Shown here: positions 1 to 64,000 of the stretch, piece after piece
Layout: each line of letters begins with the position of its first letter
Position numbering within the stretch: position 1 is the stretch's first letter
Assembly (NCBI GenBank): GCA_000010565.1
Contig: AP009389.1
Span: forward strand, 806,001 to 870,000
Direction of reading: 5' to 3'
From: Pelotomaculum thermopropionicum SI
Lineage (GTDB): Bacteria; Bacillota; Desulfotomaculia; Desulfotomaculales; Pelotomaculaceae
Length of the DNA: 64,000 nucleotides
Made by a program: the position numbers and the translations under genes
The notes under the pieces: model-generated
Seen by the model: the letters and a program-made list of their open reading frames with translations, nothing else
The model's database searches: none
Told to the model about the DNA's origin: nothing

Positions 1-506
1 AAATAGGCAAGCACACCGATCCGCTGACCGGCCTGAAATCTGGAGCCTACATAAGATCCCTGGCCGAGAATATAATGTCGGAAGGCAAAGAAATAGCGGT
101 AATTTTTTTCGACATCAACGATTTCGGGATTATTAACAAAGCCTTTGGGCACGTCTACGGCGACCTCTGCCTGAAAGCAATCGGCCGGGTGCTGGCCGAA
201 AGCGCAGGAGGCGCGCCCTATTTTCCGGGCCGCTATGCCGGGGACGAGTTTATTGTGGTAACAACCGAAGATTTGAAGCAGGCCGGTAAATGGACGGCCG
301 GGATTATAAAAAAGGTAAGCGATATTACAAAAGAACACGGGATGCCGGTTACCATCGTGGCCGGCATTGCCGGGGGGCGCAGAAGCGGCTCACGCGCCGA
401 ATCTCACCTTCCGGCAACCGTGGACGACTTGATAAACATGGCCAGCCTGGCCTCCACCTTGGCTAAAAAGGAAAACCGCCTGATTGCCTTTGCCAAGAAA
501 ACTTAA
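1..506 (+). CDS. GGDEF domain protein, C-terminal part (5' end outside window)
   Basis: The reading frame is already open at base 3, so this is the C-terminal end of a gene that starts before the window. The first visible residues carry the D-x-LTGLKS-x-AY signature that opens GGDEF domains, followed by the FFDINDF segment that binds metal and GTP and by the active-site loop, written AGDEF. The A-for-G change is common in active diguanylate cyclases, so synthesis of cyclic di-GMP is plausible. No RxxD inhibitory site precedes the loop. The sensory part is not visible, so the signal is unknown. A terminator-like hairpin lies about 85 bases after the stop. Confidence 0.85.
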   Translation, partial: IGKHTDPLTGLKSGAYIRSLAENIMSEGKEIAVIFFDINDFGIINKAFGHVYGDLCLKAIGRVLAESAGGAPYFPGRYAGDEFIVVTTEDLKQAGKWTAGIIKKVSDITKEHGMPVTIVAGIAGGRRSGSRAESHLPATVDDLINMASLASTLAKKENRLIAFAKKT

Positions 507-590
507 AAGCTACAAATCACCGCCGGACGGCTGCTTTGACGCCAGAACCGGGCCAAAGAACAACTAAATTTAATTGAAAACTGGCTGTTA

Positions 591-619
591 CCCCTACGGG
601 AGCCCTCGTTGGGGTTTTT
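591..619 (+). terminator. Probable Rho-independent terminator after the GGDEF gene
   Basis: CCCCTACG pairs with CGTTGGGG (one mismatch) around an eight-base loop and is followed directly by a T-rich run. It sits between the GGDEF gene and the coiled-coil gene. Confidence 0.55.
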
Positions 620-700
620 ATTTTCAAGAAAATTGCTTGCAGGAAAACTTCGCCATGGTGTTTAATAATTCTATACCCGACAAAGAGGAGGATTCCACCC

Positions 701-1189
701 ATGCCCGATAATAATGAATTGGTTAATCTGCTCCGCGCCGTTATTCAGGAGGAAATACAGTCCGTCCGGCAGGAGGTCCGGGCTATCGTACAGGAAGAAT
801 TAAAGCCTGTCCGCCAGGAACTGCAACAGGTTAACACCCGCCTTGACATCCTGGAAGCGGGGCAGGCCGAGTTAAGAAATGATGTACAAGATCTAAGAGC
901 GGGGCAGGCCGAGTTAAGAAATGATGTACAAGATCTAAGAGCAGGGCAGGCCGAGTTAAGAAATGACGTACAAGATCTAAGAGCGGGGCAGGCCGAGTTA
1001 AGAAATGACGTACAAGAACTAAGAGCGGGGCAGCAGGAATTAAAGAAAGGCCAGGCTGCCATTGAAGCCGCCCTAAATGATTTAAGGACCATAAACCGGC
1101 GGACACATAAGGAAGTGTTTGGTCAACTCAATGCTATTTGGGACGACATTAAGCTCCTTTCTTCTAAAGGGGAAAAGGCTATCAGATAA
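701..1189 (+). CDS. Coiled-coil protein built on 14-residue repeats
   Basis: 162 residues with no recognised catalytic domain. The ATG is preceded by a good AGAGGAGG site. Residues 1-50 are charged and helical, with repeated E/Q-x-x-x-R/L patterns. Residues 53-108 are four near-identical 14-residue units (GQAELRNDVQDLRA), i.e. two heptads each. The C-terminal part contains a KEVFGQLNAIWDDIKLL helix. The whole protein is predicted to be a long soluble coiled coil; no signal peptide or membrane segment is visible. Small proteins of this look occur widely in Peptococcaceae, but I do not recognise a function. It appears monocistronic, with terminators on both sides. Confidence 0.75.
   Translation: MPDNNELVNLLRAVIQEEIQSVRQEVRAIVQEELKPVRQELQQVNTRLDILEAGQAELRNDVQDLRAGQAELRNDVQDLRAGQAELRNDVQDLRAGQAELRNDVQELRAGQQELKKGQAAIEAALNDLRTINRRTHKEVFGQLNAIWDDIKLLSSKGEKAIR
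857..1024 (+). repeat. Four tandem 42-bp repeats within the coiled-coil gene
   Basis: Units at 857-898, 899-940, 941-982 and 983-1024 differ at only a few bases. Each encodes one 14-residue coiled-coil unit, so copy-number changes keep the frame. A fifth, partial unit (GCGGGGCAG) follows. The near-identity suggests recent expansion by slippage or unequal recombination. Confidence 0.95.
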
Positions 1190-1192
1190 GCA

Positions 1193-1221
1193 CCCGGCCA
1201 CAGGGCCGGGATTTAACTTTT
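1193..1221 (+). terminator. Probable terminator after the coiled-coil gene
   Basis: A perfect 7-bp stem, CCCGGCC with GGCCGGG around a 4-base loop, starts three bases after the stop codon and is followed by ATTTAACTTTT. Confidence 0.55.
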
Positions 1222-1271
1222 AACGAATGGAAAGGGCACCGGAAAATCTCCTGGCCGCCGTGTGGCTACGA

Positions 1272-1300
1272 TTAAAAACGCCGCAAACCCTTGCGGCGCC
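1272..1300 (-). terminator. Terminator of the tRNA-Gly/tRNA-Arg unit
   Basis: On the minus strand CGCCGCAA and TTGCGGCG form a perfect 8-bp hairpin (1279-1298) followed by a T run. It lies about a dozen bases after the CCA end of tRNA-Arg. Confidence 0.8.
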
Positions 1301-1310
1301 TGGTTTTCAC

Positions 1311-1387
1311 TGGCGTCCCAGGAGGGATTCGAACCCCCGGCCTACGGATTAGAAGTCCGTTGCTCTGTCCGGCTGAGCTACTGGGAC
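1311..1387 (-). tRNA. tRNA-Arg (anticodon UCU)
   Basis: A 77-base cloverleaf on the minus strand. The acceptor stem is GTCCCAG/CTGGGAC, the discriminator is G, and CCA is encoded. The anticodon stem ACGGA/TCCGT encloses loop CTTCTAA, giving anticodon TCT. The T-arm GGTTCGAATCC is normal. It lies eight bases downstream of tRNA-Gly and is evidently cotranscribed from the promoter at 1503-1531. Confidence 0.97.
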
Positions 1388-1394
1388 AATTATA

Positions 1395-1468
1395 TGGAGC
1401 GGGTGATGGGAATCGAACCCACGTACCCGGCTTGGAAGGCCGGTGCTCTACCATTGAGCTACACCCGC
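1395..1468 (-). tRNA. tRNA-Gly (anticodon UCC)
   Basis: A 74-base cloverleaf on the minus strand. The acceptor stem is GCGGGTG/CACCCGC, the discriminator is T, and CCA is encoded. The anticodon stem CCGGC/GCCGG encloses loop CTTCCAA, giving anticodon TCC. It is the first gene of a two-tRNA unit. Confidence 0.97.
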
Positions 1469-1502
1469 TTGAGAAAAGCATATTTTTTTCAAGGCAATTA
1501 AT

Positions 1503-1531
1503 ATTATAACTAAAATTATGCCCGCCGTCAA
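1503..1531 (-). promoter_or_regulatory. SigA promoter of the tRNA unit
   Basis: On the minus strand TTGACG and TATAAT are separated by exactly 17 bases, and the -10 ends 35 bases before tRNA-Gly. The -35 overlaps one arm of an imperfect inverted repeat (CGCCGTCAAA / TTTGACCGGCG, 1522-1549). Confidence 0.85.
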
Positions 1532-1687
1532 AGTTTTTTGACCGGCGATGTGTTCATCCTCCGGCAATATTGCCTAAAAATCTTCTGAAAAAGTCATCCC
1601 TTTGGCAGAATGAAAGAGTAATATTATCAGTGGAGTGGATGCCAGATAAAATAAAGTTAATTTTAGGACGCTTTCAGGATCACCTTA

Positions 1688-1716
1688 TTGATAATTTGCA
1701 AAGGTATAGATATAAT
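1688..1716 (+). promoter_or_regulatory. SigA promoter for tig
   Basis: TTGATA, a 17-base spacer and TATAAT lie about 175 bases before the tig start. This would give a long 5' leader. Apart from this promoter and the divergent tRNA promoter, I see nothing else identifiable in the 420-base stretch 1469-1890. Confidence 0.75.
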
Positions 1717-1890
1717 TGATAGGTAACGCTTTTGTATTTTAATCGGCCTTGAAGGAAAATATAAGGCGCTGTAGAAATAATTAGTCGATTTTGGTTAAAA
1801 TACTACTGTTGCCTGGAGCTTGAAATGGCAAGAGCACGCTTTTCTAATAGCAATTGCTTTTTTAACTTAACCGTATAAGGGGGAGAATAT

Positions 1891-3207
1891 ATGAAAGCCA
1901 ACGCGGAAAGGATAGAAAAGAATACCGTACTTCTGGAAATAGAGGTGGACGCCGAACAGCTCTCCCAGGCTATGGAAAGGGCCTACCGCAAGCTCGTTAA
2001 AAGCGTGAGCGTTCCGGGTTTTCGCCGGGGCAAAACGCCCAGGCCCATTTTTGAGCGGTACGTTGGGAAAAGCGCCCTATATGAAGAGGCCATGGATTAT
2101 CTGGTCCCCGTAGCTTATTTCAAAGCGGTGGAGGATACCGGCATCGAGCCCATTGAAAAGCCGAAGGTTGAAGTGGTTCAGGTGGAAGAGGGCAAGCCGG
2201 TTTTGTTTAAGGCGACGGTTCAGGTGAAACCGGAGGTAAAACTCGGCCAGTACAAGGAACTGGAATTGACAAGGCCATCCACTGAAGTGTCCGGGGAAGA
2301 TGTGGAAAAAGAGCTGGTGCGCCTGCAAAACAGGTATGCTAAGCTGGTAACTCTGGAAGAAGGTACGGTTGAGAAAGGCGATACAGCCATCATCGACTTT
2401 GCAGGGAGGATTGACGGAGAGCCCATTAAAGGGGGGGAAGGCAGGGACTATTCCCTGGAAATCGGCTCGGGCTCTTTTGTGCAGGGGTTTGAGGAGCAGC
2501 TTGTAGGTATGGCTGCCGGCGAGACCAGGGAAATTGATGTGACTTTTCCTGAGAACTACAAGGCGGAGGAACTGGCCGGAAAAGAGGCTAAGTTTACTGT
2601 AACCGTAAAGGAGATAAAGCGTAAAGAGATTGCTCCGCTGGACGATGACTTTGCCAAGGATGTAAGCGAGTTTGACACCCTGGAGGAATTAAGGAACGAC
2701 CTATCGAATAAATTAAAGCAGGCTGCGGAGAACAGGGCCGAATACCAGGTTAAAATGGATGCGGTAACAAAAGCCGTTGATAACGCCGAAGTGGAAATAC
2801 CCGAAGTGATGATAACAAACCAGCTTGCCGACATGATCGGCACCCTTGCGAGCCGTCTTTCCAGCCAGGGCCTTTCCCTGGAGGATTATCTGAAGTATAC
2901 CGGCAGCACCCTGGAGGATATGAGGGCAAGCATGATGCCGGAGGCCGAGCGCAATGTAAAAACTGCCCTGGTGCTGGAAGCCATAGCTAGGGCAGAGGGC
3001 ATAAAAGCTTCAGATGAAGAAGTGGATGAAGAGATTAAGAAAATGGCGGCCCATTACCAGCAGGATCCGGAAGTGGTCCGGAAAATGCTGGAGAAGGAAG
3101 GCCAGCTCAAGTTTATCGCCGAAGGCCTGGTCCGTGAGAAGACTGTCAAGTTTCTTGTTGAAAACGCGAGAATTTTGGAGGACACCAACGGGCAGGCTAA
3201 CGAATAG
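1891..3207 (+). CDS. tig: Trigger factor (ribosome-bound chaperone, peptidyl-prolyl isomerase)
   Basis: 438 residues, the usual length. The N-terminal ribosome-binding domain carries the signature GFRRGKTP at residues 43-50. A central FKBP-like isomerase domain spans roughly residues 150-240 (DTAIIDFAGRIDGEP, then FPENYKAEELAGKEAKF), and the rest is the helical C-terminal chaperone domain. The protein docks at the ribosome exit tunnel and shelters nascent chains. A GGGGGAG site sits eight bases before the ATG. It is followed by clpP and clpX, the classic tig-clpP-clpX order, with a 98-base gap that contains a small hairpin (3231-3251). Confidence 0.97.
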   Translation: MKANAERIEKNTVLLEIEVDAEQLSQAMERAYRKLVKSVSVPGFRRGKTPRPIFERYVGKSALYEEAMDYLVPVAYFKAVEDTGIEPIEKPKVEVVQVEEGKPVLFKATVQVKPEVKLGQYKELELTRPSTEVSGEDVEKELVRLQNRYAKLVTLEEGTVEKGDTAIIDFAGRIDGEPIKGGEGRDYSLEIGSGSFVQGFEEQLVGMAAGETREIDVTFPENYKAEELAGKEAKFTVTVKEIKRKEIAPLDDDFAKDVSEFDTLEELRNDLSNKLKQAAENRAEYQVKMDAVTKAVDNAEVEIPEVMITNQLADMIGTLASRLSSQGLSLEDYLKYTGSTLEDMRASMMPEAERNVKTALVLEAIARAEGIKASDEEVDEEIKKMAAHYQQDPEVVRKMLEKEGQLKFIAEGLVREKTVKFLVENARILEDTNGQANE

Positions 3208-3230
3208 TTATGTTAGAAAGCAGGAAAACA

Positions 3231-3251
3231 AAAGGGAGGGCAGCTCCCTTT
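3231..3251 (+). other. Hairpin in the tig-clpP intergenic region
   Basis: AAAGGGAG and CTCCCTTT form a perfect 8-bp stem around GGCAG. No T run follows, so it is more likely an mRNA-stability or processing structure than a terminator. Confidence 0.4.
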
Positions 3252-3305
3252 GTAAGGGGAATATCTCCAGAATAAGCGAGTTTTTTTAAGGAGGCGCAGC
3301 GCAAC

Positions 3306-3890
3306 TTGAATCTTGTACCTATTGTTGTGGAGCAGACCAATCGCGGCGAGCGTGCTTACGATATTTATTCAAGGCTTTTAAAGGACCGCATCATTTTTCT
3401 GGGCGGGCCCATCGACGATAATACGGCCAACCTGATCATTGCCCAGATGCTTTTCCTGGAAGCCGAGGACCCTGAAAAGGACATTCAGTTTTACATTAAT
3501 TCACCCGGCGGGGTTGTAACGGCGGGGATGGCCATTTACGACACCATGCAGTACGTGCGCTCACCCGTAGCCACCATTTGCATCGGCCAGGCTGCCAGTA
3601 TGGCTTCGCTCCTTCTGGCTGCCGGGGCAAAAGGGAAGAGGTATTCCCTTCCCTATGCCAGGATCCTGATTCACCAGCCTCTGGGCGGAGTTCAGGGCCA
3701 GGCCACCGACATAGAAATTCATGCCAAGGAAATTTTAAGAATGAGGCAGTTTTTAAACGAAATCCTTTCCAGACATACAGGCCAGCCCATTGAAAAAATA
3801 GCCAGGGACACCGAGCGGGATTACTTCATGTCGGCACAGGAAGCCAAGGAATACGGCATCATTGACGAGGTATACGATGTCAGGAAGTAA
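3306..3890 (+). CDS. clpP: ATP-dependent Clp protease proteolytic subunit
   Basis: 194 residues. The serine-protease triad is visible: Ser98 in GQAASMAS, His123 in ILIHQPLGG and Asp172 in ERDYFMS. ClpP forms the tetradecameric chamber that degrades substrates fed by ClpX or ClpC in the cytosol. The start is TTG, chosen because AAGGAGG lies 10 bases upstream and the product then begins with the canonical [11 protein letters not shown]. clpX follows after 19 bases, so both are probably translated from one mRNA. Confidence 0.98.
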
Positions 3891-3909
3891 AAGCAAAAGA
3901 GGTGGAAAT

Positions 3910-5160
3910 ATGTTTGGCGACAAGGGGCAGTTGAAATGTTCCTTTTGCGGCAAACTCCAGGACCAGGTGAAGAAGCTGGTTGCCGGCCCTGGCGTTTATA
4001 TTTGCGACGAGTGCATAGAGCTCTGCAATGAAATCATTGAGGAAGAGCTTAATGAGGAGCTGGGCCTGGAGCTGGGAGACATCCCGAAGCCGAAGGAGAT
4101 TAAGGAGATCCTGGATCAGTACGTGATCGGCCAGGAGAGCGCGAAAAAGTCCCTGGCCGTGGCGGTATACAACCATTATAAAAGGATCAATCTCGGCGGC
4201 AAGATCGACGATGTCGAGCTGCAGAAAAGCAATATAGTCATGCTGGGGCCTACCGGCAGCGGCAAAACCCTGTTGGCCCAAACTCTGGCGCGCCTTTTGA
4301 ACGTCCCCTTCGCCATTGCCGACGCCACCTCTCTTACCGAGGCGGGCTACGTGGGCGAGGATGTCGAGAACATCCTGCTTAAGCTCATCCAGGCGGCGGA
4401 TTACGATGTTGAGAAGGCCGAAAAGGGTATTGTGTACATCGACGAGATAGACAAAATTGCCCGTAAGTCGGAAAACCCATCCATTACCAGGGATGTTTCC
4501 GGCGAGGGTGTGCAGCAGGCCCTGTTAAAAATCCTGGAGGGCACCGTTGCCAGCGTACCGCCTCAGGGCGGCCGCAAGCACCCCCACCAGGAGTTCATCC
4601 AGCTTGACACCACGAACATACTGTTTATCTGCGGCGGCGCCTTTGACGGGATCGAGAAGATCATTATGAACCGTATCGGCAAAAAGGCCATGGGCTTTGG
4701 GGCCGAGATCAAGGCCAGGAAGGAGCTTAAAATCGGCGAGATTTTAAGCAAGATCCTGCCCGAGGACCTTTTGAAATACGGCCTGATACCGGAGTTCGTC
4801 GGCAGGCTGCCGATTATAGTTACCCTGGATGCCCTCGATGAGGAGGCGCTGATCCGGATCCTGACCGAGCCCAGAAACGCCCTGGTTAAGCAGTACGAAA
4901 AGCTTTTCGAGCTGGACGGCGTTACCCTGGAATTTACCCAGGATGCGCTGAAGGCTGTGGCGGAGGAGGCACTCAAGCGCAATACCGGCGCCAGGGGTTT
5001 AAGGGCCATCCTGGAAGAGGTAATGCTCGACGTGATGTACGATATTCCCTCCCGCAGCGATGTTGCCAAGTGCATTGTAACCAGAGAAACAATTTTAAGA
5101 AGGGAGCCGCCGCGGATTATTTCCCTGGACCGGAAAAAGAAAAAAGAAGAGACAGCTTAA
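3910..5160 (+). CDS. clpX: ATP-dependent Clp protease ATP-binding subunit ClpX
   Basis: 416 residues from the ATG at 3910, which has a GAGGTGG site and gives the standard start [15 protein letters not shown]. An upstream in-frame ATG (3862) lies inside clpP and is unlikely. The N-terminal zinc-binding domain has CSFC and CDECIELC. Walker A is GPTGSGKT (residues 113-120), Walker B is [10 protein letters not shown], and a RxLRAILEE sensor-2 region follows near the C-terminus. The hexamer unfolds tagged proteins and passes them to ClpP. A strong terminator ends the tig-clpPX unit. Confidence 0.98.
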
Positions 5161-5193
5161 TCGGCCGTCTGGTTTAAAACATAGAGAAAAGGT

Positions 5194-5227
5194 AATCCTG
5201 ATCGACTGATCGGGATTTTTTCTTTTT
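5194..5227 (+). terminator. Terminator after clpX
   Basis: AATCCTGATC pairs with GATCGGGATT (one G-U) around a 4-base loop and is followed by a T-rich run. Confidence 0.85.
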
Positions 5228-5316
5228 AAACTGGGTAAGGATTGCCCCGGCATTTCGGGGCGGGCGGACCGGGCAGCTTATGTTTTTGCATAAAAACAGG
5301 TTAAAATTTGAAAAAC

Positions 5317-5329
5317 TTAGTAATACTAA
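5317..5329. promoter_or_regulatory. Short palindrome upstream of lonB
   Basis: TTAGTA-A-TACTAA is a perfect inverted repeat 35 bases before the lonB start, within an AT-rich likely promoter region. Its operator role is a guess. Confidence 0.3.
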
Positions 5330-5363
5330 AGATGAGAATAAGTTTTCGATGAGGTGGTAATAA

Positions 5364-7085
5364 GTGGGAGAATTTTCTTCCGGTCTGGGAAGCTTTCTGA
5401 CCTTTATCCAGGTTTTTTTTGCAGTGGTAATCGGCCTTTATTTTTGGAACCTGCTCAAAGCGCAGCACGGAAATAAGACCGTGGTGGAAAAAGAGTCAAA
5501 AAAAGAAATGGAAAAGCTTCAGCGAATGCGCTCCATCTCTCTGACCGAACCGCTTTCCGAAAAAACCCGCCCGGCCAGCTTTGATGAGATTATCGGCCAG
5601 GCCGAGGGATTAAAGTCGCTCCGCGCCGCACTCTGCGGACCCAATCCGCAGCATGTGATTATTTACGGGCCGCCCGGAGTTGGTAAAACCGCGGCAGCCA
5701 GGCTGGTACTGGAAGAGGCCAAAAAGAACCCCTTATCGCCTTTTAAAGGTGACGCCAAGTTTATCGAGGTGGACGCCACCACCGCCCGGTTTGACGAGCG
5801 GGGCATTGCCGATCCGCTTATCGGTTCTGTGCACGATCCTATTTACCAGGGGGCGGGCCCCATGGGCATGGCCGGCATCCCGCAGCCGAAGGCCGGTGCT
5901 GTTACCAAGGCGCACGGCGGGATGCTGTTCATCGACGAAATCGGCGAACTTCACCCGATCCAGATGAACAAGCTCTTAAAAGTAATAGAGGACCGCAGGG
6001 TGCTTCTGGAAAGCGCCTACTATAACTCCGAGGATACGAATATTCCGTCACATATTCACGACATCTTTCAGAACGGCCTGCCGGCCGACTTCCGGCTGGT
6101 AGGCGCTACCACCAGGGAACCGGTGCACATTCCACCGGCCTTGCGCTCGCGCTGCCTGGAGATCTTTTTCCGCCGGCTAACACCTGACGAAATTGAGCAG
6201 ATAGCGGCCAATGCGGCAAAAAAGATCGGCATGCCGCTGCAGGCTGGGGCCCTGGAAGTGATCAAAAAGTATGCCACAAACGGTCGCGAGGCGGTTAACA
6301 TTATCCAGATTGCTGCCGGCATAGTCATAACCGAGGGCCGGGAACAAATCCGCACTTCCGACATAGAGTGGGTTATTCACAGCGGCCAGTACTCGCCCAG
6401 GCCGGAAAAGAAGGTGCCGCCCCGGCCCCAGGTGGGCCTCGTCAACGGTCTGGCCGTTTGCGGCCCGAACACCGGCGTTCTGCTGGAAGTGGAGGCCAAT
6501 GCTTTGCCCGCCCCGCGCGGCCAGGGACGGATAACGGTAACCGGCATGGTAGAGGAAGAAGAAATTGGAAGCGGCGGCAGGACAGTGCGGCGCAAAAGCA
6601 TGGCCAGGAGCTCAGTTGAAAACGTTTTAACCGTTCTTCGCCGAACCATGGAAGTGGACCCCCGGGACTACGACATTCATGTCAATTTTCCGGGCGGCAC
6701 GCCCGCCGACGGGCCTTCTGCCGGCGTTACCATTGCCACGGCGGTGTATTCCGCAATTACTGGGCTGCCGGTGGACAATAAAGTGGCCATGACCGGCGAG
6801 GTGTCGATCCGCGGGCTGGTAAAGCCTGTGGGCGGTATTGTGGCCAAAGTAGAGGCCGCCCGCCAGGCCGGCGCCAGGAGGGTGCTTATACCGGCCGAGA
6901 ATTACCAGGAGCTTTTTAAGGAATTTACGGATGTGGAGGTAATCCCGGTGGAGCGCCTGGAAGAGGCGATCAGGCTGGCTTTAATTACCCCGCCGGTGGA
7001 GAAAAAAGTGGAACTGCCTTCACCGGCCCCGCTTGAAGTCATAGGTGCGGCGGGTTTTTCCGCAGGACATTCCCTTTCGAAATAA
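5364..7085 (+). CDS. lonB: ATP-dependent protease LonB (sporulation-type Lon)
   Basis: 573 residues from GTG, with GAGGTGG upstream. Residues about 8-30 form one membrane-spanning segment, typical of LonB, and the large N-domain of LonA is absent. Walker A is GPPGVGKT and Walker B is MLFIDEIGEL. The C-terminal protease domain has catalytic Ser452 (PADGPSAG) and Lys495 (GGIVAK), spaced 43 residues apart as in the family. In B. subtilis LonB acts in the forespore. A palindrome (TTAGTA-A-TACTAA, 5317-5329) lies upstream and could be an operator. The gene stands alone between terminators, directly before lonA, as in many spore-formers. Confidence 0.93.
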   Translation: MGEFSSGLGSFLTFIQVFFAVVIGLYFWNLLKAQHGNKTVVEKESKKEMEKLQRMRSISLTEPLSEKTRPASFDEIIGQAEGLKSLRAALCGPNPQHVIIYGPPGVGKTAAARLVLEEAKKNPLSPFKGDAKFIEVDATTARFDERGIADPLIGSVHDPIYQGAGPMGMAGIPQPKAGAVTKAHGGMLFIDEIGELHPIQMNKLLKVIEDRRVLLESAYYNSEDTNIPSHIHDIFQNGLPADFRLVGATTREPVHIPPALRSRCLEIFFRRLTPDEIEQIAANAAKKIGMPLQAGALEVIKKYATNGREAVNIIQIAAGIVITEGREQIRTSDIEWVIHSGQYSPRPEKKVPPRPQVGLVNGLAVCGPNTGVLLEVEANALPAPRGQGRITVTGMVEEEEIGSGGRTVRRKSMARSSVENVLTVLRRTMEVDPRDYDIHVNFPGGTPADGPSAGVTIATAVYSAITGLPVDNKVAMTGEVSIRGLVKPVGGIVAKVEAARQAGARRVLIPAENYQELFKEFTDVEVIPVERLEEAIRLALITPPVEKKVELPSPAPLEVIGAAGFSAGHSLSK

Positions 7086-7142
7086 GCGTAAGAAAATAAA
7101 CAAAAATGCGTAATCCTTTGTATGAATTGCCCATACTTGCTT

Positions 7143-7172
7143 AATAACCCGGCAAAGGCCGGGTTATTATTT
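7143..7172 (+). terminator. Terminator after lonB
   Basis: AATAACCCGGC and GCCGGGTTATT form a perfect 11-bp stem with loop AAAG, followed by ATTTTCC. Confidence 0.88.
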
Positions 7173-7290
7173 TCCTAGCAATTATTGCTATGGCAGTATT
7201 TTTAGCTTTTATGATAAAATAAAAACGAATCTTTATAACCCGATTTTTATGACAGCAGAAGCAAAACGATATTTAAAAGGAGGTGCAGCT

Positions 7291-9708
7291 TTGAAATCGG
7301 AAGTTAAGATATTGCCTTTGCTGCCTTTGAGAGGCATTCTCGTCTTCCCGTACATGGTAATCCATCTTGACGTGGGGCGCGAAAAATCGGTGCTGGCCAT
7401 TGAAGAGACCATGATCCGTGACAGGGTTATTTTTCTTGCCACCCAAAAAGAGGCCCAGACCGATGATCCGGGCGAGGATGACATTTATCAGATCGGCACC
7501 GTGGCCGAAGTCAAGCAGCTTTTGAAATTGCCCGGTGGGACCATCCGGGTTCTGGTAGAAGGCATTGCCAGGGCCAGGGTCCGCCGTTTTATATCGATGG
7601 AACCTTTCTTCCGCGTTGAAGTAGAGCAGTACTATGAGGATTTCCAGAAAAACAGCGAAATTGAGGCATTAATGCGCAGCCTGGTCTACCAGTTTGAGCA
7701 GTACGTCAAGCTTTCCAAGCGCATACCCCCTGAGACGGTGGTTTCGGTTGTTAATCTGGAAGAGCCGGGCCGGCTGGCTGACATTATTGCCTCCCACCTT
7801 GCCTTGCGCATAGAGGATAAGCAGAGCATTCTTGAATCGGTTAACATAATCGGACGGCTGGAAAAGCTTTGTGCTATTGTGGCCAGGGAACTGGAAATTG
7901 TTGAGCTGGAGCGCAAAATTAACATTCGTGTCCGCAAGCAAATGGAAAAGACCCAAAAGGAGTACTACCTGCGCGAGCAGATGAAGGCCATCCAGCGCGA
8001 ACTTGGTGAAAAAGACGAGCGCATGGCGGAAGGCGAAGAACTGCGGGAAAAGATTGCCGAGGTCAAGCTCCCCAAGGATGTGGAGGAAAAGGCCCTGAAA
8101 GAAGTGGAACGGCTGGAGAAGATGCCCCCCATGGCCGCCGAGGCGGCTGTGGTGCGCAACTATCTCGACTGGCTTTTGTCCCTGCCCTGGAACAAGAGCA
8201 CCAGGGACCGGCTGGATATAAAGGCGGCCGAGGCCATCCTGGAGGAGGACCATTACGGCCTGAAAACGGTTAAGGAGCGCATCCTGGAGTACCTGGCCAT
8301 CCGCAAGCTGGCCAAAAAGATGAAGGGCCCGATCATCTGTTTCGTCGGCCCGCCTGGCGTCGGCAAAACCTCGCTGGGTCGATCCATTGCCCGCGCCCTG
8401 GAACGCAAATTTGTCCGCATGTCCTTGGGCGGTGTGCGCGACGAAGCTGAAATCCGCGGCCACCGCCGCACCTATGTAGGGGCTCTGCCGGGCAGGATTA
8501 TTCAGGGCATGCGCCAGGCCGGCTCAAAAAACCCTGTGTTTTTGCTGGATGAAATCGACAAGATGAGCATGGACTTTCGCGGCGACCCGTCGGCGGCCCT
8601 TCTGGAAGTGCTGGACCCTGAGCAGAACAGCAATTTCAGCGACCATTACATCGAGGTGCCGTTTGACCTTTCCAATGTCATGTTCATCACCACTGCCAAT
8701 TTGCAGCACAACATTCCCCGTCCGTTGCAGGACAGGATGGAAATAATCTATATTTCCGGCTACACGGAAGAGGAAAAGGTCCAGATCGCCATGCGCCACC
8801 TGCTGCCCAAACAGATCAAGGAGCACGGGTTGAGCAATGATATGCTTAAAATTTCAGAAAACACAATCCGCAAGATCATCCGGGAGTACACGCGGGAGTC
8901 CGGCGTGCGCAACCTGGAAAGGCAGATTGCAACCATTTGCCGTAAGACTGCAAAGCTGGTGGTCTCCGACAAGGCCAGGAAAATACATGTTACGGCCCAG
9001 AATCTGAACCAGTTCCTGGGCACTCCCCGGTTCCGTTATGGCGTTGCCGAACTGGACGACCAGGTGGGCGTGGCCACCGGCCTGGCCTGGACGGAGGTGG
9101 GCGGCGACACCCTGGCTATCGAGGTCACGATTTACAAAGGGAGCGGCCGGCTTACCCTGACCGGCAAACTGGGCGAGGTGATGAAGGAATCGGCCCAGGC
9201 CGGCTACAGCTACATCCGCGGGCGGGCGGCAGAACTGGCCATTGACGGGGAGTTTTTCGACAAGCAGGATATACACATTCACATACCCGAGGGGGCCACT
9301 CCCAAGGACGGCCCTTCAGCCGGAATCACCATGGCCTGCGCCCTGGCCTCGGCCATTACCGGGCGCAAGGTGCGGCATGACGTGGCCATGACCGGCGAGA
9401 TTACCCTGAGGGGGAGGGTCCTGCCGGTAGGAGGGGTTAAGGAGAAGGTGCTGGCGGCCCACCGCGCCGGCATTAAAACCGTTATCCTGCCTAAAGACAA
9501 CAAGAAGGATCTGGATGAAATTCCGAAGAAGGTTAAGGATAAATTAAACTTTATTCTGGTGGATCATATGGATCAGGTACTGGAAGCCGCCCTTCTGGAG
9601 AAGGAATATGAACCGGTTGAGCTTAACACCGACGGGCCGGTGGTGCCGCAGCCGCCTGCCTATCAGTCTGCTGTCATAAGCGAGAGGGGCGCCCAGATTC
9701 ACTCATGA
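7291..9708 (+). CDS. lon: ATP-dependent protease La (LonA)
   Basis: 805 residues from the TTG at 7291, which has a perfect AAAGGAGGTG site; the upstream ATG at 7249 has no such site. The N-terminal substrate-recognition domain starts [16 protein letters not shown]. Walker A is GPPGVGKTS and Walker B is [10 protein letters not shown]. The protease domain has catalytic Ser676 (PKDGPSAG) and Lys719 (GGVKEK). It degrades misfolded and short-lived regulatory proteins in the cytosol. The stop overlaps the ysxC start (ATGA), so translation of the two is coupled. Confidence 0.97.
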
Positions 9709-10301
9709 AAATCAAGAACGCCGAGTTCATTACCAGCGCGGCCAAAACTGCTGACTACCCGGCCGGGAACATTCCTGAAGTTGCCCTGGCCGGGCGTTCT
9801 AATGTAGGGAAGTCCTCGCTGTTAAACAGGCTGGTCAACAGGAAGAGCCTGGCTCGCATCAGCAGCACTCCCGGGCGCACCCGGCTGATCAACTTTTTTC
9901 TGGTGAACGGCCTTTTCCGCCTGGTCGACCTGCCCGGCTACGGATACGCTAAAGTATCTGCCAGGGAGAGGCAGGGCTGGCGGAGGATGGTAGAGGAGTA
10001 CCTGAAGACGAGGGAAAACTTAAAAGGGGTGGTGCTGCTGGTGGACAGCCGCCATCCGCCCACCGTCCTGGACGTGCAGATGTACGAATGGCTCAAGTAC
10101 CAGGGAATTCCGGCGGCAGTGGCGGCTACCAAGGCGGATAAAATTTCACGTTCCAAGCGGGCGCAGTCGCTGAAGGTGATCCGGGAAGTCCTGAATCTGA
10201 CCGCAAAGGAGCCGCTGGTCTTCTTTTCTGCGGAAACCAGCGAAGGCCGGGAGGAAATGCTTGAAGTAATTGGCCGCTGGGTTGGCCTTTCAGGCCGGTA
10301 A
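9705..10301 (+). CDS. ysxC: Ribosome biogenesis GTP-binding protein YsxC/EngB
   Basis: 198 residues, a TrmE-Era-EngA-EngB-Septin class GTPase. G1 is GRSNVGKS (residues 30-37), G2 lies around SSTPGRTR, G3 is DLPGYGYAK, and G4 is TKADK. It acts late in large ribosomal subunit assembly. It overlaps lonA by four bases, the same lon-ysxC pairing seen in Bacillus. Confidence 0.96.
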
Positions 10302-10341
10302 GGCCGGGGCAGGCGACGGCAGTGCGCCGTCCGTAAAAAAG

Positions 10342-11421
10342 TTATTTCCTGTTGAAAATGCCGAAGATATTATTTTTCAAGTTTTTATCCTGCCCGGTTT
10401 CAGGGTCATACGTTACCGTTTCCACGGCCTTTCGGGCAAAATCGGTAACAACCGCCGTTTCATAAGGAGCCGGCAAGGCTATTTCGCCGGCTTCTTTTGC
10501 TGCTTCATGGAACCTTTCGTAAGGCTCCCTGGGCACGACGGGGCTGCAGGCCCAGATGCGCAGGGACTGATAGCGCTTAAGCGACTTCAAAAGCACCTGG
10601 CGGTCGGTATTCGGAAAAGACGGGGCCGCCGCTTCGGCGGCTTCATCCGGGCTGTGCCGGCTCAGCCAGAGCTGGGCCTTATATATGGCGTTGGTAAACC
10701 CCTGGATTATTTCGGGGTTGGATTCGATATAGCCGGGCAGGGCGGCGTAAGCCGTTACCACCATGTCACCGGCAGCCGTTCCCACAGATTCAACCACCCG
10801 GCCGTAGCCCTTGGCTTCGGCTGCGGCAGCTTCCGGTTCCAGCAATTGAAGGTAGTGGCCGGTGCCGGCGCGAAAAGCCCCCACCCTCAGGGTGTCGGGG
10901 ATGTTGTGGTAAATGGTCACCTCCCGGTAAGGACGCAGGCCGTGCCGCCTCAAAACGCTTTCCAGGGCAATTTCGGAGCTGTCGTCCTGGGAACCGCCGA
11001 TAATGGTCTTGTTCTTCAGATTTTCCCAGTTAAATTCCCCTTTGTTTTCCCTTTCCAGGAGGTAGGAGCCGTCCCGGCAGGCCATGGTGGCAAAAACTTT
11101 GGGTGCGGGGCCTTTTGCGTTGGGGTTGAAAATTATCTTCTGCAGGCCGCACAGGGCTATGTCCGTCCTGCCGTCGTCCAGGGCTGTCCGGATGGCCTCC
11201 GGGCTGGCCGTTGAAATTGTTACATTTAAGTTTTGCTCTTTGAAAAACCCCAGGTTTAAGGCCAGGTATAGTGGCAAAAAGTACGGCGAGCGGGCTGATT
11301 CGAGAACTCTCACGGTGTGCATTTGCTGTGCCGGAGCAGTTTTTTCCCGGCAGCCCGGAACAGGTGCCAGCATTAAAAAGATTAATGTCAGAAAGGCAAT
11401 TGTTTTTGCCTTGCCGGCCAA
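10342..11421 (-). CDS. Orphan ABC-type substrate-binding lipoprotein (NMT1/TauT-like)
   Basis: 359 residues. The N-terminus has a lysine-containing n-region, a hydrophobic stretch and lipobox PVPGC with Cys24, so it should be a membrane-anchored lipoprotein. The body resembles NMT1/THI5-type binding proteins of nitrate/sulfonate/pyrimidine-precursor transporters (SPYFLPLYLALNLGFFKEQNLNVTI, then an AxxTDIALCG segment). No permease or ATPase gene adjoins it; it runs convergent to lon-ysxC. It may work with a transporter encoded elsewhere. The ligand cannot be read from the sequence. Confidence 0.8.
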   Translation of the reverse strand: MAGKAKTIAFLTLIFLMLAPVPGCREKTAPAQQMHTVRVLESARSPYFLPLYLALNLGFFKEQNLNVTISTASPEAIRTALDDGRTDIALCGLQKIIFNPNAKGPAPKVFATMACRDGSYLLERENKGEFNWENLKNKTIIGGSQDDSSEIALESVLRRHGLRPYREVTIYHNIPDTLRVGAFRAGTGHYLQLLEPEAAAAEAKGYGRVVESVGTAAGDMVVTAYAALPGYIESNPEIIQGFTNAIYKAQLWLSRHSPDEAAEAAAPSFPNTDRQVLLKSLKRYQSLRIWACSPVVPREPYERFHEAAKEAGEIALPAPYETAVVTDFARKAVETVTYDPETGQDKNLKNNIFGIFNRK

Positions 11422-11566
11422 GGCAATCCCTCCCCGGAAGAATCCTTTCTTACCTTTAAATTTCTATTTAAAGTTTAAGCCTTTCATGCCATGAAATAAG
11501 GATTGTCCGCATAAACTGGCCCTGTCTGCATAAAATTGTAAAAAAGCAGTGACTGGGGGGTTGATT

Positions 11567-12022
11567 TTGAAAGTTATGGCATTTGTCAGGTGGCACGGTT
11601 ACGGACGGCCCGCCGGACGGCTGGCCGGCGGCGCCTTGCTGATGGGCCTTGTTTGGGCCTTCGGGATAATGCTGGCAGCCTGCGCTGCAATGTGCGCATG
11701 GGTTGTACTGGCAGCCTGGCCGGTGTACGAGTTCGGCGCTTTTTTGACTGCCGGCTCCGTGGCAGGGGCGGTCCTGGGCGGCGCTGCCTGCGCCAGGGCG
11801 GCAGGCAGGTTTGGCCTGCTGCACGGTTTCATAACCGGCCTGCTTTTCGGGCTGTTTTTAGAGGCGCTGCTGTTTGCCGGCAGCCCGGGGAGCTTTACGG
11901 CAGCCGGCCTGGCACTGCGGGCAGCCTTCCTCGGAGTTGCGGGGGCGGCAGGAGGCCTGGCAGGAGTGAACCTGGCCAGCCGCCGGCCTTCGTTTTATGC
12001 CGGCAGGCGTTACGGTAAATAA
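11567..12022 (+). CDS. Small four-helix membrane protein (TIGR04086/YrzE-like)
   Basis: 151 residues from the TTG at 11567, chosen because GGGGGG lies about six bases upstream. Four hydrophobic helices rich in Gly and Ala are visible (about residues 20-44, 48-71, 80-101 and 105-129), followed by a basic tail. The architecture matches the TIGR04086 family of Firmicute membrane proteins of unknown function. The gene ends 19 bases before the structured element at 12041. Confidence 0.65.
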   Translation: MKVMAFVRWHGYGRPAGRLAGGALLMGLVWAFGIMLAACAAMCAWVVLAAWPVYEFGAFLTAGSVAGAVLGGAACARAAGRFGLLHGFITGLLFGLFLEALLFAGSPGSFTAAGLALRAAFLGVAGAAGGLAGVNLASRRPSFYAGRRYGK

Positions 12023-12040
12023 GCCCATACCGTGGTTAAT

Positions 12041-12351
12041 CCCACCTTATTCAAGGTGGGTTCAGACTGAAGACAAACTACTGCTAGCGTTAAAGCGCCG
12101 GTGGCTGAAAACGCTGCTCTGTTGCGTAGCGCCGTTAGGTGAACTTGGCGAAACTGAGGTTGCGGAATTGGGGGCGCGGACAGGACGTCCGTACCAGCCC
12201 TCACGAACCAGGACGGTGAGTTGAGGGCGTCCCAATTCCGCCCGAAGTGAGCCATAGTTCACCCGGCGCGGAGCATTCAGAGCCAAGCGATTTCAGCCAC
12301 CGGGGAACTTTGCCAACAGCCTGATCCCACCTTATTCCAAGGTGGGTTTTT
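12041..12351 (+). ncRNA. Highly structured non-coding element bounded by matching hairpins
   Basis: The 388 bases between the membrane protein gene and valS hold no credible ORF but fold almost completely. Two copies of the hairpin CCCACCTT-ATTC(C)-AAGGTGGG bound it (12041-12060 and 12326-12346), with the same loop orientation; the right copy is followed by TTTTT. Between them lie nested helices: 12098-12110 with 12291-12303 (13 bp perfect), 12112-12115 with 12286-12289, 12116-12121 with 12278-12283, 12129-12134 with 12264-12269, 12138-12145 with 12256-12263, 12146-12149 with 12251-12254, 12162-12172 with 12231-12241 (11 bp) and 12197-12203 with 12222-12228. Same-orientation end hairpins resemble IS200/IS605-type ends, so a stand-alone HEARO/omega-type RNA or a palindrome-associated element is the best guess. 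It is not a valS attenuator, because valS has its own promoter after the right hairpin. Confidence 0.75.
12326..12351 (+). terminator. Right-end hairpin with T run
   Basis: An 8-bp perfect stem (CCCACCTT/AAGGTGGG) is followed directly by TTTTT. It would terminate any transcript of the structured element and insulate it from valS. Confidence 0.8.
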
Positions 12352-12356
12352 CACGC

Positions 12357-12385
12357 TTGACACCGCCCCGTAAAATCGTTAATAT
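12357..12385 (+). promoter_or_regulatory. SigA promoter for valS
   Basis: TTGACA, a 17-base spacer and TAATAT lie immediately after the terminator of the structured element and 25 bases before the valS ATG. The leader is too short for a T-box. Confidence 0.75.
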
Positions 12386-12410
12386 TATGTGGAAAAATTG
12401 TGGGGAGTGA

Positions 12411-15071
12411 ATGAATTTGGTTAAAACAGATATTCCAACCACTTACGATCCACATTCGGTAGAAAATAAATGGTATGCATTCTGGGAGAAAAACGGCTTC
12501 TTTCACACCGAGGTAAACCCCGAACAGGAGCCGTTCTGCATAGTGATGCCTCCGCCTAACGTGACCGGGCAGTTGCATATGGGACATGCCCTGGACAACA
12601 CCCTGCAGGATATTCTGACGCGCTGGAAAAGGATGAAGGGTTACAACACCCTTTGGCTGCCCGGCACAGATCATGCCGGGATTGCCACCCAGGCAAGGGT
12701 TGAAGAACAACTGGCCAAGGAAGGCCTTTCCCGGCACGACCTGGGCCGCGAGGAATTTTTAAAGAGGGTTTGGGCCTGGAAGGAAAAGTACGGCAACCGG
12801 ATTACCACCCAGTTGAGAAGGCTGGGAGCTTCATGCGACTGGCAGCGGGAGCGTTTTACGATGGATGAAGGGTGCTCCGAAGCCGTGCTGGAGGTCTTTA
12901 TCAAGCTGTTTCAGCGCGGTCTGATTTACCGGGACTACTATATAACGAACTGGTGCCCCAAGTGCCACACCACCATTTCCGATATCGAGGTGGAGCACCT
13001 GGAGCGGCCGGGGCATTTGTATTACTTTAAATATCCTTTTAAAGACGGCAGCGGCCACGTGGTTATAGCCACCACCCGCCCGGAGACCATGCTGGGCGAT
13101 GTGGCGGTGGCCGTTCACCCTGATGACGGGCGCTACAAGGAGATGGTGGGGAAAACGCTGATTCTGCCCCTGGTGGGGCGGGAGATGCCGGTCATAGCTG
13201 ACGAGTACGTCGATCCTTCCTTCGGCACGGGAGCGGTGAAGATTACCCCGGCCCACGATCCTAACGACTTTGAGGTGGGGGCAAGGCATAACCTGCCCCA
13301 GGTGAAGGTAATAGACAGAGAGGGCAGGATGAGCGAGGAGGCCGGCCCCCGTTACCAGGGACTGGACCGTTACGAGTGCCGCAAGAAAATCGTCCGCGAC
13401 CTGGAGGCGGGAGGCTATCTTTTAAAGACGGAAGATCACGTCCATGCCGTGGGGCATTGCTACCGCTGCAACACCGTCATTGAACCGATGCTTTCCAAGC
13501 AGTGGTTTGTCAGGATGAAGCCCCTGGCCGAACCGGCCATTGAGGCGGTTAAGGAGGGCCGCATCCGTTTTATTCCAGAGCGGTTTGCCAAAATATATCT
13601 GAACTGGATGGAGAATATCCGCGACTGGTGCATATCCCGGCAGCTCTGGTGGGGGCACCGCATACCGGTATGGTACTGCGGCGACTGCGGGGAGATGACC
13701 GTTTCCAAAAAGGCAGTTACCCATTGCGCAAAGTGCGGCAGTGCAGAGGTGGAACAGGACCCGGACGTGCTGGACACCTGGTTTTCCTCGGCCCTATGGC
13801 CGTTTTCCACCCTCGGCTGGCCCAAAAAGACCCTGGATCTGGCCTATTATTACCCCAATTCGGTGCTTGTAACCGGCCGGGACATTATCTTTTTCTGGGT
13901 GGCCAGGATGATTTTCTCCGGACTGGCTTTTATGAACGACGTGCCGTTTCGCGAGGTTTTTATCCACGGGCTGGTGCTGGATGCCCTGGGCCGGAAAATG
14001 AGCAAGTCCCTGGGCAACGGGGTCGACCCCATCGACGTGATCGAGTCGCACGGGGCGGACAGCCTGCGGTTCATGCTGATCACCGGCAACACCCCCGGCA
14101 ACGACCTCCGCTTTCATTTCGAAAGGCTGGACGGGGCGCGCAACTTTGCCAACAAACTATGGAATGCTTCCCGTTTTGTCCTGATGAACCTGGAGGACTT
14201 TGACCCCGAGGGCCGGCCCGGGCCTTACAGCCTGGCCGACCGCTGGATCATCAGCCGGCTGCAGGCGGCAATTGCCGGCGTGTCCAGGTACCTGGAGGCC
14301 TACGAACTGGGCGAGGCGGCGCGGGTGCTTTACGATTTTATCTGGAGCGAGTTCTGCGACTGGTATATCGAGCTTGCCAAGCCCAGGCTGTACGGGAAAA
14401 CCACTCCGGAAGACAGGTACACCGCCCAGCATGTGCTTTCTTCGGTTTTAAAGTGCACCCTTGAGCTCCTGCACCCCTTTATGCCTTTTATCACCGAAGA
14501 GATATGGCAGCACCTGCCCGGCCGCGGTGTTACCATAATGAAGGCGCCCTGGCCGGCGGCCCGCAGTGAACTGGTAGATACGGAAGCGGAGAAAGAAATG
14601 GAACTGCTGATGGAGGTTACCAAAGCCATCAGGCATATCCGCAGCGAGATGAACGTGTCTCCGGGGCGCAAGGCGGACGCTTTGCTTTCCGTGCCGGACG
14701 GCGCCGTCAGGGCCGTCCTGGAGAAGGGCAGGGAGTACATCCAGGGGCTGGCCAATGCCCGCCTGAAAATATTCCCGGTCCTGGACGAAGCGCCGGAGCA
14801 GGCCGCCCATGCCGTAATCAGGGGAATAGAGCTGTTTGTTCCCTTAAAGGGCCTGATCGATGTGGAAAAAGAAATTGCCCGCCTGCAAAAGGAACTGGCG
14901 GTTACAGAAAAAGAGCTGGCCCGGGTGCGGGGCAAACTGGCCAATCCCGGCTTTTTGGCCAAGGCCCCGGCGGAAGTGATCGAAAAAGAAAAGGCCAGGG
15001 AGGAAGAGCTTTCCGGCAAGCAGGCAGCCGTGAGGGAAAGGCTGGGCATGTTGGCCGGGAAGAAAAAATAA
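12411..15071 (+). CDS. valS: Valyl-tRNA synthetase
   Basis: 886 residues, class Ia. The HIGH motif is HMGH in [11 protein letters not shown], and KMSKS is at residues 529-533. The zinc-ribbon-like pairs CPKC and CxxC (CGDCG, CAKCG), the editing domain ([16 protein letters not shown]) and a C-terminal coiled coil (last ~65 residues) are all present. It charges tRNA-Val. The ATG has a GGGGAG site. Unlike leuS it has no T-box; it is transcribed from its own promoter, and folC follows after 28 bases. Confidence 0.98.
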
Positions 15072-15099
15072 GGGTCATAACCTGAATTTTCGGGGAGCG

Positions 15100-16392
15100 A
15101 TGTTTCTGGTGAATTATGAGGAAGCGCTTTCGTACCTTTCCGACCGGAGCAGTTCCGGCATCAGGCTGGGCCTCGGCCGCATTAAAGAGCTACTGCGCCG
15201 GTTGGGCAACCCTCACCTGGATTTAAAAGCAATCCACATCGGCGGGACAAACGGAAAGGGTTCCACCGCCGTCATGCTGGCCGGGATCTTGCAAAAGGCC
15301 GGCTACCGGACGGGCGCCTTTACCTCGCCGCACCTGCATTCCTTTACGGAGAGATACCGCATAGACGGAGCATGTATAAGCAGGGAGCGGATTGCCGAAT
15401 TGACCGGTGAGATGCGCCCGCACCTGGAGGCCATGGCGGCGGATGGGTTTGAGCGGCCTACGGGATTTGAGGCGGGCACGGCCCTGGCCTTTTTGTATTT
15501 CAGCCGGGAAAAGGTGGATTATCTGGTCCTGGAGGTCGGGCTGGGAGGCAGATGCGATGCCACCAACGTGGTGAGGCCGCTTCTTTCGGTCATTACCAAC
15601 GTGTCCGTGGATCATCAGGAGTACCTGGGCAACAGCATCAGGGAAATAGCGGGGGAGAAAGCGGGTATAATAAAGCGGGGAGTTCCGACGGTGACCGCGG
15701 CAGCAGGGGAGGCACTGGAAGTAATCGAGGACACCTGCCGGAAGAGAAACTCACCGCTTACCGTGGTGGGGCGCGATGTCAGATGGGAGCACGTTTCACT
15801 CTCTGAGGAAGGCCAGTGTTTTACAATTTGCGGATTAAAGAGGAAGTATGAAGATATCGGAATTTCCCTGCTGGGCAGGCACCAGCAGGTTAACGCGGCG
15901 ACCGCCGTAGCGGCAGTCGAAGTTTTGATGGATCTGGGCGTGGATATAAGTGCCGGGGCGGTGCGGGCGGGGCTGGCGGCGCGGTGGCCCGGCCGGCTGG
16001 AGGTAATGCGGCGGAAACCCCTGGTGATAATAGACGGTGCCCACAATTACGAGGGTGCCAGGAGCCTGCGCCGGGCCCTGGCCGATCATTTTCCAGGCAG
16101 GGAAATGGTCCTGGTCATCGGCATGCTGGACGACAAGGAACGCTTCAAGGTGGTGGCCGAACTGGCCCCGGCGGCCAGGGCGGTGGTGGTAACCAGGCCT
16201 GACAGCCCCAGGGCGGCCAAATGGCAGCAACTGGCGGTAGCGGCCCGCCGGCATGTGCGCGAGGTGTACCTGGAGGAACTTATTGAAGAAGCCGTAGAAA
16301 AAGCGCTGTCCCTGGCAGGGCCGGAGGATCTGGTTTGCTTTACCGGCTCTTTTTACCTTATTGCCGGGGTGCGGAAACTTTTGGCCCAATGA
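15100..16392 (+). CDS. folC: Folylpolyglutamate synthase / dihydrofolate synthase
   Basis: 430 residues, Mur-ligase fold. The P-loop is GGTNGKGST near residue 50. The SPHLHSFTERYRIDG segment and the ATP-site VEVGLGGRCDATN follow, and the C-terminal domain carries DGAHNYEGA. It adds glutamate to folates and can convert dihydropteroate to dihydrofolate. valS-folC adjacency is common in Firmicutes and suggests cotranscription. Confidence 0.96.
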   Translation: MFLVNYEEALSYLSDRSSSGIRLGLGRIKELLRRLGNPHLDLKAIHIGGTNGKGSTAVMLAGILQKAGYRTGAFTSPHLHSFTERYRIDGACISRERIAELTGEMRPHLEAMAADGFERPTGFEAGTALAFLYFSREKVDYLVLEVGLGGRCDATNVVRPLLSVITNVSVDHQEYLGNSIREIAGEKAGIIKRGVPTVTAAAGEALEVIEDTCRKRNSPLTVVGRDVRWEHVSLSEEGQCFTICGLKRKYEDIGISLLGRHQQVNAATAVAAVEVLMDLGVDISAGAVRAGLAARWPGRLEVMRRKPLVIIDGAHNYEGARSLRRALADHFPGREMVLVIGMLDDKERFKVVAELAPAARAVVVTRPDSPRAAKWQQLAVAARRHVREVYLEELIEEAVEKALSLAGPEDLVCFTGSFYLIAGVRKLLAQ

Positions 16393-16470
16393 ACTTTTAC
16401 TGTAAGCTCTGGACACGCTAAGCGCGGGGCATTCTTGTCTTGCGTGAATATTTAAAATTTTCTTCACTGC

Positions 16471-16499
16471 TTGTCACAAAATATACAAAATGATAAACT
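16471..16499 (+). promoter_or_regulatory. Candidate SigA promoter for the DUF4321-maf-radC block
   Basis: TTGTCA, 17 bases and TAAACT lie 57 bases before the DUF4321 start, in an AT-rich gap after folC. Confidence 0.5.
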
Positions 16500-16555
16500 G
16501 TTAGAGAAGTATGTTCTGATATGGTGAAGCAATTTTATTGCCCCGGGGGAGATTT

Positions 16556-16813
16556 ATGGCTAAAAGTTTCAAAAGTTACGGCAGTATATGGGTGCTGGTG
16601 CTGCTCTTGCTGGTAGGGGGCCTGGCCGGAAGTGCCGCCGGTAACGCCCTGGCGCCTGCCGTCCCGTGGTTGAGAGCCGCTTCGGTTATCGGGCTGGAAC
16701 CGTCCACCCTGGACCTTCATTTTTTTAAGCTGACTTTTGGCTTTACCATTGCCCTTGGGCCGCTTACGGCCCTGGGGCTTATTATCGGATATCTGGCGTA
16801 CCGTCGGTTGTGA
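16556..16813 (+). CDS. DUF4321 small membrane protein
   Basis: 85 residues from the ATG at 16556 (GGGGGA site eight bases upstream). Two membrane segments are visible: one near the N-terminus (SIWVLVLLLLVGGLAGSAAG) and one at the C-terminus. The short helix-loop-helix arrangement and its place just before maf match the DUF4321 family found in this position in Clostridia. Function unknown; it may be linked to cell-envelope genes. maf starts seven bases later. Confidence 0.7.
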   Translation: MAKSFKSYGSIWVLVLLLLVGGLAGSAAGNALAPAVPWLRAASVIGLEPSTLDLHFFKLTFGFTIALGPLTALGLIIGYLAYRRL

Positions 16814-16820
16814 GGATGCG

Positions 16821-17396
16821 ATGAAGGAAATTGTTCTTGCTTCGTCATCGCCCCGCCGGAGGGATCTTTTAAAACAGCTCGGCTTAACCTTTCGGATTAT
16901 GACCGCCGGTGTTGATGAAACGCCGCCCGGCGGCTTGACCCCGGCCGAAATGGTTGAGGTGCTTGCAGGAAGAAAGGCGGCGGCGGTTGCCGGGATGCTG
17001 GAGGACGCGCTGGTTATAGGCGCCGATACGGTGGTCGTGCTTAACGGGCGGGTGCTGGGCAAGCCTGCGGACCGGGAAGAGGCCGCGGGCATGCTCAGGC
17101 AGTTGCAGGGGACGGATCACACGGTATATACCGGCGTGGCCGTGATGGACGCCGCCAGCAAAAAGATGCAGGTTGCGCATGAGAAGACCCGGGTTTTTTT
17201 TAAGTCCCTCGACGAGCACGAGATCAGGCGCTATGTGGCCACCGGTGAACCCATGGGCAAGGCCGGCGCTTATGCCGTCCAGGGCCGCGCCGCAGCTTTT
17301 ATTAAAGGCCTGGAGGGCTGCTACACCAATGTGGTCGGCCTTCCTCTGGCCAGGCTGGCCGATATGCTTAAAAAGTTCGGTTACAATGTTCTTTAA
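16821..17396 (+). CDS. maf: Maf-family nucleotide pyrophosphatase
   Basis: 191 residues from the ATG at 16821. The canonical start is IVLASSSPRRRDLL (residues 4-17), and the catalytic base is in VIGADTVV. Maf proteins hydrolyse dTTP/UTP or modified nucleotides and are linked to septum inhibition. The gene precedes radC-mreB-mreC-mreD, the classic maf-radC-mreBCD order. Confidence 0.95.
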   Translation: MKEIVLASSSPRRRDLLKQLGLTFRIMTAGVDETPPGGLTPAEMVEVLAGRKAAAVAGMLEDALVIGADTVVVLNGRVLGKPADREEAAGMLRQLQGTDHTVYTGVAVMDAASKKMQVAHEKTRVFFKSLDEHEIRRYVATGEPMGKAGAYAVQGRAAAFIKGLEGCYTNVVGLPLARLADMLKKFGYNVL

Positions 17397-17476
17397 AAAA
17401 GGCGTACGATGTTTTAGGGGCCGCAGGAAGACATGCCCCCAGCTTATTTTAAGGCCTTTTTAGGGGATGTTTTAAG

Positions 17477-18234
17477 TTGGTTTCTGTAAATTACCGGCCT
17501 ACGATGAAAGAGCTTCCGGAAGACTTGCGGCCGCGGGAAAGGCTTTTGAAAGCCGGCGCCGGGGTTCTGTCTGAGATAGAGCTGCTGGCTATTCTTTTGG
17601 GTACGGGCTCCCGTGAGGCTACCGCCCTGGAACTGGCTTCGCAGATCATGGCCCGCTTTGGAAGCCTGCGCCTGCTGGTTGACGCCACCGTGGAAGAGTT
17701 AAGCGAGGTCAAGGGCGTCGGGCTGGCCAAGGCCAGCCAGGTAAAGGCTGCCCTTGAGCTGGCCAGAAGGCTTTCCCAGTTGACCGGCCCGCGCCGGCCG
17801 GCAATAAGGTCGCCGGATGATGCCGCCGGGCTGGTGATGGAGGAGATGCGCCACCTGGACCGGGAGCATTTCAGGGCCCTGCTGCTTAATACAAAAAACC
17901 AGGTGATCGGCGTGGATAAGGTCTCGGTTGGCACGCTGAACTCATCCACCGTCCACCCGCGGGAACTGTTCCGCAACGCCATTAAAAGAAGCGCCGCTGC
18001 AATAATTCTGGTTCATAACCACCCCAGCGGCGACCCTACTCCATTAAAAGAAGCGCCGCTGCAATAATTCTGGTTCATAACCACCCCAGCGGCTATCCTA
18101 CTCCCAGCAGGGAGGACCTGGACGTTACCGGCAGGCTTAAAGAGGCCGGCAGGATTATCGGAATCGAAGTCCTAGATCATATTGTTATTGGGGATAATAA
18201 CTTTATAAGCTTGAAAGCCAAGGGATTATTATAG
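17477..18234 (+). pseudogene. radC: radC, frameshifted by a 62-bp tandem duplication
   Basis: The TTG-started ORF reads as RadC (PRERLLKAGAGVLSEIELLAILLGTG, helix-hairpin-helix around residues 70-90, then the JAMM core [12 protein letters not shown]) but stops at 18067. A 62-bp segment is repeated in tandem, and because 62 is not a multiple of three the frame breaks inside the metal-binding motif. After the second copy the expected remainder, [15 protein letters not shown] to KAKGLL, resumes in another frame and stops at 18234. Removing either copy restores an intact ~230-residue protein. As written, the Ser and Asp ligands of H-x-H-x7-S-x2-D are lost from the first ORF. It is either a recent disruption or an assembly error. 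Confidence 0.88.
17979..18102 (+). repeat. 62-bp tandem duplication inside radC
   Basis: Copies at 17979-18040 and 18041-18102 match at 60 of 62 bases. The two differences fall in the codons after PSG (GACCC versus TATCC). Confidence 0.97.
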
Positions 18235-18261
18235 AGATAATTTACAGAAAGGGGCCGGTAT

Positions 18262-19293
18262 ATGCGCGTCGGTCTGTTTTCAAAAGATATGGGGATGGAT
18301 TTGGGCACCGCCAACTCTTTGGTTTATGTTAAGGGAAAGGGCATTGTAATCCGGGAGCCTTCAGTTGTAGCCATACAGAAGGATACCGGCCAGGTTCTGG
18401 CCGTCGGGGAGGAGGCCAAAAGAATGATTGGTCGCACCCCTGGCAATATCGTGGCCATAAGGCCGCTGAAAGACGGCGTGATTGCCGATTTTGACGTTAC
18501 CCAGAGCATGATCAGGTATTTTATAAACAAGGCCCTGAGGGGCCGCACGTTCCTGGTTAGGCCGAGGGTGGTTGTCGGCGTTCCCTCCGGCGTTACCGCC
18601 GTAGAGGAAAGGGCGGTGCGGGAAGCTGCCCTGCAGGCCGGCGCCAGGGAGGCCTACCTTATTGAAGAGCCGATGGCTGCTGCTATCGGGGCGGGGCTGC
18701 CGGTCCACGAGCCAACGGGCAACATGATCGTTGATATCGGCGGCGGTACCACCGAAGTGGCGGTTATATCGCTTGGCGGCATAGTTACCAGCCGTTCCAT
18801 CAGGGTTGCCAGCGACGAGATGGACGAGGCCATTATTAACCATGTCAAGCGCACCTATAATCTAATGATCGGGGAGCGCACGGCGGAACAGATCAAAATT
18901 CAAATTGGCACGGCCTACCCCACGGGCGTTCAGGAAAGGGAAGAAGTGCGCGGTCGCGATCTGGTTTCTGGCTTGCCGAAAACCGTCGAAATTACTTCAG
19001 AAGAAATCTATAAAGCCCTGTCCGAGCCGGTAACCAGCATAGTTGAGGCAATCAAGGCAACTCTGGAGCAAACCCCGCCGGAACTGGCGGCCGACATTAT
19101 GGACCGGGGCATTGTAATGGCCGGAGGAGGCTCGCTTTTGCGCGGCCTGGACCGCCTTGTCAGCGAGCAGACGGGAATGCCCGTACACCTGGCCGACGAG
19201 CCGCTTCTGGCCGTTGCTTACGGTGCCGGGCGGGTTCTGGAAAATATCGACGTGCTGCGCAAGGTGCTGATCCAGCCGAAAAAGCTGGCTTAA
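18262..19293 (+). CDS. mreB: Rod shape-determining protein MreB
   Basis: 343 residues, a bacterial actin. Phosphate-1 loop [17 protein letters not shown], phosphate-2 [14 protein letters not shown] and the adenosine loop [12 protein letters not shown] are all present. It polymerises on the inner face of the membrane and guides lateral wall synthesis with MreC, MreD, PBP2 and RodA, all encoded just downstream. GAAAGGGG lies before the ATG. Confidence 0.98.
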
Positions 19294-19332
19294 AAGAAGC
19301 CGTGACATAACGCCGGATCTTTTTAGAAGGAA

Positions 19333-19355
19333 CACCGCCATATCTTATGGCGGTG
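19333..19355 (+). other. Hairpin between mreB and mreC
   Basis: CACCGCCAT and ATGGCGGTG form a perfect 9-bp stem with a 5-base loop, but no T run follows, so full termination is unlikely. It may set the mreB:mreC expression ratio by processing or partial termination. Confidence 0.45.
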
Positions 19356-19413
19356 GAACTTTAAAAAAGGGTTTATAAGATTAAAATACGACATACAAGG
19401 GAGTGAAGCAGGG

Positions 19414-20241
19414 GTGCGTTGGGGCACAGCCAAAAGGCTGTTTTTCCTTGCCGTTCTGGTAGCGGTTTCCCTGGCGGCCATGCGGCTTACCGTCCCGGAA
19501 AGGGTCCGACTGACACCCCTGGAAGCCAAATTCAGGGATGTAATGGTGCCCGTGCAAGGCGGCCTGACCTGGCTGGGCAGGCAGGTACAGTACTGGTTGT
19601 CCGTGCCGGTTTCCATGGTCAGGGCGGCCGAGCGGAATAAGGCGCTTGAGCAGGAGGTGGCCCGCCTGGAAGGGGAGGTTGCCCGGCTAAACGAATACAT
19701 GCTGGAAAACCAGCGGCTGTCCGGACTGCTTGACTATAAACAGGTCATGGCCGGCAGCTTTGATTTGCTGGTGGCGTCTGTAGTAGCCAGGGACCCAACC
19801 AACTGGTTCGGAACAATGACTTTGAACAGAGGTTTCGCGGACGGCGTGAGGGAGAACATGACCGTGCTCACCCCTCAGGGCCTGGTCGGGCGGGTGGTAG
19901 CGGTTTCAGATTACACCTGCGAGGTTCTTTTGATTACCGATCCGCGCAGCGGTGTGGGATCACTCGTTCAGGAAACCCGCATCCCCGGGATTGTTGAAGG
20001 GACGGCAGGCAATTCCGGGCTGGCCAGGATTATTCACATTCCCAACGACGCGCCGGTGGAGAAAGGCCAGACGGTTGTCACTTCGGGCCTGGGAAGCATT
20101 TTTCCGAAAGGCATTCCGGTAGGGGTGATAACCCGCACCTGGTACGAGTCCTCCGGGCTGTTCAAAAGCGCCGAGATCCGCCCTTTCGCTCCCTTATACA
20201 GCCTGGAAGAAGTTTTTATTGTAACCGCCGTGCGTCCTTAA
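19414..20241 (+). CDS. mreC: Rod shape-determining protein MreC
   Basis: 275 residues from GTG. One N-terminal membrane anchor (RLFFLAVLVAVSLAAM), a short coiled coil (about residues 68-98, RAAERNKALEQEVARLEGEVARL) and the extracellular beta-domain are visible. MreC links the MreB filament to the wall-synthesis enzymes. It lies between mreB and mreD. Confidence 0.96.
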   Translation: MRWGTAKRLFFLAVLVAVSLAAMRLTVPERVRLTPLEAKFRDVMVPVQGGLTWLGRQVQYWLSVPVSMVRAAERNKALEQEVARLEGEVARLNEYMLENQRLSGLLDYKQVMAGSFDLLVASVVARDPTNWFGTMTLNRGFADGVRENMTVLTPQGLVGRVVAVSDYTCEVLLITDPRSGVGSLVQETRIPGIVEGTAGNSGLARIIHIPNDAPVEKGQTVVTSGLGSIFPKGIPVGVITRTWYESSGLFKSAEIRPFAPLYSLEEVFIVTAVRP

Positions 20242-20274
20242 TGCCGGTTTGGCGCCGGGAGGAGGTACTAAACT

Positions 20275-20766
20275 TTGCCGGTTTTTGTTTTCCTGCTCAT
20301 GGTGGGGGCGGCTGTGCTGCTGCAGACTACCGTGCTTGAATATGCTGCTATAATGGGCATAAAGCCCGAACTGGTCATGCTTATTGCAATTTTCAACGGC
20401 TTCCTCCTGGGTGCCAGGGAGGGGGCTTTTTTGGGTTTTGCCGGCGGGGTGATCGAAGACCTGGTATCGGGCAGCTACATCGGTCTGAACGCGCTTTCTT
20501 GCATGGTTGCCGGATACCTGGCGGGGTCGGGCGGGGAGCGCTTTTTTAAGGAAAACATTTTGGTTTCCACCGGCATTGCCTTTTTCTCGGCCGCAGCCGG
20601 CCTGACGGCCAATTACCTCTTGCTGATGCACGCGGGAATTTATCTGCCGGCTTTACATGCCTTTTTACGGGTGATTTTTCCGTCGGCCGCTTATACTGCG
20701 GTGCTGTTGCCGCTTCTTTTCGGCCGTGCCTTGCGTTCCTTCCAGATCCAGGGCAGAAATTCCTAG
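20275..20766 (+). CDS. mreD: Rod shape-determining protein MreD
   Basis: 163 residues from TTG, with GGAGG ten bases upstream. Five or so membrane helices, with the family pattern (LQTTVLEYAAIMGIKPELVMLI, FLGFAGGVIEDL). It is an integral membrane partner of MreC in the elongasome. Confidence 0.93.
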   Translation: MPVFVFLLMVGAAVLLQTTVLEYAAIMGIKPELVMLIAIFNGFLLGAREGAFLGFAGGVIEDLVSGSYIGLNALSCMVAGYLAGSGGERFFKENILVSTGIAFFSAAAGLTANYLLLMHAGIYLPALHAFLRVIFPSAAYTAVLLPLLFGRALRSFQIQGRNS

Positions 20767-20815
20767 CGTTTTAGCTTTAATTTCTGGAATTTTACGGCAT
20801 GAGATGGGGGAGATA

Positions 20816-22783
20816 ATGGAGAGAAAATTTATTGAAAAAAAGATGCAGGTATTTCTCATTATGGTTTCCGCCATCTTTTTAATTCTGGTGGCCAGGCTGG
20901 CATACATGCAACTGCTCCAGAACGACAGGTTTTCAACCCTGGCCCGCGAAAACAGGATGAGGCTCATCACCATCACCGCCCCCCGCGGCGAGGTTTTTGA
21001 CCGCAACGGCATTAAGCTGGTAGGCAACCAGCCGGTTTATACGGTGTCGCTGGCAAACCTGGGGCGCAAGGAAGATACCGCCGGTGTGGTTCAGAGGCTT
21101 GCCGCCATTATCGGTACCGATCCGCAGGAAATACAGCAAAAGATCGACCAGCAGAAGCGCCTTTACGAACCGGTAAAAATAGCCACCGGTGTTTCCCCCG
21201 AGATAGTCACCAGGATTGAGGAACAGCGCCTTGAGCTGCCCGGTGTGGTAATTGATATTGAGCCGCAGCGGGAATATCCCAACGGTAGCGTGCTGTCCCA
21301 TGTGATGGGCTACGTGCGCCAGATTAACGAGGAGCAACTGGCGGCCAACAAGGATAAGGGTTACAAAATGGGTGACCCCTTTGGCCAGACCGGTCTGGAG
21401 TACACTTACGAGCAGTACCTGCGCGGTCAGAACGGCGGGAGGCAGGTGGAGGTGGACTCCATGGCCAGGCCGGTGCGCGACCTGGGCGTTAAACAGCCGG
21501 TGCCGGGCAACAACTTGATTTTGACCATCGACTACAGGGTGCAGAAGGCGGCGGAGGACGCCCTGGCCAGAGCCGCCCAGGAAGCCTTGAAACTGGGCCA
21601 CAGGGAGGCCGGAGCCGGCGCGGCCGTGGCGATTGATGTACGCACCGGCGGCGTTCTGGCCATGGCCAGCTATCCTGCTTACGACCCGGTTAAGCTCTCC
21701 GGCGTGCTGTCCCAGAAAGATTACAATGAAATATTCAACTCGCCCAAGAAACCCTTGTTGAACAGGGCCCTGCTGCCTTATGCGCCGGGTTCGACCTTCA
21801 AAATGATCGTGGCCATGGCCGGCCTTGAGTCGGGCAAGATAACCCCGCAGGACGCCATTCTGGACCCCGGAATTTTTTATTACAGCGGGGGCTCGTACAG
21901 CGACTGGAAGCCCGGCGGCCACGGGCGGGTTGACCTGATTAAGGCCATCAAAGTTTCTTGCGATACCTATTTTTACCAGTTGGGCCTTAAAGTCGGAATC
22001 GATGAAATTGCCAGGATAGCACGCCAGTTCGGCCTGGGTGAAAGCACCGGCATCGAACTGCCCGGGGAGGAAAGCGGCGTTGTGCCGGGCCCTGCTTCCA
22101 AGCTGCAGCAAAGGCTGGCCTGGCTGAGCCCGGAGGCCAGGGCGAAGGCCAAGGAGATAGACCGGAAATACAGCGAGCTTTTAAACAAGACGGCCGATGA
22201 AAACGAGCGCAAGGCCCTGCTTAGGAAAAGGGGCGATGAGCTGCGGCAAATTGAATGGGAGCTGGACTGGCATGATTACGACACCATCGTTTCGTCCATC
22301 GGCCAGGGCGACAACCGTTACACCCCTCTCGAGCTGGCCAGTTATATAGCCACCATTGCCAACGGGGGAATACGCTACAAGCCGTACCTGGTACAGCGGG
22401 TGGTATCCCCTGATGGCAGGCTGCTGAAGGAAAACAAGCCGGTTGAGCTGGGGCGCGTCAACGTTTCGCCAGAAACCCTGGCCGTTATCAAGCAGGGCAT
22501 GTATGAAGTAACCCAGCCGCCGGACGGCACCGCCTACGGCTTTTTTGCAGGTTTCCCCCCGGTGGCGGCCAAAACCGGTTCGGCCGAGGTTTACGGCCAT
22601 GACAGCACCCACGGCCTGTTTGTGGCCTTTGCCCCCTACGACAACCCGGAAATTGCCGTGGCCGTGGTGATGGAATTTGCCGGGCACGGCGGCACTGCCG
22701 CCGGACCGGTGGCGGAAGACATGCTGGCGGCTTACTTCGGCCTGCCCATACCGGGCCAAAAAGCGCCGGTCAGTCCGGAATAA
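20816..22783 (+). CDS. mrdA: Penicillin-binding protein 2 (elongation transpeptidase)
   Basis: 655 residues from the ATG at 20816 (GGGGGAG site). One N-terminal membrane helix, a dimerisation/pedestal domain (PRGEVFDRNG), then the transpeptidase domain with catalytic Ser326 in STFK, the SCD motif and KTG at 586-588. It cross-links peptidoglycan during elongation, working with RodA. Between SCD and KTG there is a charged, helix-prone insertion of about 65 residues (around LQQRLAWLSPEARAKAKEID). A strong terminator follows, ending the maf-mrdA unit. Confidence 0.96.
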   Translation: MERKFIEKKMQVFLIMVSAIFLILVARLAYMQLLQNDRFSTLARENRMRLITITAPRGEVFDRNGIKLVGNQPVYTVSLANLGRKEDTAGVVQRLAAIIGTDPQEIQQKIDQQKRLYEPVKIATGVSPEIVTRIEEQRLELPGVVIDIEPQREYPNGSVLSHVMGYVRQINEEQLAANKDKGYKMGDPFGQTGLEYTYEQYLRGQNGGRQVEVDSMARPVRDLGVKQPVPGNNLILTIDYRVQKAAEDALARAAQEALKLGHREAGAGAAVAIDVRTGGVLAMASYPAYDPVKLSGVLSQKDYNEIFNSPKKPLLNRALLPYAPGSTFKMIVAMAGLESGKITPQDAILDPGIFYYSGGSYSDWKPGGHGRVDLIKAIKVSCDTYFYQLGLKVGIDEIARIARQFGLGESTGIELPGEESGVVPGPASKLQQRLAWLSPEARAKAKEIDRKYSELLNKTADENERKALLRKRGDELRQIEWELDWHDYDTIVSSIGQGDNRYTPLELASYIATIANGGIRYKPYLVQRVVSPDGRLLKENKPVELGRVNVSPETLAVIKQGMYEVTQPPDGTAYGFFAGFPPVAAKTGSAEVYGHDSTHGLFVAFAPYDNPEIAVAVVMEFAGHGGTAAGPVAEDMLAAYFGLPIPGQKAPVSPE

Positions 22784-22809
22784 TTGTTTTTTGTCTAAAT
22801 ATAATGGAA

Positions 22810-22838
22810 AAACGGGGTTCTTTTGCCCCGTTTTTTTG
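22810..22838 (+). terminator. Terminator after mrdA
   Basis: AAACGGGG and CCCCGTTT form an 8-bp stem followed by a long T run. Confidence 0.9.
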
Positions 22839-22909
22839 TTTTCTTTTAGCAGGATTTGGTTCCCTCTTGTAGAAAGTAACAAGAAGACACGGTGCAGGAG
22901 GAGATGGCT

Positions 22910-23353
22910 TTGGCTAGTTCTAAAGGGGGTATCTACAATGATATCCTTTCAAGGCCTGGTCAAGGGTTCCCGGCGGACAAAGACGATCTGATTGACGAAA
23001 ACACCATTCTGGTGCAGCGCACCCTGCGTTCCGGCCAGAGTATCCGTTATAACGGTAACATAGTTGTGCTGGGGGATGTCAATCCGGGGGCCGAGGTGGT
23101 GGCGTCCGGCAATGTTATAGTTATGGGGGCGCTGAGGGGAGTAGTGCATGCCGGGGCCGGCGGTGACGAAAATGCGGTGATAATGGCATTCCGGCTGCAG
23201 CCGACGCAGCTCAGGATTGCCAATCACATTACCCGGCCGCCTGACAACGAGAACGTGGATGCTGAAAACCCGGAGGTGGCGCGGATCAAGAACGGGGTTG
23301 TTACCATTGAAGCCTTCCAGACCGGTGGGGAGCGTCAGGGGAAGGTCACTTAA
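22910..23353 (+). CDS. minC: MinC, C-terminal domain form
   Basis: About 147 residues from the TTG at 22910, which is 8 bases after AGGAGG; ATG 22904 and GTG 22892 are in frame but too close to or before that site. Residues about 35-120 match the MinC C-terminal beta-helix that binds MinD (TLRSGQSIRYNGNIVVLGDV, ASGNVIVMGALRGVVHAGA). The roughly 100-residue N-terminal FtsZ-inhibiting domain is absent, and nothing resembling it precedes the gene, where the mrdA terminator lies. It is followed by minD and minE. Either septum inhibition works differently here or the short N-terminus substitutes. Confidence 0.88.
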   Translation: MASSKGGIYNDILSRPGQGFPADKDDLIDENTILVQRTLRSGQSIRYNGNIVVLGDVNPGAEVVASGNVIVMGALRGVVHAGAGGDENAVIMAFRLQPTQLRIANHITRPPDNENVDAENPEVARIKNGVVTIEAFQTGGERQGKVT

Positions 23354-23392
23354 AACGCGTCTAACGTCCGATGACTTTAACAGAGGGGGAGC

Positions 23393-24196
23393 TTGAAGAG
23401 AATGGGCGAAGTAATTGTGGTGACTTCCGGCAAAGGAGGGGTAGGGAAAACCACCACTACCGCCAACCTCGGCGCCGGTCTGGCTTCCATGGGCTATAAA
23501 GTGGTCATGGTAGATGCGGATATCGGACTGAGAAACCTGGATGTGGTTTTGGGCCTGGAAAACAGGATTGTTTACGATATTGTCGACGTAACCGGCGGGC
23601 ACTGCCGCCTGCGGCAGGCCTTGATCAAGGACAAGCGGCTGGAAGGGCTGCACCTTTTGCCTGCTGCCCAGACCAAGGACAAAACGGCCGTAAGCCCGGA
23701 GCAGATGCGCGACCTGTGCGGGGAACTGAAAAAAGAGTTCGATTACGTCATTATCGACTGCCCGGCCGGCATTGAACAGGGCTTTCGAAATGCCATTGCC
23801 GGGGCGGAAAAGGCCATCGTGGTAACCACCCCGGAAGTGTCGGCGGTGCGGGATGCGGACCGGATCATCGGCCTTTTGGAAGCTGCCGAACTGCGCGAGC
23901 CAAAGTTGATCATAAACCGCATCCGCCCAAAGATGGTCAGGCAGGGCGATATGATGAGCATCGACGACATTATCGACATTCTTGCCGTTGAGCTGCTGGG
24001 GGTCATACCGGAAGACGAGATGATCGTCATTACCACCAATCGGGGAGAGCCGGTGGTGCTGGATCAGAATTCGCGTTCGGGGCAGGCTTACCGGAACATT
24101 ACCCGCCGGATTCTGGGCGAGGAAGTGCCGATGATGAATCTTGAGGAAGAGGGCGGATTTTTCAACAGAATCAAGAAGATTATCGGCCTGAAATAA
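23393..24196 (+). CDS. minD: Septum site-determining ATPase MinD
   Basis: 267 residues, ParA/MinD family. Deviant Walker A is SGKGGVGKTTTT with the signature lysine, followed by VDADIGLRNLDVVLG. The C-terminal amphipathic helix (FFNRIKKIIGLK) targets the membrane. It recruits MinC and responds to MinE. The TTG at 23393 has GAGGGGG upstream; ATG 23402 is the alternative. Confidence 0.97.
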   Translation: MKRMGEVIVVTSGKGGVGKTTTTANLGAGLASMGYKVVMVDADIGLRNLDVVLGLENRIVYDIVDVTGGHCRLRQALIKDKRLEGLHLLPAAQTKDKTAVSPEQMRDLCGELKKEFDYVIIDCPAGIEQGFRNAIAGAEKAIVVTTPEVSAVRDADRIIGLLEAAELREPKLIINRIRPKMVRQGDMMSIDDIIDILAVELLGVIPEDEMIVITTNRGEPVVLDQNSRSGQAYRNITRRILGEEVPMMNLEEEGGFFNRIKKIIGLK

Positions 24197-24218
24197 ACAG
24201 GGGAAGGGGGTAGCGCCT

Positions 24219-24491
24219 GTGCTGGAATTTTTAACAAGACTGTTCAGCAAGGACGGCGGAAGCAAAAATGTGGCCAAAGAGAGACTGCGCCTGGTTCTGG
24301 TGCACGACCGGACCAGCATATCGCCCCAACTGCTTGAAACCCTGAAAGCCGAGTTGATTAAGGTTATATCCAACTATATGGAAATCGATGAGGCCGCCCT
24401 TGAGGTTAGCCTGGATTCCAGCGGCAACACGGTAGCGCTGGTGGCCAGCATACCGGTTAAGGGAATGAAAAGGGTAGCAGGAACAGCTTAA
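24219..24491 (+). CDS. minE: Cell division topological specificity factor MinE
   Basis: 90 residues from GTG. An N-terminal amphipathic membrane-targeting stretch (LEFLTRLF), the anti-MinCD segment (AKERLRLVLVHDRT) and the C-terminal dimerisation domain are visible. It stimulates MinD ATPase and drives oscillation. Presence of MinE rather than DivIVA alone implies an oscillating Min system. A terminator begins five bases after the stop. Confidence 0.95.
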   Translation: MLEFLTRLFSKDGGSKNVAKERLRLVLVHDRTSISPQLLETLKAELIKVISNYMEIDEAALEVSLDSSGNTVALVASIPVKGMKRVAGTA

Positions 24492-24495
24492 AACC

Positions 24496-24535
24496 GGGGA
24501 CATTCCTCTTTAGAGGCGTGTCCCCTTTCCTTTTC
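24496..24535 (+). terminator. Terminator after minE
   Basis: GGGGACA/TGTCCCC with an inner CCTC/GAGG stem, followed by TTTCCTTTTCT. Confidence 0.88.
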
Positions 24536-24595
24536 TAATTAACTGATATATAATATATATGTGAATTTAAAAATTTTAGAATTCAAGCGGGAGAA

Positions 24596-25783
24596 GTGCG
24601 CGCGGCCATGTTCAAGCAGAGCAGGATATTGAAAAAACTTGATTACACCCTTGTTATAACGGTAGTTATAATTATCATTTTTAGCCTGGTCATTATTTAC
24701 AGCGCCACCAAGCCGTCGGAAGTCCTGACCGCAACCGGGGAAGCGGGAGGAGACCCGTTTGCCTCCGTAAAAAAGCAGGTATTCAATATAATAATTGGCC
24801 TGGGCGTGATGCTGTTTATGCTCGGCATTCAGTACGAGGACCTGGCCAAGCATATGAAGGCGCTTTATGCGCTTAACCTGGTCATGCTGGGAGCGGTGAT
24901 TTTCTTCGGCCACTCGGCGCTGGGAGCAACGCGCTGGATAGGCATAGGCTCTTTTAAGTTTCAGCCGTCGGAGTTTGCCAAACTGATAATTATAATTTGT
25001 TTTGCGGCCTTTCTGGTCCGGCGCAAGGGGAAGCTGAACCGGCTTAAGGATCTGCTTCCCTGTTTTGCCTTTATGGGGGTGCCTGTTCTCTTAATTTTAA
25101 TGCAGCCGGACCTGGGCACTTCACTTGTTTATATGGCCATAATGTTCGGCATGCTTTTTGCGGCGGGGGCGCGCCCGGCGCTGCTGGCAGGTTTGATTGT
25201 GGGCGGCCTGTCCCTGGTTTCGCTGTGGATTTGGGCGCACTTCTGGTTTGAGGCCAACAGTTCTTTCGACCTCTGGATTCCTCTAAAGGATTACCAGCTA
25301 AAGCGCCTGACCATCTTTTTAAACCCCTGGAAGGACTGGCACGGCGACGGTTACCACGTGATCCAGTCCCAGATTGCCATCGGGCAGGGCGGCTTCTTTG
25401 GCAGGGGTCTGTTTCAGGGCAGCCAGACCCACGGTGACTTCCTGCCCATCCAGGAGACCGACTTTATCTTTTCCGTCGTCGGCGAAGAACTGGGGTTCGT
25501 CGGGGCGGTGGCGCTTCTGTTCCTCTTTTTCGTCCTGATTTACCGCTGCATTTATATAGCGGTCAACGCCAAGGACTGCTTTGGCTTTTTGCTGTCGGCC
25601 GGAGTTATTTCAATGATAACCTTCCACGTTATGGTCAATGTGGGAATGACCACCGGGATCATGCCCGTTACGGGCATTCCCCTGCCGATGTTCAGTTACG
25701 GGGGCAGCAGCATGATTACCAACCTGGCCGCAATGGGGCTATTGTTAAACATAAACGCAAAGCGGCAAAATATAATGTTCTGA
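24596..25783 (+). CDS. rodA: Peptidoglycan polymerase RodA (SEDS family)
   Basis: 395 residues with about ten membrane helices. SEDS signatures are visible: FGHSALGATRWIGIGSFKFQPSEFAK, RLTIFLNPWKDWHGDGYHVIQSQIAIGQGG and the C-terminal GIPLPMFSYGGSSMI. It polymerises lipid II glycan strands together with PBP2. GTG 24596 and ATG 24608 are both possible starts. The gene closes the mre-min block and has its own terminator. Confidence 0.95.
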   Translation: MRAAMFKQSRILKKLDYTLVITVVIIIIFSLVIIYSATKPSEVLTATGEAGGDPFASVKKQVFNIIIGLGVMLFMLGIQYEDLAKHMKALYALNLVMLGAVIFFGHSALGATRWIGIGSFKFQPSEFAKLIIIICFAAFLVRRKGKLNRLKDLLPCFAFMGVPVLLILMQPDLGTSLVYMAIMFGMLFAAGARPALLAGLIVGGLSLVSLWIWAHFWFEANSSFDLWIPLKDYQLKRLTIFLNPWKDWHGDGYHVIQSQIAIGQGGFFGRGLFQGSQTHGDFLPIQETDFIFSVVGEELGFVGAVALLFLFFVLIYRCIYIAVNAKDCFGFLLSAGVISMITFHVMVNVGMTTGIMPVTGIPLPMFSYGGSSMITNLAAMGLLLNINAKRQNIMF

Positions 25784-25810
25784 CCGGAGGATAAAACCTC
25801 CGGTTTTTTG
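25783..25810 (+). terminator. Terminator after rodA
   Basis: ACCGGAGG and CCTCCGGT form a perfect 8-bp stem followed by TTTTTTG; it begins on the rodA stop codon. Confidence 0.9.
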
Positions 25811-25818
25811 TTGGGCTT

Positions 25819-25850
25819 GTCATATTTCCTTTAAAAGGAAAATATATTCT
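25819..25850 (+). promoter_or_regulatory. Possible sporulation (SigE-like) promoter with palindromic spacer
   Basis: TCATATT fits the SigE -35 consensus, and about 14 bases later AATATATT is a weak (5 of 8) match to its -10. The spacer holds a perfect palindrome, TTTCCTTT-A-AAAGGAAA (25825-25841). It lies upstream of spoIVFA, a mother-cell gene in Bacillus. The assignment is tentative. Confidence 0.35.
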
Positions 25851-25890
25851 ATTAGCCGGTAAACAGATGACTTTAACGGGGGGAACAGTT

Positions 25891-26634
25891 TTGAAAGGGA
25901 CAGACCTTAAGCCAGGCGGGGCGTTCAAGCAGGACGACTGGATTTCTTACTGCAGGCAGCCGCACTGGAAGAAGCCGGGGCCGGCAGGCCATAAAAAAAG
26001 CCTGTACCGGGTTGGGGCGGCCCTGCTCATTTTTCTGGTGCTGTTTGCCTTGAAAGAAACCTGCCACCCCTGGGGAGTAAAGGCAAGGGAAAACCTGAAA
26101 TACATCCTGACCACGGAATGGAACTACCAGCCGGTAATTGAAAGAATAGTCCAGTTCGGCCTTATGATAGCCAGTATGGACTGGCCGTATTTCAGCTATC
26201 CCCAGCCCGTGGTTTCAAAGCCCGAAAAAGCCGGTATTTCCGGAAACCTTGCGCTTCCGGTTTCCGGTAAGGTAATCCGCGGCTACGGCATGGTGATAGA
26301 CCCGATTGACAACATGGAGCGGTTTCACTCCGGCATTGATATTGCCGCACCGCCGGGAAGCCCGGTTAAGGCGGTGCTGGACGGGAAGGTGAAGCGGATG
26401 GGGGACAGTCCGGCGCTGGGCAGGTTCGTCCTGATTGAGCATTCCCAGGGCAGCTATACGCTATACGGCGGGCTTTCCAGGGCGGTTGTGGGCGAAGGCG
26501 CACCGGTGCAGGCCGGGCAGATCATCGGGGAAACCGGAACGGCCGGCGACGTTACGGGCGGCGGCCTGCACTTCGAGCTGAGGGAAAACAACAAGCTGGT
26601 CGATCCGCTTACCAGGCTGCAGGTGAGTCAATAA
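25891..26634 (+). CDS. spoIVFA: SpoIVFA-like M23-fold regulator of SpoIVFB
   Basis: 247 residues from the TTG at 25891 (GGGGGG site). One membrane helix near residues 40-60, then a C-terminal LytM/M23 fold. His146 and Asp150 (HSGID) are kept, but the first histidine of the H-x-H motif is Gly (GGGLHFE; only His227 remains), so peptidase activity is doubtful. In Bacillus SpoIVFA holds the SpoIVFB protease in an inhibited membrane complex. The next gene is spoIVFB, which supports the call. A plain M23 peptidase is the alternative. Confidence 0.82.
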   Translation: MKGTDLKPGGAFKQDDWISYCRQPHWKKPGPAGHKKSLYRVGAALLIFLVLFALKETCHPWGVKARENLKYILTTEWNYQPVIERIVQFGLMIASMDWPYFSYPQPVVSKPEKAGISGNLALPVSGKVIRGYGMVIDPIDNMERFHSGIDIAAPPGSPVKAVLDGKVKRMGDSPALGRFVLIEHSQGSYTLYGGLSRAVVGEGAPVQAGQIIGETGTAGDVTGGGLHFELRENNKLVDPLTRLQVSQ

Positions 26635-26751
26635 AGCGGCGGGCCACCTGGCGGATTTGGCGCATGCTGCCGGCTGCCGGCTTAACAGGCGTTTACAGGA
26701 TGGGCGATGCCTTTCTAAGGCTTTCAGCGGTGAAGGGAGGGGTTAATTACA

Positions 26752-27630
26752 ATGAAAATCGGTCGTGTTTACGGTGTGGAGATCCATCTGAACAACGCCT
26801 TTCTGGCCCTGCTGGGGCTGTTTTTTGTGGCGGGGGTGCTGGAAAAAGGCCTGATTGCCTTTACGGTAGTGCTCCTGCATGAACTGGCCCATGTGGCCGC
26901 TGCCCGCCGTGCCGGCGTGCACGTATCGGATATTGAGCTTTTGCCCTTCGGGGGCGTCAGCCATATCGGCGGCGAGGTGGTCGTTGACCCGTCCAGGGAG
27001 GTGCTGGTGGCTTCTGCAGGTCCGGCCGTAAATTTGCTTCTGGCAGGACTGGCAACTGCCGTGAAAAATTACGGCCTTTGGGACAGCAGCCTGGGGCCTT
27101 TTTTTCTGCAGTGCAACCTGATGATGGCCGCTTTCAACCTGCTGCCGGCGCTGCCGCTGGACGGCGGGAGGATTTTTCGCTCTTACCTGGCAAAGCGCGT
27201 TGGCTTCAAACTGGCCACCTACCGGGCGGCCTGGTGGGGTCAGTTCTGGGGCGCGGCCGTTGTGCTGGGCGGGGCTGCCGGTCTGGCCGCCGGTATAATC
27301 GGCCTGGACATAATCATTACCGGCCTTTTTCTTTTTTACGCCGCCACCAGGGAAAAAGGCCTGGCGCCTTACCATTTCATCAGGCATCTGGCCCGGAAAA
27401 AAGAAGAGCTGGCCAGGGCGGGGGTGCTGCCCAGCGAACCGCTGGTTTCTTTCGACCATGTGCGCCTGGGCGACATCATCCGTACTTTTGTGCCTCAGCG
27501 GTTTCACCTGGTGCTTCTTTTGGATGAGAACTGGCGCTACCGCGGCCTGATAAGCGAGGTCCAGATCATTGACGCCCTCCTGGCCAGGGGCGTGGATGCT
27601 CCTGTGGGCAGCCTGGTAGACGGAAAGTAG
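26752..27630 (+). CDS. spoIVFB: SpoIVFB intramembrane metalloprotease (M50)
   Basis: 292 residues, with AGGGAGG 12 bases before the ATG. Zinc motif HELAH at residues 43-47 in the first helix pair, and the second metal motif LPLDGGR with Asp137. Six membrane helices are followed by a C-terminal CBS-like segment (about residues 228-285) that in Bacillus SpoIVFB senses ATP. The protease releases pro-SigK at the outer forespore membrane. It sits directly after spoIVFA. Confidence 0.93.
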   Translation: MKIGRVYGVEIHLNNAFLALLGLFFVAGVLEKGLIAFTVVLLHELAHVAAARRAGVHVSDIELLPFGGVSHIGGEVVVDPSREVLVASAGPAVNLLLAGLATAVKNYGLWDSSLGPFFLQCNLMMAAFNLLPALPLDGGRIFRSYLAKRVGFKLATYRAAWWGQFWGAAVVLGGAAGLAAGIIGLDIIITGLFLFYAATREKGLAPYHFIRHLARKKEELARAGVLPSEPLVSFDHVRLGDIIRTFVPQRFHLVLLLDENWRYRGLISEVQIIDALLARGVDAPVGSLVDGK

Positions 27631-27957
27631 GTCCGCGGCCGTCATCCCTTTTAGCTGACCGGAAAGGCATCCTCCTGAAGAAACCGGCCGGTAAAAATTT
27701 TTAAGAAAAACTGTTAATGTTTAAAATTACAATGTACTGTTATTGTTCACAATTATAATGTAATATAAAAAATGAACTGCCTGGAAAAATATTTCTTGCC
27801 GGCGCCGCTTGCCCGCCCGGCATGATACGCCGCCGGTAACGGCATAAATTGTCCAGCTGAAAAAGCCGTTGTTCAGGAATATTTTTCCGTTTAATTTTGG
27901 AAATAATAATCTTAAGGTGTTGCTGGCCGGGAGGCGGTTCTCAAGGGGTGTTTGCAA
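27631..27957. other. 327-base gap without a gene
   Basis: An AT-rich core (27700-27775) carries TATAAT at 27754-27759 but no good -35 at the right distance, and two similar patches (AAATTACAATGTA and ACAATTATAATGTA). No T-box, riboswitch or clear terminator was recognised. It presumably contains the promoter of the following radical SAM gene. Confidence 0.4.
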
Positions 27958-29799
27958 GTGGACGTTATTGAACAAATTTTGCCGGAAGTGCAGAGGCCTG
28001 CCCGCTATGCCGGGGGAGAGTGGAACTCGGTCCGCAAAGATTGGGACGGTGTTGATATAAAAGTTGCGTTTGCCTTTCCCGACGCCTATGAGGTGGGCAT
28101 GTCCCACCTGGGGCTGCAGATCCTCTACTGGATCGTAAACGGCCGGCCGGATGCCTTAATGGAAAGGGTGTTTGCCCCCTGGCCGGACATGGAGGAAGAG
28201 ATGCGAAGCCGCGGGCTTCCCCTTTTCTCCCTGGAATCCCGCCGTCCGGTAAGAGATTTTGATATCCTGGCCTTTACGCTGCAGTACGAAATGAGTTTTT
28301 CCAACATCCTGAACATGCTCGATCTGGCCGGCATACCTTTAATGGCGGAGCAGAGGGATGAGAAATTCCCTCTGGTTATAGCGGGGGGGCCCTGTGCCTT
28401 TAATCCGGAACCACTGGCAGGCTTTATCGATTTGTTTGTGATCGGCGAAGGGGAAGAGGTAATCAACGAGTTTCTGGATGCCTTTTTAGAGGCTAAACGC
28501 CGGGGGCTTTCCCGGCAAGGGCTTCTTTTTGAAGCATTGAAGGTGCCCGGGGTGTACGTGCCTTCGCTGTACCGCGTCCATTACGGGGAAGATGGATCGG
28601 TACTGAAGGTAGCACCGGCCGTAGAAGGCGTGCCTGAAAGAGTAACCAAGAGGGTTGTGCGGGACCTTAACGGTGCCCCCTTTCCGCTCCGGCCGGTGGT
28701 TCCTTTTACCGAAATAGTGCACGACCGGGCAATGGTTGAGGTGATGCGGGGCTGCACCAGAGGCTGCCGCTTTTGCCAGGCCGGCGTGCTTTACCGGCCG
28801 GTGCGCGAGAAAAAGTGCGAGACCGTTTTAGAGCAGGCCGCCGGCCTGGTCAGAAACACCGGCTACGGCGAGATATCCCTCACCTCCCTCAGCACCAGCG
28901 ATTACACGCCGGTGCGCCGGGCAGTAAAGGCTCTGGTGGATGAATATGCCCGGCAGGGGGTGAATGTTTCACTGCCGTCCCTGCGGGCAGACAACTTTTC
29001 GGTGGAACTGGCGAAGGAGGTCCAGCGGGTGCGCCGGTCCAGCCTGACCTTTGCCCCGGAGGCCGGCACCCAGCGCCTTAGAAATGTCATTAACAAGGGC
29101 GTGACCGGGGAGGACCTCTTGAAAACTGTAAGCGCTGCCTTCCGCGAAGGGTGGCAGGCGGTTAAGCTCTACTTCATGATCGGGCTGCCCACCGAAACGG
29201 ATGAAGATCTGGACGGCATAGCCGGGCTGGCCGGGGAAGTGCTGGCCCTGGGACGGCAGGCCGGTGTACCCGCGGGCCGGCTGAGGGTTACCGTCAGCGT
29301 TTCTTCTTTTGTGCCGAAGGCGCATACTCCTTTTCAGTGGGAGCCGCAGGCCCCCCTGCCGGCTTTGAAGCAGAAGCAGGCCTACCTTTCCGGAAAGCTC
29401 AAAGGGCGGGGGCTGGCATTTAACTATCACGATGCCGGGCTAAGCTTCATCGAGGCGGCCTTCGCCAGGGGAGACCGGAGGCTGGGGGCAGTTCTGGTCA
29501 ATGCTTTTAAGCTGGGCTGCAAGTTTGACGGATGGTCGGAGCATTTCAGCCTGAGCCGCTGGCTGGAGGCTTTCCGGCGGGCCGGCCTGAACCCGGAGCA
29601 ATACGCCAACCGGCGCTACGGGTACGCCGAGCCGTTGCCGTGGGATCACATTGACTCCGGAGTTTCCAAAGAATACCTGATTTTAGAGCATCGCCGGGCA
29701 ATGGCCGGCCTGACCACGCTGGACTGTCGCGCGGGTTCCTGCACCGGCTGCGGCCTGTGCCCGGCCTTGGCGGCAGAACCGGTTTATGCGGAGGCTTAA
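27958..29799 (+). CDS. TIGR03960-type B12-binding-fold radical SAM protein
   Basis: 613 residues from the GTG at 27958, which is seven bases after AAGGGGTG; TTG 27952 is closer to the site. The N-terminal part has a B12-binding-like fold, then the radical SAM core with Cys266, Cys270 and Cys273 in GCTRGCRFCQAG. The C-terminus carries a cluster-like CRAGSCTGCGLCP. The family (TIGR03960) is almost always beside DUF2344/TIGR03936 and upstream of rng-rplU, as here; its role is unestablished, perhaps RNA or ribosome modification. The next gene starts three bases later. Confidence 0.9.
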   Translation: MDVIEQILPEVQRPARYAGGEWNSVRKDWDGVDIKVAFAFPDAYEVGMSHLGLQILYWIVNGRPDALMERVFAPWPDMEEEMRSRGLPLFSLESRRPVRDFDILAFTLQYEMSFSNILNMLDLAGIPLMAEQRDEKFPLVIAGGPCAFNPEPLAGFIDLFVIGEGEEVINEFLDAFLEAKRRGLSRQGLLFEALKVPGVYVPSLYRVHYGEDGSVLKVAPAVEGVPERVTKRVVRDLNGAPFPLRPVVPFTEIVHDRAMVEVMRGCTRGCRFCQAGVLYRPVREKKCETVLEQAAGLVRNTGYGEISLTSLSTSDYTPVRRAVKALVDEYARQGVNVSLPSLRADNFSVELAKEVQRVRRSSLTFAPEAGTQRLRNVINKGVTGEDLLKTVSAAFREGWQAVKLYFMIGLPTETDEDLDGIAGLAGEVLALGRQAGVPAGRLRVTVSVSSFVPKAHTPFQWEPQAPLPALKQKQAYLSGKLKGRGLAFNYHDAGLSFIEAAFARGDRRLGAVLVNAFKLGCKFDGWSEHFSLSRWLEAFRRAGLNPEQYANRRYGYAEPLPWDHIDSGVSKEYLILEHRRAMAGLTTLDCRAGSCTGCGLCPALAAEPVYAEA

Positions 29800-29802
29800 T
29801 AT

Positions 29803-30498
29803 ATGCCGAGGTACAGAATGATGTATGCTAAAGAAGGGCCGGCCCGCTACATCTCCCACCTGGATTTGCTGAGGGCCTTCGAGCGGGCGGTAAGAAGGGC
29901 CGGTTTGCCCCTGGCCTTTACCCTGGGCTTTAACCCTCATCCGAAAATAGCTTTTGCCGCCCCTCTGGGCGTTGGAACGGCCGGAGAGAGGGAATTTGCC
30001 GACCTCGAATTAACCGCGAACATGCCGCCTGAAGAGGTGGCAGGCGCTCTGGGGAGGGCCCTGCCGGAAGGGCTTCGCCTGATCGAGTTGAGGGCTGTGG
30101 CGGATCAGGCCGGGGCTCTGATGGCAGCGGTGGACCGCGCTACCTACCGGGCTGAGGCCATTTTAAGCCGTCCGGTAAGCGCGGGGGAGGCGGAGCGGGC
30201 GGTGGCGGCCTTCCTGTCCATGCCGCAAATATTGGTGGAAAAAAAGGGCCGGCGCGGGGAAAAGAAAGTGCGCGACATAAAGCCCGGCATACTGGCAATG
30301 TCGGCAAGGGTAAATGATGATATAATTGTCGTAGAGGCGGAGCTGAAAACGGGCAGCAGCGGCAACGTAAGGTTTGAGGAGGTGCTTGACGCCTTTAGAG
30401 AGAAAAGCCGCCTGCCTGTAGAAGGAAGGTTTTCGCTTTACCGTACCGGCGTATACGCTGCGAGGGGAAAAGAGAAAAAGAGCCTGTGGCACGTTTAA
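29803..30498 (+). CDS. DUF2344/TIGR03936 radical SAM-associated protein
   Basis: 231 residues. The family signature is near the N-terminus: YAKEGPARYISHLDLLRAFERAVRRAGLPLAFTLGFNPHPK region (residues 5-47). In some species it is fused to the preceding radical SAM protein, implying a shared reaction. Biochemical function unknown. It ends 20 bases before rng, so the three genes form an operon. Confidence 0.92.
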   Translation: MPRYRMMYAKEGPARYISHLDLLRAFERAVRRAGLPLAFTLGFNPHPKIAFAAPLGVGTAGEREFADLELTANMPPEEVAGALGRALPEGLRLIELRAVADQAGALMAAVDRATYRAEAILSRPVSAGEAERAVAAFLSMPQILVEKKGRRGEKKVRDIKPGILAMSARVNDDIIVVEAELKTGSSGNVRFEEVLDAFREKSRLPVEGRFSLYRTGVYAARGKEKKSLWHV

Positions 30499-30518
30499 TT
30501 TTGGAGAGGAAAGGTTTT

Positions 30519-32204
30519 ATGCTAAAGGAAATAGTGGTTAACGTAGGCGAAGAAGAAACGAGAGTAGCCGTGCTGGAAGACAGGGTACCGGTGGAAATAT
30601 ATATCGAAAGGTCGGTTAACCAGCGCCTGGTGGGAAATATTTTCAAGGGGCGGGTGGAGAATGTGCTGCCCGGTATGCAGGCTGCCTTTGTCAATATCGG
30701 CCTGGAAAAAAATGCCTTTTTATACGTTGAGGATGCCATTCCGGCCCGCGCCCTTGACGGTCACGGTGATTCCATGCTGGGCGCCAATATATGCGATATT
30801 TTAAAGCAGGGCCAGGAGGTGCTGGTCCAGATCGTGAAGGAACCTATCGGGACCAAAGGTCCGCGGGTTACCACCCATATCACCCTGCCCGGCCGTTACC
30901 TGGTGCTTATGCCCACCGTGGATTACATCGGCATATCCCGCCGGATCGAATCGGAAAGAGAGCGGGAAAGGCTTAAAGAACTGGCTTCCCGCGTCAAGCC
31001 GGAAGGGATGGGGGTTATTGTCAGGACCGTGGCAGAAGGGGTGGATGAGGAGGAGTTCCGCCAGGATGTCGGCCTGCTGACAAAATTATGGCGAAAGGTC
31101 CTGAGCAGAGCCGCTCACGGCCCGGTGCCGAACCTGGTGCACCGCGACCTGGAGCTGGTCCAGCGGATTTTGCGGGACGTCTTTACCGAAGACGTGGACC
31201 GCCTGATCCTGGACTCCCGCTACGAATACGAAAAAGTCCTTGACCTTCTGGATATTACCGGCCCGCGCCTGAAACTGAAGGTGTTTTTGGATGAAAGGGA
31301 CAGCATCTTTGAAGAGTACGGCATTGAGCAGGAGATAGAAAAGGCCCTTAAAAGGAAAGTCTGGCTGAAAAGCGGCGGCTACCTGGTGATTGACCAGGCC
31401 GAGGCGTTGACGGCTGTTGATGTGAACACGGGAAAGTACGTGGGAACGACCAATCTGGAAGATACGGTCCTGAAGACCAACCTCGAGGCCGCGCGCGAAA
31501 TTGCCAGGCAGCTCAGGCTGCGAAACATTGGCGGGATCGTGATCGTCGACTTTATCGATATGTCGCGGGAGGAACACCGCCAGGAAGTTGTCCGCACGCT
31601 TGAAGAGGAAATCAAGAAAGATAAAACCAAGACCAATATTTTGGGAATTACCCAGCTCGGGCTGGTCGAGATGACCCGCAAAAAGGTGCGCCCCAGCCTG
31701 TCCGAGGTGATTCAAAAGCCTTGCCCCTATTGCGATGGTAAGGGCAGGGTGCTTTCTGAGGAAACTCTTGGTATCAGCTTCAAAAATCAAATTTACAACA
31801 TGGCCCGCCAGACCACCGCCAAAACCATTCTGGTCGAGGCCAACCCGGTTGTGGCAGCCCGGCTGATTGGCAGCGGAGGAGCCAATTTGCGCGACCTGGA
31901 AAATAAAACCGGCAAAAGCCTTTACATTCGCGGCGTGGCCAGCCATCACATAGAGTCCATTGTCATCCGTCCGCTGCACGATAACGAGCAGGTGCAGGCC
32001 CGCACGCTGCCGGTGAAGCCCGGTGAGGTGCTGGAGGTCAAGGTAGAGGAGCCTCACATTACCAATATCAGGGACGGCATTGCCAGAGTTGACGGTTTCA
32101 TCCTGGACATAGAGGGGGGCGGGGCGCTGGTGGGCGAGACCATTCCGGTAGAGGTGAGCAAGGTTTACCGCACGTACGCCAAAGCCCGTCCGGTGCGGAC
32201 ATGA
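30519..32204 (+). CDS. rng: Ribonuclease E/G family endoribonuclease
   Basis: 561 residues from the ATG at 30519 (GAGAGGAAAGG site). An N-terminal S1 domain (VGNIFKGRVENVLPGMQAAFVNIG), the RNase H/5'-sensor region, and the DNase-I-like catalytic part with metal ligands Asp301 (VDVNTG) and Asp344 (VIVDFIDM), 43 residues apart as in E. coli RNase E. The zinc-link is CPYC (Cys402, Cys405). A C-terminal ~60-residue beta-rich extension follows. It processes rRNA and degrades mRNA. It lies directly before rplU-rpmA. Confidence 0.95.
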   Translation: MLKEIVVNVGEEETRVAVLEDRVPVEIYIERSVNQRLVGNIFKGRVENVLPGMQAAFVNIGLEKNAFLYVEDAIPARALDGHGDSMLGANICDILKQGQEVLVQIVKEPIGTKGPRVTTHITLPGRYLVLMPTVDYIGISRRIESERERERLKELASRVKPEGMGVIVRTVAEGVDEEEFRQDVGLLTKLWRKVLSRAAHGPVPNLVHRDLELVQRILRDVFTEDVDRLILDSRYEYEKVLDLLDITGPRLKLKVFLDERDSIFEEYGIEQEIEKALKRKVWLKSGGYLVIDQAEALTAVDVNTGKYVGTTNLEDTVLKTNLEAAREIARQLRLRNIGGIVIVDFIDMSREEHRQEVVRTLEEEIKKDKTKTNILGITQLGLVEMTRKKVRPSLSEVIQKPCPYCDGKGRVLSEETLGISFKNQIYNMARQTTAKTILVEANPVVAARLIGSGGANLRDLENKTGKSLYIRGVASHHIESIVIRPLHDNEQVQARTLPVKPGEVLEVKVEEPHITNIRDGIARVDGFILDIEGGGALVGETIPVEVSKVYRTYAKARPVRT

Positions 32205-32293
32205 GCATACGGACATGACCATTAATACTCAGGTATTGCCGTTTATGTTTATATCCTGAGGCGGTGACGCCCGGTTTTGCAGGAACGGCGCTA

Positions 32294-32321
32294 TTGACAA
32301 TATTGCCTGTTATGCTAAAAT
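32294..32321 (+). promoter_or_regulatory. SigA promoter for rplU-rpmA
   Basis: TTGACA, a 16-base spacer and TAAAAT with an extended -10 (TGC before it). It lies 115 bases before the rplU start. Confidence 0.8.
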
Positions 32322-32327
32322 GTTTTA

Positions 32328-32435
32328 CTGTAAGCGTCTTGTGCGCTTTCTTAAACACCGCTCGGGAAGGGCTTTTTAAAGGGAAATCCTGCCCTCTTCC
32401 GGCGAGTCCCACAAAATACGGGAGGTGCAGATATT
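32328..32435 (+). promoter_or_regulatory. Putative L21 (rplU) leader
   Basis: The ~100-base leader holds a G/C-rich imperfect stem (GGGAAGGGC with GCCCTCTTCC, 32368-32400). Firmicute rplU transcripts often have an autoregulatory L21 leader at this position. No covariation check was possible. Confidence 0.4.
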
Positions 32436-32747
32436 TTGTACGCCATTATCGAAACAGGCGGCAAACAATACCGGGTGCGGGAAGGCGATACCCTTTATGT
32501 GGAGAAACTGCCTGCCGGGGCCGGTGAGACGGTGGAGGCAGACAGGGTTCTGGCCGTAATTAAAGACGGCGAGGTAATGATCGGCACCCCGTCGGTGGAA
32601 AATGCAAAGGTTTTTTTGAAGGTGGAGCGGCATGGCCGGGGCAAGAAGATAATAGTTTATAAATACAAGCCCAAGAAGAACTACCGTCGCAAGAAGGGCC
32701 ACAGGCAGCCGTTTTCCCGGGTTACAGTTGAGAAAATTGAGGCTTGA
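32436..32747 (+). CDS. rplU: 50S ribosomal protein L21
   Basis: 103 residues from TTG (GGGAGGTG site). [17 protein letters not shown] and the C-terminal [16 protein letters not shown] are diagnostic. It binds 23S rRNA. In most Firmicutes the protease gene prp (ysxB) lies between rplU and rpmA; here only 34 bases separate them. Confidence 0.98.
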
Positions 32748-32781
32748 AAGGCGAAAATTGTCAATTGAGAGGTGAAGTGCC

Positions 32782-33048
32782 ATGGCACATAAAAAAGGTG
32801 TAGGAAGTTCGCGCAACGGCCGGGACTCTCAGCCCAAAATGCTCGGTGTGAAGAGGGCGGACGGCCAGTTCGTGCTGGCCGGCAGCATTCTGGTCAGGCA
32901 GCGTGGTACCAGGATCCACCCCGGCCGTAATGTTGGCAGGGGCGGCGACGATACTCTTTTTGCAAAAGTGGACGGAGTGGTCAGTTTCGAACGGTCCGGC
33001 CGGGATAAAAAAACGGTCAGCGTTATCCCTGTAGAGGCAGCTTTATAA
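32782..33048 (+). CDS. rpmA: 50S ribosomal protein L27
   Basis: 88 residues beginning [16 protein letters not shown], the form without the cleavable N-terminal extension that most Firmicute L27 proteins carry (ending FF/A before the processed Ala-Ser). This matches the missing prp gene next door. L27's N-terminus reaches the peptidyl-transferase centre. A terminator starts about 20 bases after the stop. Confidence 0.98.
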
Positions 33049-33068
33049 TAAGAAATAATAAAGAAATT

Positions 33069-33101
33069 GGCGGTCCTGAAAAGGGACCGCTAATTCTTTT
33101 T
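33069..33101 (+). terminator. Terminator after rpmA
   Basis: GCGGTCC/GGACCGC 7-bp stem followed by TAATTCTTTTTT. Confidence 0.85.
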
Positions 33102-33162
33102 TGCAGGATTAAAGTGGCTGACTGTCGAATTACTGGAACATCTGCAGGGGGAGGGGGAAATT

Positions 33163-33735
33163 TTGAATCTGGAAAAGCTTTTAAAAATCATTCAGGCGCA
33201 AAGGCACGATTTTTTAAACCACTTGCAGGTTGTTTCAGGCTTATTGCAGTTGAAAAAATATGAACAGGTGAGGGAATACATTGCCCGGGTAAGCACGGAA
33301 ATGGCTCAGTTGAGCAAGACTGCGAGGGTAAGCGTGCCGGAAATTTCTGCCGCCCTGTTAACAGGTTTTTATGATGCGGCCATGTTTCAAATAGATATGA
33401 AACTGGCGGTCAACACTAGCCTGGCCGAAAGCGCCGTGCCGGCGCCGGTAATGGGAGAAGCGGTTGAGTTCGGCCTGGACTGCGCTATTTCCCTTATGGC
33501 TTCGCCAGAGGTAATAGACAGGCGTCTCGAGGTTATAATTGAGGAAGATGAGAAAAAATATACCTGCCGTCTCTTGTTTCCTGAGCCCACGCTGGCCGGG
33601 GCGGCCGCTTTTGAGGCGGGTCTGGCCCCCTTGGGAGATATGCTGGCCCCCTACGGCGGGCGGGTTAACCTGGCGATAGCCGACGGCGTTGAAATACACA
33701 TGACCTTTCCGCGCAAAGCAGCCGGAAATGGTTAA
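33163..33735 (+). CDS. spo0B: Spo0B-like sporulation phosphotransferase
   Basis: 190 residues from TTG (GGGGGAGGGGG site). The H-box is RHDFLNHLQVVSGLLQL with phospho-acceptor His15, forming the two-helix dimerisation hairpin; the C-terminal half is a degenerate ATPase-like domain without N, G1 or G2 boxes, as in Spo0B. Position between rpmA and obgE matches the Bacillus order. It would relay phosphate from Spo0F to Spo0A; if Spo0F is absent, direct kinase-to-Spo0A signalling is an alternative role. Confidence 0.85.
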   Translation: MNLEKLLKIIQAQRHDFLNHLQVVSGLLQLKKYEQVREYIARVSTEMAQLSKTARVSVPEISAALLTGFYDAAMFQIDMKLAVNTSLAESAVPAPVMGEAVEFGLDCAISLMASPEVIDRRLEVIIEEDEKKYTCRLLFPEPTLAGAAAFEAGLAPLGDMLAPYGGRVNLAIADGVEIHMTFPRKAAGNG

Positions 33736-33808
33736 ACTATTAGCACATTAATGATAAGGGGCAGTAATGTCAGGGTGGACATGTACATAGCTGTTATCAG
33801 GTGGTCTT

Positions 33809-35077
33809 ATGTTTTATGACAGGGCAAGGATTTTTGTAAAAGGCGGTGACGGTGGAAACGGCTGCGTAGCCATGCGCAGGGAAAAATACGTCCCGGAGGG
33901 CGGTCCCTGGGGGGGCGACGGCGGCCGGGGCGGGAATGTCATTCTGCGGGCGGACGGAGGCCTGCGCACCCTGGTCGATTTTCGCTACAAACGCCACTAC
34001 AAGGCGGAACGCGGCCGGCACGGGGAAGGCAAAAACATGCATGGCGCGTCGGGCGAGGACCTGGTCATCCGGGTGCCGGCAGGCACTGTGGTTAAGGATG
34101 CTGCAACGGGAGAACTAATTGCCGATCTGGTCAGGGACGGCCAGGAAGCGGTGGTGGCCCGGGGAGGGCGAGGCGGCAGAGGTAACGCCCGTTTTGTTAC
34201 CCCTCAAAACAGGGCTCCCAGGATGGCCGAGAAGGGAGAACCGGGCGAGGAGCGCTGGCTCGATCTTGAGCTAAAACTGCTGGCTGACGTGGGCCTGGTG
34301 GGCTTTCCCAATGCGGGCAAGTCGACCTTGATTTCCAGGGTTTCGGCGGCCAGGCCGAAAATTGCCAGTTATCCCTTCACCACAATTACGCCCAACCTTG
34401 GAGTGGTCCGGGTAGATGACGGGCGCAGCTTTGTGATGGCCGACATTCCCGGCTTAATCGAGGGGGCCCATAAAGGCGCCGGGCTGGGCCATGACTTTTT
34501 GCGGCACGTTGAGCGCACCCGCCTGCTGGTGCACGTTCTGGACACGGCGGGGAGCGAGGGGCGGGACCCGGTACAGGATTTCCTCGTGACCAACCGCGAG
34601 CTTTCGCTTTATAACCCCGCCCTGGGCCGCAGGCCTCAGGTTATTGCCGCCAACAAGATGGATCTGGACGGGGCCGCGGAAAACCTGGCCAGGCTTAAGG
34701 AGGCATACGGGGGAAAATACGAGATTTTCCCGGTATCGGCGGTAACCGGCCAGGGCCTTGAGGCCCTGGTTTACAGGGTATCAGCCCTCCTGGAGGAGAT
34801 TCCGGCCGGTGCGGCAGTGCCTGAAGCACTGGAAAGGCCCGTAATTCATCAGGCCGGGCCGCGTTTTACAGTTTGCCGTGAAGAAGGTGTTTTTCTGGTT
34901 GGGGGAAAAGAGATTGAACGCCATGTTGTCATGACCGACCTGAAAAACGAGGAGGCGGTGGAGCGCCTGCAGAGGATCATCCGGCGCATGGGTATCGAGG
35001 AGGCCCTCAAGGAAGCCGGCATAAAGGATGGCGACACGGTCAGAATAGGGGATTACGAATTTGAATACGTCGAGTAG
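33809..35077 (+). CDS. obgE: GTPase Obg
   Basis: 422 residues. The glycine-rich Obg fold spans residues 1-158 ([22 protein letters not shown]). The G domain follows with [18 protein letters not shown] and NKMD. The C-terminal OCT domain (about 340-420) is present. It acts in large-subunit assembly, stress signalling and, in Bacillus, sporulation, where it sits next to spo0B as here. Confidence 0.98.
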
Positions 35078-35166
35078 CCGGAGCATTAAAGCGCCGGCTA
35101 TAAAACTTTAACCGGACGCCTGTTTGTGGTATACTTTTTCCAGGCCTATTTGCAGGTGAGATGCGT

Positions 35167-36297
35167 ATGGACACGGAAAAGCGCTGTTTTAAAGATTTTA
35201 AGCGGATGGTGGTAAAGGTAGGCTCCAGTTCTGTTGCCCACCCTACCGGCAAGCCAAATCTCTTTCAAATTGAAAATCTGGTGCGGCAACTGGCCGACCT
35301 GCATAACCAGGGCAAGGAGGTCATCCTGGTTACTTCGGGCGCCGTCGGCACGGGAACCGGCAAGCTGGGCCTGGCGGCCCGCCCGCGGACCATTCCCGAG
35401 AAACAGGCCGCCGCAGCAGTTGGCCAGGGCGTGCTGATGCACATTTATGAAAAGTTTTTCGGCGAGTACGGGGTTACGGTGGGCCAGGTGCTTCTGACGC
35501 GCCAGGACTTTTCCGACCGGCGCCGCTTTTTGAATGCCAGGAATGCCCTGCACGCCCTGTTTCAATTTGGTGTGATTCCGGTAATTAACGAGAACGATAC
35601 CATTGCCGTCGACGAAATAAAATTCGGCGACAACGACAGCCTTTCGGCCCTGGTGGCTGGCCTGGTGGACGCAGAGCTTTTAATCCTGCTTTCCGACATC
35701 GACGGGCTTTACACGGCCGATCCGCGCAAGGACCCCGGCGCCCGGCTGATTCAGGACGTTAAGGAGATTACCCCGGAAATTGAATCCCTTGCCGGGGGCA
35801 CAGGCAGCAAACTCGGAACGGGCGGCATGGCCACCAAGCTGCAGGCGGCCAGGATGGCCATGCATTCCGGTGTGGTGACGGTAATTGCCAGGGCAGGGGA
35901 AAAAGACGTGATCCGGCAAATAATTGCCGGCGAGCAGGTCGGGACGATTTTCTGGCCGTCCGCCAACAAGCTGGAAAACAAAAAAAGGTGGATAGCTTAC
36001 AGCTCTGCCGTATGCGGCAAGGTCTTCGTCGACGAGGGGGCGGCGCGCGCCCTGCTCAAGCAGGGGAAAAGCCTGCTTCCGTCCGGCGTCACCGGGGTGG
36101 AGGGCAACTTTGACATGGGCAACACGGTGAGCATTATCGGCCCAGACGGCAGGGAAATAGCCAGGGGGCTGACCTATTACTCCTCTGTTGAAATAGAACG
36201 GATCAAAGGGGCCCAGACGCGTGACATTGCCCGGATCCTGGGTTATAAGGATTACGACGAGATAGTGCACAGGAACAACCTGGTGCTGAGCCTGTAG
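35167..36297 (+). CDS. proB: Glutamate 5-kinase
   Basis: 376 residues from the ATG at 35167, seven bases after AGGTGAG. Amino-acid kinase domain (VVKVGSSSV, LVTSGAVGTGTGKLGL, INENDTIAVDEIKFGDND), then a C-terminal PUA domain from about residue 280. It makes glutamyl-5-phosphate for proline synthesis. The usual partner proA is not in this window; the next gene is nadD. Confidence 0.97.
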   Translation: MDTEKRCFKDFKRMVVKVGSSSVAHPTGKPNLFQIENLVRQLADLHNQGKEVILVTSGAVGTGTGKLGLAARPRTIPEKQAAAAVGQGVLMHIYEKFFGEYGVTVGQVLLTRQDFSDRRRFLNARNALHALFQFGVIPVINENDTIAVDEIKFGDNDSLSALVAGLVDAELLILLSDIDGLYTADPRKDPGARLIQDVKEITPEIESLAGGTGSKLGTGGMATKLQAARMAMHSGVVTVIARAGEKDVIRQIIAGEQVGTIFWPSANKLENKKRWIAYSSAVCGKVFVDEGAARALLKQGKSLLPSGVTGVEGNFDMGNTVSIIGPDGREIARGLTYYSSVEIERIKGAQTRDIARILGYKDYDEIVHRNNLVLSL

Positions 36298-36356
36298 TTA
36301 TTTATGTTGTAATAAAGGCAGGAAATTTTTTTAAAAGAGCAAGAGGGACTGGTAAA

Positions 36357-36962
36357 GTGCGCCGCATAGGTATAATGGGTGGAACTTTTGACCCGATTCA
36401 TTACGGACATCTGGTTGCAGCAGAAGGAGCCAGGTACGAGTTCGGCCTGAACAGGGTGATCTTCATTCCGGCCGGCAGGCCTCCCCATAAGCCGGACTGC
36501 AATATTACCGATCCATCGCACCGCTATAAAATGACCTGTCTTGCCGTAGCCACCAATCCCTTTTTCCAGGTTTCCGCCCTGGAGGTGGAAAGGCCCGGCC
36601 CGTCTTATACCATCGACACGGTGCAGGAGATTTCCCGCCTTTACCCTGACGCAGAAGTTTTTTTCATAACCGGCTCCGACGCGGTAATGGAGATTTTGAC
36701 CTGGAAAAACTTTGAGCGCCTGCTGTCAATTTGTTTCTTTATTGCCGCAGCCAGGCCCGGTTATAAATTAAACGAGCTTTGGAAGAGACTGGTATTGCTG
36801 CCTGAAAACCTGAAGGAAAGGATTTTCTGCATGGAAGTGCCGGCCCTCGCCATTTCCTCCACAGACATCAGGCAGCGCGTGAGCGAAGGAAGGCCGATTA
36901 AATATCTTTTGCCCGAACCTGTAGAAGATTACATTCAGAAAAACGGGCTGTACAGGCAATGA
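36357..36962 (+). CDS. nadD: Nicotinate-nucleotide adenylyltransferase
   Basis: 201 residues from GTG. Nucleotidyl-transferase signature GGTFDPIHYGHL at the N-terminus, and the C-terminal ISSTDIRQRV motif. It converts nicotinate mononucleotide to deamido-NAD. The obgE-proB-nadD-rsfS neighbourhood is normal for Firmicutes. Confidence 0.97.
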   Translation: MRRIGIMGGTFDPIHYGHLVAAEGARYEFGLNRVIFIPAGRPPHKPDCNITDPSHRYKMTCLAVATNPFFQVSALEVERPGPSYTIDTVQEISRLYPDAEVFFITGSDAVMEILTWKNFERLLSICFFIAAARPGYKLNELWKRLVLLPENLKERIFCMEVPALAISSTDIRQRVSEGRPIKYLLPEPVEDYIQKNGLYRQ

Positions 36963-37001
36963 AACTGGAAAATCTTTGAACGGCCGGGGCTGCATTAGGT
37001 C

Positions 37002-37016
37002 TTTGCATTTTGCAAA
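37002..37016. promoter_or_regulatory. Palindrome upstream of the RRM gene
   Basis: TTTGCA-TTT-TGCAAA is a perfect inverted repeat 52 bases before the start. A regulatory role is only a suggestion. Confidence 0.3.
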
Positions 37017-37067
37017 TAATAGCTTTAAGTCAACAAGTTTCATGAATGGGAAAGAGGTGATTGGTGA

Positions 37068-37322
37068 GTGGCGCGCACCTTGTATGTGGGAAATCTGCCG
37101 TGGGCCACCAAGGCTGAGGATCTCGCCGATGCTTTTTCGGCGCACGGCGAAGTTCTGAGCAGCCGCGTTATTACTGATCGTGAGACGGGTCGTTCCCGCG
37201 GTTTTGGTTTTGTCGAGGTCCGGGATGAAGATGCTGATATCATGATTGCAGCAATGAACGGTACGGAGTTTAACGGTAGAATCATTACGGTAAATGAAGC
37301 AAAACCCAGGGAAGAGCGCTGA
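37068..37322 (+). CDS. RRM-type RNA-binding protein
   Basis: 84 residues from GTG (AGAGGTG upstream), a single RNA recognition motif. RNP2 is LYVGNL (residues 5-10) and RNP1 is RGFGFVEV (44-51), with all three core aromatic positions present. Such stand-alone RRM proteins are known in cyanobacteria, where several are cold-induced, and in scattered Firmicutes. The gene is monocistronic with its own terminator, inserted between nadD and rsfS. Target RNAs are unknown. Confidence 0.93.
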   Translation: MARTLYVGNLPWATKAEDLADAFSAHGEVLSSRVITDRETGRSRGFGFVEVRDEDADIMIAAMNGTEFNGRIITVNEAKPREER

Positions 37323-37328
37323 CGGCTG

Positions 37329-37353
37329 AACCTCCGGTGAGGAGGTTTTTTCT
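37329..37353 (+). terminator. Terminator after the RRM gene
   Basis: AACCTCC/GGAGGTT 7-bp stem followed by TTTTCTT. Confidence 0.85.
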
Positions 37354-37437
37354 TAGATTTCTCTTTTTTGAAGGAACTTTGCCTGCCGGATAGAATAGTA
37401 TCTTTAAAAAGACCCGGCATTTTAAGGAGGAGTGGCT

Positions 37438-37788
37438 TTGGCGATAAATCCGCAGGCGGTGGTGAACATTGCTGTTAAGGCGGCGGAAGACAAAAAGGCT
37501 GAGGGCATAGTTGTCCTGGACATCCGCGAAATATCCATTATAGCTGACTATTTCGTTATTTGCAGCGGCCGTTCCGGCCCCCACGTGCAGGCCGTGGTGG
37601 AGAACATCCAGGAGAAACTGGCGGAAAAAGGCGTTCGTGCCTTGCGCCGGGAGGGTTTCCGGGAAGGCGGCTGGGTGTTGCTTGATTACGGCGATGTGGT
37701 GATCCATGTCTTTCAGGAAGCCGAGCGGCAGTTTTACAACCTTGAACGCCTGTGGGGGGATGCCCAGGTGGTGGCAATTCCAGTTTAA
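37438..37788 (+). CDS. rsfS: Ribosomal silencing factor RsfS
   Basis: 116 residues from the TTG at 37438, with AAGGAGG at the right distance; GTG 37432 overlaps the site. The core DIREISIIADYFVICSG and the later DYGDVVIHVF are diagnostic of the RsfS/DUF143 family. It binds L14 and blocks subunit joining in starvation. The nadD-rsfS order is conserved. It is followed by the T-box region. Confidence 0.96.
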   Translation: MAINPQAVVNIAVKAAEDKKAEGIVVLDIREISIIADYFVICSGRSGPHVQAVVENIQEKLAEKGVRALRREGFREGGWVLLDYGDVVIHVFQEAERQFYNLERLWGDAQVVAIPV

Positions 37789-37791
37789 TGG

Positions 37792-37820
37792 TTGACATAT
37801 GCAGATGTTTACCCTATAAT
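37792..37820 (+). promoter_or_regulatory. SigA promoter of the T-box leader
   Basis: TTGACA, exactly 17 bases, TATAAT: a consensus promoter. It begins four bases after the rsfS stop and would drive the leader, the embedded tRNA, the acyl-CoA synthetase gene and leuS. Confidence 0.92.
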
Positions 37821-37827
37821 TAAACTC

Positions 37828-38153
37828 AGTTTAGCTGGCAAAGCGATGACGAGGAGCAGTAGGCAGTGCAACCCTGCAGAGAGCCGCCGGGAGGTGCAAG
37901 GCGGCGGGCCATGCTGCTGAAACTCGCCTCTGAGTTGCCCGGGGGAAATGTTATTACTCCGGGCCGGGCGCGCCGTTATTGCGTGAAGAGGGTAAAGAGA
38001 TGGGGCTGTGGCGCAGTGGGAGCGCGCTTCCTTGGCATGGAAGAGGCCGCGGGTTCAATCCCCGCCAGCTCCACCAGGAATGTTTTTTCTTTGCCAAAAA
38101 GGGTGGTACCGCGGGAGATAGCCTCTCGTCCCTACAGGGATGAGAGGTTTTTT
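37828..38153 (+). promoter_or_regulatory. T-box riboswitch leader, probably leucine-specific
   Basis: Stem I is canonical: base GGCAA (37837-37841) with TTGCC (37935-37939), AGTA (37858-37861), AGAGAG (37878-37883), distal helix GCCGCC/GGCGGC around GGTGC. The specifier stretch GAAACTCGCC (37919-37928) most likely presents CTC (Leu); a shifted reading gives GCC (Ala). A stem II/III-like CCGTTA...AGAG part follows. The T-box AGGGTGGTACCGCGG is at 38100-38114, and the terminator CCTCTCGTCCCT / AGGGATGAGAGG with T6 ends it (38122-38153). Uncharged tRNA would favour antitermination and expression of the downstream genes, including leuS. A full tRNA-Ala gene lies inside, between stem III and the T-box. 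Confidence 0.93.
38002..38076 (+). tRNA. tRNA-Ala (anticodon GGC) embedded in the T-box leader
   Basis: A complete 75-base cloverleaf. The acceptor stem GGGGCTG/CAGCTCC contains the G3-U70 wobble that defines tRNA-Ala, the discriminator is A, and CCA is encoded. Anticodon stem CTTCC/GGAAG with loop TTGGCAT gives GGC; the T-arm GCGGG-TTCAATC-CCCGC is normal. All identity features are intact, so it is probably functional. It is transcribed with the T-box leader and ends 24 bases before the T-box, followed by a T6 run. Confidence 0.96.
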
Positions 38154-38193
38154 ATTTTGATTTTACGCAAAGTCAGCCTGGGAGGGGGAAAAA

Positions 38194-39858
38194 GTGAGGA
38201 ATTTCGGCAAAATAACCATTGGTGAGCTGCTTGACCGCATTGCGGCCATGTATCCCGATAACGACGCCCTGGTTTACCCGGATCGCGGCCTGAGGTATTC
38301 CTACGAGCAGTTCCGGCAGGTTTGCGACCGGTTTGCCAAAGGGCTTTTGAAGCTGGGCGTGGAAAAGGGCGGGCACGTCGCCATCTGGGCGACAAACGTG
38401 CCCGAATGGGTAATTGCCCAGTTCGGCTGTCCCAGGATAGGAGCCGTACTGGTAACGGTTAATACGAACTATAAGGTATTTGAGCTGGAATACCTGCTAA
38501 AGCAGTCGGATTCCGGCACTTTAATTATGATTGAGGGCACTAAAACCTCCAGTTACATAAAGATGATTTACGAACTCTGCCCGGAATTGAACCATTGCGA
38601 GCCGGGCCGCTTGAATTCGGCCAGGCTGCCTCTTTTGAGAAACGTTATATTCGTTGGAGAAAAGCGCTACCCCGGTATGTTCACCTGGGAAGACGTGATG
38701 AAAATGGGTGAGGACGTTGCAGATGAGGAGCTGGCCGCCCGCAGGGCCTTGCTTGATGCAGACGACGTAATTACCATGATGTACACTTCTGGCACCACCG
38801 GCTTTCCAAAGGGCGTTATGCTTACCCACGACAACCTGATTTCAAACGCCTGCGGGGTGGCGGAGTGCATGAATTTCAGCCAGGCTGACAGGCTATGCAT
38901 CCCGGTGCCTTTCTTCCACTGTTTCGGGTGCTCGCTCGGCACAATGACCTGCGTAGTGTCGGGGGCAACCATGGTTCCGGTGGAAGTATTCGACCCCAGA
39001 AAGGTTTTAGAGGCCGTGGAAAAGGAGCGCTGTACGGCGGTGCACGGGGTGCCCACCATGTTTATTATGGAACTGGAGCTTTTAGAGAGGGAAAAGTTCG
39101 ATACTTCCAGCCTGCGCACGGGGATTATGGCCGGTTCGCCCTGCCCCATTGAAGTGATGAAGAAAGTCATAAAGGTAATGGGAGCAAGGGAGATAACGAT
39201 TACTTACGGCCAGACCGAATCTTCCCCCGCCATAACTATGACCAGAACGGACGATCCCCTTGATTACAGGGTCTCCACCGTGGGGCGGGCCCTGCCGGGT
39301 GTTGAGGTGAAAATAGTAAATCCGGAAACCGGGGAAGAAGTGCCGCGCGGTGTGCAGGGAGAGCTTTGCGCCAGGGGCTACAACATAATGAAGGGTTATT
39401 ACAAAATGCCTGAGGCTACTGCCGCCGCCATTGACAAAGACGGCTGGCTGCATACCGGTGACCTCGCAACGATGGGCGAAAACGGTTACTGCAACATAAC
39501 AGGCAGGCTGAAAGACATGATCATACGCGGCGGGGAAAACATTTACCCCAGGGAAATTGAGGAGTTTCTTTACACCCACCCGAAGGTCAAGGACGTACAG
39601 GTGGTAGGGGTGCCCAGCATAAAGTACGGCGAGGAAGTCATGGCCTTTATTCAGTTAAAAGAGGGGTGCACTCTGACGCAGGAGGAAGTGCAGGAATTCT
39701 GCAAAGGCAAGATTGCCAACTATAAAATACCCCGGTATGTGGCCTTCGTTGACAGCTATCCCTGCACCGCCAGCGGAAAGATTCAAAAGTACAAGCTGCG
39801 CGAAATGGCCATTGAAATGCTCGGCCTGCAGGAGGCCGCAAAGGTTCAGACAGCTTGA
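38194..39858 (+). CDS. Acyl-CoA synthetase (AMP-forming)
   Basis: 554 residues from GTG (GGGAGGGGG site). ANL superfamily: P-loop motif MMYTSGTTGFPKGVMLTH, then YGQTESSPAITMT, the adenylate-binding GWLHTGDLATMGENGY, the hinge GRLKDMIIRGGENIYPREIEE and a C-terminal catalytic-lysine region ASGKIQKYKL. It activates a medium- or branched-chain fatty acid to its CoA ester; the substrate cannot be read from sequence. It is the first gene after the leucine T-box, and no terminator separates it from leuS, so it is likely under the same tRNA control. Confidence 0.92.
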   Translation: MRNFGKITIGELLDRIAAMYPDNDALVYPDRGLRYSYEQFRQVCDRFAKGLLKLGVEKGGHVAIWATNVPEWVIAQFGCPRIGAVLVTVNTNYKVFELEYLLKQSDSGTLIMIEGTKTSSYIKMIYELCPELNHCEPGRLNSARLPLLRNVIFVGEKRYPGMFTWEDVMKMGEDVADEELAARRALLDADDVITMMYTSGTTGFPKGVMLTHDNLISNACGVAECMNFSQADRLCIPVPFFHCFGCSLGTMTCVVSGATMVPVEVFDPRKVLEAVEKERCTAVHGVPTMFIMELELLEREKFDTSSLRTGIMAGSPCPIEVMKKVIKVMGAREITITYGQTESSPAITMTRTDDPLDYRVSTVGRALPGVEVKIVNPETGEEVPRGVQGELCARGYNIMKGYYKMPEATAAAIDKDGWLHTGDLATMGENGYCNITGRLKDMIIRGGENIYPREIEEFLYTHPKVKDVQVVGVPSIKYGEEVMAFIQLKEGCTLTQEEVQEFCKGKIANYKIPRYVAFVDSYPCTASGKIQKYKLREMAIEMLGLQEAAKVQTA

Positions 39859-39967
39859 GAAAGCCTTCCCTTTGTGATAAAATTTTCTGGTGGCGCGGAA
39901 AATACAGAAATAATCTGCATTGGGCGGCCGCCGCCGGGGGTTTTCAGGTGGACAAGGGGGAAATGAA

Positions 39968-42451
39968 TTGAAAGAAAGATACGACTTTAAAGAAATAGAA
40001 GAAAAGTGGCAGGCCCGCTGGGCTGCGCAAGACCTTTACGCGGTACCGGATTATTCAGACCGGCCGAAGTATTACTGCCTTGAAATGTTTCCGTACCCGT
40101 CTGGCAAGCTGCATATGGGCCACGTCAGGAACTACTCCATCGGCGATGTGGTGGCCCGCTTTAAAACCATGCAGGGCTATCACGTGCTTCACCCCATGGG
40201 CTGGGATGCATTCGGGCTGCCCGCCGAAAACGCCGCCATCAAGCACGGCGGGGTACATCCCGCCGAATGGACCCTGGACAATATCGAGAGCATGCGCGCC
40301 CAGCTTAAACAACTGGGCATCAGCTATGACTGGAACAGGGAAGTGGCGACCTGCCATCCGGGCTACTACCGCTGGACGCAGTGGCTTTTCCTGCAGCTTT
40401 TCCATAACGGCCTGGCCTATAAAAAGAAGGCGGCGGTAAACTGGTGCCCCGGCTGCGCTACGGTGCTGGCCAACGAGCAGGTAAAGGACGGGGGCTGCGA
40501 GCGGTGCAAGGCTCCGGTGGAAAAGCGGGAGCTGGAACAGTGGTTCTTTAAAATTACCGACTACGCCGAGCGCCTGCTAAAGGACCTGGAACTGCTGGAA
40601 GGCTGGCCGGAAAAGGTTAAAATCATGCAGGAAAACTGGATCGGCCGCAGCGAGGGTGCGGAAATAGATTTCAAAGTGGAAGGCTCGGACGATATCATAA
40701 CTGTATACACCACGCGGCCGGATACCGTTTTTGGCGTCACCTACATGGTTTTGGCACCGGAACACCCGCTGGTGGAAAAGCTGATTGCCGGTTCAAAGCA
40801 GGAAGCCGAGATTAAGGAATTTATCCGGAAGGTAAGGAATTTGAGGGAGATAGACCGGACCTCCACCGAGGCGGAAAAGGTCGGCATGCCCACCGGGGCG
40901 CACTGCATCAACCCCTTGACCGGGGAAAAGGTGCCCGTCCTGATTGCCAACTACGTCCTGATGGAATACGGCACGGGCTGCGTCATGGGGGTACCCGCCC
41001 ACGACCAGCGGGACTTTGAATTTGCCCGGAAGTACGGCTACCCGATCCGGGTGGTCATTCAGCCGCCGGGCGTCGAACTGGACCCCGCTGCCATGGAAGC
41101 CGCTTATGAGGAAGAGGGCTTTCTGGTCAACTCCGGCCCGTTCAGCGGCATGCCCAACAAGGAGGCAATCAGGGCCATTACCCGCCACCTGGAAGAAAAA
41201 GGCCGGGGAAGGTTCCGCGTAACCTACCGCCTGCGGGACTGGCTCATTTCGCGTCAGCGTTACTGGGGGGCTCCCATCCCCATCATTTACTGCGACCGGT
41301 GTGGCACGGTCCCCGTGCCCGAGTCCGATTTGCCGGTGCTGCTGCCCATGGACGTTGAATTTAAACCTACCGGGCAGTCGCCCCTGGCCGAGTGCCCGGA
41401 ATTCGTAAACGCCGCCTGCCCCAGTTGCGGCGGGCCCGGCAAAAGGGAAACCGACACCATGGACACCTTCATGTGCTCGTCCTGGTATTACTACCGCTAT
41501 ACCAGTCCCAGGGACAACGACGCCCCCTGGGACAGGAACAAGGTGGACTACTGGCTGCCGGTGGACCAGTATATCGGCGGGGTGGAGCACGCCATTCTGC
41601 ACCTTTTGTATTCCCGCTTTTTTACCAAGGTGCTCTACGACCTGAAGCTGGTGAGCAACCTGGAACCGTTTTCCAACCTGCTCACACAGGGCATGGTGTT
41701 AAAGGACGGGGCCAAGATGTCCAAATCCAGAGGCAACGTGGTCAGCCCGGAGGATATCGTGGCCCGTTACGGAGCCGATACCGCCCGGCTGTTTATCCTT
41801 TTTGCCGCTCCGCCGGAGCGCGATCTGGAATGGAGCGACCAGGGGGTGGAGGGGTGCTACCGGTTTTTGAACCGGGTCTGGCGCCTGGTAATGCCCCTGG
41901 CCGGCCTGCTGAAAGAGGCGCCGGCGGCCGTTTCCGGCAAACTGGTGGGGGCAAACCGGGAGATGCGCCGGGTTACCCACAGCACCATAAAAAAGGTAAC
42001 CGAAGACATAAGCGCCCGCTTCAACTTCAACACCGCCGTCAGCGCCATCATGGAACTGGTCAACGCCCTTTACCAGTTCAGGGAAATACCGGAATCTGAC
42101 CGCAACCCGGCGGTGCTGCGGGAAGCGGTGGAGTCCCTGCTGCTTCTGCTGGCCCCCTTTGCGCCCCACATCACCGAAGAGCTGTGGGAGGCCACCGGGC
42201 ACAGGGGCAGCATTCACCTGCAGCCCTGGCCGTCTTACGATCCGGAGGCCATTGCGGAAGACGAAATAACCATCGTGGTGCAAATCAACGGCCGGGTGCG
42301 CGAACGCCTGCTGGTGCCCGCCGGAATAACCCCGCAGGAAATGCAGGACAGGGTAATGAAAGAGCCCAGGGTGATGCGGATGGTTGAAGGGAAAAAAGTT
42401 GCAAAGGTTATAACTGTTCCAGGTAAACTTGTTAACATTGTGATAAAGTAG
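39968..42451 (+). CDS. leuS: Leucyl-tRNA synthetase
   Basis: 827 residues from the TTG at 39968 (AAGGGGG site, product starts [14 protein letters not shown]). Class Ia: HMGH in [16 protein letters not shown] at 583-587, the zinc-like CPGC/CERC pair, the CP1 editing domain ([36 protein letters not shown]) and the anticodon-binding C-terminus. It charges tRNA-Leu, which fits the CTC specifier of the T-box two genes upstream. A strong terminator follows. Confidence 0.98.
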
Positions 42452-42468
42452 CGTTGCCTTGATTGAAA

Positions 42469-42506
42469 CAGGGCTTGCCTTTTTCAGGCAAGTCCTGCTG
42501 TTTTAT
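42469..42506 (+). terminator. Terminator after leuS
   Basis: CAGGGCTTGCCT and AGGCAAGTCCTG form a 12-bp stem (one G-U) with loop TTTTC, followed by CTGTTTTATTT. Confidence 0.88.
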
Positions 42507-42559
42507 TTGCAAAGCAAATAAAAATTATTGGCAAAAGATATTTTAAAGGCTATTTATTT

Positions 42560-42588
42560 TTGACCCATTATACTCTATAATATATAAA
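42560..42588 (+). promoter_or_regulatory. Candidate SigA promoter of the mod operon
   Basis: TTGACC, 17 bases and TATAAA in a very AT-rich gap, about 90 bases before the ModE-box-like palindrome. Confidence 0.55.
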
Positions 42589-42677
42589 AAGAGTTTATAA
42601 AACATGGTATCAATTATAAAATAATTAAAAATACTGGGTTCCTCTCCTGGTTTTAGTACGCTTAATTTTTTTGGAGC

Positions 42678-42701
42678 CGTTATACTGGTATCAGTATAAC
42701 G
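42678..42701. promoter_or_regulatory. ModE-box-like operator
   Basis: CGTTATACTG-GTAT-CAGTATAACG is a perfect 10-bp inverted repeat. It matches the known ModE consensus (CGTTATA...TATAACG) and lies 34 bases before the modE-like gene. It contains TATACT, a possible overlapping -10, so binding would repress. Confidence 0.8.
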
Positions 42702-42734
42702 AAAACAGAAATATCTCCTGGCAGGTGAACGCAG

Positions 42735-43067
42735 GTGCGCCTGGTTTGTAAAATCTGGCTGGATAACAACGGGAAGGCTTTTGGCGACGGGCCCTACGAC
42801 TTGTTGCTGCGGGTCGAGAGGACAGGCTCTTTGAGCAAGGCGGCTGCCGAAATAGGCATGTCCTACAACAAAGCCTGGCGCCTGATCCGTGCTATGGAAG
42901 ACAGGCTGGGTTTTCCCCTGCTGGAAAGCAAAGCTGGCGGCGCTTCCGGCGGCGGGTCCGAGTTGACCGCCCAGGCCTGCCAGCTGATGCGGCAGTACAA
43001 GGCCTTTAAAGACGAAGCAGAAAGTGTTTTAGAGGAGCTTTACGCAAAGCATTTTGGCTGCAAATGA
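42735..43067 (+). CDS. modE: ModE-like molybdate-responsive regulator (N-terminal domain only)
   Basis: 110 residues from GTG. Winged helix-turn-helix of the ModE N-terminal/LysR-like type: GPYDLLLRVERTGSLSKAAAEIGMSYNKAWRLIRAMEDRLGFPLLESKAGG (about residues 20-70). The C-terminal molybdate-binding MOP domains of E. coli ModE are missing, so metal sensing must lie elsewhere or be done by a partner. It precedes modABC, and a ModE-box palindrome sits upstream, arguing for autoregulation. Confidence 0.88.
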   Translation: MRLVCKIWLDNNGKAFGDGPYDLLLRVERTGSLSKAAAEIGMSYNKAWRLIRAMEDRLGFPLLESKAGGASGGGSELTAQACQLMRQYKAFKDEAESVLEELYAKHFGCK

Positions 43068-43111
43068 ATGTCAGAATTGTACATTTACAATAAAAAGGAG
43101 TGTTTGAAAAC

Positions 43112-43969
43112 ATGAAAGCATCGAGGTATTTAGGTTTGGCTGTGATGTTTTTGCTGTTAGGGTTGCTGTTTGGCTGTTCCGGGAAGAAAAGCGGTGATTT
43201 GCCTGCCGGCGGGGAAATATCGGTATTTGCAGGTTCTGCCAGCAAGCCGCCGCTGGAGGAACTCGCTGCAGGTTTCACTGCAAAAACCGGGGTTAAGGTA
43301 AATATAACTTTCGGCGGTTCAGGGAGCGTTCTGAGCCAGATGAAGTTAAGCAAGCAGGGAGACATTTACCTGCCCGGGTCATCCGACTTTATGGAACTGG
43401 CCAAAAAAGAGGGAGTGGTGGCAGCCGATACAGAAAAAATTCTCGTTTATCTGTTACCTGCCATAAATGTTCCTAAAGGCAACCCGGCAGGCATTAAACA
43501 ATTGGCAGACCTGGCGAAGCCGGGGGTAAAGGTGGGCATAGCCCGGCCGGATACCGTGTGCGTGGGTCTCTACGGGGCAGAAGTGCTTGAACAAGCCGGC
43601 CTGGCAGATCAGGTCAAGAAAAATATTGTTACATATGTGGAGAGTTGTGAAAAAACCGCCAATCTTGTGGCACTCAAGCAGGTAGACGCGGTAATGGGCT
43701 GGGATGTCTTTGCTTCCTGGGACCCTGAAAAAATTGAGACAATTTACTTGCCGCCCGAAAAGGTAAAAAGGATCGGCTATATACCTGTGGCTGTTTCCAG
43801 TTACGCCGCCAGGAAAGACCTTGCCCTTCAGTTTATTGACTACTTAACCTCTGAAGAAGGTAAGAAAGTGTTTAAAAAGTGGGGTTACCTGACCACTGAA
43901 GAAGACGCGCGCAAATTTGCTCCAAATGCTCAAGTTGGCGGTGAATACAGTTTGCAGTCAAGCTGGTAG
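43112..43969 (+). CDS. modA: Molybdate/tungstate ABC transporter, binding lipoprotein
   Basis: 285 residues from the ATG at 43112 (AAGGAG site). A lipoprotein signal with LLFGCSG, then ISVFAGSASKPPLEELAAGFTAKTGVKVNITFGGSGSVLSQMKLSKQGDIYLPGS region typical of ModA/WtpA proteins (oxyanion contacts at the SAS and GGSG turns). It delivers molybdate or tungstate to ModB. Tungstate is attractive because an aldehyde:ferredoxin oxidoreductase is encoded 11 kb downstream, but the ligand cannot be settled from sequence. Confidence 0.92.
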   Translation: MKASRYLGLAVMFLLLGLLFGCSGKKSGDLPAGGEISVFAGSASKPPLEELAAGFTAKTGVKVNITFGGSGSVLSQMKLSKQGDIYLPGSSDFMELAKKEGVVAADTEKILVYLLPAINVPKGNPAGIKQLADLAKPGVKVGIARPDTVCVGLYGAEVLEQAGLADQVKKNIVTYVESCEKTANLVALKQVDAVMGWDVFASWDPEKIETIYLPPEKVKRIGYIPVAVSSYAARKDLALQFIDYLTSEEGKKVFKKWGYLTTEEDARKFAPNAQVGGEYSLQSSW

Positions 43970-43978
43970 AGGTGAAAA

Positions 43979-44809
43979 ATGCTGGCAGGCAAAAGAGGAC
44001 CAAATGAAGTGCAGGCTAAAGGCCGCATCGATCCGTTTAACCTTACAACTGCAGGCATATTAGGTGTTGTTGTAATATACCTTTTGCTGCTCCTTTTTTC
44101 GCAAGTGCCGTATTTAAACCACAGCGTGCTGCTGGAAAGCCTGCGGGACGAAGAAATATGGTTTGCCGTCAGCCTTTCGTTAAAAACTTCGGTGGCTGCC
44201 TCATGCCTGGCAGTTTTTCTGGGTACTCCGGTGGCCTATCTGCTTTCCCGGAATGATTTTCCGGGCAAGGCGTTCATCGATACTTTGCTGGATTTGCCTA
44301 CCATATTGTCGCCGGTTGCCCTGGGGGCAATCATGTTGATATTTTTCAACCAGCCTCCCGGCCTGTGGATTCAGGAAAATATCGGGCCGGTTGTTTTCAG
44401 CGCCGCAGGCATAGTGGTGGCCCAGACCACCATCACCCTGGCCATTGCGGTGAGGCTTATCAAGGCGGTCTTTGATGCCATCGACCCCTATTACGAGATA
44501 GCGGCCCGTGTTTTGGGAGAAAGCAGGCTCGGAGCCTTCCGGCGGGTGACTTTGCCAATGGCCCGGCAGGGAATTATTTCAGCATTTATCCTTGCCTGGG
44601 CGCGGGCCCTGGGCGAGTTCGGGGCCACCGTCACGCTGGCCGGGGCAACAAAATACAAGACGGAGACGCTTCCCATAGCCATATATTTAAACCTGGCCAA
44701 CGTGAAGATAGAAAAGGCCGTGGTAACAATCTGGATTCTCCTGCTCATGTCATATCTTGTTTTGCTTCTGGTGCGTTACCTGAACAGAAAGAAAGGGGTA
44801 TATCTTTAA
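43979..44809 (+). CDS. modB: Molybdate/tungstate ABC transporter, permease
   Basis: 276 residues with about six membrane helices. The ATPase-coupling EAA loop is visible around YYEIAARVLGESRLGAFRRVTLPMARQGI. It ends one base into the modC start (TAATG overlap), so the two are translationally coupled. Confidence 0.94.
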   Translation: MLAGKRGPNEVQAKGRIDPFNLTTAGILGVVVIYLLLLLFSQVPYLNHSVLLESLRDEEIWFAVSLSLKTSVAASCLAVFLGTPVAYLLSRNDFPGKAFIDTLLDLPTILSPVALGAIMLIFFNQPPGLWIQENIGPVVFSAAGIVVAQTTITLAIAVRLIKAVFDAIDPYYEIAARVLGESRLGAFRRVTLPMARQGIISAFILAWARALGEFGATVTLAGATKYKTETLPIAIYLNLANVKIEKAVVTIWILLLMSYLVLLLVRYLNRKKGVYL

Positions 44810-45906
44810 TGCTTCGCTTGAACGGAGTAGAGGTTGAGCTGCAGGATTTCCGGCTGAAAGACACTTCCTTTCAAGTAGAACCTGGAAAGTGCCTGGTTAT
44901 TGTAGGCCCTTCAGGGGCGGGCAAGACCATCCTTCTGGATACCATAGCCGGCGTTCACCGGCCCAAGAGAGGAAGCATTATTTTAGAAGGGCAGGACATT
45001 ACATATACTTTGCCTGAGCAGAGAAAGATCGGTTATCTTCCCCAGAGTTTGGCCCTATTTCCTCATTTATCCGTGATGGACAATATTTTATTCGGGGCCA
45101 GGGCGCGAAAACTTCCGCTGGATCAGGCCAGGGCCAGGGCCAGGGAGCTGGCTGCCCTGCTTAAAATTGAGCACCTCCTTGACAGGCGCTCTCCTCTGAC
45201 GCTCAGCGGAGGCGAGAAGCAGAGGGTGGCCCTGGCCAGAACACTGCTGGTGCAGCCTTCGGTGGTCCTGCTGGACGAACCTTTTTCGGCCCTGGACGGC
45301 TTTATCAGGAAAAAGCTGGTGCTTTACCTTAAAGAAGTGTTTACAACCCTTAAGACAACTGCCGTCTACGTAACCCATGATTTGCAGGAGGCATTTTTGC
45401 TGGGCGACCACATAGGGGTAATGCTGGACGGGAAATTGCAGCAGGTGGGAACGCGGGAAGAAGTGTACTACCGCCCTGCAACGCTGGGGATAGCAACTCT
45501 TTTTGCAGGCTGCAACCGGTTTAAAGGCAAAATAATCGACAACATCCCGGGCACTTCCCTGGTGGTGAAAACTCCCGGGGGCTTCACTTTTGAGCTGCCC
45601 TGGAAGGAGAATTTGAAAAAGGGGCAAAAGGTGATATTTGGCATAAACCCGCGCGAGGTGGCCGTAACACCTGAAGACAACTTCGCGTCGGCAGGGGGTA
45701 AGGCCAATATTCTGCAAGCAACCGTTAAAAAAATGTTCACCAGTTTTGACAGTTGTTTTGTATTTCTTGCTTTAAAAGAAACCGGCGAAGAAGTTGAACT
45801 GGAAATGCCGGGCCATATTATCCGGGATAAAAATATTACCCCCGGGTCCACCTTGAGTGTGTATTTTAAAAAGGACAGCATGTGGGTTTTGCCGGAGGCA
45901 ATTTAA
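44809..45906 (+). CDS. modC: Molybdate/tungstate ABC transporter, ATP-binding protein
   Basis: 365 residues. Walker A GPSGAGKT, Q-loop QSLALFPHLSV, signature LSGGEKQRVALAR, Walker B VVLLDEPFSALD, and switch His in VTHD. The C-terminal ~130 residues include a TOBE/MOP-like domain that can bind the oxyanion. It converges on the minus-strand sigma-54 regulator. Confidence 0.95.
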   Translation: MLRLNGVEVELQDFRLKDTSFQVEPGKCLVIVGPSGAGKTILLDTIAGVHRPKRGSIILEGQDITYTLPEQRKIGYLPQSLALFPHLSVMDNILFGARARKLPLDQARARARELAALLKIEHLLDRRSPLTLSGGEKQRVALARTLLVQPSVVLLDEPFSALDGFIRKKLVLYLKEVFTTLKTTAVYVTHDLQEAFLLGDHIGVMLDGKLQQVGTREEVYYRPATLGIATLFAGCNRFKGKIIDNIPGTSLVVKTPGGFTFELPWKENLKKGQKVIFGINPREVAVTPEDNFASAGGKANILQATVKKMFTSFDSCFVFLALKETGEEVELEMPGHIIRDKNITPGSTLSVYFKKDSMWVLPEAI

Positions 45907-45926
45907 AAAGCCTCCTATTTGGGAGG
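45905..45926 (-). terminator. Terminator at the end of the sigma-54 regulator
   Basis: On the minus strand CCTCC/GGAGG with a 6-base loop is followed by CTTTTT. It overlaps the last codons of the regulator and the stop region of modC. Confidence 0.55.
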
Positions 45927-47708
45927 GGAGAGCTTGAATTTCTGGATCTTCCGGTAAATGGTTGCCCGGCTGATGCCCAGCGCCCGGGCGGCCTTTGTCT
46001 TTCCCTCATCAGACCAGCCGTACTGTTCCAGCGCTGCCGTAATGGCCTCTTTTTCCAGTTGCGCCAGTTGTAAAAGCTGACCGCCGCCGGCAATGCCGTC
46101 ACGGGTTCTTTTTCTGGCCCCTTCGCGAATGGCGGGAGGGAGGCTTTCCGGCGAAATCAAAGGCTCCTCCTCGAGGTTAACGGCGTATTCCACGGCGTAG
46201 ACCAGCTCCCTGACGTTGCCCGGCCAGGGGTACTTTATGCAGGCTTCCATCGCTTCATCGGTAAAGCCTTTAATATCCTTGCCCAGGAGCCTGTTGAACC
46301 TTTTCATGTAAAAGTCGAGCAAAAGGGGTATGTCTTCCTGCCTCGTTCTCAAAGGCGGTATAACCAGGGGAATGACGCTGAGCAGGTAATACAGGTCGTC
46401 CCTGAAAAGGTTTTTCTGCACCTTTTCCTGCAGGTCGCTGTTGGTTGCGGCTATTATCCTTATTTCCACCGGGACCGGCCTGGTGCCGCCCACCCGCTCG
46501 ATGACGCGCTCCTTGAGCACTCTCAGAAGTTTTGTCTGGAGGTACAGGGACATGTTTCCTACTTCATCGAGGAAAATTGTGCCTCCGTTGGCCAGTTCGA
46601 ATTTACCCGGCTTGCCGCCCCGCCGGGCACCTGAAAAGGCCCCCTCGACGTACCCGAAAAGCTCAATTTCCAGAAGATTTTCCGGCATGGCGCCGCAGTT
46701 AATTGCCACAAAGGGCTTGTGCCCGTAAGGACCGGCAGAGTGAATGGCCCGGGCGAATATTTCCTTGCCCGTGCCGCTTTCGCCTACGATCAGCACGTTG
46801 GAGTTGCTGGCCGAAATTTTTTTGGCCTTGGCCTTTACCTCCAGAAGGGGCTTGCTGGCCCCCACAATGTCGTCAAAACCGATCATTTCATGAGTGTTCA
46901 TGATTTCATAGGCCAGCTTTTGAGTCTCTTTAAAGTCCTGGAACGAGGCCACGACGCCGGCCACCTGGCCGTTTTTAACCTTTATCGGCTTGGCCGTGCT
47001 CAAAAGGTGAAGCTTGCGCCCTTCATAGTTGATAAATACCTCTTTTGAGTTAAAGCCTATACCGTCCTGCAAAACTGACGACAGGGGCAGGGATGGGAAC
47101 AGGATTTTTGAGTCCTTCCCAATTACCTGCTCTTTCTTGGCTCCGAAGATCCTTTCTGCGGAACGGTTGAAATGCGTAATACAGCCGTCCCTGTCAACAG
47201 CCATAACCCCTTCGCCAACTGCATCCACCACCGCTTCAAGCCGGTTGGCCAGGACCGTCCGCTCGGCCATAATTTCCTGCTCCACCACTTTGCTGCTGAT
47301 CAGGTCGGCCATGCGGCCTATAAACTCTATAAGAGAATCCGTATTCTTGCAAAGGGTTTCCTTTTGGGCAACGTCAAAGGCAATCAGGCTGATGGTTCCG
47401 ATTACCTCCGATTCCACAGTAATCGGGTAGACTATGGAGGCCTTGTAAAAGCAGCGGCCGGTCAGCGGGCAGGACAGACAGATTTCGTGAAAGCCTGCTT
47501 CCCTGATGAAAATGTGGCTGCCCGTCTGCAGGACGTGTTTATTTACCAGGCCGCGCAGCAGCCTGGTGCCCACGTCGTACCTGACTATGCCGGTGCCGGC
47601 CACGCGGACCAGGTCGGTGTCGATAATTTCTACCTCTACCTTAAGTACCGTGGCAATAGCCTCGGCTACTTTCTGACCGTTTTCACTGACCAGGGCAAGC
47701 CTCGACAT
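45915..47708 (-). CDS. Sigma-54-dependent activator with GAF-like and PAS domains
   Basis: 597 residues. Residues about 1-150 are GAF-like with a cysteine cluster (HEICLSCPLTGRCFYK) that could bind a metal or Fe-S centre; a PAS domain follows (VVDAVGEGVMAVDRDGCITHFN). The AAA+ domain has Walker A GESGTGKE and Walker B IFLDEVGNM, but the sigma-54-contact loop reads GAFSGA, not GAFTGA. A Fis-type helix-turn-helix (KTKAARALGISRATIYRKIQKF) ends it. It lies downstream of korDABC on the same strand, behind a terminator, so it has its own promoter. It may control the kor operon or a redox pathway. Confidence 0.9.
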   Translation of the reverse strand: MSRLALVSENGQKVAEAIATVLKVEVEIIDTDLVRVAGTGIVRYDVGTRLLRGLVNKHVLQTGSHIFIREAGFHEICLSCPLTGRCFYKASIVYPITVESEVIGTISLIAFDVAQKETLCKNTDSLIEFIGRMADLISSKVVEQEIMAERTVLANRLEAVVDAVGEGVMAVDRDGCITHFNRSAERIFGAKKEQVIGKDSKILFPSLPLSSVLQDGIGFNSKEVFINYEGRKLHLLSTAKPIKVKNGQVAGVVASFQDFKETQKLAYEIMNTHEMIGFDDIVGASKPLLEVKAKAKKISASNSNVLIVGESGTGKEIFARAIHSAGPYGHKPFVAINCGAMPENLLEIELFGYVEGAFSGARRGGKPGKFELANGGTIFLDEVGNMSLYLQTKLLRVLKERVIERVGGTRPVPVEIRIIAATNSDLQEKVQKNLFRDDLYYLLSVIPLVIPPLRTRQEDIPLLLDFYMKRFNRLLGKDIKGFTDEAMEACIKYPWPGNVRELVYAVEYAVNLEEEPLISPESLPPAIREGARKRTRDGIAGGGQLLQLAQLEKEAITAALEQYGWSDEGKTKAARALGISRATIYRKIQKFKLSPPK

Positions 47709-47802
47709 AACTTAACAACTCCCGTGAAGTTAATTAAGTCCGCATATTATAATATTCTAGAAGCAGCCTGTTTTCCCTACCCCCGCTTTAAAGTTAACGA
47801 TA

Positions 47803-47824
47803 ATAAAAACAGCCCGGCAGGGCT
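47803..47824 (-). terminator. Terminator of the kor operon
   Basis: On the minus strand AGCCC-TGCC-GGGCT is followed by GTTTTTATT. It separates korC from the regulator gene. TATAAT on the minus strand near 47750 is a possible regulator -10. Confidence 0.7.
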
Positions 47825-47906
47825 TGCAAGAATGTTTATATGTGTGTTTGTATATTTCATATCCAAAACATTTATAGCACCGCTATATTTTGCCGCCATC
47901 CGTTTT

Positions 47907-48452
47907 TCAGGCTGCGGCCTGGCGGGCTTTCTGCCAGCCCAGTTCCAGGGCTTTAAGGTTTAAGGCTTCGGTTCCCGGAGGAATGCGGGCAGTTAAAGCC
48001 GACTGCAGGGACTCCTTGGAGACCACTCCGGTAAGGGCGGCCAGAGCTCCCAGGGCAACGATGTTTGCCACCATTTCCTTGCCCAGCACTTCTCTGGCAA
48101 TGCGGCTGTACGGCTGGGCAAAGACCCTCGCCGACGAGGAAGGTACGTCCTGAATATAAGTGGTGTCCACGATAAGCATCCCGCCGGGGCCTAACCAGCC
48201 GGCATATTTTTGAAGTGCCTCCTGGCTCATCACCAGCACTATATCCGGCCTAGTGACCTTGGGGTAGTCGATTTCCTGGTTGCTGATGATTACTTCCGCC
48301 CGGCTGGCGCCGCCCCTGGCCTCAGGCCCGTAGGACTGGGTTTGCACGGTGTTTTTCCCGTCCCTTATGACGGCGTCGGCAAGGATCTGGCCTGCCGTGA
48401 TCAGCCCCTGACCGCCTGACCCGCTCAGGATAATTTCCGTGGTTTGCGCCAT
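47907..48452 (-). CDS. korC: 2-oxoacid:ferredoxin oxidoreductase, gamma subunit
   Basis: 181 residues from the ATG at 48452 (GGGGAA about 10 bases upstream); an in-frame ATG at 48482 would add ten residues. Family features: SGSGGQGLITAGQILADA and QSYGPEARGGASRAEVIIS. It is the small catalytic-domain subunit of the KorABCD complex that oxidises 2-oxoglutarate or branched 2-oxoacids to acyl-CoA, reducing ferredoxin. The korB-korC junction contains an imperfect ~30-bp duplication (48457-48505). Confidence 0.92.
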   Translation of the reverse strand: MAQTTEIILSGSGGQGLITAGQILADAVIRDGKNTVQTQSYGPEARGGASRAEVIISNQEIDYPKVTRPDIVLVMSQEALQKYAGWLGPGGMLIVDTTYIQDVPSSSARVFAQPYSRIAREVLGKEMVANIVALGALAALTGVVSKESLQSALTARIPPGTEALNLKALELGWQKARQAAA

Positions 48453-48489
48453 GCTGGAATCATTCCCCTTTGAATGATTCATGATTCAA

Positions 48490-49326
48490 TCATTCCCCCT
48501 TGAACGATCTCTGTAATTCCCCGGTAAACCGTTCGTAAGCCTCGGTATATTCGGGAGCCTCGGCACGATGAAGCTCGCCGATGAGGAATTTCCCCCGCAT
48601 TTCTTCCGGCTTCATTTTTGCTGCTTTTTCCACAGGCACCCCGTGCTCTTTTTGCCAAACCAGCATGTCGTAGGCGCTGCCCGACCGGTTCCGCCGCCCG
48701 TAAGAAACCGGGCAGGCCGTAATCACTTCGATGAGGCTGAAGCCCTTGTGGCCGGCACCGGCCTTAATCAGCCTGGTAAGCAGGCCGGTATGGTAGGTGG
48801 TGGCCCGGGCCACATAGGTGGCGCCCGCCGCTTTGGCCAGTTCGGCCAGGTCGAAGGGGCGCTCAAAAAGACCATGGGGCGCGGTGGTTGCCCGGGAACC
48901 TTGCGGCGTCAGGGGGGAGTACTGCCCCCCGGTCATTCCGTAAATGCTGTTGTTAAAGATAATGGCGGTTATGTCAATGTTGCGCCTGGCGGCGTGGATT
49001 AAGTGGTTGCCGCCGATGGCGGCGGCGTCGCCGTCTCCCATTAAAACAAAGACGCTGGCCTCCGGGCGGGCTACCTTTATGCCGGTGGCAAAGGCCAGGG
49101 CCCTGCCGTGGGTGGTGTGCAGGGTATTGAAATCAAGGTAGCCGGTTGCCCTTGATGAGCACCCGATGCCCGAAACAACGACCGTATTGTTCTGGTCCAG
49201 GCCGAGTTGGCCGACCGCCCGGACGAAGGCGCCCAGCAGTATCCCGTTGCCGCAGCCCGGGCACCAGATGTGGGGGAGCCTTTCCAGCCGCAGGTATTTT
49301 TTAAGCTTTTCTTGCATTGCGTTCAC
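48490..49326 (-). CDS. korB: 2-oxoacid:ferredoxin oxidoreductase, beta (TPP) subunit
   Basis: 278 residues. Thiamine-diphosphate binding: CPGCGNGILLGAF near residue 21 and the GDGDAAAIGGNHLIHAARRNIDI...NNSIYGMTGGQ segment. With KorA it forms the active site. It lies between korA and korC on the minus strand with gaps of 13 and about 37 bases. Confidence 0.95.
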   Translation of the reverse strand: MNAMQEKLKKYLRLERLPHIWCPGCGNGILLGAFVRAVGQLGLDQNNTVVVSGIGCSSRATGYLDFNTLHTTHGRALAFATGIKVARPEASVFVLMGDGDAAAIGGNHLIHAARRNIDITAIIFNNSIYGMTGGQYSPLTPQGSRATTAPHGLFERPFDLAELAKAAGATYVARATTYHTGLLTRLIKAGAGHKGFSLIEVITACPVSYGRRNRSGSAYDMLVWQKEHGVPVEKAAKMKPEEMRGKFLIGELHRAEAPEYTEAYERFTGELQRSFKGE

Positions 49327-49339
49327 CAGTCTTTATGCT

Positions 49340-50479
49340 TTATAACTGTCTTATTGCTTCCAGGATTTCCCCTGGTGTAATCAACTCGCCGTTTACCTTG
49401 CACAGGCCGGCAACTTTTGCTCCGTGCCCGGCCGAGCGCTCCACCTCCAGCTTTAACTGCCCCAGGTTCATTTCGGGCACAAGCAGGGCTCGTACCCGGC
49501 CGGACAGCTCCGCCACTTCCCGCTCGGGGAAGGGCCAGATCGTAACCGGGCGGAAAAGACCCACCTTGATGCCGGCCGCCCGGGCCTCTTTCACCGCCCG
49601 CCTGGCCGAGCGGGATACGGCGCCGTAGGCGATGACGGCAATTTCGGCGTCTTCCGTCAGAAAAGATTCGGTAAGGATAATTTCATCGAGGTTGTTCATT
49701 ATCTTGTTATTTAACCTGATCATAAGCCGCTCGGCCACATCCGGGCTGGTGCTGGGAAAGCCGCTTTCGTCGTGAACCAGACCGGTTACATGGTAGCGGT
49801 ACCCCTCGCAGAAATTGGCCATCGGCGGCACGCCGTCCGCATCGGGACGGTAGGGGTAGTAAACTTTCAGGCCTGCCGGCGGCTTTTTGCGGTTTATAAC
49901 CGGCAGTTCGCCTGGCCCGGGGAGCACCACCCGCTCCCTTAAGTGGCCGATTACCTCATCTGTGAGCAGTATAACGGGGGTCCTGAATTTTTCGGACAAA
50001 TTAAAAGCCTGCACGGTTAAGGTAAACGCTTCCTGCACCGATGCGGGGCAAAGGGCGATTGCCGGATGATCGCCGTGCGTTCCCCAACGGGCCTGCATTA
50101 CGTCCCCCTGGGCGGGAGCGGTGGGAATGCCGGTGCTGGGGCCGTAGCGCTGAACGTTTACCACCACGCAGGGAATTTCCGCAATCACGGCAAAACCTAT
50201 ATTTTCCTGCTTAAGGGAAAAGCCGGGGCCGCTGGTAGCCGTCAGCGATTTAATACCGGCCAGGGAGGCGCCGATTACGGCAGCCATGCTGGCGATTTCA
50301 TCCTCCATCTGAATAAACCTGCCTCCCAAAAGAGGCAGTTTCTCCGCCAGAATTTCGGCAATTTCGGTTGACGGAGTGATGGGATAGCCGGCAAAAAAAC
50401 GGGCGCCTGCGGCCAGGGCGCCTTCTGCTATAGCTTCATTGCCCTGCATTAAGCGTGCGAGGGGTAGTACCTCATTCAA
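49340..50479 (-). CDS. korA: 2-oxoacid:ferredoxin oxidoreductase, alpha subunit
   Basis: 379 residues from TTG, overlapping the korD stop by eight bases. QGNEAIAEGALAAGARFFAGYPITPSTEIAE at the N-terminus is the KorA signature. It lacks a fused gamma domain, matching the separate korC. The closest known type is 2-oxoglutarate:ferredoxin oxidoreductase; a 2-oxoisovalerate enzyme cannot be excluded. Confidence 0.95.
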   Translation of the reverse strand: MNEVLPLARLMQGNEAIAEGALAAGARFFAGYPITPSTEIAEILAEKLPLLGGRFIQMEDEIASMAAVIGASLAGIKSLTATSGPGFSLKQENIGFAVIAEIPCVVVNVQRYGPSTGIPTAPAQGDVMQARWGTHGDHPAIALCPASVQEAFTLTVQAFNLSEKFRTPVILLTDEVIGHLRERVVLPGPGELPVINRKKPPAGLKVYYPYRPDADGVPPMANFCEGYRYHVTGLVHDESGFPSTSPDVAERLMIRLNNKIMNNLDEIILTESFLTEDAEIAVIAYGAVSRSARRAVKEARAAGIKVGLFRPVTIWPFPEREVAELSGRVRALLVPEMNLGQLKLEVERSAGHGAKVAGLCKVNGELITPGEILEAIRQL

Positions 50480-50696
50480 TGCCTTCCACTCCTATCGAAA
50501 TGGCAAAATCCGGACAGTGGCTTTCGCACACGCGGCAGCCGGTGCAAAGGTATGGATTGACGGCTACCGCCTTGCCCGTGCTGTCCATAGCCAGCACCCT
50601 GGAGCACAGGGATGCGCATATTCCGCACCCCTTGCACCAGTTTTTATTAATAACTATTGCTTTCTTTTTAGTTGAAGAAGATACTGTCTCAGCCAT
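50472..50696 (-). CDS. korD: 2-oxoacid:ferredoxin oxidoreductase, delta (ferredoxin) subunit
   Basis: 74 residues from the ATG at 50696 (AGGGTGG site). Two complete 4Fe-4S motifs: CKGCGICASLC and CTGCRVCESHC, each followed by a partner cysteine pattern. First gene of the korDABC operon; it passes electrons from the TPP site to external ferredoxin. Confidence 0.95.
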   Translation of the reverse strand: MAETVSSSTKKKAIVINKNWCKGCGICASLCSRVLAMDSTGKAVAVNPYLCTGCRVCESHCPDFAISIGVEGIE

Positions 50697-50795
50697 TGCC
50701 GCCACCCTTGTTTTTTATCTGCTGATGTTTGATATCCGGGCCCTGGATGTTTCAGTTTGAGATATTTAAATATTTAACACCGGGAATATAACGTT

Positions 50796-50822
50796 ATCTC
50801 ATTTTGAGCCAAATCTCATTTT
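50796..50822. promoter_or_regulatory. Direct repeat in the kor / DUF421 divergent region
   Basis: ATCTCATTTT occurs at 50796-50805 and 50813-50822, 17 bases apart start to start, next to ATAACGTTAT (50788-50797). It lies between two divergent genes and may bind a regulator. Confidence 0.4.
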
Positions 50823-50943
50823 TATACGCCGCTCATGTTCTATAACTATTTTACTCCTTTTGGACCTGTTGTAAAGTAATATTTTTCATCAAAAAAGGCA
50901 AATCATAAAACCAGTTAAAAAGTTTTTGGCGGATGGTGTTAAT

Positions 50944-51612
50944 ATGGTCTGGGAATATATTTACCGTACCGTTTTCATATACTTTCTGGTTCTTGCGGTG
51001 ATTAGAATGATGGGAAAGCGGGAAATAGGCCAGCTTTCCCCCTTTGATTTTGTGGTTGCCATCATTATAGCCGAACTTGCGGCCATGCCGATGGAGATGA
51101 GCAACATTCCCCTCTGGCACAGCGTGCTTCCCCTGGTCATTCTGGGTGTTCTCGAGGTTGCCGTGTCCTACGCCACACTTCTCAGCCAGACCTTGCGGGG
51201 GGTGGTTTGCGGCCATCCCCAGGTGGTTATTAAAAACGGAAAGCTGCTAAGGGAAGAAATGAGGAAGGCCCGCTACAACCTTGACGATCTGATGGCCCAG
51301 TTAAGGGAAAAAGGGGTGGTTGACCCGTCTGACGTGGAATTTGCGGTTCTTGAGACTTCGGGAAAGCTGAGCGTCATCCTGAAATCCCAGCGCCGCCCGG
51401 TTACGCCGGCCGATCTGGGAATATCCACTCCTTACGAAGGCCTGCCCACCGTGCTGGTCATGGACGGCAATGTGATGAAAAAAAATTTAAAAGAGGCCAA
51501 CCTGGACGAGAAATGGCTGCTGCAGGCGCTGCAGGAGCGGCAACTAAGCCCGAAGAAGATCTTGCTTGCCACCTTAAGCACCGACGGGAGGCTGTATATA
51601 AGCGAAAAATAA
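50944..51612 (+). CDS. DUF421/YetF-like membrane protein
   Basis: 222 residues from the ATG at 50944. Three membrane helices at the N-terminus (about 5-25, 36-52 and 60-80), then the cytoplasmic DUF421 domain with KNGKLLREEMRKARYNLDDLMAQLREKGV. The family is common in spore-formers; B. subtilis relatives affect spore germination or coat. It stands alone between kor and the second sigma-54 regulator. Confidence 0.9.
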   Translation: MVWEYIYRTVFIYFLVLAVIRMMGKREIGQLSPFDFVVAIIIAELAAMPMEMSNIPLWHSVLPLVILGVLEVAVSYATLLSQTLRGVVCGHPQVVIKNGKLLREEMRKARYNLDDLMAQLREKGVVDPSDVEFAVLETSGKLSVILKSQRRPVTPADLGISTPYEGLPTVLVMDGNVMKKNLKEANLDEKWLLQALQERQLSPKKILLATLSTDGRLYISEK

Positions 51613-51804
51613 AAAGAGGGATACGGCCTGCCTGGTAGAAATACCTGAATAAAAGATTACTCGCCGCAGGCTTTTACCGGCTGCCGGAACGGAAAAGTTT
51701 ACAAGCGGTTTGGTTGCAAGCTGGAAATGCCGGTTATGAAGCCGGCAGTATTATCTTATAATGCAAGAGATGCAGGTTTTCCCTAATAGAGGATAACTGG
51801 AAGG

Positions 51805-53211
51805 ATGGTGCCCTCCATGGACAACGACCGGTTGGCCAGAAAGCAAACGTTTAGGGAAAGGAGCGCCAAGGGCGGGCCGCCAGGCATAGCTTTTCCCGGA
51901 ACAGGCCTGTATTATACCAACGGTCAGGCCTATACCCTGGGCGTTAACAGCGTTTATGAGCGCCTAACCGGTTTGTGCGGCGATGAGCTGGTCGGGCGCA
52001 ACATGGGTGAACTGGTTGACAAGCAATACTTCGACCGTTCGGTTTCTCTAATGGTTTTAAAAGAGGGGCGCTCTATCGTCATTCCCCAGCACGTGCTTAA
52101 AACCGGCCACAAGGTGATGGTTACCGGAAACCCCGTATTCGACGAAGAGGGTAAAATTATTCTGGTTGTGACTACGGTAAAGCCGTTAAGGAGAAGTAAA
52201 ACCGGCAAACCAACCCTGCCCACGCCCCCCAACCATCTGGTCGAAATACCGGAGATTGGCACGGTTGTTGTGCAAAGCGAGAGCATGAAACAGGTGGTGA
52301 ACAGGGCCATCCGGGCGGCAAACTCCGATGCCACCGTATTGATCCAGGGTGATTCAGGCGTGGGGAAAGAGGTGGTGGCGAGGATTATTCATGAATACAG
52401 CCCGCGCAAGCATAAACCTTTTGTGGTGATAAATGCCGCGGCCATTCCGAAGGAGCTTTTTGAAGCGGAGATGTTCGGCTACCGGCAGGGAGCTTTTACA
52501 GGCGCCCGGCGCGAAGGGCAGCCGGGCCTGGTCAAGTCCGCCGAGGGCGGCACCCTCTTTCTTGATGAGATTAGCGAAGTGCCGTTTTCCTCCCAGGTGA
52601 AGCTTCTGCGACTGATCCAGAACAAGGAGCTTTATCCGCTGGGCAGCGGGCAGCCGGAAAAGGTGGACGTGCGCATAGTGGCCGCTTCGAACCAGGACCT
52701 GGCCAGGCTGGTTCGCGAAGGCCGCTTCCGCAAGGACCTTTTTTACAGGCTGAACGTGATCCCTCTCTATATTCCACCCCTGGCAAAGCGGAAGGACGAC
52801 ATCATTCCCCTGTCGAGCCATTTTTTCAACCTTTACCTGGAACGTTATAAATTAAAAAAGCGCCTTACCCCGGAAGCCTGGGAGGAACTGCTGGCCTACC
52901 CGTGGCCGGGAAACGTCCGGGAACTGCAGAGCCTGGTGGAAAGGCTGGTGCTGTTGAGCCCTGAGGATAAAATTACCGCCCGGGTGGTTGCCAGGGAGCT
53001 TGAAGGTCAAGGCGAACACACCGCCGGCCCCGCGTTTTTGGACGGCCTTGAAGGGAGCCCGACCGGGAACCTGGAGGAGGCTGTGGAGGAGTTTGAAAAA
53101 GAGCTGATCCGGCAGGCCTTAAAAAAATATAAGACGCACGAGGAAGTATCGCGTGCCCTGGGCATTCACCGGAGCACGCTGGCAAGAAAAATAAAAAAAT
53201 ACTTTACCTGA
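51805..53211 (+). CDS. Sigma-54-dependent activator with PAS domain
   Basis: 468 residues. PAS domain at about 30-130 (INGQAYTLGVNSVYERLTGL region), AAA+ with GDSGVGKE, canonical GAFTGA in YRQGAFTGARREG, LFLDEISEV, and a C-terminal Fis helix-turn-helix (THEEVSRALGIHRSTLARKIKKYF). A sigma-54 promoter lies 147 bases after its stop with a 30-bp palindrome between, so it probably activates the adh-aor genes. The start may be ATG 51805 or a nearby in-frame codon. Confidence 0.93.
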   Translation: MVPSMDNDRLARKQTFRERSAKGGPPGIAFPGTGLYYTNGQAYTLGVNSVYERLTGLCGDELVGRNMGELVDKQYFDRSVSLMVLKEGRSIVIPQHVLKTGHKVMVTGNPVFDEEGKIILVVTTVKPLRRSKTGKPTLPTPPNHLVEIPEIGTVVVQSESMKQVVNRAIRAANSDATVLIQGDSGVGKEVVARIIHEYSPRKHKPFVVINAAAIPKELFEAEMFGYRQGAFTGARREGQPGLVKSAEGGTLFLDEISEVPFSSQVKLLRLIQNKELYPLGSGQPEKVDVRIVAASNQDLARLVREGRFRKDLFYRLNVIPLYIPPLAKRKDDIIPLSSHFFNLYLERYKLKKRLTPEAWEELLAYPWPGNVRELQSLVERLVLLSPEDKITARVVARELEGQGEHTAGPAFLDGLEGSPTGNLEEAVEEFEKELIRQALKKYKTHEEVSRALGIHRSTLARKIKKYFT

Positions 53212-53241
53212 AAAAGTTGTCGCAGATCTGCGACAACTTTT
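53212..53241. promoter_or_regulatory. Perfect 30-bp palindrome: terminator and/or activator site
   Basis: AAAAGTTGTCGCAGA is followed immediately by its exact reverse complement. It ends with GTTTTATTG, so it could terminate the regulator gene. Its centre TTGTCGCAGATCTGCGACAA resembles a dimeric enhancer site, and it lies about 117 bases upstream of a sigma-54 promoter, a normal distance for activator binding. Confidence 0.75.
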
Positions 53242-53357
53242 GTTTTATTGTTGCAAAAACCGGCCTGCGAAATGAGGTGGAAAACGGCAGGCGTGAAGTT
53301 AAAAAAGCTTGAAAAAACTGCCGGGCATGCACCAGAAGGGAGCGGTTTTTATTTAAC

Positions 53358-53373
53358 TGGCACGAATTTTGTA
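53358..53373 (+). promoter_or_regulatory. Sigma-54 promoter of the adh-aor operon
   Basis: TGGCACG, four bases, TTGTA. The -24 element is perfect; the -12 element has GT in place of GC. It lies 64 bases before the ADH start, directly downstream of a sigma-54 activator gene. Confidence 0.75.
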
Positions 53374-53436
53374 AACACCTTTTTAAATATTTGCCTTTCC
53401 TCAGCCAAAAATCGAACAAAGCGGAGGTGTTTTTTT

Positions 53437-54591
53437 GTGAAAATTAGCTATTTTTGGACATCAGGGACAATTATTACCGGCAGGGGCAGCCTTAAGCGCA
53501 TTGCAGACGAGGCTAAAGGCCTGGGAGCCACCAGGGTATTGATTGTTACCGACCCCGTGCTTTTAAAAACCGGCCTGATCGAGCGGGTGAAGGAGGCCCT
53601 TGCCCCGGCCGGCCTGGAAACCGGCATTTTTTCCGGAGTGGAGCCCGAACCGCGCCTGCAAATAGTGACCGAATGCCTGAAGGCGGTTAAGGAAGGCGGC
53701 TACGACCTGATAGTGGCGGTAGGCGGCGGCAGCTCAATGGATGTATCCAAGGCCGCTTCCGTTTTAATGACCAACCCCGGCACCATTAACGACTACCTGG
53801 GGGTGAATCTGATCCCCAGACCGGGCATACCCGTTATTGCGGTGCCGACTACGGCCGGAACGGGCAGCGAAGTGACGCCCATTGCCATCCTGTCCGACGT
53901 TGAAGAACAGTTGAAAAAGGGAGTGGTCAGCCCGTACCTGCTTCCCAGAGTGGCCATTGTCGATCCCGAACTGACCGTTACCATGCCTCCGGCCATTACT
54001 GCCGCCACCGGCATGGATGCCCTGACCCATGCGGTAGAGTCCTATATTTCGGTTAATGCCACGCCAATAACCGATATCCTTGCCCTGGAGGCCATCAGGC
54101 TGATTGCGCTGAACCTGCGCACCGCCGTGGCCAACGGTCAGGATATTGAGGCCAGGAGCAACATGTCCATGGCCAGCCTGCTGGCCGGTATTGCCTTCGC
54201 CAATGCCGGTGTTGGCGCCGTGCATGCGCTGGCCTATCCGCTGGGCGCCCAGTTTCACGTGCCCCACGGCGTGGCCAACGCCGTCCTGCTGCCCTATGTG
54301 ATGGAGTCAAACTTGCTTGGCGCCTTGCCCAGGTTCAAGACCATGGCCCTGGCAATGGGGGAAAAGGTTGAGGATTTGTCCGATCGGCTGGCAGCCGATA
54401 AGTTCAACGAAGCCATTAAATTGCTGGCCGCCGATATAAGAATCCCGTTGCACCTGCGCGAACTGGGCGTAACGGCCGAATCCATACCGGGCATGGCCGA
54501 AGGGGCGGCAAAGGTCACCCGCCTGCTGGCCAACAACCCCAGGATACTTTCCGTGAGCGATATCAGGGAAATCTACGAGAGGGCATTTTAA
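53437..54591 (+). CDS. Iron-containing alcohol dehydrogenase
   Basis: 384 residues from the GTG at 53437 (CGGAGGTG site); the open frame upstream to 53248 covers the sigma-54 promoter and is not coding. NAD-binding GGGSSMDVSKAASVLM, VPTTAGTGSEVT and the Fe-ligand region (GAVHALAYPLGAQFHVPHGVANAVLLPYVM). It interconverts an alcohol and aldehyde with NAD(P). The next gene is an aldehyde:ferredoxin oxidoreductase 21 bases later, suggesting alcohol to acid oxidation coupled to ferredoxin. Confidence 0.94.
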   Translation: MKISYFWTSGTIITGRGSLKRIADEAKGLGATRVLIVTDPVLLKTGLIERVKEALAPAGLETGIFSGVEPEPRLQIVTECLKAVKEGGYDLIVAVGGGSSMDVSKAASVLMTNPGTINDYLGVNLIPRPGIPVIAVPTTAGTGSEVTPIAILSDVEEQLKKGVVSPYLLPRVAIVDPELTVTMPPAITAATGMDALTHAVESYISVNATPITDILALEAIRLIALNLRTAVANGQDIEARSNMSMASLLAGIAFANAGVGAVHALAYPLGAQFHVPHGVANAVLLPYVMESNLLGALPRFKTMALAMGEKVEDLSDRLAADKFNEAIKLLAADIRIPLHLRELGVTAESIPGMAEGAAKVTRLLANNPRILSVSDIREIYERAF

Positions 54592-54612
54592 AAAGCAAGG
54601 GGACTGAACCAG

Positions 54613-56373
54613 ATGAAAGGTTTTTACGGGCGGCTTTTGCGGATTGACCTGTCGGCCGGGCAGTGGGAGGCAGAAGAGATACCGGCCGGCGTGCTGGAGC
54701 GGTATTTGGGCGGCAAAGGGCTGGGCACCTACCTGATGCTCAAGAACATACCGGCCGGGGCCGACCCGCTGGGCCCCGACAACAGTTTAATTTTCACCAC
54801 CGGGCCGATCACCGGTACCCCCATGTTCGGCTCCAACCGGTTTGGCGCCTTTGCCAGGGCGCCCCTTACCGGTTTTTACGGCGAGTCATACTCAGGCGGC
54901 AGCGTGGGGGCGGTAATGAAGAAGACCGGCTACGACGCCATAATCATACAGGGGCAGGCCCGGCAGCCCGTTTTGCTGGAAGTAAGCGACAGAGGCGTTA
55001 ATTTTAGGGATGCGTCCGGGCTGTGGGGGCTGGACTGTTACGCGGCAGAAGACAGGGCGCTGGCCGAAGTTGGCGTAAAAGGCGCCCAGGCCGTGGTTAT
55101 AGGGCCGGCCGGCGAGAATCTGGTCCGTTACGCCTGCATAGAGAACAACTACTGGCGGTCCCTGGGGCGGACCGGGATGGGCGCCGTGATGGGGTCAAAG
55201 AAAGTCAAGGCCATAGTATTTCACGGTCAGTCGAGCTGCGAGCTGGCCGACCCGGCCGGTTTAAGGCAGTACGTCAGCCAGTTGGCCGGCAAGGGGAAAG
55301 ACAATCCCGGCGTTCAAAACTACCGCAAGTACGGCACCCCGCAGATGGTATCCCTGATGAACAGCGCCGGCTGTTTTCCCGCCCATTACTGGAGCAAAGG
55401 GAGGCTTGCCGGGTGGGAGGCGCTGTCCGGCGAGCATTTGCTGGAGAACTTTGAAGTGCAGCCCCGCGCCTGTCCGCCCTGCATCATGAACTGCGGCAAG
55501 CTGACCCGCGTAACCAAAGGCAGGCACGCGGGGCTGGTAGTAGAGGGGCCGGAGTACGAGACCATATACTCCTTTGGCGGGTTATGCAGCATTAAAGATT
55601 TAGCCGAGATAATACATTTAAACGACATATGCGACCGGTTAGGGCTTGACACCATCAGCGCCGGCAACATGGCAGCCTTTGCCATAGCAGCGGCAGAAGA
55701 CGGGGCACTCGACCTTCCCCTTAAGTACGGCGACGCCGCCGGCGTGGCCCGCCTGCTTTACCAGATAGCCGGCCGCGAGGGGATAGGCGACCTTTTAGCC
55801 GAAGGCATACGCACCGCTGCAGAAGAGCTGGGTTTGAGCGAATTAGCCGTGCACGTCAAGGGGATGGAGCCGGCCGGATACGATCCCCGGAAGCTGCACG
55901 GGATGGGGCTGTCCTACGCCACATCGCCGCGGGGCGCCTGTCATTTACGGGCCACCTTTTACAAGCCCGAGCTGGCCGGGATAATAGATCCCAAGGCAGT
56001 GGAGGGCAAGGCAGAGCTTTTGATAGATTACGAGGACCGGCTGGCGATATACGACACATTAATTTTGTGCCGTTTTTACCGGGACCTGGTGTTATGGGAA
56101 GATCTGGCCGGGCTGGTGAACCTGACCACCGGTTTAGGGGTAGATGCAGAGCAGTTGCGCCGCACCGCCAGGGAGATTATAGACTGCACCCGCCGGTTCA
56201 ACCTGATGCAGGGGTTGACCAGGGCCGACGACAATCTGCCCGCCCGCTTTTTCAAGGAGCCGCTGGAGGATGGCGACGTATTGCCGGAGGAGAACTTCAG
56301 GCAGATGCTTGCCGATTACTACCGCCTGCGCGGGTGGGACGGGGAAGGCCGCCCGCCTGAAGGCAGCCTTTAG
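54613..56373 (+). CDS. aor: Aldehyde:ferredoxin oxidoreductase (tungsten type)
   Basis: 586 residues. N-terminal domain GFYGRLLRIDLS, FGSNRFGAFARAPLTGFYGESYSGG, and the pterin contact GAVMGSKKVKAI. The 4Fe-4S ligands are Cys287, Cys290 and Cys294 (CPPCIMNC) plus Cys486, matching the family spacing. It oxidises aldehydes to acids with ferredoxin, using tungsto- or molybdopterin. Cotranscription with the ADH is likely. The mod operon upstream could supply the metal. Confidence 0.94.
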   Translation: MKGFYGRLLRIDLSAGQWEAEEIPAGVLERYLGGKGLGTYLMLKNIPAGADPLGPDNSLIFTTGPITGTPMFGSNRFGAFARAPLTGFYGESYSGGSVGAVMKKTGYDAIIIQGQARQPVLLEVSDRGVNFRDASGLWGLDCYAAEDRALAEVGVKGAQAVVIGPAGENLVRYACIENNYWRSLGRTGMGAVMGSKKVKAIVFHGQSSCELADPAGLRQYVSQLAGKGKDNPGVQNYRKYGTPQMVSLMNSAGCFPAHYWSKGRLAGWEALSGEHLLENFEVQPRACPPCIMNCGKLTRVTKGRHAGLVVEGPEYETIYSFGGLCSIKDLAEIIHLNDICDRLGLDTISAGNMAAFAIAAAEDGALDLPLKYGDAAGVARLLYQIAGREGIGDLLAEGIRTAAEELGLSELAVHVKGMEPAGYDPRKLHGMGLSYATSPRGACHLRATFYKPELAGIIDPKAVEGKAELLIDYEDRLAIYDTLILCRFYRDLVLWEDLAGLVNLTTGLGVDAEQLRRTAREIIDCTRRFNLMQGLTRADDNLPARFFKEPLEDGDVLPEENFRQMLADYYRLRGWDGEGRPPEGSL

Positions 56374-56498
56374 CCCGGCCGGCGAAAGGCGAGAGGGGGT
56401 GGGAGCAAAAGCCGGGCTTGGGCCGGTGGGGAATAAACAGTTATAAGAAATAAAATATTTTTACAGTTCAAGCATATCTGAAAAAGAGGTGTTGTTGT

Positions 56499-57896
56499 TT
56501 GGCTTTGGTCAGGGAGTATGGAAAAGAACAACCTTTTATACCTGCCGGACCGTTTAAAATCCGGCTGCCTTTTATTCACTACCGTTTTGAGTGGGCCGAT
56601 TACGCCCAGGGTTTGCTGATGTGCGCCGTTTGCCTGGGAATAATTCCTTTGCTTCAAGAAGTCCTGGGCATGCCCTTTGAGATTGCCATTACCATTGTTA
56701 TTTTAAACGGTTTTCTTTATTGCTGGCACGCCCAGCTTGGCGACCCGGTGGTGCCGGGCTGGATTACCCCGGCCATACCGCTGCTGGTGGCCTACGTCAG
56801 CGCCTTCGAGCCGGGAGTGCCAAGGATGCACGCGTTAATCTCATTTGAGATAACATTGGGCATACTGGCTTTCGTGCTGGGTGTCACCGGCCTGGCTAAA
56901 AAGTTTGTGGATTCGATACCAAACGCCATAAAATCAGGTGTATTGATTGGCGCCGGAATTGCGGCGGTAAACCTGATCTTTAAAATGCCCGACGGGCGGT
57001 TCTGGAAAAGCCCGGTTACCATTAGCGTCTGCCTGGTTCTGGCGGTGTTTCTCCTGTTTTCAAACATTTACAAGCAAATCAGGCACAAACACAAGCTGCT
57101 GACCTTAATTTCGGATCTCGGGATCATGCCTTCTATTTTACTGGCTGCCATACTTGGTCCGCTTATTGAGCCTTCGGCCATACCTTTCCCCAACCTGCAG
57201 TGGGGTTTTACCGTACCGCATTTTGGGGAGCTGTTCACCCAGTGGACACCCTTTTCAGAGCGCATCGGCTGGCCCTCTATAGGCATGTTCATACAGTCCA
57301 TTCCGCTGGTAATAGCGGTCTATATCGTTTTATTCGGCGAGTTGATCCAGGCCCAGGCGCTCATAGATGAAAGCTCGCATTTCAGGCCGGACGAGAAGGT
57401 TGAATACAGCCCCAACCGCAACAACATAATTGTCGGTTTAAGGAACATGATCATGGGCACCTTCGGCCCGGACATCTCCATGTGCGGCCCGCTGTGGGCA
57501 GCCATGCAGGTAGTGGAGTGCGAACGCTACAAGCACGGCCGGAAGGCCATGGACAGCCTCATCGGCGGGGTCGGCAGCTTTCGCTGGGGAACGTTTACCG
57601 GCTACTGGCTGTCGCCAATAGTAACTTTTGTAACACCTATCCTCAACGCCGCGTTAAGCCTTACCCTGCTCATTCAGGGATATGTGGCCGTCCGGGTGGG
57701 AGTGCTGAAGGCCCGCAGCTACAACGACATCGGCATAGCCGGGGTGGTGGCCGGCGTGCTGGTGGTTAAAGGGGCGGCCTGGGCCTTTGCCGTTGGAATA
57801 ATTATGTGCTTATTAATTTACGGCAGGCACTTCTTTGCCGAGCAGCCCGTGGAAACCAAAAGCCAGGTTCCGCCGCACAACATATTTGCCGATTAG
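56499..57896 (+). CDS. NCS2-type (xanthine/uracil family-like) permease
   Basis: 465 residues from TTG (AGAGGTG site), with about 12 to 14 membrane helices. Sequence resembles the NCS2/SLC23 fold loosely (GDPVVPGWITPAIPLLVAYV, GVLIGAGIAAVNLIF). Substrate unknown. It lies after aor with a 125-base gap, so it may or may not be in the operon. A strong terminator follows. Confidence 0.7.
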   Translation: MALVREYGKEQPFIPAGPFKIRLPFIHYRFEWADYAQGLLMCAVCLGIIPLLQEVLGMPFEIAITIVILNGFLYCWHAQLGDPVVPGWITPAIPLLVAYVSAFEPGVPRMHALISFEITLGILAFVLGVTGLAKKFVDSIPNAIKSGVLIGAGIAAVNLIFKMPDGRFWKSPVTISVCLVLAVFLLFSNIYKQIRHKHKLLTLISDLGIMPSILLAAILGPLIEPSAIPFPNLQWGFTVPHFGELFTQWTPFSERIGWPSIGMFIQSIPLVIAVYIVLFGELIQAQALIDESSHFRPDEKVEYSPNRNNIIVGLRNMIMGTFGPDISMCGPLWAAMQVVECERYKHGRKAMDSLIGGVGSFRWGTFTGYWLSPIVTFVTPILNAALSLTLLIQGYVAVRVGVLKARSYNDIGIAGVVAGVLVVKGAAWAFAVGIIMCLLIYGRHFFAEQPVETKSQVPPHNIFAD

Positions 57897-57944
57897 CCGG
57901 GAAATTTTTCGCAGCAAGGATCCAGGCAGTTGTGCTTGAAGAAG

Positions 57945-57983
57945 CAATAAACAGCCCTGCGTTCAGGCTGTTTATTGTTTTTA
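57945..57983 (+). terminator. Terminator after the permease
   Basis: CAATAAACAGCC and GGCTGTTTATTG form a perfect 12-bp stem, followed by TTTTTAAG. Confidence 0.9.
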
Positions 57984-58075
57984 AGGGATTAGATTTTAAT
58001 GCAAATAAAGAAGGATAAAGTCACTTTTGGTAGAATTAACCTTTTGGTTAATATTTTCAGGGGCGGGTGGACCTT

Positions 58076-58693
58076 GTGATTCAGCTTGACCGCAGGCAGC
58101 AGTTGGTCGTTATCCTGCTGGCAGGGGTGATACTTTTTGGTGCAGGGTACAGGCTTGCCCAGGTTAAGGGACGCCCGGCGGATGAGGGCAGGCCGGCACT
58201 GGAAAAGGCAGGTGAAAACAAGGCTAAAGATGTGGTTGTTCATGTGGCCGGGGCCGTGGCAAAGCCGGGGGTATATCAACTGCCTCAGGGTTCGAGGGTG
58301 ATTGACGCAATAAACAAGGCCGGCCCCACAGAAGAAGCCGATCTTGATGCGCTGCAACTGGCCGCGCCGGTTTCCGACGGAAAAACCGTCTACGTTCCGC
58401 AAAAATCCCAGGCCACCCAAACCGGGCCGCCGGCAGCGGCCAACAAGGCGGGGACGGCACCGGCCGCCGCAACGGCAAAGCAAAACACTCCTTCTTCACA
58501 GCTTGTAAATATAAACACCGCAGACCAGGGCCAGCTGGATACCTTGCCCGGCATCGGACCGGCCCTGGCCCAGAGAATAATCCAGTACCGCGAATCAAAC
58601 GGTCCGTTTAAAACGATTGAGGAACTAAAAAATGTTTCCGGCATAGGAGACAAGAACTTTGAAAACTTAAAGGACAAAATTACGGTTTACTAA
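58076..58693 (+). CDS. comEA: Competence DNA-binding protein ComEA
   Basis: 205 residues from the GTG at 58076 (GGGGCGGG site); GTG 58067 overlaps it. An N-terminal membrane anchor (QLVVILLAGVILFGAGY), an SLBB domain (VVHVAGAVAKPGVYQLPQGSRVIDAINKAGP), an Ala/Pro/Thr-rich linker and a C-terminal double helix-hairpin-helix (NINTADQGQLDTLPGIGPALAQRIIQYRE). It binds DNA outside the membrane and passes it to ComEC, encoded 1.0 kb downstream. Confidence 0.95.
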   Translation: MIQLDRRQQLVVILLAGVILFGAGYRLAQVKGRPADEGRPALEKAGENKAKDVVVHVAGAVAKPGVYQLPQGSRVIDAINKAGPTEEADLDALQLAAPVSDGKTVYVPQKSQATQTGPPAAANKAGTAPAAATAKQNTPSSQLVNINTADQGQLDTLPGIGPALAQRIIQYRESNGPFKTIEELKNVSGIGDKNFENLKDKITVY

Positions 58694-58821
58694 AGAAATC
58701 TAATAGAACTCATATAATTTAGTTTATAAGCGTGTCGAAATTTTTTTAAAGGGAAATTGCTTGAATTAATCGAACATTATTTATGTTTAGTGATAAATGC
58801 GAGAGGGGTGTTGTAATTATT

Positions 58822-59031
58822 ATGGCGTATGAGAGGGAGTACGTTCATATTGAAGTAAACGGTCATAAATATTTATATTCAATCTGGTACGGCAGGAAAG
58901 AGCTGCTTTGGTACGGCGAGCAGATGGACACCAGCGATCCTCTCAAGCTGGTTTACGCAGTTTCCAGGGAGGGGCTGATGAAGAAAATAAAAATGGTGTT
59001 AAGCGCCAAGGACGGTCAGCAAAGGAGCTAA
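58822..59031 (+). CDS. Small hypothetical protein between comEA and the transglycosylase
   Basis: 69 residues from the ATG at 58822; a start at 58783 would add 13. No known domain. It is soluble, mixed alpha/beta in look ([26 protein letters not shown]), with a Lys-rich C-terminus. GAGAGGGGTG lies 12 bases upstream. It ends six bases before the next start, consistent with cotranscription. Confidence rests on position and Shine-Dalgarno only. Confidence 0.5.
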
Positions 59032-59036
59032 TTTTT

Positions 59037-59663
59037 ATGGATTTGAACCCATTAATTAACATGATCATGCTGGATTGCCTTGCAGGCGCCGTGAGAGGCG
59101 AAAAGGGCGGCGGCACCGGAGATGACGGCAGGTTTGCCGCCCTGCTGGCCCTGTTGCTGGCCGGAAGGGGGCTGAAGGCACCCCCTCTTCATCCGGGCGG
59201 GTTTGGAACCGGCCGGCCGGCCGCACCTGCAGCGCGCGGGAACAAAAAGGCCGGGGCAGCCGGGCCGGCCCTGTCCGGGGTTGGGCTGGAGGGTTTGATT
59301 GAGAGAACGGCAAGAAAGTACGGCGTTGACCCGGCCCTGGTCAAGTCGGTGATCCAGGCGGAATCGGGCTTTAACCCCAGGGCGACCTCGCCTGCCGGGG
59401 CAATGGGCCTGATGCAGCTCATGCCGGGAACGGCGGCTGCCCTGGGGGTGCAGGATCCCTACGACCCCGCCCAGAATATCGACGGCGGTGTGCGCTACCT
59501 GAGGCAAATGCTGGATCGTTACGGCGGTAACGTTTCCCTGGCCCTTGCCGCTTACAACGCCGGCCCCGGAGCGGTGGACCGGGCCGGCGGGATACCCGGT
59601 TACAGGGAAACCAGGGAATACGTCCGGAAGGTGCTGGAAAACAGGGTTAATTTTACGGTTTAG
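59037..59663 (+). CDS. Lytic transglycosylase (SLT domain)
   Basis: 208 residues from the ATG at 59037 (AAGGAG site). A hydrophobic/proline-rich N-terminal 80 residues, then the goose-lysozyme-type SLT fold: catalytic Glu109 in [24 protein letters not shown], and [13 protein letters not shown]...[15 protein letters not shown]. It cleaves peptidoglycan glycan strands. There is no clear signal peptide, so its route to the wall is uncertain. Between comEA and comEC it may open the wall for DNA uptake. Confidence 0.9.
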
Positions 59664-59684
59664 CTTTTCCTCCGGAGAAGGTGC

Positions 59685-62114
59685 ATGGACAGGCCCCTGG
59701 TTTTACTGACGGCTTTTTACATAGCTGGCATTCTTTTCGGTGAACTAACCGGTTTTAAAGCGTCTGTGGCTTTGGCCCTGGCGTTTTTTTGTTTTTTCAC
59801 CGCCGTGGCGGGATATCTTTGGGCGTGGAAGGCAAACGGCAGGATTATCCTGGCCCTTTTCCTCCTGCTGGGCCTGGCCGTGTCTCGCGTTTGGGCTGAA
59901 GGGAGCGAGACGCCCCTGGCCGGGTATGCCGGGCAGCGGGTGGTCCTGGTGGGGCGGGTGGCGGCCGAGCCCGACGTGCGCAGGGACAAAGTGTTTTATT
60001 TGCTTAAAGCCCAGGAGATCATCAGGGGGGGAGAGCGCCGGGCGGTGCACGGGGCGGTCAGGCTCGACCTGAGCGGAACGCCCCAGGTATACGGATACGG
60101 CGATTTGCTTAAAGTATCCGGCCTGCTGACCCGCCCGGAGCCACCGGGCAACCCGGGCGAGTTTAACTACAGGAGATATCTGGAAAGGCAGGGGATTAAG
60201 GTAATCCTGCTGGCCCGGGGGAACGGCGCCGTGCAAAAAGCCGGCTCAGGCGCAGAGAACCCGGTGCTGGCTGCGGCGCTGCAGGTTAAGCAAAAACTTT
60301 CGGCCGCAGCCACCGCATACCTGAAACCATCCCACGCCGCTTTGCTTAACGGGATAGTTTTCGGCACCCAGGGGCTCATAGAGAAAGAAACCAGGGAAGC
60401 CTTCACGGCGACGGGGGTGGTGCACATCCTCAGCGTGTCAGGGCTTCACGTGGGAATTGTTACTGCCGGGCTGATCGGCCTTTTGCGGTTTTTCGGGCTG
60501 CCGCCGGGGGCGACCGCTCCTGCGGCCACGCCGGTGCTGCTGTTTTACGCCTTAATGACGGGCTTGAACCCCGCGGTGATGCGGTCCACCGTTATGGCCC
60601 TGCTCCTTCTCTGGGCCCACCACCTGGGCCGCGACCGGGACTGGCCCGCCACCCTGGCCCTGGCCGCCCTGATAATACTGCTCTGGAACCCGTTTTTGCT
60701 TTTCCACCCCGGTTTTCAGCTTTCCTTTGCCGCCACCTGGGGCATTTTGCACCTCGGCCCGGTGCTGAGCGGCCTCCTGGAAGGGCTTTTTAAAAGGCCT
60801 CCCGGCGTCCTGTGCAAGACCTTAATCCAGGGGCTGGCGGTCTCACTTGCCGCACAGCTTGCTACGGTCCCACCGGTTGCCTGGTACTATAACCTTGTTT
60901 CCCTGGTGTCCGTCCCCGCCAACCTGATAGCCGTCCCCCTGGTCGGCCTGGTTCAGTTTCTGGGCATTGCGGCGGCGGCTCTGGGCCTGCTCTGGCTGCC
61001 CCTGGCCGGCCTGGTCAACGCTTGCACCGGGGTCGTCCTGGAACTGTTCCTGGCGCTGATAAGTTTTTTCCAGCGTCTGCCGGGAGCAGTGGTATACCTT
61101 CCCACTCCGCCGGTGCTCCTGGCGGCGGCCTGGTACGGCGGCCTTCTGGCCTTGATCAGGGTGCGCAAAGCCGGGCTGAGTGCAGGCGCGGCGCGCCTGG
61201 TAAAGGGCTGGGCGCCTGCCGGTGCGGCGCTGGCCGCAGCCCTGCTGATATGGTGGCCCTGGGGCGGCGGGCACAAGCTGGCCGTCCATTTCCTGGATGT
61301 CGGCCAGGGCGACAGCATCCTGCTTCAGACCCCCGGCGGCAGGAACATGCTGATCGACACGGGCGGCAGGAAGGATGAATTTCTTACCGGCACCGGAGCC
61401 GGAGATCAGGTGGTGGCGCCCTACCTGCGTAAAATTGGGGTTAACCGACTGGACGTACTGGTTCTTACCCATCCGCACGAAGATCATTGCGGCGGTGCGG
61501 CCTACCTGGTGAAAAATTTTCCCGTCGGCCTGGCCGTGGTGTCTCCTGCGGAAGGCACCGCTAAGGATGCCGTGCCGGCGGCTTATGCGGCGCTTATAAA
61601 AGAAATGGGCAGGCGCGGCGTCCCCGTGCAGGCTGCCGCAGCGGGCGATGTGATCAGGCTGGACCCGGACGTGGACATTGAGGTTCTCTCGCCCGGGGCC
61701 GCGGCCGGAGGAAAGGGGACGGAGTTTAACGACGGTTCGCTGGTGCTGAAAGTGATTTACGGCCTTCATTCTTTTATCCTGACGGGTGATATAGAGCTGG
61801 AGTCGCAAAGGGAGCTGATTCAACGTGGGGTGGACCTGGCGGCCGATGTAATGAAGGTGCCCCACCACGGCAGCCGTTCCCTCCTGCCTGAGCTGGTGGA
61901 ACAGGTAAGGCCCGGCATGGCGGTAATCTCGGTGGGCGCCCATAACACCTTCGGGCACCCGGCGCCGTATGCCCTGGACCTGCTCGGCCGGGCCGGCGCC
62001 CGGATCTACCGCACCGACCAGGACGGGGCGGTGATAGTGGAAACAGACGGGAACAGGCTGGAGGTAAAGACGGGGAAAAGCGGTCAGGAAGATACCGGGC
62101 TGCCGGAGAAGTAG
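59685..62114 (+). CDS. comEC: DNA internalisation protein ComEC/Rec2
   Basis: 809 residues. An N-terminal OB-like DUF4131 region, the multi-spanning Competence domain (about residues 210-480; GIVFGTQGLIEKETREAFTATGVVHILSVSGLHVG), and a C-terminal beta-lactamase-fold domain with HPHEDH (His596, His598, Asp600, His601) and later HHGS and GHPAP motifs, so the metal site is intact. It forms the channel for incoming single-stranded DNA. With comEA it suggests a capacity for transformation. Confidence 0.96.
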   Translation: MDRPLVLLTAFYIAGILFGELTGFKASVALALAFFCFFTAVAGYLWAWKANGRIILALFLLLGLAVSRVWAEGSETPLAGYAGQRVVLVGRVAAEPDVRRDKVFYLLKAQEIIRGGERRAVHGAVRLDLSGTPQVYGYGDLLKVSGLLTRPEPPGNPGEFNYRRYLERQGIKVILLARGNGAVQKAGSGAENPVLAAALQVKQKLSAAATAYLKPSHAALLNGIVFGTQGLIEKETREAFTATGVVHILSVSGLHVGIVTAGLIGLLRFFGLPPGATAPAATPVLLFYALMTGLNPAVMRSTVMALLLLWAHHLGRDRDWPATLALAALIILLWNPFLLFHPGFQLSFAATWGILHLGPVLSGLLEGLFKRPPGVLCKTLIQGLAVSLAAQLATVPPVAWYYNLVSLVSVPANLIAVPLVGLVQFLGIAAAALGLLWLPLAGLVNACTGVVLELFLALISFFQRLPGAVVYLPTPPVLLAAAWYGGLLALIRVRKAGLSAGAARLVKGWAPAGAALAAALLIWWPWGGGHKLAVHFLDVGQGDSILLQTPGGRNMLIDTGGRKDEFLTGTGAGDQVVAPYLRKIGVNRLDVLVLTHPHEDHCGGAAYLVKNFPVGLAVVSPAEGTAKDAVPAAYAALIKEMGRRGVPVQAAAAGDVIRLDPDVDIEVLSPGAAAGGKGTEFNDGSLVLKVIYGLHSFILTGDIELESQRELIQRGVDLAADVMKVPHHGSRSLLPELVEQVRPGMAVISVGAHNTFGHPAPYALDLLGRAGARIYRTDQDGAVIVETDGNRLEVKTGKSGQEDTGLPEK

Positions 62115-62217
62115 GGCGGCCACAGGAAGGCGCCGGGCCCGACCTTTAATGCCGGGGCACATTCAAAACTGCAGAGATTTAACGGCCGATTTTCGGTTCG
62201 AAAAAGGAAAAGGGAGG

Positions 62218-62295
62218 AAAATGTCGAACGGATATGCTAACCATTTTTAAAAATTATCTGCTTATTAGAAGAGATATGATTAGCATTTTTAAATT
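62218..62295 (+). repeat. Imperfect direct repeat before the helicase gene
   Basis: GATATGCTAACCATTTTTAAA (62230-62250) is repeated as GATATGATTAGCATTTTTAAA (62271-62291), with three or four mismatches. The first copy overlaps a 9-codon ATG ORF (62221-62250) that could be a leader peptide. The AT-rich region differs from its neighbours. Confidence 0.4.
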
Positions 62296-62347
62296 TTAAG
62301 GGTGACAAGTTTTTTTATAAGCTTTTGGATAGCGGGAGGTAAATTAA

Positions 62348-64000
62348 GTGAACCTTCAACCGGGTGATATAATAACTGGTCCAATTTTCTCTGAACCAGT
62401 GAAAGTGCTGGCGTGCAGAACCATCAACCCGGCGCTGATCAAAATCGAGGCTGTCGGCCTTCACTCAAAGAGGTACTACGACCCTATCCTCGGCCCTGCC
62501 GAAATGGCCGCGCTCACCAAATTTTCGGAGCAGCACCTTGAATTTTCGGGCGAAGCTGAAAATGTTTTCCTATTTCTGGAGGGCACGCGCATCCGCAACG
62601 CCTTCCAGTTTGACCCCCTGTACGGCATAAGCGTTTCTCAGATTCACCCGCTGCCGCACCAGATCGAAGCAGTGTACCACCATATCCTGAAAAACCCGAA
62701 CATTCGCTTTCTTTTGGCTGACGACCCTGGCGCGGGCAAAACCATTATGGCCGGGCTTCTTTTTAAAGAGTTAAAGTACCGGGGCCTGGTCAGCCGCGTT
62801 CTGATCGTCGTTCCCGGCCACTTAAAAGACCAGTGGCTGAGAGAAATGAAGGAGCGCTTCGGCGAAAAATTCCTGGTCGTCGACCGCAGCGTGATGAACG
62901 CCAGTTGGGGCCAGAACATCTGGACCGAAAATCATCAGATCATCACCTCCCTGGATTTTGCCAAGCAGGAAGACATTATGTTTGCTTTAAAAGATTCCTC
63001 CTGGGATTTGGTGATCGTGGACGAGGCCCACAAGATGTCCGCCTACCGGTACGGCGACAAAATAAGCAAGACGGCACGCTACCAGTTTGGCGAACTGATT
63101 TCCCAGATAACCAAATACCTTCTTTTCCTTACGGCCACGCCCCACCGCGGAGACCCGGAGAATTTCCGTTTGTTCCTGGACCTCCTGCAGCCCGGCTTTT
63201 TTGCCAATACTGAAATGCTGGCCCTTTCCATTAAAAACAAAGACAACCCTCTTTTCTTAAGGCGGCTCAAGGAGGATTTACGGGACTTCGATAATGTGCC
63301 GCTTCTTCCACCCCGTCAGGTGGAAACCGTTAAATACAAGCTGAGCAAAGCTGAAATGGAACTTTACAATGCCGTAACCACTTACGTTGAGCAGAACTTC
63401 AATAAAGCCCTCCAGAAAGAAAAGCGCAACGTTGCCTTTGCCCTGACCATCCTTCAAAGGAGGCTGGCCTCCAGCGTCAGGGCTGCCCGCAAATCCCTGG
63501 AGCGACGCCGGGACCGGCTGCAGGAACTGTACAAAAAAGGACAATTGCTCCAGGACCTGGGTTACACCGAAGATTACCTGGAAGACCTGGAAGAGAGCAT
63601 CCGCTGGCAGAAAGAAGAAGAGCTTTTAGAAAAACTTACCTCTGCGGAAACTTTGGAGGAACTGAGAGAAGAGATTGAAAAGCTCGATGCTCTCGTGCTC
63701 CTGGCTAAAGAAGTGGAAAAGCAGGAAATCGAGACCAAGCTGAACCGCCTGAGAGAAGTGATTGAAGAGGAAAGGCTCCGGGAGACCGGCACCAAGCTCC
63801 TCATTTTCACCGAATCGAAGGACACGCTGGAGTACCTGGCCGAAAAAATCGGAAAAAAGTGGGGATACTCCGTTACCACCGTTCACGGCGGCATGGGTAT
63901 GGACGCCCGCATTAGAGCAGAGCACGAATTTAAAAACCGCGCCCAGGTAATGGTGGCCACCGAGGCGGCAGGGGAAGGGATTAACCTGCAATTTTGCTGG
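62348..64000 (+). CDS. SNF2/DEAD-type helicase, DrmD-like (3' end outside window)
   Basis: The GTG-started frame stays open to the window end, so 551 codons are seen. Motifs: Walker A ADDPGAGKT near residue 125, DEAH box VDEAHKMS near 222, motif III LTATPHRGDPENF near 258, and a helicase C-terminal start (LLIFTESKDTLEYLAEKI, then VATEAAGEGINLQF). The insertion between the two lobes is a long coiled coil (about residues 385-470). This arrangement resembles the SNF2 helicase DrmD of class 1 DISARM and related phage-defence helicases. Partner genes would lie beyond the window. A stand-alone repair helicase is the alternative. Confidence 0.8.
   Translation, partial: MNLQPGDIITGPIFSEPVKVLACRTINPALIKIEAVGLHSKRYYDPILGPAEMAALTKFSEQHLEFSGEAENVFLFLEGTRIRNAFQFDPLYGISVSQIHPLPHQIEAVYHHILKNPNIRFLLADDPGAGKTIMAGLLFKELKYRGLVSRVLIVVPGHLKDQWLREMKERFGEKFLVVDRSVMNASWGQNIWTENHQIITSLDFAKQEDIMFALKDSSWDLVIVDEAHKMSAYRYGDKISKTARYQFGELISQITKYLLFLTATPHRGDPENFRLFLDLLQPGFFANTEMLALSIKNKDNPLFLRRLKEDLRDFDNVPLLPPRQVETVKYKLSKAEMELYNAVTTYVEQNFNKALQKEKRNVAFALTILQRRLASSVRAARKSLERRRDRLQELYKKGQLLQDLGYTEDYLEDLEESIRWQKEEELLEKLTSAETLEELREEIEKLDALVLLAKEVEKQEIETKLNRLREVIEEERLRETGTKLLIFTESKDTLEYLAEKIGKKWGYSVTTVHGGMGMDARIRAEHEFKNRAQVMVATEAAGEGINLQFCW

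What the first reader, a model, noticed from the sequence alone, without database searches (positions are those of the whole stretch)
37828..38153. A complete tRNA-Ala gene lies inside a T-box riboswitch leader
Directly seen: consensus promoter (37792-37820), canonical stem I, then an intact tRNA-Ala(GGC) with the G3-U70 identity pair, then the T-box AGGGTGGTACCGCGG and a terminator. The tRNA occupies the place between stem III and the antiterminator. Consequences: RNase P and RNase Z cutting would separate the sensor from the antiterminator, and the tRNA's own 3' ACCA (38073-38076) lies 28 bases before the TGGT bulge (38104-38107) that normally reads an uncharged tRNA, so it could pair in cis. 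I know of no described T-box with this arrangement, though I cannot search.
Basis: partly seen in the sequence, partly recalled or inferred. Interest (0 to 1): 0.88.

Follow-up and report, generated by a model that had tools for sequence, protein, structure and literature searches.

The report
tRNA gene nested inside T-box riboswitch
In this bacterium and many relatives, an intact alanine tRNA gene sits inside one hairpin of the RNA switch that senses leucine supply, so one transcript carries both a sensor and an often unique tRNA that probably has to be cut out of it.

Summary
A Leu-specific T-box leader (37837-38136, specifier CUC) before an acyl-CoA ligase gene and leuS contains an intact tRNA-Ala(GGC), 38002-38076. 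The tRNA does not lie between stem III and antiterminator; it forms the end of stem III, replacing its loop. Of 127 loci with over 400 nt downstream, 126 have a LeuS or ligase homologue there. Stem III pairing exceeds permuted controls; 78 distinct embedded tRNAs keep all acceptor, T- and anticodon-stem pairs and G3:U70. In 29 of 33 carriers of the order the embedded gene is the only tRNA-Ala(GGC) that a narrow pattern finds. Relatives show reciprocal loss: T-boxes with decayed or no tRNA, and leuS-linked tRNA without T-box. Best reading: a nested gene transcribed from the leuS promoter whether or not the T-box terminates; the T-box does not need it. Cis pairing of ACCA with the T-box is unsupported. 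No description found in the open-access library searched; two key surveys were not held. Outside Bacillota the T-box assignment rests mostly on motifs. New variant of a known kind.

The parts
37792..37820 (+). sigma-70 type promoter TTGACA-17-TATAAT, upstream of leader, tRNA and operon
   Evidence: 12 of 12 matches, only promoter-like site in 37700-38300
37837..38136 (+). T-box leader (Rfam RF00230), Leu-specific, interrupted in stem III by the tRNA gene
   Evidence: 125 bits, cut-off 93, E 2.7e-27, full model
37923..37925 (+). specifier codon CUC (Leu) in stem I
   Evidence: one tRNA-Leu(GAG) ending ACCA in the genome; CUC motif found in 126 of 135 loci with at least 180 nt upstream
37973..37978 (+). 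CCGTTA of stem IIA/B
   Evidence: Rfam alignment
37991..38000 (+). stem III, 5' strand; AAGAG before it fits the RRRxG motif
   Evidence: motif from PMC7583486 (passages)
38002..38076 (+). tRNA-Ala(GGC), anticodon 38034-38036, A(-2)U(-1) before it, CCA encoded
38086..38095 (+). stem III, 3' strand, followed by AA
38100..38114 (+). T-box sequence AGGGTGGTACCGCGG; bulge TGGT at 38104-38107
38120..38149 (+). intrinsic terminator hairpin, T tail follows
38194..39858 (+). acyl-CoA ligase gene (fatty acid CoA ligase family), first gene of the operon
   Evidence: NF009233 806 bits, just under its cut-off of 832
39920..42451 (+). leuS, leucine--tRNA ligase
   Evidence: TIGR00396 1137 bits, cut-off 548

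Best explanation
A tRNA-Ala(GGC) gene is nested in the leader of a leucine T-box riboswitch, as the cap of stem III. Shown from sequence: one promoter lies upstream of both; the T-box parts (stem I with CUC, stem II, IIA/B, stem III, antiterminator, terminator) and the tRNA are each intact; the tRNA and stem III show the pair conservation of parts under selection; the tRNA lies before the terminator. Inferred: RNA polymerase transcribes the tRNA whether the T-box terminates or reads through, so tRNA supply does not depend on the leucine decision while leuS does. The tRNA folds as its own domain on stem III, so the discriminator forms as in an ordinary T-box. The tRNA is then cut out by RNase P at its 5' end and by 3' processing enzymes, mostly after the termination decision. 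The gene is kept because it is usually the only tRNA-Ala(GGC); once another copy exists, it can decay, and the T-box can be lost independently.
For: A pattern without CCA matched 66 of 398 phylum genomes, 65 with Ala-like 3' halves and one not a tRNA, judged by eye. Downstream: LeuS 104 and ligase 22 of 139 loci; of the other 13, 12 have under 400 nt and one is L109; 96 of the 104 LeuS lie within 300 nt, 8 at 407-1011 nt. tRNA: 1326 of 1326 acceptor, T- and anticodon-stem cells canonical in 78 distinct tRNAs (D arm not tested); G3:U70 and A73 in 139 of 139, U(-1) in 112. Stem III: anchored helix mean 5.0 bp against 2.66 +/- 0.12 with permuted partners. Promoter of at least 9/12 upstream of stem I in 115 of 126, between specifier and tRNA in 2 of 126. 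Sole copy: 29 of 33 carriers of the order by a narrow pattern. Separable parts: decayed or absent tRNA in 12 leaders, 11 of them over the Rfam T-box cut-off; tRNA before leuS without an Rfam T-box in 9 of 30 chosen genomes. 10 of those 12 genomes have a tRNA-Ala(GGC) elsewhere.
Against: No expression data: co-transcription and processing are inferred. The window's own genome has a second, free-standing tRNA-Ala(GGC), so here the embedded copy may be dispensable. G010 and G012 have relics, but no other Ala-GGC gene was found in their drafts. The copy-number contrast used a looser pattern for the 12 than for the 33; with the same narrow pattern it is 7 of 12 against 2 of 33 (Fisher p 5e-4; 1.2e-6 with the mixed patterns), and kinship is not corrected. 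Folding does not give the cloverleaf: T-stem pairs about 0.18, anticodon stem 0.13-0.15, and the whole-leader minimum mispairs the tRNA. 43 of 131 flank pairs have under 4 bp by the strict stem III rule. Relic similarity is clear in L229 and L251, moderate in L214, L215, L247, absent in L216 and L217 alone; the shuffle test is lenient, since the tRNA-free L254 also reached 0 of 1000. L216's T-box is damaged too. Outside the core group the T-box is diverged: 8 of 18 tested carriers and 4 of 5 further ones miss the Rfam cut-off.
Confidence: 0.8

Rival explanations
1. The embedded tRNA also works as a processing switch: RNase P and 3' enzymes cut it out of the read-through RNA, which separates the tRNA-Leu-bound sensor from the leuS mRNA, recycles the sensor's tRNA and fixes the 5' end and life time of the mRNA. 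tRNA maturation and LeuS output would then be linked. This can be true on top of the best explanation.
For: The tRNA lies between sensor and antiterminator, so cutting must separate them (sequence). U(-1), found in 112 of 139, is called optimal for the cleavage step, and A(-2)U(-1), as in the window, optimal for E. coli RNase P in PMC9433436 (section 6 read).
Against: T-boxes persist after loss of the tRNA, so this is not required. Stem III is not longer with a tRNA (median 6 bp, n=130) than without (5-7 bp, n=5), so there is no sign of selection to hold cut halves together.
Confidence: 0.25
2. The tRNA is a regulatory part of the switch: its ACCA pairs in cis with the UGGU bulge, or its charging is sensed, so that alanine as well as leucine status sets read-through.
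For: tRNA-Ala ends in ACCA, complementary to TGGT at 38104-38107; both parts are conserved together in carriers.
Against: tRNA-Leu(GAG) also ends in ACCA, so the bulge is explained by the cognate ligand. Cis pairing probability 0.0. The CCA-to-T-box gap ranges from 10 to 31 nt. The anticodon GGC does not match the specifier CUC. Leaders with relic or missing tRNA keep the T-box.
Confidence: 0.07
3. A free-standing tRNA gene with its own promoter happens to lie in the leader, or the arrangement is an assembly or binning artefact.
For: Some carriers are single metagenome bins whose label disagrees with their place in the LeuS tree, for example L076, named Desulfovibrio.
Against: No internal promoter above chance. 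Eleven records titled as named strains, not as MAGs, carry the pattern, for example Desulfofundulus australicus, Syntrophomonas palmitatica and Carboxydothermus islandicus. The window genome is a single contig. tRNA type and downstream gene are nearly constant.
Confidence: 0.03

Closest known systems
Transcriptional T-box riboswitch (Rfam RF00230), leuS type
   Same: Stem I with Leu specifier, stem II, IIA/B, RRRxG-stem III-AA, UGGU bulge, antiterminator and terminator, in front of a leuS operon.
   Different: The stem III loop is a whole tRNA gene for another amino acid. The review PMC7583486 (passages seen) speaks of curious insertions in every domain, but the passages seen name no tRNA gene.
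tRNA genes co-transcribed with an mRNA, such as the E. coli thrU-tyrU-glyT-thrT-tufB operon (recalled, from no call)
   Same: One transcript gives a tRNA and an mRNA; excision by tRNA processing enzymes.
   Different: There the tRNAs are neighbours in the operon; here the tRNA is nested inside a structural element of a riboswitch, upstream of its terminator.
tRNA-Ala in or beside rRNA operons (seen in L198 between 16S and 23S and in L179 after 5S)
   Same: tRNA-Ala(GGC) next to other stable or leader RNA.
   Different: Here the carrier is a regulated T-box leader.

Membership tests
T-box riboswitch | Match to the family covariance model above the curated cut-off | tested here: met
   Window 125 bits against 93. 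Relatives: 11 of 18, 3 of 3 order carriers and 1 of 5 Chloroflexota-side carriers, 10 of 18 carriers; 6 of this genome's own 12 T-boxes are also under the cut-off
T-box riboswitch | Specifier codon that fits the downstream gene and a tRNA of the genome | tested here: met
   CUC, leuS downstream, one tRNA-Leu(GAG) gene
T-box riboswitch | UGGN bulge complementary to the NCCA end of the cognate tRNA | tested here: met
   TGGT at 38104 and tRNA-Leu(GAG) ending ACCA
T-box riboswitch | RRRxG-stem III-AA | tested here: met
   AAGAG, 10-bp stem III, AA in the window; AA in 122 of 131 flank pairs, stem III above permuted control
T-box riboswitch | Alternative antiterminator and intrinsic terminator | tested here: met
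   Rfam antiterminator, terminator 38120-38149; T run of 4 or more in 122 of 134 loci with enough sequence
T-box riboswitch | Read-through raised by uncharged tRNA-Leu | not testable with these tools
   needs in vitro transcription or a reporter assay
functional tRNA-Ala gene | tRNA fold, GGC anticodon, G3:U70, A73, CCA | tested here: met
   relatives; all tested stem pairs canonical in 78 distinct relatives, D arm not tested. Plain energy folding does not give the cloverleaf
functional tRNA-Ala gene | Mature tRNA is made and charged | not testable with these tools
   needs northern blot, tRNA-seq, acid gels

The most novel reading that the evidence does not exclude
A riboswitch whose own body contains a second, excisable functional RNA: tRNA processing cuts the switch in two after (or even during) its decision, so that RNase P and 3' processing set the fate of the leuS mRNA and of the bound tRNA-Leu, and the cell's often only tRNA-Ala(GGC) is bound to leuS transcription. 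It is an old RNA-in-RNA gene, lost piecemeal in several lineages.
Probability: 0.22. Interest if true: 0.9.

Novelty: new variant of a known kind. Interest (0 to 1): 0.78.

Why it matters
It suggests that a highly structured riboswitch can host a whole second RNA gene in one hairpin without loss of its sensing core, and that this has been kept across many genera of Bacillota and, by motif, in Thermomicrobiota/Chloroflexota and Armatimonadota. It ties an often unique decoding tRNA to the promoter of another amino acid's synthetase. It makes open questions testable: whether the end of stem III is free of function in T-boxes, how RNase P treats a precursor clamped by a leader-trailer helix, and what happens to a riboswitch that is cut after deciding. 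TBDB paired T-boxes with tRNAs by anticodon (passages seen), a procedure not aimed at tRNAs inside the leader.

Tried and rejected
Chance: rejected by the reversed-pattern control (0 of 113) and the constant tRNA type. Assembly artefact: rejected by independent strains. Cis ACCA-UGGU sensing: no support; relics argue against it. Internal promoter: at chance level. Other tRNA types in this arrangement: none among the hits apart from L109, L025 and G133, which do not look like T-boxes or tRNAs of this kind; tRNAs in other places of T-box leaders were not searched. A first stem III test that took the longest helix anywhere gave a weak contrast (7.0 against 5.9) because of G-U pairs; an anchored test replaced it. 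Whole-leader folding was uninformative (z -1.76; the segment alone z +0.72). The strict pattern undercounts: of the 30 Ala-GGC loci fetched, 19 lacked the strict T-box string; 18 were put through Rfam and 11 proved to be T-boxes with variant strings, the 19th, L185, too, and G018 is another. In one search, 12 of 30 leaders showed neither T-box nor tRNA within 1.5 kb of leuS (one, L222, because its contig starts inside leuS). Five were settled from further upstream (G098, G018, G010, G054, G051); seven stay open, among them G070, which has an Rfam T-box there. These seven and L243 (tRNA about 0.9 kb upstream of leuS) are the eight rows of unsettled state left out of the change counts. One search printed nothing because of a wrong search string; it was repeated.

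Full report
WHAT IS THERE. The window lies in a 3,025,375-base single-contig genome; its clade in a LeuS tree includes Pelotomaculum bins. At 37792-37820 is a 12-of-12 sigma-70 type promoter, the only promoter-like site between 37700 and 38300. Rfam's T-box model matches 37837-38136 over its full length at 125 bits (cut-off 93), with the tRNA as an unmodelled insertion. ARAGORN calls tRNA-Ala(GGC) at 38002-38076. The specifier reads CUC (37923-37925). Among the tRNA loci fetched from this genome there is one tRNA-Leu(GAG), ending in ACCA. Downstream are an acyl-CoA ligase gene (38194-39858) and leuS (39920-42451; TIGR00396 at 1137 bits). So this is a leucine T-box with an alanine tRNA inside. 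Of 12 T-boxes found in the genome, it is the only one with a tRNA.

WHERE EXACTLY. The stretches 37991-38000 and 38086-38095 form a 10-bp helix (P 0.87-0.96), preceded by AAGAG and followed by AA. This fits the RRRxG-stem III-AA motif described in PMC7583486 (passages seen). In five relatives with a T-box but no tRNA, a like helix of 5-7 bp is closed by a loop of 4-6 bases, for example GGTAAA-ACGTC-TTTACC in L228. The tRNA is therefore the apical part of stem III.

CONSERVATION. I searched GTDB contigs with a pattern that asks only for any tRNA T-arm, an encoded CCA, 5-35 bases, and a T-box sequence. ARAGORN found a tRNA-Ala in 116 of the 120: 115 GGC and one CGC. The CGC case, L109, is a chance hit in a GC-rich hairpin without leuS. 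The four without are L021 and L025 (cut by the locus edge; L025 does not look like a T-box), L044 (5' half of the tRNA missing) and L110 (run of N). With the 30 loci, and a pattern widened to T-box variants, 139 complete tRNAs were measured: 138 Ala-GGC and L109; all 139 have G3:U70 and A73, and 112 have U at -1, where T makes up about 18% of the upstream bases. A CUC motif was found by one regular expression in 126 of the 135 with at least 180 bases upstream. Of the nine misses, read by eye, five (L016, L042, L086, L091, L093) show CUC with other bases before it, L071 reads differently, and L092, L107 and L109 lack a recognisable stem I. The next recognised gene is LeuS (104) or the ligase (22) in 126 of 139; of the other 13, 12 have under 400 bases left and one is L109. 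96 of the 104 LeuS homologues begin within 300 bases of the T-box; eight lie at 407-1011 bases, so another gene may lie between. For the ligase cases I did not check that leuS follows.

HOW GOOD ARE THE T-BOXES OF THE RELATIVES. Rfam's cut-off was reached by 11 of 18 (the other seven have no T-box), by the order carriers L180, L185 and L186, and by 10 of 18 carriers chosen for breadth. The eight that miss it are the Thermomicrobia, Caldisericota, Armatimonadota and Actinomycetota loci of that set; 4 of 5 carriers fetched also miss it. They show CUC motifs and the T-box string, so I read them as diverged T-boxes, but there the assignment rests on motifs. The cut-off is high: 6 of the window genome's own 12 T-boxes are under it.

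PREVALENCE. With the strict pattern, 33 of 113 genomes of the order have it, and the reversed-pattern control has none. With a looser pattern, 66 of 398 genomes across the phylum match: by eye 65 with tRNA-Ala-like 3' halves and one, G133, that is not a tRNA. In the phylum of the genome that holds L035 (titled Thermomicrobiales), 16 of 251, all Ala-like by eye; five were fetched and all five carry Ala-GGC. Titles also name Armatimonadota, Coprothermobacterota, Caldisericota and Actinomycetota bins, which rest on one to four contigs each and could be misbinned. These counts are lower bounds (see Tried and rejected).

SELECTION ON BOTH PARTS. In 78 distinct embedded tRNAs all 1326 acceptor, T- and anticodon-stem cells are canonical pairs, with many two-sided changes; the D arm was not tested. 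Stem III around the tRNA: the helix anchored at the conserved flanks averages 5.0 bp over 131 distinct flank pairs (the window included), against 2.66 (sd 0.12, highest 3.17) in 500 partner permutations and 1.58 with shuffled letters. Among the 88 with at least 4 bp, pairs 2-5 show GC/AU/CG exchanges; 43 of 131 had under 4 bp by this strict rule. A promoter of at least 9/12 lies upstream of stem I in 115 of 126 loci, but between specifier and tRNA in only 2 of 126, where shuffles give 2.4.

EVOLUTIONARY SERIES. I took LeuS loci from 30 genomes of the order that lacked the strict pattern and, for 11 of them, more upstream DNA. Three other states appear. (R) T-box with a decayed tRNA: L214-L217, L229, L247 and L251. 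Six of these seven pass Rfam's T-box cut-off; L216 does not and has lost part of stem I and of the T-box string. In L229 and L251 the first 13 bases of the tRNA and, by eye, part of its 3' end remain (alignment score reached by 1 and 0 of 1000 shuffles); L214, L215 and L247 are moderate (21, 9 and 13 of 1000); L216 and L217 are not significant alone (408 and 790) and are counted by likeness to their neighbours. The test is lenient: of four tRNA-free leaders scored as controls, L254 also reached 0 of 1000 (the others 265, 382 and 928). (T) compact T-box with a normal stem III loop: L228, L230, L240, L253, L254, all over the Rfam cut-off. (N) tRNA-Ala(GGC) before leuS without a T-box by string search or Rfam, with a promoter-like sequence directly upstream by eye: 9 of the 30. 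On a LeuS tree of 128 rows (FastTree, root unknown, some long branches) tRNA presence needs at least 4 changes and T-box presence 2, among rows of known state. T-box and tRNA are thus separable in both directions.

WHY THE tRNA STAYS. In 29 of the 33 carrier genomes the embedded gene is the only match to a narrow Ala-GGC pattern; two (the window genome and G013) have a second copy, and in two the narrow pattern misses even the embedded one (positions compared by eye). Of 32 carrier genomes reached through loci, a looser pattern matches 28, and in each the one tRNA-Ala-like match lies at the embedded gene (positions compared by eye); two of the 28 have one further match that does not look like tRNA-Ala. 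At least six of these 32 are the same genomes as. By contrast, 10 of 12 R or T genomes have an Ala-GGC gene elsewhere. That count used looser means than the 33; with the narrow pattern on both sides it is 7 of 12 against 2 of 33 (Fisher p 5e-4; 1.2e-6 for the mixed count). Kinship is not corrected. G010 and G012 are exceptions: relic tRNA, no other copy found in the drafts. The window genome itself is in the double state, so here the embedded copy may be on its way to redundancy.

MECHANISM. Because the tRNA precedes the terminator, terminated and read-through RNAs both contain it (sequence). I infer that the tRNA is made from the leuS promoter in both cases and cut out, while the T-box decides about leuS as usual. 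The window's A(-2)U(-1) before the tRNA is called optimal for E. coli RNase P in PMC9433436 (abstract and section 6 read); the same paper reports that pairing of leader with the 3' RCCA inhibits cleavage, so the clamped precursor may be cut slowly. The decision needs only about 75 more bases of transcription after the CCA, so I expect it to precede cutting, but this is not shown. Whether cutting later shapes the leuS mRNA is open. Cis pairing of the tRNA's ACCA with the bulge has no support.

LITERATURE. Ten searches of the held open-access library listed no paper whose title or abstract start describes a tRNA gene in a T-box leader. I saw search listings, and passages of PMC2494555, PMC7583486, PMC7778990 and PMC2965389. 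Two main T-box surveys are not held, so prior mention cannot be excluded.

VERDICT. Real, widely conserved, and a new variant of a known kind: a leuS T-box riboswitch that carries a nested tRNA-Ala(GGC) gene as the end of stem III.

Noticed in passing
window 12122-12276 +: Rfam TwoAYGGAY RNA candidate (54.9 bits, cut-off 43).
   Followed up: no
L024, L037, L039 (leuS leaders of Coprothermobacterota and Caldisericota bins): Stem I of these leaders looks very short and lacks the AGAGAG distal part near the tRNA, although specifier motif, T-box string and embedded tRNA are kept; L039 misses the Rfam cut-off.
   Followed up: partly
L231-L236, L238, L239, L241 and L206-L208: tRNA-Ala(GGC) with a promoter-like sequence before it and a terminator-like hairpin after it (by eye) upstream of leuS, without T-box: a likely remnant of the nested state.
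   Followed up: yes
L251 and L229 (genomes G010, G012): T-box leaders with tRNA relics, while no intact tRNA-Ala(GGC) was found elsewhere in these drafts.
   Followed up: partly
G000:C1:1525789-1525861 -: Second, free-standing tRNA-Ala(GGC) of the window's genome, of a different sequence type.
   Followed up: partly
L109: Rokuibacteriota tRNA-Ala(CGC) followed by a GC-rich hairpin that imitates the T-box string; chance hit.
   Followed up: yes
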